Below, one piece after another: positions 1 to 33,702 of a stretch of 33,702 nucleotides of DNA. The DNA comes from Frankia sp. AgB32 (lineage in GTDB: Bacteria > Actinomycetota > Actinomycetes > Frankiales > Frankiaceae): the NCBI RefSeq assembly GCF_023243045.1, contig NZ_JALKFX010000097.1:1-33702 (forward strand), given 5' to 3'. Under the pieces are notes generated by a model, which made no database searches, had not been told where the DNA came from, and worked only from the letters and a program-made list of their open reading frames with translations. Both the position numbers and the translations under genes were made by a program. The stretch's first letter is position 1; each line of letters begins with the position of its first letter.

Positions 1-54
1 AAGGGCGCCACGTTGTCGCACCGCAACATCCTCAACCTCACTCTCGTGTCCCGG
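1..54 (+). other. Possible fragment of an AMP-forming ligase A3 motif
   Basis: Frame 1 from the first base reads KGATLSHRNILN. This closely resembles the segment that follows the phosphate-binding loop of AMP-dependent acyl-CoA synthetases (typically SGTTGxPKGAxLSHRNxxN). The similarity stops within a few residues and the frame runs into an Ala/Pro-coding, C-rich tract, then stops at 268-270. It could be a truncated ligase, a chimeric junction at the C tract, or chance. The window edge prevents a decision. Confidence 0.3.
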
Positions 55-1277
55 TTCCGCGCCGCGGCCGCCGCGGCCGCCGCCGCCCCCCCCCCCCGCC
101 GCCCCCCCCCCCGCCCCCCGTCCAGACCTCTGCACACCAGACCTCTGCACACCAGACCGACGCCGTCCCCGCGCCGGCCGCGTCAGCTCCGTCGGCCGAG
201 CTCCTGCGGGTCGAGGGGCTGGGGGTGTCGTTCGCCCGGCCCGGCGGCGGTCGGCGGGTTCGGGTCCTGACGGACGTGGGGCTCACCGTGTCGGCCGGGG
301 AGATCGTCGGGATCGTCGGCGAGACCGGCTCCGGCAAGACGACGCTGGCCCGGGCCGTCGCCGGTCTCAACGCCCCGGACCGCGGCCAGGTCCACCTCGA
401 CGGCCAGGACATCACCGGCCTGCGCGGGCGGGCGCGGCGACGACTGCGGCGCTCCGGCGCCATCCAGTTCGTCTTCCAGGACCCGCTGCGGTCCCTGGAC
501 CCGGCGCTCACCGTCGGGGCCAGCCTCCGGGAGGGCCTGGCGATCGCCGGCACGGGGACCCGCGCGCAGCGGGCGGAACGGGTGGCGGCCGCACTGCGCC
601 AGGTCGGCCTCGACCCGGCGGTGGCCGACCGGTACCCCGCGCAGATCTCCGGCGGCCAGCGCCAGCGGGCCTCCATCGCCCGTGCCGTCGTCTCCGACCC
701 CCGGCTGCTGCTCTGCGACGAGCCGGTCAGCGCGCTCGACGCGTCCAACCGCAACCACATCCTGCTGCTGCTCGACGAGCTGCGGCGCCGGCTGTCCGTC
801 GGCATCGTGGTGATCTCCCACGACCTCAGCACGCTGGCCGGGATCGCCGACCGGGTGGTCGTGCTCTACCGGGGGCGGGTGGTCGAGGACGGGCCGATCG
901 AGGAGGTCTTCGCCCGGCCGCGGCACCCGTACACCGCGCTGCTCCTCGCGTCCGCGCCGGACATCCACGGCCGGGATCGCCACGCCGCGGCCCGGTTGCG
1001 CCTGGCCGGCGACAGCGCGGCCACGGCCGCAGCCGTGGCGAGCCAGCCGGCCAGCTGCGGCTTCGCCCACCGGTGCCGCTTCGCCACCGACGCCTGCGTC
1101 GAGACCCCACCGCAGCGCGCTCTCACCGGCCGGGCAGCCGGCGCGTGGACCGTGGCCTGCCACCACGCCGAGACCTGGCCGGACGAGCTCGCCGCCACCA
1201 CCCCACAGGCCGCCGTCTCCCCACAGGCCGCCGTCTCCCGAAAGGCCGCCGTCTCCCGAAAGGACCCAGCAGCATGA
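3..1277 (+). CDS. Oligopeptide/dipeptide-type ABC transporter ATP-binding protein (5' end unresolved)
   Basis: This is the ATPase of a peptide-family (Dpp/Opp/GsiA-like) importer and would energise an inner-membrane permease encoded outside the window. Counting from the GTG at 225, it shows Walker A GETGSGKTT near residue 32, the ABC signature SGGQRQR, Walker B LLLCDEP, an H-loop ISHDLS, and the C-terminal oligopeptide-transporter region (RHPYTALLL, then CGFAHRCRF). The first beta strand (LLRVEGLGVSF) lies upstream of that GTG. The frame stays open to the window start with no ATG or GTG, so the true start is probably outside the window, perhaps as the second half of a double ATPase, or is obscured by an indel in the poly-C tract at 87-119. 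The C-terminus carries hexapeptide repeats. Its stop overlaps the next start as ATGA, so it is coupled to the monooxygenase. Confidence 0.85.
   Translation, partial: GRHVVAPQHPQPHSRVPVPRRGRRGRRRPPPPPPPPPPPVQTSAHQTSAHQTDAVPAPAASAPSAELLRVEGLGVSFARPGGGRRVRVLTDVGLTVSAGEIVGIVGETGSGKTTLARAVAGLNAPDRGQVHLDGQDITGLRGRARRRLRRSGAIQFVFQDPLRSLDPALTVGASLREGLAIAGTGTRAQRAERVAAALRQVGLDPAVADRYPAQISGGQRQRASIARAVVSDPRLLLCDEPVSALDASNRNHILLLLDELRRRLSVGIVVISHDLSTLAGIADRVVVLYRGRVVEDGPIEEVFARPRHPYTALLLASAPDIHGRDRHAAARLRLAGDSAATAAAVASQPASCGFAHRCRFATDACVETPPQRALTGRAAGAWTVACHHAETWPDELAATTPQAAVSPQAAVSRKAAVSRKDPAA
122..158 (+). repeat. 15-bp tandem repeat (about 2.5 copies)
   Basis: The unit CCAGACCTCTGCACA occurs at 122-136 and 137-151, followed by a partial copy at 152-158. 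It directly follows a C-rich low-complexity tract (87-119). In the ABC frame it encodes a repeated QTSAH linker upstream of the ATPase domain. Confidence 0.9.
1204..1263 (+). repeat. 18-bp tandem repeat at the 3' end of the ABC gene
   Basis: Three full 18-bp units (1204-1221, 1222-1239, 1240-1257) plus six bases. They encode a repeated Pro-Gln or Arg-Lys followed by AAVS just before the stop codon. The repeat ends about 10 bases before the ATG of the next gene, so its purine-rich end (GAAAGG, 1258-1263) also lies where that gene's ribosome binding site should be. Confidence 0.9.
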
Positions 1278-2347
1278 GCATCGAATTCATCGGGATCGCC
1301 CACACGGCCGCGGGCAGCGAGGCGCAGGGCTTCGCCGAGCGGGCCGTCGACTCCGACTACCTCGACCGGCTGATCCACACGCACGAGGACGCCGGGTTCG
1401 ACCGGGTGCTCGTCGCGCACAGCTCCGCGATGCCGGACGGCTTCGTCACCGCCGACCAGATCCTCTCCCGCACGACGACGCTGAAGGTGCTGCTGGCGCA
1501 CCGCCCCGGGTTCGTCGCGCCGACCATCGCCGCGCGCTCGTTCGCCACGCTCGACGCCTTCCACCCCGGCCGGATCGCCCTGCACGTGATCACTGGCGGG
1601 GACGACACGGATCAGGCCCGCGACGGCGACCTCACCGACAAGGTGACCCGCTACCGCCGCACCGACGAGTTCCTCGACGTGCTGCGCCGGGAGTGGGAGT
1701 CCGCGACGCCGTTCGACTACGACGGCGAGTTCTACCAGGTGCGCGCCGGCTGGTCGTCGGTGCGCCCGCCGGCGGGACGCATCCCGATCTACTTCGGCGG
1801 CGCGTCGACGGACGCGGTCCGGGTCGGCGCGAAACATGCCGACGTGTACGCCTTCTGGGGCGAGCCGCTGGCCGGGATCGCCGAGCGGATCGCGCAGGTC
1901 CGGGCGGCGGCGCCGACCGGGCGCGACCCGCGCTTCAGCGTGAGCCTGCGGCCCATCCCGGCCGAGACCGAGCAGGCCGCCTGGGACCGGGCCGCCGAGA
2001 TCCTCGAGCTCACCCGGGAGCGGGTCGGCGAGGTCAAGAAGGTGTTCGGCATCGACGGCGCCGCGCAGGTCGGCTCCCAGCGCCTGCTGAAGTACGCCGC
2101 CGAGGGCGACGTCCACGACAAGCGCCTGTGGACCGCGATCGCGAAGGCCACCGGTGCCGCGGGCAACTCGACCGCCCTGGTCGGCAGCTACGAGCAGGTC
2201 GCCGAGTCCCTCGTCGACTACGTGGGCGTCGGCGTGTCCACCCTGCTCATCCGCGGTTTCGACCCGGTCGCGGACGCCCGCGACTACGGAACGCTCATCC
2301 GGCTCGTCCGCGAGCAGACCGCCGAGCGGCAGCCGGTGTCCGTCTGA
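1274..2347 (+). CDS. LLM-class FMN-dependent monooxygenase (SsuD-like), copy 1
   Basis: This 357-residue protein belongs to the bacterial luciferase-like superfamily, closest in style to alkanesulfonate monooxygenase SsuD. Such enzymes use reduced flavin from a partner reductase and oxygen to cleave C-S or related bonds. Visible features are the TIM-barrel start EFIGIAH, HEDAGFDRVLVAHSS, VLLAHRPGFVAP, HVITGGDD, the IPIYFGGAS strand, and the C-terminal STLLIRGFDP typical of SsuD relatives. The ATG overlaps the ABC stop (ATGA), so transport and oxidation are probably co-expressed. No flavin reductase gene is visible. The substrate (sulfonate, sulfone or another organosulfur compound) cannot be read from sequence. 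Confidence 0.88.
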   Translation: MSIEFIGIAHTAAGSEAQGFAERAVDSDYLDRLIHTHEDAGFDRVLVAHSSAMPDGFVTADQILSRTTTLKVLLAHRPGFVAPTIAARSFATLDAFHPGRIALHVITGGDDTDQARDGDLTDKVTRYRRTDEFLDVLRREWESATPFDYDGEFYQVRAGWSSVRPPAGRIPIYFGGASTDAVRVGAKHADVYAFWGEPLAGIAERIAQVRAAAPTGRDPRFSVSLRPIPAETEQAAWDRAAEILELTRERVGEVKKVFGIDGAAQVGSQRLLKYAAEGDVHDKRLWTAIAKATGAAGNSTALVGSYEQVAESLVDYVGVGVSTLLIRGFDPVADARDYGTLIRLVREQTAERQPVSV

Positions 2348-2408
2348 GGTTCGCCCGGCTCTCGCCGCGGTTCCCGTCACGTTCCAGCGCCAGGGAAGGT
2401 TCGCGCAC

Positions 2409-3503
2409 ATGTCCCTTGAAGTTCTCGGCATGGTGGGCACCAAGGAGGCCTCGGAGACCCGGGGCTCCTACTTCGACGGGCCCGCCGTCGACACGCCCTA
2501 CCTGACCCGGTTCGCGAAGGCCCACGACGAGGCCGGGTTCGACCGGGTGCTCATCGGCTACGGCGCCACCCAGCCCGACGGTTTCGCCGTCGCCGGCCAC
2601 GTCCTCGCCCACGCCGAGCGGCTCGGCGTTCTCATCGCGCACCGGCCGGGGTTCTCGGTGCCGACGCTGGTCGCCCGCAAGCTCGCCACGCTCGACCAGC
2701 TCAGCGGCGGCGGCCGGGTCGCCATCCACCACATCTCCGGGGGCAGCGACGCCGACCAGCGCCGCGACGGCGACTTCGCCGACCACGACACCCGCTATGC
2801 CCGCACCGCCGAGTTCATGGCGGTGCTGCGCCGGGTCCTGACCTCCGACGCGCCGTTCGACCACGAGGGCCGGTTCTACCGGTTCGAGGGCGCGTTCAGC
2901 TCGGTCAAGCCCGCCACCCCCGCCGGCATCCCGCTGTTCTTCGGCGGGCAGTCGGACGCCGCCGTCGCGGTCGGCGCCGAGCACGCCGACACCTACATGC
3001 TGTTCGGCGAGCCGCTGGCACAGACCGCCGAGCGGATCGCGCTGCTGCGGGCCGAGGCGGCGAAGCACGGGCGGACCCTGCGGTTCAGCCTGTCGACCCG
3101 GCCGATCATCGCCGACACCGAGGAAGCCGCCTGGGACCGGGCCGAGGCCATCGCGGCCGAGACCCGCCGCCGCGTGGACGCGGCGGCGCAGGGCCGCGGC
3201 CTGTTCCCCGGGATGTCCGCGTCGGTGTCCTCCGCCCGGATGCAGGAGGTGGCGGCCCGCCAGCAGGTGTACGACGACCGGCTCTGGTTCGGCGTGACCG
3301 CGCTGACCGGTCCGGGTGGCAACTCCTCCGGGCATGTCGGCACCGCCCAGCAGGTGGCCGACGCGCTGCTGCGGTACCACGAGATCGGCGTCGACACGTT
3401 CCTCATCCGCGGCTTCGACCCCTACGACGACGTCGTGCACTGGGGCCGGGAGCTCATCCCCGCGCTGCGGGCGGGCGCGGACCGCGTCGCCCAGCCCGCG
3501 TAG
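2409..3503 (+). CDS. LLM-class FMN-dependent monooxygenase (SsuD-like), copy 2
   Basis: This 364-residue paralogue of the preceding gene shares the same landmarks in the same order: EAGFDRVLIGYGA, VLIAHRPGFSVPT, IHHISGGSDADQRRDGD, IPLFFGGQS and DTFLIRGFDP. It starts 61 bases after copy 1 ends, with AGGGAAGG at 2392-2399 as ribosome binding site, so the pair looks like one operon with the ABC ATPase. It differs from copy 1 by an insertion near residues 260-275 (AAQGRGLFPGMS). The two enzymes may act on different substrates or form a hetero-oligomer; neither can be told from sequence. Confidence 0.88.
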   Translation: MSLEVLGMVGTKEASETRGSYFDGPAVDTPYLTRFAKAHDEAGFDRVLIGYGATQPDGFAVAGHVLAHAERLGVLIAHRPGFSVPTLVARKLATLDQLSGGGRVAIHHISGGSDADQRRDGDFADHDTRYARTAEFMAVLRRVLTSDAPFDHEGRFYRFEGAFSSVKPATPAGIPLFFGGQSDAAVAVGAEHADTYMLFGEPLAQTAERIALLRAEAAKHGRTLRFSLSTRPIIADTEEAAWDRAEAIAAETRRRVDAAAQGRGLFPGMSASVSSARMQEVAARQQVYDDRLWFGVTALTGPGGNSSGHVGTAQQVADALLRYHEIGVDTFLIRGFDPYDDVVHWGRELIPALRAGADRVAQPA

Positions 3504-3529
3504 ACGGACCTGGTTGCGGCGTCGGAACA

Positions 3530-3563
3530 CCGAACCTCAGAACAGGCCGAACCTCAGAACAGG
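3530..3563 (+). repeat. 17-bp direct repeat spanning the DUF72 stop codon
   Basis: CCGAACCTCAGAACAGG occurs at 3530-3546 and again at 3547-3563. Read on the minus strand, each copy contains the final Phe codon and TGA of the DUF72 gene, so the end of that gene has been duplicated into the 50-base convergent gap. Confidence 0.9.
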
Positions 3564-4429
3564 GTGAGGGGCTCGGCCGGGATCGGCTCGGGCAACGCGG
3601 CGAGGCCGGGCACCAGGGCCCGGACCTCGCCGTGGAACCGGCGGGCGAGCTGCGGCGCGTCGGCGTTGTCCGGGGTGTGCACGAACAGGGTCGGTGACCG
3701 GCCCTCGCGCAGCCACGCGGCGGTGACGTCGACCCAGCGCCGCCAGCCCTCGACCGTCCGCTCGGCGTCGTCCCGGCCCAGGTAGCGCACGATCGGCCGG
3801 TCGGTCAGTGCGGTCGTGCGCAGCGGCATCCGCGGCTTCTTCGCCCAGGCGTCCCGTTCGGCGTCGCTCTCCGGCGGGCTACGGAAGAACGCGGTGGTGT
3901 CGAACGGGATCCACTCGGCGTCGACGGTCTCCAGCGCCTGCGCCAGGAGCCGCGCGGCCCACGGGTCGGTGAAGAACGCCGGGTGGCGGACCTCGACGGC
4001 GCAGCGCTGGGCCCGGGGCAGCCGGCGCAGGAAGCGAGCGAGCCCGCCGACGTCGGCCGGGGCGAACGAGCCCGGCAACTGGATCCACAGGGCACCGAGG
4101 CGCGGGCCGAGTGGCTCCGTCGCGCTGAGGAAGGCCCGCATCTCCACGTCGACGTCGGTCAGCCGCCGCTCGTGCGTGACGACCTTCGGCAGCTTGATCA
4201 CGAACCGGAAGTCCGGGTCGGTCTGGCCGGCCCATGACGCCACCGTCTCCCGGGCCGGGGTCGCGTAGAAGGTCGTGTTGCCCTCGACGGCGTTGCACCA
4301 GCCCGCGTAGCCGCGCAGCCGCTCGTGCGCGGGCAGCGCGGGCGCCACGAACCGCCCCTGCCAGGACTTGTGCGCCCACATCGCGCAGCCCACGTGCAAA
4401 GCGGGGGCCGCGGCGCCGGTGTCCGACAT
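3554..4429 (-). CDS. DUF72 (YecE-like) family protein
   Basis: This 291-residue protein has the DUF72 TIM-barrel signature: VGCAMWAHKSWQGRF at the N-terminus, YAGWCNAVEGNTTFYATP, FRFVIKLPKVVTHERRL, LGALWIQLPGSFAP, CAVEVRHPAFF, and FVHTPDNADAP near the end. The biochemical function of the family is unknown, so none is assigned. The ATG at 4429 matches the normal family start; the open frame upstream lies opposite the epoxide hydrolase. It begins 32 bases after that gene ends on the same strand, so the two probably form an operon. It is convergent with the second monooxygenase. Confidence 0.85.
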   Translation of the reverse strand: MSDTGAAAPALHVGCAMWAHKSWQGRFVAPALPAHERLRGYAGWCNAVEGNTTFYATPARETVASWAGQTDPDFRFVIKLPKVVTHERRLTDVDVEMRAFLSATEPLGPRLGALWIQLPGSFAPADVGGLARFLRRLPRAQRCAVEVRHPAFFTDPWAARLLAQALETVDAEWIPFDTTAFFRSPPESDAERDAWAKKPRMPLRTTALTDRPIVRYLGRDDAERTVEGWRRWVDVTAAWLREGRSPTLFVHTPDNADAPQLARRFHGEVRALVPGLAALPEPIPAEPLTLF

Positions 4430-4461
4430 GCCAGCCGAGTCTAGGGCGTCCGCCCGCGGCG

Positions 4462-5592
4462 TCAGCGGACGTGTCGGAAGAAGCCGCGGACCTCCTCGAC
4501 GAAGGCGGCGGGCTGCTCGAAGGCGGCGAAGTGCCCGCCGCGGGCGGGTTCGCCGAACCAGCGCAGGTCGGTGAAGCGGATCTCGGCCCAGCGCCGCGAC
4601 GCCCGGAACAGTTCCTGCGGGAACACCGAGACCCCGGACGGCACGGCGACCTCGCCGGTGTCGACGTCGCGGAAGCTCTCCCAGTACAGCCGGGCGGAGG
4701 ACGTCGCCGTGCCGGTGAACCAGTAGACCGAGATGTCGTCGAGCATCTGGTCGCGGGTCAGGGCCTTCTCCGGATGGCCGTCGCAGTCGGTCCATTCCCG
4801 GAACTTCTCCAGGATCCAGGCGCACTGCCCGGCGGGCGAGTCGGCGAGGCCGTAGCCGAGGGTCTGCGGACGGGTGGACTGCTGGGACGAGTAGCCCATG
4901 CCCGACGTCGCGTACTCGCCCGCGCGGGCCAGAGCGGACTGCTCACTGGCGGTGAGGTCGGTCATCGGCACCTGACCGAAGGGCACGATCGGCATGTTGA
5001 CGTGCAGGCCGACCACCCGGTCGGGCCGCTGCCGGCCGAGGCTCGTTGTCACCATCGCGCCCCAGTCACCGCCCTGCGCGCCATACCGGTCGTAGCCCAG
5101 CCGGCCCATCAGCTCATCCCAGGCGCGGGCGATCCGCGCCACCCCCCAGCCCGTCTCGGCCGGCGTGTCACTCCATCCATAGCCCGGCAGCGACGGGATG
5201 ACGACGTCGAACGCGTCCCGGGGGTCCGCCGGGTCCGTCAGTGCGTCGATCACCCCGAGGAACTCGACCACCGAACCCGGCCAGCCATGGGTCAGCACCA
5301 ACGGCAGCGCGGCCGGGTGCGGCGACCGGACATGGATGAAATGCACCCCGAGGCCGTCGAGGTTCGTCCGGAAGTGCGGCACCGCGTTCAGCCGGGCCTG
5401 CGCCGCCGCGAAGTCGTAGCCGTCCGACCAGTAGCCGCACAGCTCCCGCAGATACGCCAGCGGCACGCCCTGCGACCAGTCCGTCACCGGTGCCGGGCCT
5501 GCCCAGCGCGTCCGCCGCAGCCGCTCGCGCAGGTCCGCGATCGCCTGGTCGGAGTACGCGATGTGCAGCGGCTCGATGTCCGTTTCCGTCAT
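4462..5592 (-). CDS. Epoxide hydrolase (EHN-type alpha/beta hydrolase)
   Basis: This 376-residue protein should hydrolyse epoxides to vicinal diols through a covalent ester intermediate. It has an N-terminal EHN region (about 5-110), the oxyanion motif HGWPGS at 102-107, nucleophile Asp176 in GGDWGA, a probable acid Glu327 in FPQE, and catalytic His354 in GGHFAAFE, the arrangement of microsomal and juvenile-hormone type epoxide hydrolases. No signal peptide is visible, so it is probably cytoplasmic. The start at 5592 is preceded by a purine-rich site (AGGGTGGGACC). The first gene of a two-gene unit with the DUF72 protein. Confidence 0.9.
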   Translation of the reverse strand: MTETDIEPLHIAYSDQAIADLRERLRRTRWAGPAPVTDWSQGVPLAYLRELCGYWSDGYDFAAAQARLNAVPHFRTNLDGLGVHFIHVRSPHPAALPLVLTHGWPGSVVEFLGVIDALTDPADPRDAFDVVIPSLPGYGWSDTPAETGWGVARIARAWDELMGRLGYDRYGAQGGDWGAMVTTSLGRQRPDRVVGLHVNMPIVPFGQVPMTDLTASEQSALARAGEYATSGMGYSSQQSTRPQTLGYGLADSPAGQCAWILEKFREWTDCDGHPEKALTRDQMLDDISVYWFTGTATSSARLYWESFRDVDTGEVAVPSGVSVFPQELFRASRRWAEIRFTDLRWFGEPARGGHFAAFEQPAAFVEEVRGFFRHVR

Positions 5593-5695
5593 GGTCCCAC
5601 CCTGCCGCGACGGGCCTGGCCGCGTCGAGCGAAGCCCCGGGGCCGGCCGCGACAGCAATGGTGCCGCCCGGCCGAGCGCGGCACGCGCACGGGGC

Positions 5696-6586
5696 ATGCT
5701 GGAATCACCTGCGGGCGCCAACACACCGGGGCAGACGATCTCGTCGGCAACCCGTGAGCGGGTGAGCGAGGCGGCCACCCGGCTGGGCTACCGGCCGAAC
5801 GGGCCCGCCCGGGCGCTGGCCAGCGGGCGCAGCCGGATCATCCTGCTGGTGGTGCCCGACGCGCCGGTCGAGTACCGCTTCCACGACTTCATCACCGTGG
5901 CCTCGCCCCTGCTGGAGCGGGCCGGCTACTCGCTCGTGACCTACTCCCGCAGACCGGGGGCAGCGCCCGACCGCTGTGGGAGTCGCTGGTCCCCGACCTG
6001 CTCGTCAGTGCCACGCCGTTCGACCCGGCGGACCTCGCGTCCATGGCCGCCTGCGGAGTGGGCGCGATCTTCCCGGACCCGGACCGCGGGGACGCCTTCG
6101 TCTCCCTGGGTGAGCACTCCGCGCCGAAGCTCCAGGTGGAGCATCTCCACGAGCTCGCTCCCGGGACCATCCCGCCGGCTGCGCAGCGCCACCGGGCGGC
6201 GTGCGACCGGACGAGGTCCCTCGGCCTGGAGCCGCCGGAGCTGCGCCGCCTCGACTATCAGGGGCCCTCCACCGACGAGGGCGGTGCGCCGCTGGCACCG
6301 CGACGGGATCACCGCGGTCGTCGCCTTCAACGACGATGCCGCCGCCGACGTGGTGAGCGCCTCGGTGCGCGCGGGACTGCGGGTCCCCGCGGACCTGGCG
6401 GTCGTCGGCAACGACGACGCCCCGATCGCCCGCATGTTCATGCCGGCGCCGTCGACCGTGCGGCTCGACGTCGATGACCTCGGCCGCCGGTTCGCCGAGT
6501 TCGCCCTGTACCGGGTCGGCGACGGGCCGCGGCCGCGGTGGACAGGTGGCATCACCATGACGCTCGTCCGGCGCGCCAGCACCTGA
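5696..6586 (+). pseudogene. Decayed LacI-family regulator (frameshifts, HTH lost)
   Basis: LacI-family signatures are spread over two frames. Frame 2 gives ATRERVSEAATRLGYRPN, the end of the DNA-binding domain, then IILLVVPDAP up to about 5950. The similarity then moves to frame 1 (LWESLVPDLLVSATPFDPADLA and VGAIFPDP, to about 6280). It returns to frame 2 for RRWHRDGITAVVAFNDDAAADVV and the C-terminal VPADLAVVGNDDAPIA...TLVRRAS. The helix-turn-helix normally encoded first is not recognisable, and the middle of the sugar-binding domain is short, so an internal deletion is likely. Two frameshifts plus the missing HTH argue against a working repressor. Confidence 0.7.
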
Positions 6587-6704
6587 GCGGCCTCGGCCAA
6601 CCGGGTCCCGCGTCGGCGGACCTCGCAGCGGCGGACCTCGCAGCGGTGCGGAGGTGCCAAACCGCAGGTAAGAGGGAAGAAATCGGGGCGGGAGGCGATG
6701 GATC

Positions 6705-8507
6705 GTGCGGGTAATCGGGACGGGTGGGCCGTCCAGTCCCTCCCGTACGCCCCCGCGCGGCGGCCGGACCACCCCCGCGTCACGGGACCCCGTCAGCGAG
6801 TCCACCTTCCGGCGGCTGGTTGTGGTGATCACGGTGGCGTTCGCCGTGGCCATGGTGCTGCGCCAGACGCTGGCCGGTACGGCCGCGGAGATCGCCCGGA
6901 CGGTGCCCACGCTGCTCGGCAGCGCGACGGCGGTCGTGCTCGTCGTCGTCGGCCTCGCCCGCGCACCCGCCGGCGAACGGCTCTGGCGGGTGCTGATGGC
7001 ACCCGGCATGATCGGGACCTTCATCGGCGCGTTCGAGTGGAGCCTGCTCTACCTCGGCATCATCGGCGGCTACGCCACCCAGGGCCCGCGGCCGGCGGAC
7101 GCGGCGCACATCGTCTCCCTCACCCTCGCGCTGCTGGCGCTGGTGGCCTATCCCAGCGAGTCGGCCCGCGACTCCCGCGCACCACCCGCGGTGGGGGAAC
7201 TCGGCGCGCGGATCCGCAGCGACGCGGTGGTCCTCATCGACATCCTGCTGATCGTGGTGTCGATGATGCTGATCGCGTGGGTCGGGCTGCTGCACGAGTC
7301 GACCGCGCGGATCCACGGCCTGCGGCTCGTTCTCGCGGTCACCCACTCCCTCGGCGGGACGGCGACCGTCGTCGGCCTGATCCTGGTGCTGACCTTCCGC
7401 CGGCCGCGCAACGGCCGCGCCATGGCCCTGCTGACCGCCGGGATGGCTCTGATCACCGCGGCGGAGGCCGCGATCGTCCACGCGATCCAGAACGGGCCGA
7501 ACCCGGTCAACCAGGCGATCCTCACCGTCGGTGGGCTGACGATCGCTCCGTTGCTGGTCGGGCTCGCCATGATCGCACCACCGCAGCCGGGACGCCGCCG
7601 GGAACGCTCGGAACGCACCGAGACGCTGCTGCACTGGGCCCATCAGTGCCTGCCCTACCTGCCCTTCGGGGTGGCGGCCGTCCTGGTCGTGCCCCGGGCG
7701 GTGCGCGGCGAGGCCATCGGTGGCGTGACCCTGCAGCTCGCCGTCGCGCTCGCGATCCTCGTCACCGTCCGCCAGGTCGTCATGATCGGTCAGAACGCCC
7801 GGCTGCTCGTCCAAGTCCAGGCCTCCCAGCGGCGGTTACGCCACCAGGCGACCCACGACTCCCTCACCGGCCTGGCCAACCGCGCGTTGTTCACCGACGA
7901 GCTCGACGCCGCCTTCACCGCACACCAGACCAACGGCGCCGGTCTCGCCCTGCTCTACTGCGACGTCGACGCCTTCAAACGCGTCAACGACACCCACGGC
8001 CACGCCGTCGGCGACGAACTCCTGCGCGCCGTCGCCGGCCGCCTACGCGGCGCCGTCCGCCACCACGACCTCGTCGCCCGACTCGGCGGCGACGAGTTCG
8101 CCGTCCTCCTGCGCGAGGGCGACGACCTGACGACCATCAGCGACCTCACCGCCCGCCGCATCGTCGAGGTCATGCATCCCGTGTTCGACCTCGGCGGCCG
8201 GCGCCTGCACATCGGCCTGTCCGTCGGCGCCGCCGTCGCCCTCGCCGACAGAAGCGGCCCAACGATCGACACCAGCGAGGATCTCCTGCGCGAGGCCGAC
8301 CGCGTGATGTACACCGTCAAGGCACACGAACGACACTCCGGACGCCCACCAGCCCGCACGCGCCTGCCGAGCGCACCGCGCCCCGCCGGCAACCCTCAGG
8401 GCGAGCGTGACCGCGGCAGGCGCCCGGCATCCGGCCCGGGCGCGACATCCGTCGAGGGCGGGCTGGATTGCGGCTTCGGTCGCGCGACCTCGTCAAGCCC
8501 GCCCTAG
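6705..8507 (+). CDS. Membrane diguanylate cyclase (GGDEF)
   Basis: This 600-residue protein should make cyclic di-GMP from two GTP at the membrane. Residues of about 35-375 hold a series of hydrophobic segments (for example VVVITVAFAVAMVL, LIDILLIVVSMMLIAWVGLL) as a membrane sensor of unknown input. The GGDEF domain follows (about 383-545), starting HDSLTGLANRALF, with GGDEF at 461-465. The inhibitory I-site RHHD at 452-455 sits exactly five residues before GGDEF, predicting product inhibition. There is no EAL domain. The GTG at 6705 has a GGGAGG site about 10 bases upstream; no better in-frame start lies before the first membrane segment. The last 45 residues are low complexity. Confidence 0.9.
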   Translation: MRVIGTGGPSSPSRTPPRGGRTTPASRDPVSESTFRRLVVVITVAFAVAMVLRQTLAGTAAEIARTVPTLLGSATAVVLVVVGLARAPAGERLWRVLMAPGMIGTFIGAFEWSLLYLGIIGGYATQGPRPADAAHIVSLTLALLALVAYPSESARDSRAPPAVGELGARIRSDAVVLIDILLIVVSMMLIAWVGLLHESTARIHGLRLVLAVTHSLGGTATVVGLILVLTFRRPRNGRAMALLTAGMALITAAEAAIVHAIQNGPNPVNQAILTVGGLTIAPLLVGLAMIAPPQPGRRRERSERTETLLHWAHQCLPYLPFGVAAVLVVPRAVRGEAIGGVTLQLAVALAILVTVRQVVMIGQNARLLVQVQASQRRLRHQATHDSLTGLANRALFTDELDAAFTAHQTNGAGLALLYCDVDAFKRVNDTHGHAVGDELLRAVAGRLRGAVRHHDLVARLGGDEFAVLLREGDDLTTISDLTARRIVEVMHPVFDLGGRRLHIGLSVGAAVALADRSGPTIDTSEDLLREADRVMYTVKAHERHSGRPPARTRLPSAPRPAGNPQGERDRGRRPASGPGATSVEGGLDCGFGRATSSSPP

Positions 8508-8871
8508 CTCAGGTGGCGTGGCCGTCCTGGAGCAGGGTCGGGTCGACGCGCAGCTCCGCGCGGACCGCGGCCTCCCAGAAAGCCGCGGAAGCCCTCCCCG
8601 TCGCCGGCCTTCATCGCCGCAAGGGGGCCGCGGGCAGCCGGGACACCGGCTCGCCCCGGCGGCGCGCACGGCCCGCACCGTCTTCACCGACGACCCGCCG
8701 CCGGCGGTGGCGGCGCCCGCCGGGCCGGCCTCCCTGTCGTCCGCCGGCCCGACGTCGTCCGCCGGCCCGATGTCGGCCACCGTCACGGGCTCCTCGACCA
8801 GGACGGGACCGTACCCGGGGCCGCCCGTCCATCGCGGGCCGGACAGGTTTCCAAGATTTTTTCGCGGCCGC
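8508..8871. other. Non-coding or decayed stretch between the cyclase and the ECF42 module
   Basis: About 360 bases with no convincing intact gene. On the minus strand, short protein-like stretches appear in different frames: PGYGPVLVEEPVTVADIG, then AAMKAGDGEGFRGF, then EAAVRAELRVDPTLLQDG near 8515-8575. This could be a frameshifted remnant of a gene I do not recognise. An 18-bp direct repeat (GTCGTCCGCCGGCCCGAC/T) lies at 8736-8753 and 8754-8771. Confidence 0.35.
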
Positions 8872-8898
8872 TGTCGATGCGCCCTCGTGCCGTTCGAC
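8872..8898 (+). promoter_or_regulatory. Putative ECF42-type promoter
   Basis: TGTCGA at 8872-8877 is followed by 17 bases and CGAC at 8895-8898. The published ECF42 target promoter, as I recall it, has TGTCGA at -35 and CGA followed by T or C at -10. The element lies about 55 bases before the DGPF gene that is co-transcribed with the ECF42 sigma factor, consistent with autoregulation. Confidence 0.6.
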
Positions 8899-8953
8899 CT
8901 GTGCGTGGAAGGGTCGAGAGGCGACCCGCGAGGCAGACGACAGGAGTCCAGCG

Positions 8954-9373
8954 ATGGCGAAGTTCATGCTGATCATGCGGAACACCGACGAGTCCCTGAA
9001 GACGATGATGGCGACGCCCTTCGAGGAGATGCTCGACAAGGTCGGCCGCTTCAACGAGGAGCTGATCAGCGCGGGCGTGCTGGTCGCGGCCGAGGGGCTC
9101 GACGACCCGGCCAACGGTGCCGTCATCGACTACGAGGGCGAGACGCCGGTCGTCACCGACGGCCCGTACGGCGAGACCCGGGAGCTGTTCGGCGGCTTCT
9201 ACCTCATCGAGGTGCCCTCGAAGGAGGAGGCGATCGAGTGGGCCCGGCGGATGCCGGCGCTGCCCGGCTCGAAGTGCGAGCTGCGCCGGGTGCCGAGCAT
9301 CGACGAGTTCCCCCAGGACAACGAGTGGGTCATCAAGGAGCGCGGCTGGCGCGAGCGCACCGGCCAGCTCTGA
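8954..9373 (+). CDS. DGPF/YCII-family protein
   Basis: This 139-residue YCII-related (DGPF) protein has the family core VTDGPYGETRELFGGFYLIEV and a C-terminal EERG-type region (VIKERGW). It is a small alpha/beta ferredoxin-like fold protein; no enzymatic reaction is established for this subgroup. DGPF genes are the standard partner of ECF42 sigma genes. The ATG at 8954 has GGAG at 8943-8946 upstream. The stop overlaps the sigma start by one base (TGATG), so both are translated together, and an ECF42-like promoter lies upstream. Confidence 0.88.
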   Translation: MAKFMLIMRNTDESLKTMMATPFEEMLDKVGRFNEELISAGVLVAAEGLDDPANGAVIDYEGETPVVTDGPYGETRELFGGFYLIEVPSKEEAIEWARRMPALPGSKCELRRVPSIDEFPQDNEWVIKERGWRERTGQL

Positions 9374-10686
9374 TGCACTCCCCCGACGGCCTGGGTGGGG
9401 ACGGCGATGCCGCGGCGGTGCGGCGCACCGTCGAGGCGGTGTGGCGGATGTCCTCGGCCCGGATCGTCGGAGCGCTCGCCCGGTACACCGGGGACTTCGC
9501 CCTCGCCGAGGATGTCGCCCAGGAGGCGGTCGCCGAGGCGCTGGTGGCCTGGCCGCGCGAGGGCACGCCGGCGAACCCGACGGGCTGGCTGCTGACCACC
9601 GCGCGGCGGCGCGCCATCGACGGCTTCCGCCGCCGCGCCGCCCTCGACGAGCGGTACACCGCGCTCGCCAGCCAGCTGCCCGAGGGCGGGGCCAGCTCGG
9701 GCGCGCCCGCGGTGGCGGCCGCGGGCGACGGCGACCTGCCGTGGGACCCCGACCGGATCGACGACGACATCCTCGCGCTGATCTTCGTGGCCTGCCATCC
9801 CGTGCTCTCCCCCGAGGCCCGGGTGGCGCTGACGCTGCGCGCGGTCGGCGGGCTGTCCAGCGAGGAGATCGCCCGGGCGTTCCTCGTGCCGGTCCCGACG
9901 GTCCAGGCACGGATCACCCGGGCGAAGAAGACGATCGCCGCGGCGGGCGTGCCGTTCGAGCTGCCGCCGACACACGAGCGCCGCGCCCGGCTCGGCGCGG
10001 TCCTCAGCGTCCTGTACGTGATCTTCACGGAGGGTTCGACGGCCACGGCCGGCGCCGATCTGCTGCGGCCCGACCTCGCCCACGAGGCGATCCGGCTGGC
10101 CCGGATGGTGGTCGCCCTGGTGCCCACCGAACCCGAGGCGCACGGCCTGCTCGCGCTGTGTGAGCTCACCGCGGCACGCTTCCCCGCCCGCACCGGCCCC
10201 GACGGCGAGCTGGTTCTCCTGGAGCACCAGGATCGGCGCCGGTGGGACCGCTCGGCGATCCGTCGCGGCCAGGGGGCCCTCGACCGGGCGGCGTCGCTGG
10301 GGCGCGGGCTCGGGCCGTACGGCCTGCAGGCGGCGATCGCGGCCTGCCACGCGGCGGCGCCGTCGGTCGCGGCGACCGACTGGGAACGGATCGTGCTGCT
10401 CTACGAGGCGCTCGGCCGGGTGGCGCCCAACCCGGTCGTCGAGCTCAACCGGGCCGTCGCCGTCGCGATGGCACAGGGTCCGCTGCCGGCGTTGGCGATG
10501 GTCGACGAGCTGGCCGCCGCGGGCCGCCTCGCCGGCTCGCACCTGGTGCCGAGCGTGCGCGGCGAGCTGCTCGCCAGGCTCGGCCGCACCGCGCAGGCCC
10601 GCACCGAGCTGGAGCTGGCGGCCCGGCTGTGCCGCAACGACCGCGAACGCGCCCTGCTCCTGCGCAAGGTCGCCGACCTGAGCTGA
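9373..10686 (+). CDS. ECF42-group RNA polymerase sigma factor
   Basis: This 437-residue protein is about twice the size of a normal ECF sigma factor. The sigma-2 region (about 12-90) includes DFALAEDVAQEAVAEALVAWP and GWLLTTARRRAIDGFRR. Sigma-4 (about 130-175) includes LSSEEIARAFLVPVPTVQARITRAKK. The long C-terminal domain (about 185-437), with FTEGSTATAG, LARMVVALVPTEPEAHGLLAL and NPVVELNRAVAVAM, matches the TPR-like extension that defines ECF42. That extension takes the place of an anti-sigma factor in regulation, and no anti-sigma gene is present here. It would redirect RNA polymerase to TGTCGA-type promoters, including its own upstream. Confidence 0.9.
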   Translation: MHSPDGLGGDGDAAAVRRTVEAVWRMSSARIVGALARYTGDFALAEDVAQEAVAEALVAWPREGTPANPTGWLLTTARRRAIDGFRRRAALDERYTALASQLPEGGASSGAPAVAAAGDGDLPWDPDRIDDDILALIFVACHPVLSPEARVALTLRAVGGLSSEEIARAFLVPVPTVQARITRAKKTIAAAGVPFELPPTHERRARLGAVLSVLYVIFTEGSTATAGADLLRPDLAHEAIRLARMVVALVPTEPEAHGLLALCELTAARFPARTGPDGELVLLEHQDRRRWDRSAIRRGQGALDRAASLGRGLGPYGLQAAIAACHAAAPSVAATDWERIVLLYEALGRVAPNPVVELNRAVAVAMAQGPLPALAMVDELAAAGRLAGSHLVPSVRGELLARLGRTAQARTELELAARLCRNDRERALLLRKVADLS

Positions 10687-10698
10687 GCCAGGCAGCGC

Positions 10699-10824
10699 CC
10701 GGTTTGACCACGCAGAGGAGCCAGCTGCGCTACCCACCGGTCGCTCTGGAGGGCTCAGGGTCCGGTTTGACCATGCGGAGGAGCCGGCCGCGCTGCCCGC
10801 TGGTCGCTCTGGAGGGGTCGGTGT
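10699..10824 (+). repeat. 63-bp imperfect tandem duplication
   Basis: Units at 10699-10761 and 10762-10824 both begin CCGGTTTGACCA and end with a TCGCTCTGGAGGG block. They lie in the gap after the ECF42 gene and before the convergent IclR gene. The period is 21 codons, but no gene is recognisable here. Confidence 0.85.
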
Positions 10825-10854
10825 CCCGGATCGCCCCGTAGAGGGGCCGGACAC
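10821..10854. terminator. Hairpin between convergent genes
   Basis: The outer stem GTGTCC (10821-10826) pairs with GGACAC (10849-10854), continues with a GG/CC step across a bulged base, and reaches an inner stem CCCC (10834-10837)/GGGG (10843-10846) with loop GTAGA. It sits just before the IclR stop, between the convergent ECF42 and IclR genes. It has no T tract, so it may be a bidirectional, non-canonical terminator. Confidence 0.5.
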
Positions 10855-10857
10855 GAT

Positions 10858-11799
10858 CTAGGCGGGTTGTGTTGGGACCGGGGTGGTTCGTTCGGCGGCG
10901 CCGATGGCGGCGGTCGCGTCGACGAGGCGCCGGCCGAGGGCGTCGGCCCGCTCGGCGGACATCGGCCGCATCGGGTGGACCGACACCGTCATGGTCACCT
11001 GTCCGGATCCGGAGTCGAACACGGGGGCGGCGATGGAGGTGACGGCGCGCCGTTCGTCGTCGTCCTCGCCGTCGGTCTCGAACCCGCGGGCGGTGATCTC
11101 GGTGAGCAGCCCGTCGACCGTGCGGCGCATGGCCGCCGCCCGCGGGTCGCCGCGCAACGCGACCATCAGCCGCGCCGCCTGCGAGGTGGCGGGGCCGCGG
11201 CGCTCGATGCCGAAGCCGCGTTCGCGGGTGGCGGTGAGCATCGCGTCGAGCCGGTCGGCGAGCCCGGGGCTGGTGACCGCGCCGCGTTGCAGCCAGGCGC
11301 GGCGGCCCTCGCCGTCCTCCCAGGCGGCGAAGGCGGCGCCGAAGGGCGCGGCGAAGGGCAGCCGGTCGCCGGCGGCGACGTCGGCGATCTGGCAGACGCC
11401 CAGGTCGAAGGTCGTGATGACCAGTTCGTCGCCGATGCGTTCGGTGACGCCCGCCGGGTAGCCGAGCTCGCTCGCGAAGGCGCGGACGACGGCCGCGGCG
11501 GCCGTCTGCCGGCGGGAGCGGCGCGCCGCGGACCTGGCGGCGGCCACGCCCAGGGCGGGGCCGAGAGCGAACGTCCGCGTCGTCGCGTCGCGCACGGCCC
11601 AGCCACGGTCGCAGAGCGTCGCCATGATCGCGTGCGCGGTCGCGTGGGTCAGGCCGAGCTCACGGACGAGATCGCGCAGCCGCGGCGGCTCGGCGGCCCG
11701 ACCCGCCAGCAGTTCGAGCACGTCGAGGACCCGCGCGGTGGGCGGCGATGTCGTGCTCGGCCCGGCGGTCCGGCTGGCGGTCGGCCCGGCCGTCGACAT
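10858..11799 (-). CDS. IclR-family transcriptional regulator
   Basis: This 313-residue protein has an N-terminal winged helix (about 20-85: ARVLDVLELLAG, LRDLVRELGLTHATAHAIMATL) and a C-terminal IclR effector domain (GYPAGVTERIGDELVITTFD, LPFAAPFGAAFAAW, SIAAPVFDSGSGQVTMTVSV). The ATG at 11799 is preceded by a strong GAGGAGGG site. It is divergent from the catabolic operon that begins at 11949, and two palindromes lie in the 149-base gap. By family habit it should control that operon, and perhaps itself, in response to an acyl or aromatic-type small molecule. The ligand is unknown. Confidence 0.88.
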   Translation of the reverse strand: MSTAGPTASRTAGPSTTSPPTARVLDVLELLAGRAAEPPRLRDLVRELGLTHATAHAIMATLCDRGWAVRDATTRTFALGPALGVAAARSAARRSRRQTAAAAVVRAFASELGYPAGVTERIGDELVITTFDLGVCQIADVAAGDRLPFAAPFGAAFAAWEDGEGRRAWLQRGAVTSPGLADRLDAMLTATRERGFGIERRGPATSQAARLMVALRGDPRAAAMRRTVDGLLTEITARGFETDGEDDDERRAVTSIAAPVFDSGSGQVTMTVSVHPMRPMSAERADALGRRLVDATAAIGAAERTTPVPTQPA

Positions 11800-11828
11800 A
11801 GCTTGACCCTCCTCTGCGGCGACCATAC

Positions 11829-11848
11829 GGTGTCGAAAGAACGACACC
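11829..11848. promoter_or_regulatory. Palindrome 1 in the divergent IclR region
   Basis: GGTGTCG (11829-11835) and CGACACC (11842-11848) are perfect inverted arms around AAAGAA. It lies about 30 bases before the IclR start on the minus strand, a plausible autoregulatory operator position. Confidence 0.5.
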
Positions 11849-11850
11849 AG

Positions 11851-11870
11851 GATATCGACTATTCGATATC
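11851..11870. promoter_or_regulatory. Palindrome 2 in the divergent IclR region
   Basis: GATATCGA (11851-11858) and TCGATATC (11863-11870) form a perfect 8-bp inverted repeat around CTAT, in an AT-rich patch that stands out from the GC-rich surroundings. It starts two bases after palindrome 1 and about 80 bases before the catabolic operon. It is a good candidate for an IclR operator overlapping the promoters. Confidence 0.55.
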
Positions 11871-11948
11871 GGGCAGGGGCCCCACGCACACGCGGCACCC
11901 GCGAACACGCGGACATCCACGAACCACGACGCACGAAGGCGGAGCGGC

Positions 11949-12434
11949 ATGCGGCCCGAGCTGATCGAAACCCAGCAGCGGAGGCGGAAAATCGCCCTCA
12001 CGGTCGAGGAGGTCGACGCGCTGCTCACCGAGGCGCGGACCTGCCGCGTCGCCACCCTCACCGGCAGCGGCGCCCCGCACATCAGCCCGCTCTGGTACGT
12101 CTGGGACGGCACCTCGCTGTGGCTGTACTCGATCGTGAACAGCCAGCGGTGGGCGGACATCGCCCGGGACCCGCGGGCCGCGGTCGTCGTCGACATCGAC
12201 GGTGAGTTCAACGAGCTGCGCGGCGTCGAGCTGCGCGGCCGGTTCGAGGCCGTCGGCGAGAACCCGCGTACCGGGAAAGAGGACAACCCGGAGCTGGCCA
12301 CGCCGGAGCGGCTGTTCGCCGGCAAGTACGTCGCCAACCCGGACGGCTCGATGTACCACGACGGCCGGCACGCCTGGCTGCGCCTGACGCCGGACAAGGT
12401 CGCCTCCTGGGACCACCGCAAGATCACTTTCTAG
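11949..12434 (+). CDS. Pyridoxamine 5'-phosphate oxidase-like flavin/F420-binding split-barrel protein
   Basis: This 161-residue protein belongs to the PPOX/FMN-binding split-barrel superfamily: ALLTEARTCRVATLTGSGAPHISPLWYVWDG is the typical first beta segment, followed by RWADIARDPRAAVVVDID. Members bind FMN, F420 or haem and often act as reductases; the cofactor cannot be assigned. The ATG at 11949 has GGAG at 11941-11944 upstream. It is the first gene of the operon divergent from IclR and is separated by 43 bases, containing a hairpin, from the enoyl-CoA hydratase gene. Confidence 0.8.
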   Translation: MRPELIETQQRRRKIALTVEEVDALLTEARTCRVATLTGSGAPHISPLWYVWDGTSLWLYSIVNSQRWADIARDPRAAVVVDIDGEFNELRGVELRGRFEAVGENPRTGKEDNPELATPERLFAGKYVANPDGSMYHDGRHAWLRLTPDKVASWDHRKITF

Positions 12435-12440
12435 TTCTCC

Positions 12441-12459
12441 CGCGGCGGTACGCGCCGCG
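12441..12459 (+). other. Intercistronic hairpin
   Basis: CGCGGCG (12441-12447) and CGCCGCG (12453-12459) are perfect inverted arms around GTACG, between the split-barrel stop and the AAAGGTGG ribosome binding site of the next gene. It could stabilise or attenuate the transcript. No T tract follows. Confidence 0.4.
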
Positions 12460-12477
12460 AAAGGTGGTGGCAGCACG

Positions 12478-13227
12478 GTGACCGTGGAGACCAGCCGGCA
12501 GGGCCGGGTCCTCGTCGTCCGGATCAACCGCGAGGAGAAGCGCAACGCGCTCAACGCGGAGGTGACCGCGGGACTCGACCAGGCGATGAACGAGCTCGAG
12601 GACGACCCCGAGCTGTGGTGCGGCGTGCTCACCGGCGGGCCGCGGATGTTCTCCGCGGGCGCCGACCTGAAGTCCGGCCCCGGGGAGCCCACCGCACGCG
12701 GCGGTTACGTCGGCCTGATCCGCCGCGCGCGGACCAAGCCGCTCATCGCCGCGGTCGAGGGGCTCGCCCTCGGCGGCGGGGTGGAGCTGGTGCTGTGCTG
12801 CGACCTGGTCGTCGCCGCCCGCACGGCCTCCTTCGGCCTGCCCGAGGTCAAGCGCGGGCTCATGCCCGACTTCGGCGGCGCCTTCCGGATCACCCGGGTG
12901 CTGCCGCAGAACATCGCCTTCGAGCTGCTGGCGACCGGCGACAACCTGTCCGCCGAACGCGCCGAGCGGCTCGGTTTCGTCAACGTCCTCACCGAGCCCG
13001 GCGGCGCCCTCGACGGCGCGCTGGCCCTGGCCGAGCGGGTGAACGCCAACGCCCCGCTGGCCGTGCGCGCCGCCCTGGACATCGCCCGCCGTGAGGTCGC
13101 CCCCGACGAGAGCACCATCTGGGAACACAGCGACAACACCCACGAGAACCTGTTGAAGACAGCCGACTTCCAGGAGGGCCTCGACGCCTTCTTCAGCCGG
13201 CGCTCCCCCGTCTGGACGGCCCGCTGA
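12478..13227 (+). CDS. Enoyl-CoA hydratase/isomerase (crotonase) family protein
   Basis: This 249-residue crotonase-fold protein probably hydrates 2-enoyl-CoA. The oxyanion-hole segments are FSAGADL (58-64) and ALGGGVEL (97-104). Glu103 and Glu123 (in LPEVKRGL) occupy the two catalytic glutamate positions of classical enoyl-CoA hydratase, so true hydratase activity is plausible. The GTG start at 12478 follows an AAAGGTGGTGG site. Its stop overlaps the SDR start by one base (TGATG). It sits between the split-barrel gene and the SDR in the IclR-linked operon and would act on a CoA ester made by the downstream ligase. Confidence 0.9.
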   Translation: MTVETSRQGRVLVVRINREEKRNALNAEVTAGLDQAMNELEDDPELWCGVLTGGPRMFSAGADLKSGPGEPTARGGYVGLIRRARTKPLIAAVEGLALGGGVELVLCCDLVVAARTASFGLPEVKRGLMPDFGGAFRITRVLPQNIAFELLATGDNLSAERAERLGFVNVLTEPGGALDGALALAERVNANAPLAVRAALDIARREVAPDESTIWEHSDNTHENLLKTADFQEGLDAFFSRRSPVWTAR

Positions 13228-14060
13228 TGAGCTACCTCGACGGCAAGGTCGTGCTGGTCACCGGCGGCGCGAGCGGCTTCGGCCGAGAACTCGTCACCCA
13301 GCTCGCGCACGGCGGCGCGACGCCGGTGGCCCTCGACGTCAACGCCGAGGGCGCCGAGGAGCTGGCCGCGGCCCTCACGAAGGACGGCTACCAGGTCCGC
13401 GGACTGGGGCTGGACGTGCGCGACCGGGCGGCGTTCGCCACCGCTGTCGACCAGGTCGTCGCCGACATCGGCCGGGTCGACGTGCTGGTCAACAACGCGG
13501 GCATCATGCCGCTGGCCCAGCTCGCCGACCACGAGCGGGCCGCTGACGCCTGGGACCGCTGCATCGACATCAACATCAAGGGTGTGCTGCACGGCGTCTA
13601 CGCCGTCCACGACCACATGCTCCGCCAGGGCAGCGGGCACATCGTGAACCTCTCCTCGGTGTACGGCAACGCGGGCGTCGCCGGGGCGGCGGTGTACGGC
13701 GCGACGAAGGCGGCTGTCGTCACCCTGTCGAACGCGCTGCGGGTGGAGAGCCAGGGTCGGATCAAGGTGACCGTGGTCCGCCCCAGCGGGGTGCTCGGTA
13801 CCAACCTGTTCACCGAGATCATCGACTTCGACGCCATCCGCGCGCTCGCCGCCCACAAGGCTCCGGCGCTGGTGGAGCACATCGGCCAGTTCTCCAGCGG
13901 CACGCTGCCCGCCGGGCTGACCGACCCCGCCGACGTCCGCTACTGGTCGCTGCAGGCGGCCGAGGTCGCCGAGCAGATCGTCCGTCTCATCGACCAGCCC
14001 CTGGGCGTCGCCATCACCGACGTCACCCTGCGCGCCAGCGGAGAGGACTATGTCTTCTAG
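13227..14060 (+). CDS. Short-chain dehydrogenase/reductase
   Basis: This 277-residue classical SDR has the cofactor motif TGGASGFG (12-19), NNAG (89-92), and catalytic Ser144, Tyr157 and Lys161 (SSVYGN ... YGATK). Asp37 after the second beta strand suggests a preference for NAD over NADP. It would oxidise a hydroxyacyl intermediate, possibly the 3-hydroxyacyl-CoA produced by the upstream hydratase. It overlaps the hydratase by one base and the next gene by 11 bases. Confidence 0.9.
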   Translation: MSYLDGKVVLVTGGASGFGRELVTQLAHGGATPVALDVNAEGAEELAAALTKDGYQVRGLGLDVRDRAAFATAVDQVVADIGRVDVLVNNAGIMPLAQLADHERAADAWDRCIDINIKGVLHGVYAVHDHMLRQGSGHIVNLSSVYGNAGVAGAAVYGATKAAVVTLSNALRVESQGRIKVTVVRPSGVLGTNLFTEIIDFDAIRALAAHKAPALVEHIGQFSSGTLPAGLTDPADVRYWSLQAAEVAEQIVRLIDQPLGVAITDVTLRASGEDYVF

Positions 14061-14883
14061 CCACGGGACCCGTTCCGAGCAGCTCCCGCCCGCCTGGGGG
14101 CCGTCGGTGACCGCGCCGCTGGAAGCCGCGATCACCGAGACGATCGACGTGTTCGGCGCGCTGAGCGCCGAGGAGCTGCAGGCCCCGTCGGCCTGCGCCG
14201 GCTGGACGCTGCACACGTTGCTCGCGCACCTCACCATCAGCGTCGGCGGTGTGGCCGGGCTGCTGCCGCTCACCCCGCAGGACGACAGCGTGGAGTTCGA
14301 GGCGGCGGTCGACGCGCACTCCCGGGAGGTGGCCGCGCGCTCGGACGCGGAACTGCTCGACCTGCTGCGGTCCTCGTTGCCGGTGGTGCTGAAAACGTTC
14401 GGCGAGATGACCGACGAGGTCGCCGCCTTCCCCGTCAGCCTGGGCACGGCCGGCAGCTATCCGTTCGGCAGCGTGTCCGGCGCGATCGTGTTCGACCACC
14501 TCTGCCACCTCCGCCACGACGTGCTCGCCCCCCGCGGACCGATCCAGCGCACCCTGCCCGAGCCCGACGCCGCACGGCTCGCGTCGGCCACCGGCTGGCT
14601 GATCGGCGGCATCGGGCAGATGACCACTGACCGGTTCGCGCAGCTGCTGACCGACCCTCTGCTCCTCGTGCTCACCGGGCCGGGCGGTTCCACCCACCGG
14701 GTGCTGGCGCACGCCGAGGGCGTCGAACCGGGCGGCGACGGACCGGTCCGGGCGACCGTCCGCACGAGCGCCGCGGACTTCATCGAGTGGGCCACCGGCC
14801 GGGTGCCGCGCCAGGGCAGGGTCGAGCTCAGCGGCGACGCCGCCTACGCCGACGCCGTGCTCGACGAGTTCCGCGTCTACTGA
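14050..14883 (+). CDS. Maleylpyruvate isomerase-like, mycothiol-dependent (DinB-fold) protein
   Basis: This 277-residue protein fits the actinobacterial mycothiol-dependent maleylpyruvate isomerase (MDMPI/TIGR03083) family. It has the N-terminal four-helix DinB-type region with CAGWTLHTLLAHL (a conserved metal-binding His context), IVFDHLCHLRHDV in the middle, and a C-terminal domain with VRTSAADFIEWATGR. Family members use a divalent metal and often mycothiol; most have no assigned substrate. The ATG lies inside the end of the SDR gene, so it is coupled. The assignment is to family only. Confidence 0.75.
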   Translation: MSSSHGTRSEQLPPAWGPSVTAPLEAAITETIDVFGALSAEELQAPSACAGWTLHTLLAHLTISVGGVAGLLPLTPQDDSVEFEAAVDAHSREVAARSDAELLDLLRSSLPVVLKTFGEMTDEVAAFPVSLGTAGSYPFGSVSGAIVFDHLCHLRHDVLAPRGPIQRTLPEPDAARLASATGWLIGGIGQMTTDRFAQLLTDPLLLVLTGPGGSTHRVLAHAEGVEPGGDGPVRATVRTSAADFIEWATGRVPRQGRVELSGDAAYADAVLDEFRVY

Positions 14884-14942
14884 CCGCCCGCGGCCGTCGC
14901 GGCGTCACCGGCGGCCCGGCCACCCGTACCGATCGACCGATC

Positions 14943-16583
14943 ATGGAGGTGCCCGGGATAGGCCGGATCGCAGGCGTCGAGCTTCCCCCGTTACATCCCT
15001 TCGTGGGCATGGACGTGACCACGCTGTTGGAGGACCGGGCCCGCCGACGCGGCGAGCATCCGTTCCTGGTCTGGGAGCCCCGCGAGGGTGAACCGCACAC
15101 CTGGACCTACGCCCGGTTCGCCCGGGATGTGCGGGCGACCGCGGCGGGACTGGCCGCCCGCGGCGTCGGCGTCGGCGACGCCGTGATCGTCCACCTCGAC
15201 AACAGCCCCGGTTTCCTGCACGTGTGGTTCGCCTGCGCGCGCCTCGGCGCGGTCGCGGTCGACGTCAACACCCGCTACGTCGAGGACGAGCTGGCGCACG
15301 CGATCGGCCTGACCGGCGCGGTCGGCATCGTCACCGACCCCCGGCTCGGTCTCGCCGACTCCCCCACCGTCACCGGGCTCGGCTGGCGGGTGCTGCTCGG
15401 CCCGGCGACCGGCACCGTGCCGGAGCTGACCGGGTCGGCGGGCCTCTCCGCGGACATCGACGCGGACATCGACGCGCCGCCGCCGCGCCCCGCCGACCCG
15501 GGGGCGCCGCTGTGCGTCCAGCTCACGTCGGGGACGACGTCGCGGCCGAAGGCGGTGCTCTACACACACGGCAACGCGCTGTGGACAGGGCGGACCGGCT
15601 CGTCGCTGTGGCGTCTGCTGCCGGACGACGTCATGCTCGTCTACGCCCCCCTGTTCCACACCCATGCGCTGTCCTGGCAGCTGCTGCCCACCCTGTGGGT
15701 CGGCGGCACCATCGTGCTGCAACCGAAGTTCTCCGCCAGCCGGTTCTGGGAGGTCTCCCTTCGCAACCGGTGCACCGTGACCGGCCTGCTCGGCCTGATG
15801 ATGGAGGTCCTCGCCGACCAGCCGGTGCCCGACCACAGCTACCGGAGCTGGATCGGCGGTTTGGAGCTGCCCAGCTTCGAGGCCCGCTATGGCGTGCGGA
15901 TCTTCCCCGCGTGGGGCATGACCGAGGTCGTCTCCACCCCCGTGTGCGGCGACGTGGACTTTCCGGGCGAGGCGATGGTCATCGGCCGGCCGGCGCCGCA
16001 GTACCAGGTGCGGATCCGCACGGCCGACGGGCGCGACGCCGGACCCGGCGAGGTCGGCGAGCTGCAGGTCGGCGGGGTACGCGGGCTGTCGCTGTTCGCC
16101 GGCTACATCGCCGACCCGGCGGCCACCACGAAGGCGTTCGAGGACGGCTGGTTCCGCACCGGCGACCTGGTCACCCAGCTCCCCGACGGCGCGGTGCGCT
16201 TCGCCGGCCGGGCCAAGGACATGCTCAAGGTCAGCGGTGAGAACGTGGCCGCCGCCGAGATCGAACGCGTCGTCAACACCGTGCCCCGGGTGCTGGCCAG
16301 CGCCGTCGTCGGCCGAGCGGATCGGATCCGCGGCGAGATCCCGGTCGCGTTCATCACCCTGCGCCCGGACGCCGGGACCGACCACGACGCGCTGCGCGCA
16401 GAAGTCCTGGCGGCGTGCCGGGCCGCGCTCGCCGACTTCAAGGTCCCCCACGACGTCCACGTCATCGACGAGCTGCCGCGCGCCACCCTCGACAAGGTCG
16501 CCAAGGGCACCCTGCGTGAGTGGGCGGCGGAACGGGCCGCGGACACCGCCGGTTCGGCCCAGTCACCGCCGCCAGCCCAGTGA
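14943..16583 (+). CDS. Acyl-CoA synthetase / AMP-forming CoA ligase
   Basis: This 546-residue ANL-superfamily enzyme activates a carboxylic acid to its CoA thioester through an acyl-adenylate. Motifs in order: the phosphate loop LTSGTTSRPKAV, GMTEVV, WFRTGDL, GRAKDMLKVSGENV, and the terminal catalytic lysine region LDKVAKGTLRE. The phosphate loop has Ser-Arg-Pro where Gly-x-Pro is common. The ATG at 14943 has a weak ribosome binding site; an ATG at 15009 is an alternative. It would feed the hydratase and SDR encoded upstream. The 3' end lies in an 18-bp repeat, and its TGA overlaps the GTG start of the next gene. Confidence 0.9.
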   Translation: MEVPGIGRIAGVELPPLHPFVGMDVTTLLEDRARRRGEHPFLVWEPREGEPHTWTYARFARDVRATAAGLAARGVGVGDAVIVHLDNSPGFLHVWFACARLGAVAVDVNTRYVEDELAHAIGLTGAVGIVTDPRLGLADSPTVTGLGWRVLLGPATGTVPELTGSAGLSADIDADIDAPPPRPADPGAPLCVQLTSGTTSRPKAVLYTHGNALWTGRTGSSLWRLLPDDVMLVYAPLFHTHALSWQLLPTLWVGGTIVLQPKFSASRFWEVSLRNRCTVTGLLGLMMEVLADQPVPDHSYRSWIGGLELPSFEARYGVRIFPAWGMTEVVSTPVCGDVDFPGEAMVIGRPAPQYQVRIRTADGRDAGPGEVGELQVGGVRGLSLFAGYIADPAATTKAFEDGWFRTGDLVTQLPDGAVRFAGRAKDMLKVSGENVAAAEIERVVNTVPRVLASAVVGRADRIRGEIPVAFITLRPDAGTDHDALRAEVLAACRAALADFKVPHDVHVIDELPRATLDKVAKGTLREWAAERAADTAGSAQSPPPAQ

Positions 16584-16629
16584 CCGCCACCAGCCCAGTG
16601 ACCGCCACCGACCCAGTGACCGCCACCGA
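16558..16629 (+). repeat. 18-bp tandem repeat (4 copies) forming a stop/start junction
   Basis: Units start at 16558, 16576, 16594 and 16612, with consensus CCCAGTGACCGCCACCGA. Copies 2-4 each contain GTGA: a GTG start in the nitronate-monooxygenase frame (16580, 16598, 16616) overlapping a TGA stop in the ligase frame. Copy 1 has GTCA instead, so the ligase reads through it and stops in copy 2. Confidence 0.92.
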
Positions 16630-17446
16630 CCCGCTGGACGGTCTCGCCCTGCCGCTGATCGCCGCGCCGATGACCACGGTGTCCACGCCGGCGCTGGTCG
16701 CCGCGGCGTGCGCGGCCGGTCTCGTCGGCGCGTTCCCGACGTCCAACTGCCGGTCGACCACCGAGCTCGCGGACTGGCTCGACGAGATCGACGCGACGGT
16801 CGCGACGAACCTCATCGTCCACCGCTCCAACACCCGGCTCGACGAGGACCTCGACACCCTGGTGCGACGCGGGGTCCGCCTGGTCATCACCAGTGTCGGC
16901 ACGCCGGTGCCGGTCATCGGCCCGCTGCACCGGGCCGGCGTCCGGGTGTTCGCCGACGTCGCCTCGCTCAAGCACGCCGAGAAGGCGACCGCCGCCGGCG
17001 CCGACGGTCTCGTCCTGCTGGCCGCCGGCGCGGGCGGCCACACCGGCTGGGCGAACCCGTTCGCGTTCGCCCGCGCCGTGCGCCGCTTCCACGACGGCCC
17101 GCTGGTGCTCGCCGGCGGGATCAGCGACGGCACCGCCCTGTGGTCGGCCATCACCCTCGGCTACGACCTCGGCTACATGGGTACCCGGTTCATCGCGACC
17201 GCTGAGAGCGGCGCCACCGATGCCTGGCGCCGCGCTGTCGTCGACGCGACCCTCGACGACATCACCCTGGGCACCGCCCCCAACGGCGTCACCGTCAGCC
17301 TCCTGCCCGGTGCCGCCGGCAGCGCCGGGCACACGGTCGCGGGCGTGCACGCCATCACCACCGCCGCCGAGGTCATCGACACCACCCGGCGCGAGTGGAA
17401 CGACGCCCGCGCCCGCACCCGCCGCCTGCTCGCCGCCACCGCCTGA
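16580..17446 (+). CDS. Nitronate monooxygenase / 2-nitropropane dioxygenase-family protein
   Basis: This 288-residue FMN-binding TIM-barrel protein has LIAAPMTTVSTPALVAAACAAGLVG at the start, a catalytic-type histidine in AGAGGHTGW, LAGGISDG for FMN phosphate binding, and GYMGTRFIA. Family members oxidise nitronates or act as FMN enoyl reductase-like enzymes. In this acyl-CoA operon the physiological substrate need not be a nitro compound. The start could be any of three repeated GTG codons (16580, 16598, 16616); 16580 is chosen because it overlaps the ligase stop as GTGA. The first 17 residues are the repeat-encoded PVTATD region. Confidence 0.82.
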   Translation: MTATSPVTATDPVTATDPLDGLALPLIAAPMTTVSTPALVAAACAAGLVGAFPTSNCRSTTELADWLDEIDATVATNLIVHRSNTRLDEDLDTLVRRGVRLVITSVGTPVPVIGPLHRAGVRVFADVASLKHAEKATAAGADGLVLLAAGAGGHTGWANPFAFARAVRRFHDGPLVLAGGISDGTALWSAITLGYDLGYMGTRFIATAESGATDAWRRAVVDATLDDITLGTAPNGVTVSLLPGAAGSAGHTVAGVHAITTAAEVIDTTRREWNDARARTRRLLAATA

Positions 17447-17484
17447 CCTGCCAACAGCGCCTGACCCGCCAACACTGCCTGACC
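17441..17484 (+). repeat. 18-bp tandem repeat over the NMO stop codon
   Basis: GCCTGACCTGCCAACAGC at 17441-17458, a variant at 17459-17476 and a partial copy at 17477-17484. The stop codon TGA (17444-17446) lies in the first copy and is repeated in each following copy. Confidence 0.88.
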
Positions 17485-17615
17485 GGATGAGCTGGTCGCC
17501 ACCGTGGGCATCGGGGACGCGACACCGAGCGCCGTCGGTGTCGCCGGGAGTCGCCGAGTGATGCCTCATTTGTACTAGGCTCAGCTCCGGTCATTTCCGC
17601 GGCGGCTGACCGTCT

Positions 17616-17644
17616 GGTGTAACCCCCGGTCCTATCCCCTGGTG
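17616..17644 (+). promoter_or_regulatory. Three-block promoter-like motif upstream of the ECF sigma gene
   Basis: GGTGTAACC (17616-17624), CCTATCC (17631-17637) and GGTG (17641-17644) are spaced exactly as in the copy at 19239-19267 before the cupredoxin gene. GTAACC resembles an ECF -35 element, and GGTG lies 16 bases after it. It lies about 95 bases before the preferred GTG of the sigma gene. Autoregulation is inferred. Confidence 0.5.
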
Positions 17645-17739
17645 TGCGGGAGATCTGGATGCGGCCGGGCGGCGGAACGCGGATACAACGGGTCCCAGCG
17701 CGATCGGCCGCGGCGGCCCAGCCGGTCCGGGAGGAGTGG

Positions 17740-18441
17740 GTGAGCGTCGACGGCGACGGCGACGGCTCTGCCGGCCGGACGGCACCCGGGCCGGGTGCCG
17801 ACCACGCCCCGAAACTGCGGGTCGTGGGCTCGGACGACGCCTATCCCGACTGGGAGGCGATCTACCGTGACAACGTGGACCGGATCTACCGCGTCATGTA
17901 CGCGAAGGTCGGCAATCGGGCCGACGCCGAGGACCTGACCGCCGAGGTCTTCATGACCGCGCTGCGGCCGCTGCGAGTGTCGGCGAGCGTCGGCGAGGTC
18001 CGGGCCTACCTGTTCACCGTCGCCCGCACCACCCTCGCCGCCCACTGGCGGCGCACCCTCGGCGTGGCGGTGACGACGTTGGACGACGAATCGATCGACT
18101 CGCTACTCGCCGCCCCGGCGTTCAGCCCGGCGACCCCCGTCGGCCCACACCCGGATCCTGCCGGCAACAGCGCCGGCCGGGGTAGCGGCGCCGGCGCGGC
18201 GCCACCGGAGGCCGCCGGCGCGGCCTGGCCGGGCGGCGGCGCCGACGCGCCCGCCCGGGCCGAGGCGATTCTGGCCGAGCTGTCCCCGCGCTACCAGCGC
18301 ATCCTGCGGCTGCGGTTCCTGGAATCCTGTTCGCTGCGGGAGGCCGCCGCCGAGCTGGGGGTGACCGTCGCGAACGCCAAGGTCCTCCAGCACCGGGCGC
18401 TGCGCCGGGCAGCCGAGGTCACGCGCCGGTGGGAGGCCTGA
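17740..18441 (+). CDS. ECF-type RNA polymerase sigma factor
   Basis: This 233-residue sigma factor has region 2 (about 40-100: YRDNVDRIYRVMYAKVGNRADAEDLTAEVF) and region 4 (about 177-230: ELSPRYQRILRLRFLESCSLREAAAELGVTVANAK), joined by a Gly/Ala/Pro-rich linker at about 135-165. The frame is open to a GTG at 17644 and an ATG at 17659, but the GTG at 17740 follows a clean GGGAGGAG site and sits next to the conserved domain, so it is preferred. The stop overlaps the start of the Rieske protein (TGATG). By position, the N-terminal region of that protein is the likely cognate anti-sigma factor. Confidence 0.88.
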   Translation: MSVDGDGDGSAGRTAPGPGADHAPKLRVVGSDDAYPDWEAIYRDNVDRIYRVMYAKVGNRADAEDLTAEVFMTALRPLRVSASVGEVRAYLFTVARTTLAAHWRRTLGVAVTTLDDESIDSLLAAPAFSPATPVGPHPDPAGNSAGRGSGAGAAPPEAAGAAWPGGGADAPARAEAILAELSPRYQRILRLRFLESCSLREAAAELGVTVANAKVLQHRALRRAAEVTRRWEA

Positions 18442-19229
18442 TGGGACGCGGAGCACGCAGGTTCATCGACGATCTTCTCGCCGGCCGCCGACCCAGGTCG
18501 TTCGCCGCCAGTGCCAAGGACGCCGAGGAGATCCGAACCGCCCTCACCCTGCGCGCGGCGGCCCCGCGGGCCGCCGAGCCGCGCCCGGATTTCGTCGCTG
18601 ACCTGCACCGACGTCTCGCGGCCGCGGCTGCGGCGGACGCCGAGGCCAGTCGCTCGCCGGAGTCAGGGCCCCAGGCGCTCCCCGGGTCCGGGGCGCAACC
18701 GCCATCCGCTGGTGCGGGCCGGCGCGCGGGGAACTCGTGGCCTGGGGGCACCCGTCGGGGATTCGTGTGGGTCACCTCGGTGGCCGCGGGGGCGACGGCG
18801 GTCGGTGCCGCCGTCGGCGCCGGGGCGGACCGGCTGTTCTCCCGCGGTGGCGGCGGGGCGGAGACGACGGCCGCCGATCACGTGATCGTGCCCAACACGG
18901 CGACCTGGTGGACGGTCGCCACCAGCCAGGACCTGCCCGAGGGAAGCGTGCGCGCATTCGACCTCGGCGCGGTCACCGGGTTCGTGGAGCGCCGCGGCGG
19001 CGAGGTGCGCGCGGTCTCCGGCGTCTGCACCCACCAGGGCTGCCAACTCGCGCTGGACGCGGCCGTGCGCCGGCTCAACTGCCCCTGCCACCGGACCGTC
19101 TTCGAGCTCACCGGCGAGGTCGCGCATTCCCAGCTTAAAACTCCCCCGCGTACGCTACCGGAATTCGAGGTGCGGGAGGTGTCGGGTGTCGTACAGGTAT
19201 TCGCGCCACCTGGATCCGAACGGACCTGA
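18441..19229 (+). CDS. Membrane-anchored Rieske [2Fe-2S] protein with a possible anti-sigma N-terminus
   Basis: This 262-residue protein has three parts. Residues 1-60 (FIDDLLAGRRPRSF, DAEEIRTALTLRAA, FVADLHRRLA) form a cytoplasmic, charged helical region. A Ser/Pro/Gly linker runs to a twin-arginine and a hydrophobic helix (RR at 105-106, helix about 107-128). The extracytoplasmic Rieske domain ligates its cluster through CTH (196-198) and CPCH (214-217), with the extra Cys201 and Cys216 typical of disulfide-stabilised, bc1-type Rieske proteins. It is coupled to the sigma gene by a one-base overlap. Inference: the N-terminus holds the sigma factor and the Rieske cluster senses redox state outside the membrane. 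No zinc-type anti-sigma HxxxCxxC motif is present. A simple electron-transfer role is the alternative. Confidence 0.85.
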   Translation: MGRGARRFIDDLLAGRRPRSFAASAKDAEEIRTALTLRAAAPRAAEPRPDFVADLHRRLAAAAAADAEASRSPESGPQALPGSGAQPPSAGAGRRAGNSWPGGTRRGFVWVTSVAAGATAVGAAVGAGADRLFSRGGGGAETTAADHVIVPNTATWWTVATSQDLPEGSVRAFDLGAVTGFVERRGGEVRAVSGVCTHQGCQLALDAAVRRLNCPCHRTVFELTGEVAHSQLKTPPRTLPEFEVREVSGVVQVFAPPGSERT

Positions 19230-19238
19230 CGCCGTGAA

Positions 19239-19267
19239 GGTGTAACCCGGCTGCCTATCCAGGGGTG
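19239..19267 (+). promoter_or_regulatory. Three-block promoter-like motif upstream of the cupredoxin gene
   Basis: GGTGTAACC (19239-19247), CCTATCC (19254-19260) and GGTG (19264-19267), in the same spacing as at 17616-17644. It begins 10 bases after the Rieske stop and leaves a leader of about 62 bases before the GTG at 19330. It suggests a second promoter for the downstream genes read by the same sigma factor. Confidence 0.5.
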
Positions 19268-19329
19268 AGGAGTCCGCACGGACGCGGACCGCGATCCCCA
19301 AGGCCCAACCGGGTCGGAACGGTATTGCT

Positions 19330-19869
19330 GTGACAACCGAATCGACAGTCCGAAAGCGCGCGACACCGTTTTCGGCGGTGGTCTTTCTGACGCTGGCCCT
19401 GGCCATACTCGCCGCCTGTGGATCAACCGGAACGAAGAACACCGCGGCCGCCGCGCCGGGCGCGGCGGGAACGGCGACACCGGGATTCGTCCCCAGCGGC
19501 GCCGCGACACCGCCCCCGAACGCGATGCCCGGGATGACGATGCCCAGGATGACGATGCCCGGGATGACGATGGCGGCGGCCGGCGCGGCGGGTGCCGCGA
19601 GCGCGCCCGCGGCCACGGGGAACGCGGTGGCCATCAAGAACTTCGCGTTCGACGCGGCGAACCTGACGGTACGGGTCGGGACCACCGTCACCTGGACGAA
19701 CCAGGACGGCGACGCCCACACCGTCGTGAGCTCCGGCAGCGGCCCGCTGCACTCGCCGACCCTGGACACCGGCGACACCTACCAGTACACCTTCACCAAG
19801 GCCGGCACCTACTCCTATCTGTGCTCCATCCACCCGTTCATGCTCGGCTCGGTGCGGGTGACCGCGTGA
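19330..19869 (+). CDS. Cupredoxin (plastocyanin-like) lipoprotein
   Basis: This 179-residue exported protein has a signal peptide ending in the lipobox LAAC (Cys30), predicting lipid anchoring outside the membrane. A Met-rich stretch follows (MPGMT three times, about 66-81), resembling copper-binding methionine motifs. The C-terminal cupredoxin domain (about 97-179) has VAIKNFAFDAANLTVRVG, and type 1 copper ligands His130, Cys165, His168 and Met171 (YLCSIHPFM). The GTG start at 19330 is the first in frame before the signal peptide. It should carry one copper for electron transfer or copper binding. It follows the Rieske gene and is coupled to the phosphoesterase by a GTGA overlap. Confidence 0.9.
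   Translation: MTTESTVRKRATPFSAVVFLTLALAILAACGSTGTKNTAAAAPGAAGTATPGFVPSGAATPPPNAMPGMTMPRMTMPGMTMAAAGAAGAASAPAATGNAVAIKNFAFDAANLTVRVGTTVTWTNQDGDAHTVVSSGSGPLHSPTLDTGDTYQYTFTKAGTYSYLCSIHPFMLGSVRVTA
19525..19569 (+). repeat. 15-bp repeat encoding the Met-rich segment
   Basis: Three 15-bp units (19525, 19540, 19555), each ATGCCC then G or A, GGATGACG, encode MPGMT, MPRMT and MPGMT. An additional ATG follows at 19570. The amplification directly adds methionines, which are potential Cu(I) ligands. Confidence 0.9.
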
Positions 19870-20849
19870 GCGGCCCCAGCGGCCCCAGCGGCCCCAGCGG
19901 CCCCGGCAGCCCCAGCGCCGGCGCGCCCGGCGTGGGGATGAGCCGGCGCCAGCTCGCCCGGCACGCCTCCTGGTTCGGCGCGGCCGTCGGGCTGACCGTG
20001 GTCGGCGGCGAGCTGACCCGGCACGCCGTGTCCGACCCGAGTGGCGCCACGCCGGCCGCCGCGGCCCAGGGCGTGCACTTCGTGCAGGTCAGCGACAGCC
20101 ACCTCGGGTTCAAGGGGCCCGCGAACCAGGACGTCACCGGCTCCTTCCAACGGGCGATCAACCAGGTGAACGCGCTTCCCTACCAGCCGGACTTCGTCAT
20201 CCACACCGGCGACCTCACGCACCTGTCCACGCCGGCGCAGTTCGACCAGGTGAAGCAGATGATGTCCGGGCTGCGCACCGGCGAGGTCTTCACGGTGCCG
20301 GGCGAGCATGATTCCGTCGGCGACCACGGCAAGGGCTATCTGAAGACCTTCGGATCAGGCACCCAGGGCGACGGATGGTACAGCTTCGACGTCCGCGGGG
20401 TGCATTTCATCGGGCTGGTGAACACGTTCAGTCTGGAGGCCCTCGGGCATCTCGGCCCGACACAGATCGAGTTTGTCCGAAAGGACGTCGCCGGCCTCGA
20501 CAGCGATGTTCCGATCGTCGTCTTCAGCCATATCCCGCTGTTCGCCATGTATCCGAAATGGGGTTGGGGGACGGACGACGCGGCCACCGTCCTCGGCCAT
20601 CTGCGCCGGTTCTCCTCGGTGACCTGCCTCAACGGCCACGTCCACCAGCTGTTCACGAAACGGGAGGGGAACGTGACGTTCCAGTCCGCGACCACCACCG
20701 CCTATCCGCTGCCCCATCCCGGCGTCGGCCCGGCGCCGACCCCGCAGACGCTGCCCGCCGGCAAGCTCGCCGCCGCGCTGGGCATCCGCGAGGTCCAGTA
20801 CCGCCCCGGCAACACCGCGCCGGCGATCGTGGACAGCAGGCTCGCGTGA
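19866..20849 (+). CDS. Tat-exported calcineurin-like metallophosphoesterase
   Basis: This 327-residue protein has a two-metal phosphoesterase domain: VSDSHLG, HTGDLTH, PGEHD (in place of the common GNHD), VFSHIPL and LNGHVHQ. The N-terminus has MSRRQLARHASWFGAAVG, a twin-arginine plus hydrophobic segment, so Tat export or membrane anchoring is likely. The GTG at 19866 overlaps the cupredoxin stop (GTGA); an ATG at 19938, just before the twin arginines, is an alternative and would give 303 residues. The nine-base repeat at the start encodes SGP repeats. Substrate unknown (phosphodiester or phosphomonoester). Its Asn-to-Glu change in the GNHD position is notable because that Asn normally contacts metal or phosphate. 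Confidence 0.87.
   Translation: MSGPSGPSGPSGPGSPSAGAPGVGMSRRQLARHASWFGAAVGLTVVGGELTRHAVSDPSGATPAAAAQGVHFVQVSDSHLGFKGPANQDVTGSFQRAINQVNALPYQPDFVIHTGDLTHLSTPAQFDQVKQMMSGLRTGEVFTVPGEHDSVGDHGKGYLKTFGSGTQGDGWYSFDVRGVHFIGLVNTFSLEALGHLGPTQIEFVRKDVAGLDSDVPIVVFSHIPLFAMYPKWGWGTDDAATVLGHLRRFSSVTCLNGHVHQLFTKREGNVTFQSATTTAYPLPHPGVGPAPTPQTLPAGKLAAALGIREVQYRPGNTAPAIVDSRLA
19869..19904 (+). repeat. 9-bp tandem repeat at the phosphoesterase start
   Basis: AGCGGCCCC occurs four times in a row (19869, 19878, 19887, 19896). It encodes SGP repeats directly after the coupled GTG start and before the Tat motif. Confidence 0.92.
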
Positions 20850-21391
20850 GCGGCCCGCAGAGCGCCGCACAGGGCGGCGCCACGCAGCCGAGTGCCGCGC
20901 AGGCCGGCGGCACCCACGGTGGTAGCGGGTCGCGAACCGGCGCGCCGGCCGGCGGCTCACGGGCGGGCGAGGCGCTGCGGGCCTGGCGGGCGGATCCGCC
21001 GGCGCTGGCCGCGCGGCTGCTCGCCGCCGCCCTGCTGGCCGCCGGCGGGTACGTGCACCTGCACCTCTACCTGGACGGCTACCGGGTCATCCCGAAGATC
21101 GGGAACATGTTCCTGATCCAGGAGAGCGGGGCGTTCGCGGTCGCGCTGCTGCTGGTGTTCAGCGGCGCGGCGGTGCTGCGGCTGGCCGCCGCCGGACTCG
21201 CGGCTGGTGCGCTCGGCGGTTTCGTCATCTCCCGCACGGTGGGGCTGTTCAACTTCACCGAACGCGGGCTGCAGCCGTCCCCGGACGCGTTGCTCAGTCT
21301 CCTGGTCGAGGTGGCGACGCTGCTCGTGCTCGCCGCGCCGGTCGTCCCGGCGGCGATCCGGTGGACGAGGAGCCGACCGGCGAGCGCGTGA
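20846..21391 (+). CDS. Small integral membrane protein, unknown function
   Basis: This 181-residue protein has a Gly/Ala/Ser-rich N-terminus of about 45 residues, then about four hydrophobic helices: LAARLLAAALLAAGGYVHLHLYL, SGAFAVALLLVFSGAAVLRL, LAAGALGGFVISRTVGLF and LLSLLVEVATLLVLAAPVV. The His-containing end of the first helix (YVHLHLY) could bind metal or haem, but this is speculative. The GTG overlaps the phosphoesterase stop as GTGA, so it belongs to the same transcript. I do not recognise a named family. Confidence 0.75.
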   Translation: MSGPQSAAQGGATQPSAAQAGGTHGGSGSRTGAPAGGSRAGEALRAWRADPPALAARLLAAALLAAGGYVHLHLYLDGYRVIPKIGNMFLIQESGAFAVALLLVFSGAAVLRLAAAGLAAGALGGFVISRTVGLFNFTERGLQPSPDALLSLLVEVATLLVLAAPVVPAAIRWTRSRPASA

Positions 21392-21471
21392 GGGATCCGG
21401 GGCTGAGTGATCCGGAGCTGGCGGATCCCGGGCTGGCGGAGATCTCGGCGCGGGCGGCGGACCACCGATGA
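21388..21471 (+). CDS. Possible 27-residue coupled small protein
   Basis: A GTG at 21388 overlaps the stop of the membrane protein (GTGA), the same coupling as the two preceding junctions. It opens a 27-codon frame encoding a DPGLS/DPELA/DPGLA repeat and ending ISARAADHR. It is encoded by a 15-bp tandem repeat and may simply be a by-product of that repeat or a decayed gene start. Confidence 0.25.
   Translation: MRDPGLSDPELADPGLAEISARAADHR
21394..21438 (+). repeat. 15-bp imperfect tandem repeat (3 copies)
   Basis: Units at 21394-21408, 21409-21423 and 21424-21438 each begin GATCC followed by a GGGCTG- or GAGCTG-type block. It begins three bases after the membrane-protein stop. Confidence 0.85.
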
Positions 21472-21476
21472 GTTCG

Positions 21477-21488
21477 CCGCCCGGGCGG
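21477..21488. terminator. GC palindrome after the Rieske/cupredoxin operon
   Basis: CCGCCCGGGCGG is a perfect 12-bp palindrome about 85 bases after the last long gene of the operon. It lacks a T tract; weak terminator candidate. Confidence 0.3.
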
Positions 21489-21532
21489 TGTCCTACCAGT
21501 AACAGCCCCTAGATCCGAGCCACCGGGTACCT

Positions 21533-21545
21533 GCGACGATGTCGC
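21533..21545. promoter_or_regulatory. Inverted repeat upstream of the reductase gene
   Basis: GCGAC (21533-21537) and GTCGC (21541-21545) flank GAT about 40 bases before the reductase start. Possible operator; no regulator is tied to it. Confidence 0.25.
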
Positions 21546-21583
21546 CGCAGGACGCCCACGGCCGCAGCAGAGGAGAGTCCCCG

Positions 21584-22147
21584 GTGCGCACCCTGATCGT
21601 GACCGCCTTCGTATCCGTCGACGGCGTGATGGAGGCGCCCGGCGGTGAGCCGGACTACCGCAACACCGGGTGGACCTTCAAGGACATCGAGTTCGACCCC
21701 GCCGCCTACGAGATCAAGGGCCGCGAGCAGGGCGAGACCACGGCGCTGCTGATGGGCCGGACCAGCTACGAGGCGTTCGCCCCGGTGTGGCCCACGATGG
21801 AGATCTTCGCCGGTTACAACGCGATGCCCCGCTACGTCGTGTCCACGACGCTCCAGCAGGACGACGAGCGGTGGCCGGCGACGATCCTGCGCTCCGTCGA
21901 CGACGTCGCCGCGCTGAAGGAGACCGAGGGCGGCCCGATCGGCGTGCATGGCAGCGCCGCGCTCGGGCAGTCCCTCGCCGACGCCGGCCTGGTCGACCGC
22001 TACACCCTGCTGGTCTTCCCGGTGCTGCTCGGCGCCGGCAAGCGCCTGTTCAGCGAGGCCGACAAGGACAAGACCGCGCTGAAGCTCGTCGAGTTCGAGG
22101 CCTACGGCAACGGCATCCAGAAGCAGGTCTTCGACGTCGTCCGCTGA
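21584..22147 (+). CDS. Dihydrofolate reductase/RibD C-terminal-like reductase
   Basis: This 187-residue protein belongs to the RibD C-terminal/DHFR-like family: IVTAFVSVDGVMEAPGG at the N-terminus, LLMGRTSYEAFAPVWP, IGVHGSAALGQSLADAGLVD and LLVFPVLLGAGKRLF. Members bind NADPH; most stand-alone copies have no known substrate and are not the essential folate enzyme. The GTG at 21584 is preferred because AGAGGAGAG lies just upstream and the conserved fold begins directly after it. Confidence 0.85.
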   Translation: MRTLIVTAFVSVDGVMEAPGGEPDYRNTGWTFKDIEFDPAAYEIKGREQGETTALLMGRTSYEAFAPVWPTMEIFAGYNAMPRYVVSTTLQQDDERWPATILRSVDDVAALKETEGGPIGVHGSAALGQSLADAGLVDRYTLLVFPVLLGAGKRLFSEADKDKTALKLVEFEAYGNGIQKQVFDVVR

Positions 22148-22298
22148 CCGACGGGTCCGCGGGTCACGGACGGGTGCAGCCGGAAATCGGCGACCTCGCG
22201 GACCTGGATCTGCTCGACCGGGGGTTTCGTCGTCCCGGTCCCAGATCGCGGCCCTGTGTCGGCCAGGCGCCGGTCAGGGCAGGACAGGCGCCGGTGGG
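22148..22298. other. Convergent intergenic gap
   Basis: About 150 bases between the reductase and the convergent TetR gene. It contains a short direct repeat (CAGGCGCCGGT at 22264 and again near 22285). No gene or clear terminator is seen. Confidence 0.4.
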
Positions 22299-22958
22299 CT
22301 ACTCCGGCAGCACGCCGAGGGCGCGCTGGGCGTAGCGCACCAGGCTGTCCACCTCGGCGGGCTCGGGCCGGGTGCGCGCGAGCAGGTGGCGCTGCATGGC
22401 ACCGAAGGCCAGGTCGTAGGTGGCCCAGGCCTCGGCGTCGCGGCCCTCGCCGGGCAGGACGGCGGTCAGCGTGTCGATGAGCAGGTCACGGGACTGGCCG
22501 AGCTCGTCGGGGAACCGCACCTGTAAACGGCCCAGCCCGGCGACGAACGGACGGGTCTGCTTCGCGATGGACGGATCAGTGGCCTGTTCCAGCACGCACC
22601 GGATCCACGCGTCGACCCGCGCCGTGGCGCTGTCCACCCGGCCGGTGCGGTCACGCAGCTCGGCGGCGACCCGGCGCAGCCCGGAGGACAGCAGCGCGAT
22701 CAGCAGCTCGTCCTTGGACCCGAAATGCCGGTAGAACGCCTGGTTGGAACAGCCCGCGGCGGCGAGAATCGCTCGCAGCGACAGGTCCGTGGACCCGGTG
22801 CGCTCAATGACCGTGTACGTCGCGTGCACGAGGCGGCGGACCTCCTCGGTCGCCGCGTCGACACGCACCGCCATGGAACGTTCCACGACCCGCGCTACCG
22901 CGTCCGACGCCACGACTCCCGCCGGGGAGTCGGAGGCCGGATCCTCCAGGGTGCTCAT
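22299..22958 (-). CDS. TetR-family transcriptional regulator
   Basis: This 219-residue protein has an N-terminal helix-turn-helix (about 55-85: LSLRAILAAAGCSNQAFYRHFGSKDELL) and an all-helical C-terminal ligand domain (DAWIRCVLEQATDPSIAKQTRPFVAGL). The ATG at 22958 is preferred over an upstream GTG (23000) that would read through the operator-like region. An AGAAC-GCC-GTTCT inverted repeat lies about 20 bases upstream, consistent with autorepression. The neighbouring gene upstream is a degraded acyl-CoA carboxylase fragment, so its original target may have been lost. Confidence 0.87.
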   Translation of the reverse strand: MSTLEDPASDSPAGVVASDAVARVVERSMAVRVDAATEEVRRLVHATYTVIERTGSTDLSLRAILAAAGCSNQAFYRHFGSKDELLIALLSSGLRRVAAELRDRTGRVDSATARVDAWIRCVLEQATDPSIAKQTRPFVAGLGRLQVRFPDELGQSRDLLIDTLTAVLPGEGRDAEAWATYDLAFGAMQRHLLARTRPEPAEVDSLVRYAQRALGVLPE

Positions 22959-22979
22959 AGAGCAACAGTCTCGCATCCG

Positions 22980-22992
22980 AGAACGCCGTTCT
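22980..22992. promoter_or_regulatory. Inverted repeat upstream of TetR
   Basis: AGAAC (22980-22984) and GTTCT (22988-22992) flank GCC about 22 bases before the TetR start. Candidate TetR operator. Confidence 0.4.
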
Positions 22993-23013
22993 ATCACCAA
23001 TCGTGAATCTCAG

Positions 23014-23025
23014 AATTATATAATT
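23014..23025. promoter_or_regulatory. AT-rich palindrome AATTATATAATT
   Basis: A perfect 12-bp palindrome of only A and T in a genome-like background of about 70% GC. It contains a TATAAT hexamer on both strands. No consensus -35 element is at the right distance on either strand, so it is a candidate -10 or operator only. Confidence 0.4.
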
Positions 23026-23050
23026 TGCTTTTTCGACCGAGGAGTGCTGA

Positions 23051-23335
23051 CCTGCGTGGTCGGGCCCCACGCTCGCGGCCCGGCGCTACCTGGCCCACTT
23101 TCCCCGCGACGCCGCGCAGCCCGCGCCGTCGCGCCTCGGGCCCGGCACCGGGCCGCGCAAGGCCGACGTCCTCGGCCTGATCCCGCCGGATCCGCGCCGG
23201 CCCTACCGCATCACCCCGGTGCTCCAGGAGGTCGTCGACGACGGCGACCTCCTGGTCGTGCAGCCCGAGTTCGGCCGCTCGGTCGTCACCGCGCTGGCCT
23301 GGCTGGGCGGGCGCAGCGCCGCGGTCGGCCAGGCC
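23051..23335 (+). pseudogene. Fragment of an acyl-CoA carboxylase carboxyltransferase (AccD-like) gene
   Basis: The frame opens right after a stop at 23048-23050 and reads ARRYLAHFPRDAAQP, then ADVLGLIPPDPRRPYRI, then VLQEVVDDGDLLVVQPEFGRSVVTALAWLGGRSAAVGQ. This matches the middle of acyl-CoA/propionyl-CoA carboxylase beta subunits, where the N-terminal carboxyltransferase lobe passes into the C-terminal lobe. About 95 residues of an expected 500 or so remain. Similarity stops abruptly near 23335. Both ends are missing, so this is a non-functional remnant. It is read divergently from TetR. Confidence 0.7.
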
Positions 23336-23481
23336 CACACACTTCTCGTTTCCCGCGGCACTGTGCAGCGCGGTCGGTTCACCCCTTCGGCACGCGCTGG
23401 GGATGCCACGCCGAGCACGGCCACCGCCATGGCCGGAACGGTGAGGAGCGGAAGAACGCTTCTGATCGGACGAGTGGCCAT
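23203..23481 (-). pseudogene. Signal-peptide remnant fused to antisense AccD sequence
   Basis: From an ATG at 23481 the minus strand encodes MATRPIRSVLPLLTVPAMAV, continuing through VLGVASPARA, a convincing Sec signal peptide with an AxA-like cleavage site. After about 20 further residues (near 23340) the frame enters the antisense of the AccD fragment. The mature protein therefore appears lost or replaced. It could also be a short secreted protein of up to 92 residues, but composition after the junction argues against that. Confidence 0.4.
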
Positions 23482-23602
23482 GTACCCCACCCGAAGTTTA
23501 TGGACTATTCCGCAGTGTACCCACCTGGGTCACATCTGTGATGGACATGTCAGGGCTCCGACCTCCCGGCCCGCGGGCCACGGAGGCGACGGGCGGGCGT
23601 CG

Positions 23603-24415
23603 TCAGGCGGTCGGCTGGCAGCCAGGGCACCAGAACAGGTTGCGGGCGGCGAGGCGTTCGGCGCGGACCTCGGTGGCGCAGACCAGGCAGGGCTGGCCGG
23701 CGCGGCGGTAGACGTAGACCTCGCCGCCGTGGTCGTCGACGCGGGGCGGGCGGCCCATCGCCTCGGGGGTGTGGGCCGGGCGGACCGTGTCGATCCGACC
23801 GGTGCGCACACCATCGGCCATCAGGACGCGCAGGTCGGCCCAGATCTCGGCCCACTGCGCCGGGGTCAGCTCGCGGCCGGGCACCAGCGGGTGGATGCCG
23901 GCGCGGAACAGCACCTCGGCCCGGTAGATGTTGCCGGGGCCGGCGAGGACCGCCTGGTCGAGCAGCAGGGCGGCGATCGGTGTGCGGCTGCGGGTGATCC
24001 GCCGCCAGGCGAGCTCGGGATCGGCGTCGGCGCGCAGCGGGTCGGGGCCGAGCCGCTCGCGCAGCGCCGTCACCTCGCCGGGGCCGAGCAGTCCGCACGC
24101 GTTCGGGCCGCGCAGGTCCGCGTACCCGGTGTCGGCGGCGAGGCGCAGCCGCAGCGCTCCGGTCGGCACGGGGGCCGGTGGCGGCCCGACGGCGTAGGTG
24201 CCGTAGATGCCGAGGTGGACGTGCAGGACAGCGTCGCCACCGAAGAACAGCAGCAGGTGCTTTCCGTGCGCCTGCGCGTCGGTCAGCACCCGGCCGTCGA
24301 GTAGGCGGGCGCCGTCGGCGAAGCGACCCTGGGGACTCGTCACCCTGGTGGTCCGTCCCCGGAACATCTGCAGATGCACGGTCGCCAACCTGTGCACGGT
24401 GTGGCCTTCGGGCAT
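23603..24415 (-). CDS. nei2: Nei2-type DNA glycosylase/AP lyase (Fpg/Nei family)
   Basis: This 270-residue base-excision repair enzyme removes oxidised bases and cuts the resulting abasic site. It starts MPEGHT, with catalytic Pro2 and Glu3 as in the actinobacterial Nei2 group, and has Lys52 in AHGKHLLLFF. The helix-two-turn-helix region (LLDQAVLAGPGNIYRAEVLF) and the C-terminal zinc finger with Cys243, Cys246, Cys263 and Cys266 are intact. The ATG at 24415 is fixed because Pro2 must follow the initiator Met. The longer upstream frame is not credible. It appears monocistronic. Confidence 0.9.
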   Translation of the reverse strand: MPEGHTVHRLATVHLQMFRGRTTRVTSPQGRFADGARLLDGRVLTDAQAHGKHLLLFFGGDAVLHVHLGIYGTYAVGPPPAPVPTGALRLRLAADTGYADLRGPNACGLLGPGEVTALRERLGPDPLRADADPELAWRRITRSRTPIAALLLDQAVLAGPGNIYRAEVLFRAGIHPLVPGRELTPAQWAEIWADLRVLMADGVRTGRIDTVRPAHTPEAMGRPPRVDDHGGEVYVYRRAGQPCLVCATEVRAERLAARNLFWCPGCQPTA

Positions 24416-24839
24416 GGTCGGGCGAGCATACCGAGCGGGTCCGGCCCCGGTTCCGGCCGCGTGTTCACCCACGGGAAACCGATCCCACACTCGACGTCCG
24501 CACGACGTCCCGCGAAAAGCTCCACAACCAGTGCTCGAAAGGGCCATCCGGCCGGAGGTTTCGGAGACCCGAACGGCCGGGGTCGGACGAACACCTCGTT
24601 TGTCCTGCATGCGCCCACCAAAGGGCGTCATCCACGGGACCACCTTCCGCCATTGACTCTCGCGGACCGTGTCCAGCCACTCAGCACACGGTAAGAGGCG
24701 GACCCCTGGACTGAGTCGGAAATCGGACACATCGCTACATTGCCTGCCATAGTGATCCAGCAACAGGGCCGGCTACCACGCAATAGCACCAGCTCAACGC
24801 CCTCCGCGGGTCGCGGGCCGTCGCAGCAGGAGGTGTTGT
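24416..24839. other. Intergenic region upstream of the glycopolymer locus
   Basis: This 424-base gap between divergent genes holds no convincing protein. It should contain promoters for nei2 and for the fusion glycosyltransferase. A TTGACT hexamer lies near 24654 but has no good -10 at 17 bases. The AT-richer stretch at 24720-24760 (TACATT, CATAGT) is the best -10 zone for the + strand. AGGAGG at about 24828-24833 is the ribosome binding site of the next gene. Confidence 0.5.
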
Positions 24840-27800
24840 GTGCACCAGGTGCCCGTGAGCGTTGTGATCCCGGCCTACAACGAGTCCCACCGGCTACCGA
24901 AGTCACTTCCCGTCCTGTCGGACGCACTGCGCCGGTACTCCCCCGACGCCGAGGTGATCGTCGTCGACGACGGCAGCAAGGACGAGACCGCGCGGGTCGC
25001 CGCCGAGCTGCTGCGGGACACCCCGAACGGCCGGGTGATCAGCCTGCCGGAGAACGGCGGCAAGGGCGCGGCGGTCCGGGCCGGGGTCGGTGCGGCCATC
25101 GGCGAGGCGATCGTCTTCATGGACGCCGATCTGGCCTCCGACCTCGCTGACCTGCCGAATCTGCTGTCCGCGCTGGAGCACGCCGAGGTCGCGCTCGGGT
25201 CCCGGCGCCTCGGCGGCGACGCCGACCGCGACTTCACCCGCCAGCTCGGGAGCTGGGCCTTCAAATGGCTCATCCGATTAGTCGTGCCACTCGGAATAGC
25301 CGACACCCAGTGTGGCTTCAAGGCATTCCGGCACACCGAGGCCAAGCTCCTGTTCGACCAGACCCGGGTGACCGGATTCGCTTTCGACGTCGAGGTACTC
25401 GCCCTCGCGAAGTCCCTGGGATACCGCATCGCCGAGGTCCCGGTGCGCTGGCAGGAACAACCCGACGGCACATTCAACACGCTTCAGCACACCCCGGCGA
25501 TGATCGCCGAACTCCTCCGCACCCGGCGCTACGTTCGCCGCGCGAATCGTTCACTCGCGGCCCGCGCCGGTCAACCGGCCACCGATCGTCAGGCGGCGCC
25601 CGCCCGGCACCCGGCGCACGCCGCACGAGCCGCCCGGGCACCCCGCCACCGGGTGCTCGCCGGTGTCGGCGCCGAGCCGCACTCCCCGGCCGCGGACCAG
25701 GCCGAGCTGGCCCTGGCCGGCACGAGCCCCGGGGAGACGACCCGGCCACTGCGGATACGGCAGTCGGCCCTGCCGGCACGCGCGAGCCGGCCAGGCGTCC
25801 CCGTGCCGCAGCCCGAGTTCACCGCCGGAACGCCGCGGGAACGAGGACAGACCGCGCTGTTCACGGCGTCGACCGGACCGTTTCCGGACCTGGCCGCCCC
25901 CGGCCGTGGTCGGCGCGGTCGGCGGGCCCGGCGGGACGCGCCCTCCGTGCCCGACGGCCCGGCCCGTCCGGACGAGGCGGCCGACCCGGGCACCGGTGAC
26001 GACCCGGCCGCCGCGGCGCGCACCTCGCGCTGGCACCTGCTGTGGACCGCGGTCGCGTACGCGGCGCTGTTCATGGCCCAGGCGCCGGGCCGGCTGACCG
26101 CCGACACGAAGCTGTCGGTGGCGGTCGATCCGAAGGGGTTCCTGGCGGCTGCGACCCACCTGTGGGACTCCTCGGCCGACTTCGGCGCCATCCCGAACCA
26201 GATCGCCGGCTACCTGTTCCCGATGGGGCCGTTCTTCCTCGCCGGGCGGCTGCTGGGCCTGCCACCGTGGCTCACCCAGCGGCTCTGGATGGCCCTGCTG
26301 CTGACCGTGGCGACGTGGGGGGGCATCCGTCTCGCCGACACGCTGCGGATCGGACGGCCGACCAGCCGGGTCCTCGGCGGTCTCGGCTACGCCCTGTCAC
26401 CGATGTTCCTCGGCAAGATCGGCGCGACCTCGGTGGCGATGACCGGCGCGGCGATGCTGCCCTGGATCGTCCTGCCGCTGGTCCTCGCGCTGCGCCCGGA
26501 CGGCGCCGGCGGGGACGACACCGGCCTGGCCGGACCGGTCTGTGCGCCCGACGGAGCCGGCGGCGAGCGACCCGACGCCCTCCGCCGCGGCCGGCGGGCG
26601 GCGCGGGCCGCCCCGCCCGTGTCGGCCGCGACCCGGCTCGCGCCGCGTCGCGCCGCCGCGCTGTCGGGGCTGGCGGTGCTGTGCACCGGCGGGATCAACG
26701 CGAGCGTGACCGCCGACGTGCTGGTGTGCCCGGCGGTGCTGCTGCTGTTCGCCGGCGGGAGCCGACGGGTCTGGGCGCTGCGCGCGTGGTGGTTCGTGGC
26801 GGTCGTGCTCGCGACGGCCTGGTGGGCGATCGGGCTGCTCGCGCTCGGCCGGTACGGGCTGAACTTCCTGCCGTTCACCGAGTCCGCCGAGCTCACGACG
26901 TCCACGGTGTCGATCGCCGAGACGCTGCGCACCGCGACCGACTGGATGGCGTACCTGCGGGTGCCGAATGTCTGGCTGCCGGCCGCCGCGGCGTACGTCG
27001 GCGCCCGTTTCGTGATCGCCGGATCCTATGCCCTCGCCGCGGTGTCGCTGTGGGGGCTGGCCCGGCGCGACCTGCCGGCCCGGCGGTTCCTGCTGATCAC
27101 CTTCGGGGTCGGCACCGTCGCGGTCGCGGCGGCCTACCCGGGCGCGCTGGGCAGCCCGGTCTCCGCCGACCTGCGGATGCTGCTCGACGGGCAGCTCAGC
27201 CCGATCCGCAACGTGTTCAAGTTCCAGGCGGTGACCCACCTGCCGATGGCGCTCGGGCTGGTCCACGCCCTCGGCGTCGCCACCGACCGCCTCGCCGACC
27301 GGTCGACCGGCCGCCGGCCGGCGACGGCCCGGGGCCGCCGGCACCCGCGCCGGCCGGTCGCCGGGACCGCTGTCGTGCTGACGGTGGTCTCGCTGGTCGC
27401 CAGCATGCTTCCGCTGCTCGAGGGCAAGTCGCTGCAGCCCGGTTCGTTCGGGGCCGTCCCCGGCTACTGGACGCGGGCGGCGAACTGGCTGTCGGCGAAC
27501 CCGCAGAACGGCCGCACCCTGCTGCTGCCCGGCTCGGCGTTCGCCGAGTACGACTGGGGTCGCCCGCTCGACGAGCCGGTGAAGTGGCTGTCGTCGACCC
27601 CGTGGGGTGAGCGCAGCCTCATTCCGCTCGGTGGGGTCGGCATGACCCGCTGGCTGGACGGCATCGAGAACGCCCTCTACGACGACGGCGCCGGCCTCGG
27701 CGCCGCGCTGGCCCGTGCCGGGGTCGGCCAGGTGCTGGTCCGCAACGACCTCGCCGACGACAACTGGGACATCCCGCCGTCCACCGACGAGATCCACCGC

Positions 27801-30071
27801 TCGCTCGTGGCGGGCGGCCTGCGACTGGGAGCGACGTTCGGGCCGCTGGTCGACGCCCGCGCCGGCGACCGGGAACGGATCCTGCCCGCGCCCACCCGCC
27901 GCGACGCCGGCCGGGCGCCCGCGCTGGAGGTGTGGACGGTTCCTGGCGGTGCCCACGCGGTCGACACCTACCCCGTCGCGAACGCCATGGTCGTCTCCGG
28001 GGGTCCCGAGGCGACCGTCCAGCTCGCCGAGCACGGCCTGCTCGCCCCGGACCGCGCCACGGTCCTCGCCATGGACCTCGGCGACCAGCGCACCGTGGAC
28101 CGCCAGGACGCCGACCCCGCCACCCGGGGCACGGTCGCCGCGGCCGCCGACCTCGTGCCGGCCGCCGACATCCTCACGCCGACGACCAGCCTCGCCGTCA
28201 CCGACACGTTCGACCGGCGCGACGCGACCTTCGGGCTCGTCCACAACACGTCGTCCTACCTGCTCGGCCCGACCGAGCGGCCCGCCGGCGCGACCGAGCC
28301 GGTCAAGCAGTGGACCGACCGGCCGCCCGCCGGGCACCAGACCGTCGGCGGCTACCTTGACGGGAAGTCGGTCACCGCGTCGTCGTACGGGTACCTGCTG
28401 CGGGCCGCACCCGAGGCGGGACCCGCCGGCGCCGTCGACGGCCTGCCGTACAGTTGGTGGTCCGCGCAACCCGACCCGGTCACCAGAACGGAGGGTGCCT
28501 GGCTGCGCGTCGATGTCGGCACTGCGGTGACCGTGCCGTACCTGACGGTGCAGCTCCTCGCGGACACGCCGCGACGCCCGGTCGCAACGGTACTCAGGGT
28601 GACAACGCCCAACGGGTCCGTTGACACCCCGGTGTCCGCGACGGAGGGGCCCCAGCGGCTCGCGGTGCCCGTCGGGGTGAGCTCGCGCTTCACGGTCACC
28701 CTCCTCCATGTTACAGGCGGTGACCCCCGCGCGCTTGGAGCGGGTATCCGCGAGCTTGCCGTACCCGGCCAGTCGTTTCACCACTACGCTCAGGTTCCGA
28801 CCGACGCGACCATGATGTTCTCAGGTCAGGCGAGTGGCCCGGTGATGTACGCGTTCGACCGCGCCCGGGCCGACCCGACCCAGCCGTTCAACGCCTCGGA
28901 GGAACTGACGATCACCCGCCGGTTCGACACGCCCCGATCGGAAGCGTTCACCGTCGCGGGTACCGCCATCGCGGTACCGCCTCCGGCCGGAACACCCGCG
29001 CCCGCGGACGCCGCAGCGCCAGCGGTGCTCGACTGCGGCCGCGGCCCCGGGGTCGTCATCGACGGCACGGTCTATTCGACCCGCGTCGAGGGACGCGCCG
29101 GCGACCGCGCCACGGCCGCGCCGATGCGGATGACGTTGTGCACGCCGGACGGCACGGTGCCGCTCGCGGCCGGCCAGCATGTGCTGAGCGTGCTCCCGGG
29201 CACCGCCGCCCTGCTCGTCGACACGATCTCGCTGGCGAGCCCCGCCACCCCGGCCACGGCCACAGCCACAGCCACAGCGACCCAGCCGGCCGGGGCGCAG
29301 CCGGCGATCGCCCGGCCGGCGACGGTCGGGCAGTGGACGCCGGAGCGGCGCACGGTCACCCTCGGAGCCGGCCAGCAGACCTTCCTCGCGGTGCACGAGA
29401 ACGCGAACCGGTCCTGGACGGCGAGCCTCGACGGCACCCCGCTGACGCCCGTACGCCTGGACGGCTGGCAGCAGGGCTGGATCGTGCCGGCCGGTGGCGG
29501 CGACACCGTCGTCATCGAGAACAACCCGGGCCGGTCCTACCGCTCCGGACTGGCCATCGGCCTCGGCCTCGTACTGCTGCTGGTGGTGATCGCGCTGCTG
29601 CCCGCTGGCCTGCGGCTGCGCCCGTCCTCGGACCCGCACGCCCATCCCCGGTTCCCGGACCCGCGGCGCCTGCGGCTGACGCGGGCCGCGTCCCGACTGC
29701 CCGGTCCGTGGGTGGCCGCGGCCGCCGCCACCCTCGCCGTGTGGCTGGTGGCCGGCCCGGCGGCACTCGCCCTGCCACCGCTCGCGTTCGCCGCCCGGCG
29801 CCGGCCCGCGGCGCTGCCCTGGATCGCGGCGAGCGGCATGACGGCTGCGGGCGTCATCATGGTGCTCAATCCGAACCTCGCGCCGCGAACCGGCCAGGGG
29901 GCGTTCAGCGGCCCGGCCCAGGCGGCTGGCGCGCTCGCGTTCGCGGCGACGGTCGCGGCGCTCTGTGCCGCGCGGGGCCGTCCGCCGGCGACCGTGGGGG
30001 GCGGGCCGCAGGCAACCGCGGGAAGAACATCGCAGGCCGGGAGCACCCGGCCACGGGAGGACGACCAGTGA
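24840..30071 (+). CDS. GT2 glycosyltransferase fused to AftD-like GT-C arabinofuranosyltransferase
   Basis: This 1743-residue protein combines two enzymes. Residues 1-240 are a GT2 of the polyprenyl/dolichyl-phosphate sugar synthase type: VSVVIPAYNE, VVDDGSKD, the metal motif DAD at 95-97, DTQCGFKAFR and GFAFDVEVLALAKSLGYRIAEVPVRW. A low-complexity linker (about 245-395) leads to a DUF3367/AftD GT-C multi-spanning region. The first loop, with TADTKLSVAVDPKGFLAAATHLWDS and FPMGPFF, is characteristic of AftD. A discoidin/F5-8-like region sits at about 1165-1315. Terminal membrane helices begin near 1566. Inference: the cytoplasmic GT2 makes the lipid-linked sugar that the GT-C domain transfers outside. 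The GTG follows AGGAGG. It is coupled by GTGA to the acyltransferase. Confidence 0.87.
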   Translation: MHQVPVSVVIPAYNESHRLPKSLPVLSDALRRYSPDAEVIVVDDGSKDETARVAAELLRDTPNGRVISLPENGGKGAAVRAGVGAAIGEAIVFMDADLASDLADLPNLLSALEHAEVALGSRRLGGDADRDFTRQLGSWAFKWLIRLVVPLGIADTQCGFKAFRHTEAKLLFDQTRVTGFAFDVEVLALAKSLGYRIAEVPVRWQEQPDGTFNTLQHTPAMIAELLRTRRYVRRANRSLAARAGQPATDRQAAPARHPAHAARAARAPRHRVLAGVGAEPHSPAADQAELALAGTSPGETTRPLRIRQSALPARASRPGVPVPQPEFTAGTPRERGQTALFTASTGPFPDLAAPGRGRRGRRARRDAPSVPDGPARPDEAADPGTGDDPAAAARTSRWHLLWTAVAYAALFMAQAPGRLTADTKLSVAVDPKGFLAAATHLWDSSADFGAIPNQIAGYLFPMGPFFLAGRLLGLPPWLTQRLWMALLLTVATWGGIRLADTLRIGRPTSRVLGGLGYALSPMFLGKIGATSVAMTGAAMLPWIVLPLVLALRPDGAGGDDTGLAGPVCAPDGAGGERPDALRRGRRAARAAPPVSAATRLAPRRAAALSGLAVLCTGGINASVTADVLVCPAVLLLFAGGSRRVWALRAWWFVAVVLATAWWAIGLLALGRYGLNFLPFTESAELTTSTVSIAETLRTATDWMAYLRVPNVWLPAAAAYVGARFVIAGSYALAAVSLWGLARRDLPARRFLLITFGVGTVAVAAAYPGALGSPVSADLRMLLDGQLSPIRNVFKFQAVTHLPMALGLVHALGVATDRLADRSTGRRPATARGRRHPRRPVAGTAVVLTVVSLVASMLPLLEGKSLQPGSFGAVPGYWTRAANWLSANPQNGRTLLLPGSAFAEYDWGRPLDEPVKWLSSTPWGERSLIPLGGVGMTRWLDGIENALYDDGAGLGAALARAGVGQVLVRNDLADDNWDIPPSTDEIHRSLVAGGLRLGATFGPLVDARAGDRERILPAPTRRDAGRAPALEVWTVPGGAHAVDTYPVANAMVVSGGPEATVQLAEHGLLAPDRATVLAMDLGDQRTVDRQDADPATRGTVAAAADLVPAADILTPTTSLAVTDTFDRRDATFGLVHNTSSYLLGPTERPAGATEPVKQWTDRPPAGHQTVGGYLDGKSVTASSYGYLLRAAPEAGPAGAVDGLPYSWWSAQPDPVTRTEGAWLRVDVGTAVTVPYLTVQLLADTPRRPVATVLRVTTPNGSVDTPVSATEGPQRLAVPVGVSSRFTVTLLHVTGGDPRALGAGIRELAVPGQSFHHYAQVPTDATMMFSGQASGPVMYAFDRARADPTQPFNASEELTITRRFDTPRSEAFTVAGTAIAVPPPAGTPAPADAAAPAVLDCGRGPGVVIDGTVYSTRVEGRAGDRATAAPMRMTLCTPDGTVPLAAGQHVLSVLPGTAALLVDTISLASPATPATATATATATQPAGAQPAIARPATVGQWTPERRTVTLGAGQQTFLAVHENANRSWTASLDGTPLTPVRLDGWQQGWIVPAGGGDTVVIENNPGRSYRSGLAIGLGLVLLLVVIALLPAGLRLRPSSDPHAHPRFPDPRRLRLTRAASRLPGPWVAAAAATLAVWLVAGPAALALPPLAFAARRRPAALPWIAASGMTAAGVIMVLNPNLAPRTGQGAFSGPAQAAGALAFAATVAALCAARGRPPATVGGGPQATAGRTSQAGSTRPREDDQ
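29254..29277 (+). repeat. 6-bp tandem repeat in the AftD region
   Basis: Four units of CCACAG or CCACGG encode an alternating Ala-Thr run in the extracytoplasmic part of the fusion protein, a likely flexible linker. Confidence 0.85.
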
Positions 30072-31543
30072 CCGGCACACGACCCCTGACCCAGCCCGAG
30101 CAGGTTCTCCTGGCCTCCGACCAGGCCGAGATGCCGATCATCATCGCGATGCTCGGCCGCACCGACGGACACGTCGACGCGCACCGGCTCGCCGCGGCCA
30201 CCGTGGGCGTCTTCGCCCGCCACCGGGCCACCCGGTCCGAGCTGCGGGACCGGGCCGGCTCCGGCGGCTGGCGGATCCTGGCCACGGCGCGCCCCGCACC
30301 CGTGGCCGAGCTCGACGTCGCCACCCCGGACGATGCCTGGCGCGCCCTGCGGTGGGAGATGCTGGCCGGCATCGACCTGACCCGCGCGCCGCTGGTGCGG
30401 CTGCTGGTGTTCCATCACCCGCAGGGCGACTGGCTGGGCATCGTCGGGCACCACCTGGCGATCGACGGAAGCGGCCTGTTCAACGTGCTGACCGAGACGA
30501 TGGCGGCCTACCAGCCGCCGGCCGGGGCCGGGGCGGGCGTCGCCCCCGCCGCCCACCACGGTCCCGGTCCCGACGCCGACCACCGGGTGCCCTCGCCCTG
30601 GCCGGTCATCGACGCCCGCCGGGCCGCGGGCAGCCGGGTGCTGCGGCGGGTCACGCCGGCCTCGCGTTTCCTCGCCCCCGCGGGCCCGCCGGGCGTGGCG
30701 GGTTTCGCCCTGTCCCGCGAGGTCATTCCCGTGCCCCGGCCGCGGCGCCGGCCGGACGGGCCCACGCCGACGGTCAACGACGTGCTCGTCGCCGCCGTCC
30801 ACCTGGCCGCCGGCCGGTGGAACGCGCTGCGCGACCGGCCGAGCGGCACGCTGCGGGTCCGGGTCGCCCTCGGCGCCCCCTCGCGCACCGAACTCGACGG
30901 CCTGTCCAGCGGGTTCGTCCTCGTCGCCAGTGACCAGGCGCTGCGCGCGGCGCCGGCCCGGCTGCTCGCCACCGTCGCCGAGCGGACGTCGGCGGCCAAG
31001 AGCCGGGTGGTCGCGGCGAAGACCGCCGCGGCCACCCGGCCCCCGACGACAGGCGCCGCGCCAGCCGGCGCTCCGGACGGGGTCGCGGGCGGTGCGGCGG
31101 GCGGTGCGGCGGACACCGCACGTGACCTGGCGCGCCGCGCGCCGACGGCGACGCTCGCGCGGGTGCGCACGGCGGCGCTGCGGCTCGCCGTCGCCGCGGC
31201 CCGGCCGGCGCTCATGCCCATCGCCGCCGTGAGCAACCTCGGCCACGTGCCCACCGACCTCACTGTCGGCGAGGGCGGGCCGCGGCTGCTCGACCTGCAC
31301 CTGACCGCGCCGGGCCGGATGCCGCAGGGACTCGCCGTGCACGTGGTCCGGATGGCCGACCGGGTGCACCTGACGTTCTGCCATGCCTGCGAGCTGATGG
31401 ACGAGACCTCCGCGCGGGAGTTCGTCGGTCTGTTCCTCGCCGCGGTTGCCGAGCTCTCCGAGTCCGCGGCCATGCCACCGCGGCCCGCCGAGGGACATGC
31501 CGATCGGCTCCTGCGAGCCGGAGCCGCCGATGTCAGCGTTTAG
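30068..31543 (+). CDS. HHxxxDG acyltransferase (PapA / WS-DGAT / condensation-like)
   Basis: This 491-residue protein belongs to the condensation/acyltransferase superfamily. It has the catalytic motif GHHLAIDG near residues 130-137 (HHxxxDG), and the C-terminal AVSNLGHVP similar to the structural SNLG motif of PapA-type enzymes. A low-complexity Ala/Gly insertion lies at about 325-350. Such enzymes transfer an acyl group to a hydroxyl or amine. Coupling (GTGA) to the glycosyltransferase fusion suggests it acylates a glycolipid or glycopolymer made by that protein. The acyl donor and acceptor are unknown. No signal peptide is visible. Confidence 0.8.
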   Translation: MTGTRPLTQPEQVLLASDQAEMPIIIAMLGRTDGHVDAHRLAAATVGVFARHRATRSELRDRAGSGGWRILATARPAPVAELDVATPDDAWRALRWEMLAGIDLTRAPLVRLLVFHHPQGDWLGIVGHHLAIDGSGLFNVLTETMAAYQPPAGAGAGVAPAAHHGPGPDADHRVPSPWPVIDARRAAGSRVLRRVTPASRFLAPAGPPGVAGFALSREVIPVPRPRRRPDGPTPTVNDVLVAAVHLAAGRWNALRDRPSGTLRVRVALGAPSRTELDGLSSGFVLVASDQALRAAPARLLATVAERTSAAKSRVVAAKTAAATRPPTTGAAPAGAPDGVAGGAAGGAADTARDLARRAPTATLARVRTAALRLAVAAARPALMPIAAVSNLGHVPTDLTVGEGGPRLLDLHLTAPGRMPQGLAVHVVRMADRVHLTFCHACELMDETSAREFVGLFLAAVAELSESAAMPPRPAEGHADRLLRAGAADVSV

Positions 31544-31564
31544 GCCGATGCCGGCGGTTGACGG

Positions 31565-31618
31565 CGGTTGGCACGATGTCAGCAGTTGGCACGATGTCAG
31601 CGGTTGGCACGATGTCAG
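31565..31618 (+). repeat. 18-bp tandem repeat in the acyltransferase-flippase gap
   Basis: CGGTTGGCACGATGTCAG at 31565-31582, CAGTTGGCACGATGTCAG at 31583-31600 and CGGTTGGCACGATGTCAG at 31601-31618, followed by shorter CGGTGACG repeats up to the GTG of the flippase. It takes up most of the 102-base gap, so the flippase start has no ordinary ribosome binding site. Confidence 0.92.
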
Positions 31619-31645
31619 CGGTGACGCGGTGATGGCGGTGACGCG

Positions 31646-33226
31646 GTGACGGCGGCCGGGCCGGTGGCGGGCGTCGCCGCGGCGCGGGACGCGCGTCGAT
31701 CGCCGGCGGCGCTGCTACGCCGGGACCTCGTCGTCGAGATGCTGCGCGGACCGATGCTGCTCGCCGCGGCCGGGGCCGTCGCGAACTTCCTCAACCTGAT
31801 CATGAACCTGGCGTTGGCCAGGCTCCTGAAGCCGTCCGAGTACGGCGCCGTCGTCGTCCAGACCAACATCTACATGGTGCTGGCGGTGGTCGGCACCGCG
31901 GTGCTCACCGCCGTCGTGCACCGTGACCTCTCCCAGACCGACCGCACCCGCCGGGAACGCCGTAACTGGATCACCCGCCTGCGGCAGGTGATGCGGTTCT
32001 CGGCGGCGGGGGCCGTGGTGGTCGCGCTCGCGCTGTGCCGTCCGGTCGCGGCGCTGCTCGCCTACCCGCATCCGTTCGCGATCGCGGAGGCGGCGATCGG
32101 CGCCGCCCTGTGGGTCAGCGTGTGCGTCGAACGCGGCCTGCTCCAGGCCCGGAGCAACTATCCGGGCCTGGCGCGGAACATGGTGTTCGAGACGATCTTC
32201 CGGGTGGCCTGCATCATCGCGGCGGCCTCCGTCGGGCTCGGCGTGAACGGCGCGGGCCTCGGGCTCTCGGTCGGCGCCCTCGTCGCCACCGTCGCGGCCC
32301 GCCGGACGGTGGCGCTGACCCCGCCGGTCCCCTCGCCACCGGCGGCGGCACCGCTCGTGGACGGCGACGAGGTGGCGGTCGGGTCCCCGCCCGCCGGCGG
32401 CCCGCTCCCGGCCGTGGCGCCGGCGGCGCCGGCCGCCCCGCGGCGGACCCGTGACGCACTGCTCGCGGACACGTCGGTGGCGCTGGCGGCGCTGGTACCG
32501 CTCGCCCTGCTGCAGAACATCGATGTCGTGATCGTCGGCTGGCGCAACCCGGACGGCGCGGGCAGCTACGCGGCGATCTCCACCGCCTGCAAGATCCCGG
32601 TGTTCATCGGGCTGGCGGTCGCGAACTACCTGCTCGCCGAGGCGGCCCGGCGGCGCCGGGAAGGCCGGCCCGCGGGCCGCGCGCTCGCGATGGCGCTGGG
32701 GATCGTCGTCGCCCCCGGGCTGCTGCTGGCGCTGACCGGCGCGGTCGCGGGCCACCTGCTGGTGTCGGTGCTGTTCGGGCCGAAGCTGGCGACCGACGCG
32801 GCGGCGCTGCCGGTGCTCGCGCTGGCGACGACCGCGCTGTCGGTCACCCTGCTGTTCGCGTCGTACCTGCTCGGTGCCGGCACCCGGCGGATCGTCTGGG
32901 TGCTCGCCGTGTGCACGCCCCTGTCCGTGGTGATCCTTGTGTTGGCCGACGGCCGCATCATGCTCACCGCCACGGCCCTGCTGGTTTCCCAGGCGTTCAC
33001 GGCCGCGATGGCGGGATCACTCGTCCTGCGCCTGCACCGCGACGCCCGCCGGGCGGACGACGACCGCCGCGGCACCGATCGCCAGGACACCGTGCCTCTC
33101 GGCCCCGGCGGCCAAGGGCCCGACCGCACTGGGCCCGACCGCACTGGGCCCGACCGCACTGGGCCCGACCGCCGGGACCGTGGCCGGAACCAGGCTGGGA
33201 TACTTGCCGGGCGCTCCCGCGGCTGA
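31646..33226 (+). CDS. Polysaccharide flippase (Wzx/MATE-like)
   Basis: This 526-residue integral membrane protein resembles MOP-superfamily polysaccharide exporters. About twelve hydrophobic segments can be seen, starting with LLAAAGAVANFLNLIMNLALARLLKPSEYGAV, whose LxPSEYG is typical of Wzx-type flippases. A Pro/Ala-rich insertion at about 226-270 splits the two halves. The C-terminus (about 470-526) is charged and contains GPDRT repeats. It should flip a lipid-linked saccharide, fitting the GT2-AftD fusion and acyltransferase upstream. The GTG at 31646 is the only sensible start, but it lies in repeats, so the exact codon is uncertain. Confidence 0.82.
   Translation: MTAAGPVAGVAAARDARRSPAALLRRDLVVEMLRGPMLLAAAGAVANFLNLIMNLALARLLKPSEYGAVVVQTNIYMVLAVVGTAVLTAVVHRDLSQTDRTRRERRNWITRLRQVMRFSAAGAVVVALALCRPVAALLAYPHPFAIAEAAIGAALWVSVCVERGLLQARSNYPGLARNMVFETIFRVACIIAAASVGLGVNGAGLGLSVGALVATVAARRTVALTPPVPSPPAAAPLVDGDEVAVGSPPAGGPLPAVAPAAPAAPRRTRDALLADTSVALAALVPLALLQNIDVVIVGWRNPDGAGSYAAISTACKIPVFIGLAVANYLLAEAARRRREGRPAGRALAMALGIVVAPGLLLALTGAVAGHLLVSVLFGPKLATDAAALPVLALATTALSVTLLFASYLLGAGTRRIVWVLAVCTPLSVVILVLADGRIMLTATALLVSQAFTAAMAGSLVLRLHRDARRADDDRRGTDRQDTVPLGPGGQGPDRTGPDRTGPDRTGPDRRDRGRNQAGILAGRSRG
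33116..33172 (+). repeat. 15-bp tandem repeat at the flippase 3' end
   Basis: GGGCCCGACCGCACT at 33116, 33131 and 33146 plus a partial copy at 33161-33172. It encodes GPDRT repeats in the cytoplasmic tail. Confidence 0.92.
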
Positions 33227-33298
33227 CCGCGGGGCACGCGCGGCGCTCCGGGGCGGACCCCGGGGCCGTGGCCATCAACGATGAAGGGCTCGGCACAC

Positions 33299-33625
33299 AT
33301 GGGCGTATCAGTCGAAACCCTGTCCCCCGGGGACGGCACGACCTTCCCCAAGAAGGGAGACACGGTGACGATTCACTATGTCGGCACGCTGCGCAGCGGC
33401 AAGGTCTTCGACTCGTCGCGGGACCGCGGCGCCCCGTTCACGACCGAGATCGGCGTCGGCCGGGTCATCCGCGGCTGGGACGAGGGCGTTCCCCAGCTCT
33501 CGCTTGGCCAGAAGGCCGTTCTCACCATCAGCCCCGACTTCGGCTACGGCCCGGCCGGCTTCCCGCCCGTCATCCCGCCGAACTCCGAGCTGCTGTTCGA
33601 GGTGGAGCTGCTCGGCATCAACTGA
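33299..33625 (+). CDS. FKBP12-like peptidyl-prolyl cis-trans isomerase
   Basis: This 108-residue single-domain FKBP should catalyse prolyl isomerisation in the cytoplasm. It starts [13 protein letters not shown], followed by [48 protein letters not shown] and FEVELL. The length and residue order match eukaryotic FKBP12 without gaps, including the usual ligand-pocket aromatics (Tyr27, Phe37, Asp38, Phe47, Trp60, Tyr83 and Phe100). Ordinary actinobacterial FKBPs have a different N-terminal region and are longer. The ATG at 33299 is chosen because AAGGG lies about 10 bases upstream and it aligns with the eukaryotic start; an ATG at 33281 is possible. It is 72 bases after the flippase gene and probably separate in function. 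Confidence 0.9.
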
Positions 33626-33642
33626 CGCCGAGCCGGCGCCGA

Positions 33643-33687
33643 GGGGCCGCGGCCCCCCCGGGCCGCCGCCCCCGCCCGCTGGCGGGC
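33643..33687 (+). terminator. GC-rich hairpins after the FKBP gene
   Basis: GGGGCCGCGGCCCC (33643-33656) is a perfect palindrome 17 bases after the FKBP stop. A second stem, GCCCGC (33674-33679) with GCGGGC (33682-33687), follows. There is no T tract, so these are candidate non-canonical terminators. Confidence 0.4.
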
Positions 33688-33702
33688 CAGCCGTGGCCGG
33701 TC

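Follow-up and report, generated by a model that had tools for sequence, protein, structure and literature searches.

In CnrYXH and other metal-sensing ECF sigma factor systems, a membrane anti-sigma factor is linked to metal outside the cell membrane; in CnrYXH, a separate protein senses the metal. Rieske domains are known as electron carriers and parts of oxygenases, not as sensors controlling sigma factors. CnrY binds with two helices, according to the available text of PMC7406223. RsbN, the class III anti-sigma factor of sigma-BldN in Streptomyces, belongs to a class for which the accessible portion of the RsbN literature names no signal. Anti-sigma factors with a [2Fe-2S] cluster are described in the RsmA/sigma-M pair of Streptomyces and the RshA/SigH pair of M. 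tuberculosis, RsmA being a member of the HATPase_c family and RshA carrying a zinc-type motif with Cys ligands (excerpts of PMC3427169). Among the papers listed by our full-text searches combining Rieske with anti-sigma, sigma factor or ECF, none was about a Rieske-type anti-sigma protein, and the word Rieske is absent from the available part of an ECF sigma factor review (PMC8103513).

We analyzed a 33,702-nucleotide stretch of DNA from Frankia sp. AgB32 (contig NZ_JALKFX010000097.1; hereafter, the window) that encodes what we read as a putative membrane anti-sigma factor of the RsbN class, whose sensor would be a Rieske domain. The locus resembles RsbN/sigma-BldN in that the solved sigma factor nearest to its own is of BldN type, the candidate anti-sigma gene lies directly downstream, the encoded N-terminal domain, predicted as three helices, is related by profile to domains in the RsbN position, and the first box of an upstream motif is like CGTAAC. 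It differs in that the sigma factor scores far below the BldN equivalog cut-off, the spacing of the strong motif boxes is not that of BldN, and the C-terminal part consists of a Rieske domain that follows a Tat-like anchor, whereas the RsbN-position proteins scanned (three) have DUF5667. Unlike RsmA and RshA, the predicted iron-sulfur protein has a Rieske domain (two Cys and two His ligands) that is predicted to lie on the far side of the membrane. Both cluster boxes, the disulfide cysteines and weak NCBIfam matches are shared with the Rieske subunits of bc1, b6f and arsenite oxidase, but those matches all fall below the curated cut-offs and the protein has an extra N-terminal domain; no gene for a partner cytochrome or oxidase is present within the five-gene block.

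A five-gene block with a BldN-like sigma gene and a Rieske gene

The block at 17616-21391 consists of five same-strand genes in an operon-like arrangement (Table 1). A sequence-only reading had proposed such a block with overlaps of one to four bases and one short gap, and the junctions agree: the sigma and Rieske genes share one base, as read directly from the sequence, 100 bases separate the Rieske and cupredoxin genes, and the cupredoxin/phosphoesterase and phosphoesterase/membrane-protein pairs each share four bases. The left edge given in that reading, 17616, coincides with no gene start. The GTG at 17740 is preceded by GGAGGAG, and the homology common to all sigma relatives starts near 17842.

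Table 1. Features of the five-gene block, in window coordinates.
Feature	Position	Strand	Evidence and remarks
Promoter-like motif TGTAACCCCCGGTCCTATC, 5' of sigma gene	17618..17636	+	upstream-region comparison
ECF sigma factor, nearest BldN type	17644..18441	+	start GTG 17644 or GTG 17740; Pfam, NCBIfam, PDB
Putative membrane anti-sigma factor with Rieske domain, 262 aa	18441..19229	+	Pfam, alignment, AlphaFold2
N-terminal three-helix anti-sigma-like domain, residues 1-71	18441..18653	+	AlphaFold2, profile comparison
TRRGFV twin arginine and Ala-rich hydrophobic segment, Tat-like signal anchor, residues 104-131	18750..18833	+	alignment, hydropathy
Rieske [2Fe-2S] domain, boxes CTHQGC and CPCH, residues 156-257	18906..19211	+	Pfam, alignment, AlphaFold2
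Promoter-like motif, second copy, 5' of cupredoxin gene	19241..19259	+	in Rieske-cupredoxin gap
Met-rich cupredoxin: lipobox LAAC, type 1 copper site (HTV, C-S-I-H-P-F-M)	19330..19869	+	Pfam, NCBIfam
Metallophosphoesterase, twin-arginine N-terminus, GEHD motif	19866..20849	+	Pfam
Membrane protein without known family, conserved 3' of phosphoesterase	20846..21391	+	Pfam, NCBIfam, locus comparison

Pfam matched sigma regions 2 and 4 in the sigma protein, and its nearest solved structure is sigma-BldN (PDB chain 6dxo_A, E 9e-14). Its best NCBIfam match, the BldN equivalog TIGR02952, reached 72.6 bits against a curated cut-off of 206.45, and by this score the protein is therefore BldN-like and not BldN.

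The next gene encodes a protein whose C-terminal part matches the Pfam Rieske domain (PF00355, 53.9 bits, cut-off 20.3) and is predicted with high confidence by AlphaFold2 (ten-residue pLDDT means of 89-97). The cluster ligands and disulfide cysteines that had been read from the window (C196, H198, C201, C214, C216 and H217) are indeed all present, and they are invariant in 25/25 aligned proteins. A [2Fe-2S] cluster may be assembled in this domain, which is predicted to lie on the extracytoplasmic face of the membrane. The twin arginine (R105, R106) is likewise invariant in 25/25. The Ala-rich segment behind it is of moderate hydropathy (19-residue maximum of 1.59 in the window protein); no other stretch is as hydrophobic, either in the window protein or in 24/25 relatives (19-residue means of 1.04-1.97). 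In this Tat-like segment, where a single membrane helix had been claimed earlier, AlphaFold2 predicted no confident helix.

The cupredoxin matches Pfam Copper-bind (PF00127, 42.8 bits, cut-off 21.2), and the type 1 copper site H...C-x2-H-x2-M is present in the window protein and in 18/18 relatives; together with the lipobox, these features bear out the description of this protein as a Met-rich type 1 copper lipoprotein. The phosphoesterase matches Pfam Metallophos (38.4 bits, cut-off 21.5) and has the twin-arginine N-terminus expected of the Tat-exported enzyme that had been proposed. Metallophosphoesterases usually carry GNHD/E where the window protein has GEHD. For the fifth, membrane protein, neither Pfam (to E 1) nor NCBIfam (to E 0.1) yielded a match.

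An N-terminal domain like those encoded beside BldN-type sigma genes

AlphaFold2 modeled the N-terminal domain of the Rieske protein as three helices (mean pLDDT 81, pTM 0.44), and RsbN is likewise described with three helices in the available text of PMC7406223. The zinc-type H-x3-C-x2-C motif of class I (ZAS) anti-sigma factors is absent, there being no Cys in window residues 1-72 and no aligned Cys column. The alignment contains a common His, in LHRRL, without Cys partners. When compared by hhalign with six proteins encoded in the RsbN position, the domain scored 36.2 (probability 91%, P 1.1e-6), against 18.4 for the best of 200 column shuffles and with a reversal control run as well; this comparison is partly circular, and not fully independent, since the RsbN-position set was reached via a protein that the query itself had matched. 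The six derive from nine candidate loci, three of which (L209, L210 and L212) had no sigma match and were left out of the alignment. Four of the sigma neighbors of these proteins were scored, and all are of BldN type; the three proteins scanned with Pfam contain DUF5667. Outside the family, the domain has 11 weak matches (weak outliers L194 and L196-L202 counted among them), and those ranked 1, 2 and 4 lie directly behind an ECF sigma gene. The sequence comparisons support a relationship between this N-terminal domain and domains whose genes occupy the RsbN position next to sigma genes of BldN type.

Other comparisons were negative. Among 36 chains compared with the N-terminal model, four had Z of 2 or more (best 2.8), and none of these was an anti-sigma factor. 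Nothing rose above noise in PDB searches, whether the query was the alignment of N-terminal domains, that of the RsbN-position proteins or a single one of the latter, and neither alignment hit an RsbN chain. Pfam DUF7739 matched weakly in 14/27 domains (best E 0.0018; 18.6 bits against a cut-off of 27 for the window domain), and this assignment was not used.

Recurrence of the sigma-Rieske pair across families and on a plasmid

The sigma-Rieske pair was found in at least 24 of 393 genomes of the class, the window's included, when the best 15 first-look candidates were scored per genome. The sigma subgroup (E 1e-30 or better, best six candidates scored per genome) occurs in at least 25/393, namely those 24 plus G422, in which the contig stops at the sigma gene. 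These whole-genome searches scored only the best first-look candidates, so that pairs may have been missed, and a deeper search scoring up to 150 candidates returned the same 13 of 35 genomes of the order. One genome (G444, locus L132), with a weak match in an unrelated protein, was left out of the counts. In each of the 24 true genomes, the sigma gene lies directly upstream of the gene for the N-terminal domain, placing the fused protein where an anti-sigma factor is expected, as the sequence-only reading had it, and the Rieske start codon falls inside the sigma stop in 22/23 relatives. The pairing spans several families plus a plasmid, Mycobacteroides NC_021278.1, which carries the five-gene cassette in the same order with both motifs. 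From their PPE genes and likeness to this plasmid, we infer that some genomes with the system are mycobacteria-like. Recurrence in 24/393 genomes is more than chance.

The remaining genes are less constant. Conserved co-occurrence of the five genes had been suggested as a check; it holds for the sigma-Rieske pair (24/24) but less so for the cupredoxin gene, present at 18/24 loci, and the membrane-protein gene, conserved behind the phosphoesterase gene in 12/24 genomes (the window's included in both counts). Some of the six loci without a cupredoxin gene sit at contig ends. L124, L127 and L128 have the sigma-Rieske pair and no clear cupredoxin within about 5 kb, and at L118 the sole cupredoxin-like match is weak (E 6e-4) and about 4 kb away from the pair. 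The idea of a strict Rieske-cupredoxin gating pair is thereby weakened.

In the DNA available around another 26 Rieske loci, neither the N-terminal domain nor a sigma gene is present (0/26). The earlier reading had named Rieske homologues commonly lacking both features as evidence against it, but the proteins of these loci are more distant; within the family, every protein that joins the N-terminal domain to a Rieske domain adjoins a sigma gene, except the second tandem copy in G189, which follows the first.

A promoter-like motif upstream of sigma and cupredoxin genes

In different families, sigma and cupredoxin genes alike are preceded by the motif YGTAACC-N6-CTATC, which at these genes always points towards the gene. 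The TGTAAC box occurs in 22/25 sigma upstream regions, with GGTAACC variants in two and none in one (L127), and in 18/19 cupredoxin upstream regions, with a CGTAACC variant in the remaining one (L134). The first box is similar to the BldN box CGTAAC, whose consensus is CGTAAC-N16-CGTTGA in the available text of PMC2375139. The two strong boxes are 8 bases apart, and near N16 there is only a weak TGGTG. This spacing of 8, as opposed to the N16 of BldN, means that the motif may not be the promoter read by the sigma factor. Taking TGTAACC and CTATC as -35 and -10 boxes was rejected, since a distance of 8 bases excludes a canonical promoter; a BldN-like -10 at TGGTG clashes with the cupredoxin start codons in L113, L114, L117 and L121.

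Exact hits to the motif numbered 59 in 35 genomes, 57 of them in 26 genomes with the system and one each in two (G485 and G494) of nine without, the genomes having been hand-picked and the pattern built on loci of genomes with the system. At sites elsewhere than next to a sigma or cupredoxin gene, the motif outnumbers the reversed pattern only modestly. The total includes sites with no plausible target, which we did not use as targets: L173 (inside a gene), L176, L181-L184 and those behind the Rieske gene in L112, L115 and L116. Among unlinked genes, one for a secreted protein has the motif upstream in 6/7 orthologues; this gene occurs in 6/14 genomes of the order that have the system, and also in G485, in which no such system was detected. 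Because the G485 assembly is a 1310-contig draft in which two putative target genes and their sites persist, the system may be missing from it. Putative redox targets with the motif are a ferredoxin (G530 and G485), a ferric-reductase-like protein (G339) and a second cupredoxin (G189). Several putative targets, like the conserved neighbors, are predicted to lie outside the cytoplasm (cupredoxin, exported phosphoesterase, secreted proteins).

Discussion

Our data suggest that the Rieske protein is very probably the anti-sigma factor of its neighboring sigma factor, binding and inhibiting it. That the two form a BldN/RsbN-class pair with the Rieske domain as sensor is, as a whole, a proposal that we consider reasonably likely, and whether the signal is sensed through the [2Fe-2S] cluster itself appears evenly balanced. 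According to this proposal, the N-terminal three-helix domain would hold the sigma factor in the cytoplasm and the Tat-type signal anchor would bring the Rieske domain, already folded, to the outside of the membrane, where its cluster would be in contact with the outside redox or copper state. A change in the Rieske domain, most likely in the redox state or integrity of the cluster, would loosen the hold on the sigma factor, which, once freed, would transcribe the operon in which it is encoded, the unit of cupredoxin and phosphoesterase genes, and a small number of unlinked genes via YGTAACC-N6-CTATC promoters, the motif that we infer it reads. A more tentative extension is a transmembrane relay in which the Rieske cluster would trade electrons with the co-regulated lipoprotein cupredoxin, thereby reading the load of copper or oxidant at the cell surface, and the redox state of the cluster would set the hold on the sigma factor. 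The five genes would then form a mobile cassette, one instance being plasmid-borne, and in one lineage a soluble, free-standing copy of the sigma-binding domain would provide feedback.

Several other explanations were considered. The idea that an anti-sigma Rieske protein serves as a checkpoint of iron-sulfur supply or Tat export, and not as a sensor of extracytoplasmic redox, draws on the invariant twin arginine and on the fact that Tat passengers fold before export: a protein without its cluster would neither fold nor be exported and so could not hold the sigma factor, or would always hold it. Although iron-sulfur anti-sigma factors such as RsmA and RshA are known (PMC3427169, in the text available), the predicted location of the neighbors and of several putative targets outside the cytoplasm better fits an outside signal, and we consider a checkpoint unlikely. 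The joint occurrence of a Rieske domain, an amicyanin-like cupredoxin and putative redox targets would also suit a Rieske domain that merely carries electrons to or from the cupredoxin and is tied to the sigma factor for expression only, with the N-terminal domain as a regulatory tether and the signal entering elsewhere, for instance by proteolysis. Four loci (L118, L124, L127 and L128) nevertheless carry the pair without a clear cupredoxin within about 5 kb, and no other electron partner stands out in the gene lists of six loci that were inspected, which makes a pure electron carrier quite improbable.

The motif could instead be the site of a separate DNA-binding regulator, placing the operon under two layers of control. 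Strong boxes too close for a canonical sigma-70-family promoter, with a weak N16 box, would fit such a regulator, as would the single sites in G485 and G494, where no sigma gene was found, and the L127 pair, which lacks the motif. The constant orientation towards sigma and cupredoxin genes, the BldN-like first box, the concentration of hits in genomes with the system (within the hand-picked sample) and the fragmented state of G485 speak against it, and we hold a second regulator to be rather unlikely. That the neighborhood is due to chance, or is a housekeeping redox operon with an N-terminal domain unrelated to the sigma factor, is hardly credible: the 26 distant loci indicate that Rieske proteins are generally not sigma partners, but the strict pairing in several families and on a plasmid and the profile relation to RsbN-position domains contradict it.

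If the proposed Rieske-bearing anti-sigma factor is real, it would define a conserved system through which a redox cofactor that is already well understood could act across the membrane to control transcription on the opposite face. The putative targets form a compact set and carry a sharply defined DNA motif, which makes the system testable in vitro, and a common signal would connect cupredoxins with an odd exported phosphoesterase, in Frankia as in other actinobacteria. The brake on this gene switch appears to be a membrane protein that bears an iron-sulfur center outside the cell, beside a copper protein, which suggests that Frankia, a soil actinobacterium, and its relatives may tune gene activity to electron or copper flow at their surface.

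A sigma factor gene and a Rieske gene recur as an adjacent pair

The window constitutes contig C248, one of 274 in a 6.68-Mb genome; among named sequences, Frankia gave the closest matches. Pfam matches in its five-gene block (table) covered sigma regions 2 and 4, a Rieske domain, a cupredoxin and a calcineurin-like phosphoesterase, and a profile search of protein families gave no match for the membrane protein encoded by the fifth gene. The close linkage described by the sequence-only reading was confirmed: the sigma and Rieske genes overlap by 1 base, a gap of 100 bases separates the Rieske and cupredoxin genes, and the junctions among the last three genes are 4-base overlaps.

A 67-position profile of the N-terminal domain (residues 1-71 of the window's Rieske protein) matched 25 of 393 genomes of the class, or 24 after a weak match to an unrelated protein in genome G444 was dropped. 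A sigma gene lies directly upstream of the domain's gene in 24/24 (the window and 23/23 fetched loci, L109-L131), so the pair does recur among genomes. With the Rieske start placed at whichever ATG, GTG or TTG came first around the sigma stop, a possible start codon overlaps that stop in 22 of the 23 loci and lies one base past it in L128; the Rieske domain is present in 22 of 23, L125 being cut by a contig end. The converse search with the sigma subgroup (E 1e-30 or better) found 25 of the 393 genomes, namely the same 24 and G422, where the sigma gene sits at the very end of a contig. Outside the class, genome G189 has the sigma gene followed by genes for two tandem Rieske proteins with the N-terminal domain. 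Rieske homologues without the N-terminal region and without a sigma neighbour, which the earlier reading had counted as evidence against its proposal, were what we found in 26 of 26 further, more distant Rieske loci (neither feature in each locus's fetched DNA), whereas all 24 fused proteins are sigma-linked; the fusion is therefore specific and not a general habit of Rieske proteins.

In the Frankia-like G422, two contigs break off within what seems to be the beginning of this sigma gene, and both carry the motif YGTAACC-N6-CTATC; this would reflect either two sigma copies or an assembly effect. The sigma gene of L121 (mycobacteria-like genome G439) apparently runs across two frames, the match being interrupted by a stop, which would be either a real disruption or an assembly error. 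A PAP2-like protein is encoded beside or near the pair in two distant lineages (loci L127 and L133), and in L127 its gene overlaps the sigma start by 4 bases; the Pfam PAP2 scores are just or clearly below the cut-off, and the proteins presumably resemble vanadium-haloperoxidase.

Coordinates of the features discussed
Feature	Location	Strand	Remark
Five-gene block	Window 17644-21391	+	Sigma, Rieske, cupredoxin, phosphoesterase, membrane protein
Exported phosphoesterase	Window 19866-20849		GEHD
Conserved secreted protein	G000 (window's genome):C210:24375-24824 (L165:3476-3925)		No Pfam family; GSPWTLKSQHDDDGPG core; motif upstream
Apparent sigma gene starts at contig ends	L167:3814-4155; L168:1-755		G422
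Apparently split sigma gene	L121:4446-4973		G439
Free-standing N-terminal domain	G189:C209 (L134:4032-4226)		65 residues
PAP2-like proteins	L127:6109-7371; L133:3509-4666

The N-terminal domain resembles proteins at the RsbN position

Sequence comparison points to a probable anti-sigma role for the N-terminal domain. Outside the family, a 27-sequence profile searched in 396 genomes of the phylum had 11 weak matches. Three of them, at ranks 1, 2 and 4 (loci L192, L193 and L195), are genes directly behind an ECF sigma gene, and the other eight had no sigma match in each one's fetched DNA. Relatives of L193 were collected from nine loci, with an adjoining sigma gene in six; four of these six sigma proteins, scored against the BldN family, gave between 164 and 209 bits, one of them passing the cut-off of 206, and one of the four matched the solved sigma-BldN at 8e-52. 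When the N-terminal domains of the six RsbN-position proteins (encoded beside these six sigma genes) were compared with the window family by hhalign, 58 columns aligned (probability 91%, P 1.1e-6) with a score of 36.2, versus 18.4 for the best of 200 column shuffles and 12.8 for the reversed control; this comparison is not wholly independent, because the RsbN-position set was reached from a match to the family's own profile. Among solved structures, the sigma-BldN chain 6dxo_A is nearest to the window's sigma factor. PMC7406223, in a passage with the two names swapped, gives RsbN as the sole class III anti-sigma factor of solved structure and states that it binds through three helices. Gene position (24/24 pairing) and the relation to RsbN-position domains thus favour the anti-sigma role suggested by the sequence-only reading, whereas the RsbN chain in the PDB was matched by neither the profile of the N-terminal family nor that of the RsbN-position set.

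The six Rieske Cys/His residues and a twin arginine are invariant in an alignment of 25 sequences, with an Ala-rich hydrophobic segment after the twin arginine. AlphaFold2 predicted three helices in the N-terminal part (ten-residue mean pLDDT 76-85) and a Rieske fold (89-97), with no resolved structure for the linker and hydrophobic segment (35-57). Given the twin-arginine motif and known Rieske biogenesis, the segment would be a Tat signal anchor that keeps the N-terminus in the cytoplasm and places the Rieske domain on the outer face.

A shared motif precedes the system's genes and putative unlinked targets

Of 25 regions upstream of the sigma gene, 22 have TGTAAC followed by a second box; L115 and L116 have GGTAACC variants, and L127 lacks the motif. 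Upstream of the cupredoxin gene, TGTAAC and the second box are present in 18 of 19 regions (CGTAACC in L134). In 35 chosen whole genomes, 26 with the system and 9 without, there are 59 exact occurrences of TGTAACC-N7/8-TATY and 7 of the reversed pattern. System genomes hold 57 of the exact occurrences and the others 2, the pattern having been built on sigma and cupredoxin sites of system genomes, which match by construction. Once sites before a sigma gene, before the cupredoxin unit of the system and, in four cases, shortly past the Rieske gene are left out, 14 unlinked sites remain in the system genomes versus 5 for the reversed pattern, and the genomes without the system have 2 versus 2, so most unlinked sites, taken singly, require independent support. 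In a set of 30 non-redundant sites out of 58, YGTAACC and CTATCT are the strong boxes, separated by 8 bases, and a weak TGGTG falls roughly at the spacing of the BldN -10; the BldN consensus given in PMC2375139 is CGTAAC-N16-CGTTGA. The cupredoxin ATG lies 7 bases past the second box in L113, L114, L117 and L121, a spacing that, with this box as the -10, would fit a leaderless transcript.

The best supported unlinked putative target encodes the small secreted protein on contig C210 of the window's genome. Its seven strong orthologues (itself included) among 35 genomes of the order occur in 6 of the 14 that have the system and in G485; [TC]GTAACC...CTATC lies within 220 bases upstream in six, and the seventh has a site with one change. 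The gene comes after the Rieske gene in G594. A second, divergent motif at the C210 gene faces a glyoxalase-like gene. Elsewhere, the motif precedes genes for a ferredoxin and an iron-containing redox enzyme (G530, and G485 by likeness) and a PPE-family gene in three mycobacteria-like genomes (loci L170, L171 and L172, assigned by Pfam in L171 and by likeness in the others; G096 direct, G439 and G449 by likeness). It also lies 297 bases before a gene for a ferric-reductase-like protein (G339) and 388 bases before a second cupredoxin gene (G189). Directly behind a G189 cupredoxin gene having a CGTAACC...TATC motif, a free-standing copy of the N-terminal domain is encoded; lacking both the hydrophobic segment and the Rieske part, it may be a soluble anti-sigma protein that acts in feedback.

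The downstream genes vary, and one plasmid carries the set

At the same locus, the cupredoxin, phosphoesterase and last membrane protein occur in at least 18, 16 and 12 of the 24 genomes (window included), lower bounds because of contig ends. The cupredoxin-phosphoesterase unit is divergent in L112, L115 and L116, and in G366 (L175) it is found away from the pair, again preceded by the motif; L118, L124, L127 and L128 have the pair without a clear cupredoxin nearby. In place of the GNHD/E that is usual in calcineurin-like enzymes, the exported phosphoesterases carry GEHD in 14 of 15 relatives (the fifteenth, L110, is a partial frame). Of 72,556 plasmid records, a single one matched at E 1e-10, a predicted mobilizable plasmid of Mycobacteroides abscessus subsp. 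bolletii 50594 with the gene set in the same order and both motifs; it is annotated only as sigma factor, Rieske protein, cupredoxin, metallophosphoesterase and hypothetical protein, the last corresponding to the fifth gene by position only.

Proposed mechanism

A literature search whose scope took in few subscription papers, and not the leading paper on ECF classification, returned no report of a Rieske-domain anti-sigma factor. RsmA and RshA are iron-sulphur anti-sigma factors, like the one proposed here, but have other folds and ligands (PMC3427169). Most likely, the Rieske protein would be the anti-sigma factor of the adjacent sigma factor, with its extracytoplasmic Rieske domain as the sensor part. 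Pairing, domain relation, invariant cluster ligands and shared motif are seen in the sequences themselves; we infer binding, inhibition, orientation, cluster assembly, the signal and recognition of the motif by this sigma factor. A direct electron link between the Rieske protein and the cupredoxin is plausible. Since the window's sigma factor falls short of the BldN cut-off, it is not BldN itself, and we file the system as a BldN/RsbN kind of sigma/anti-sigma pair, with the Rieske domain as the variation, in which release of the sigma factor would activate its operon together with a limited number of further genes, mostly for exported or redox-type proteins.
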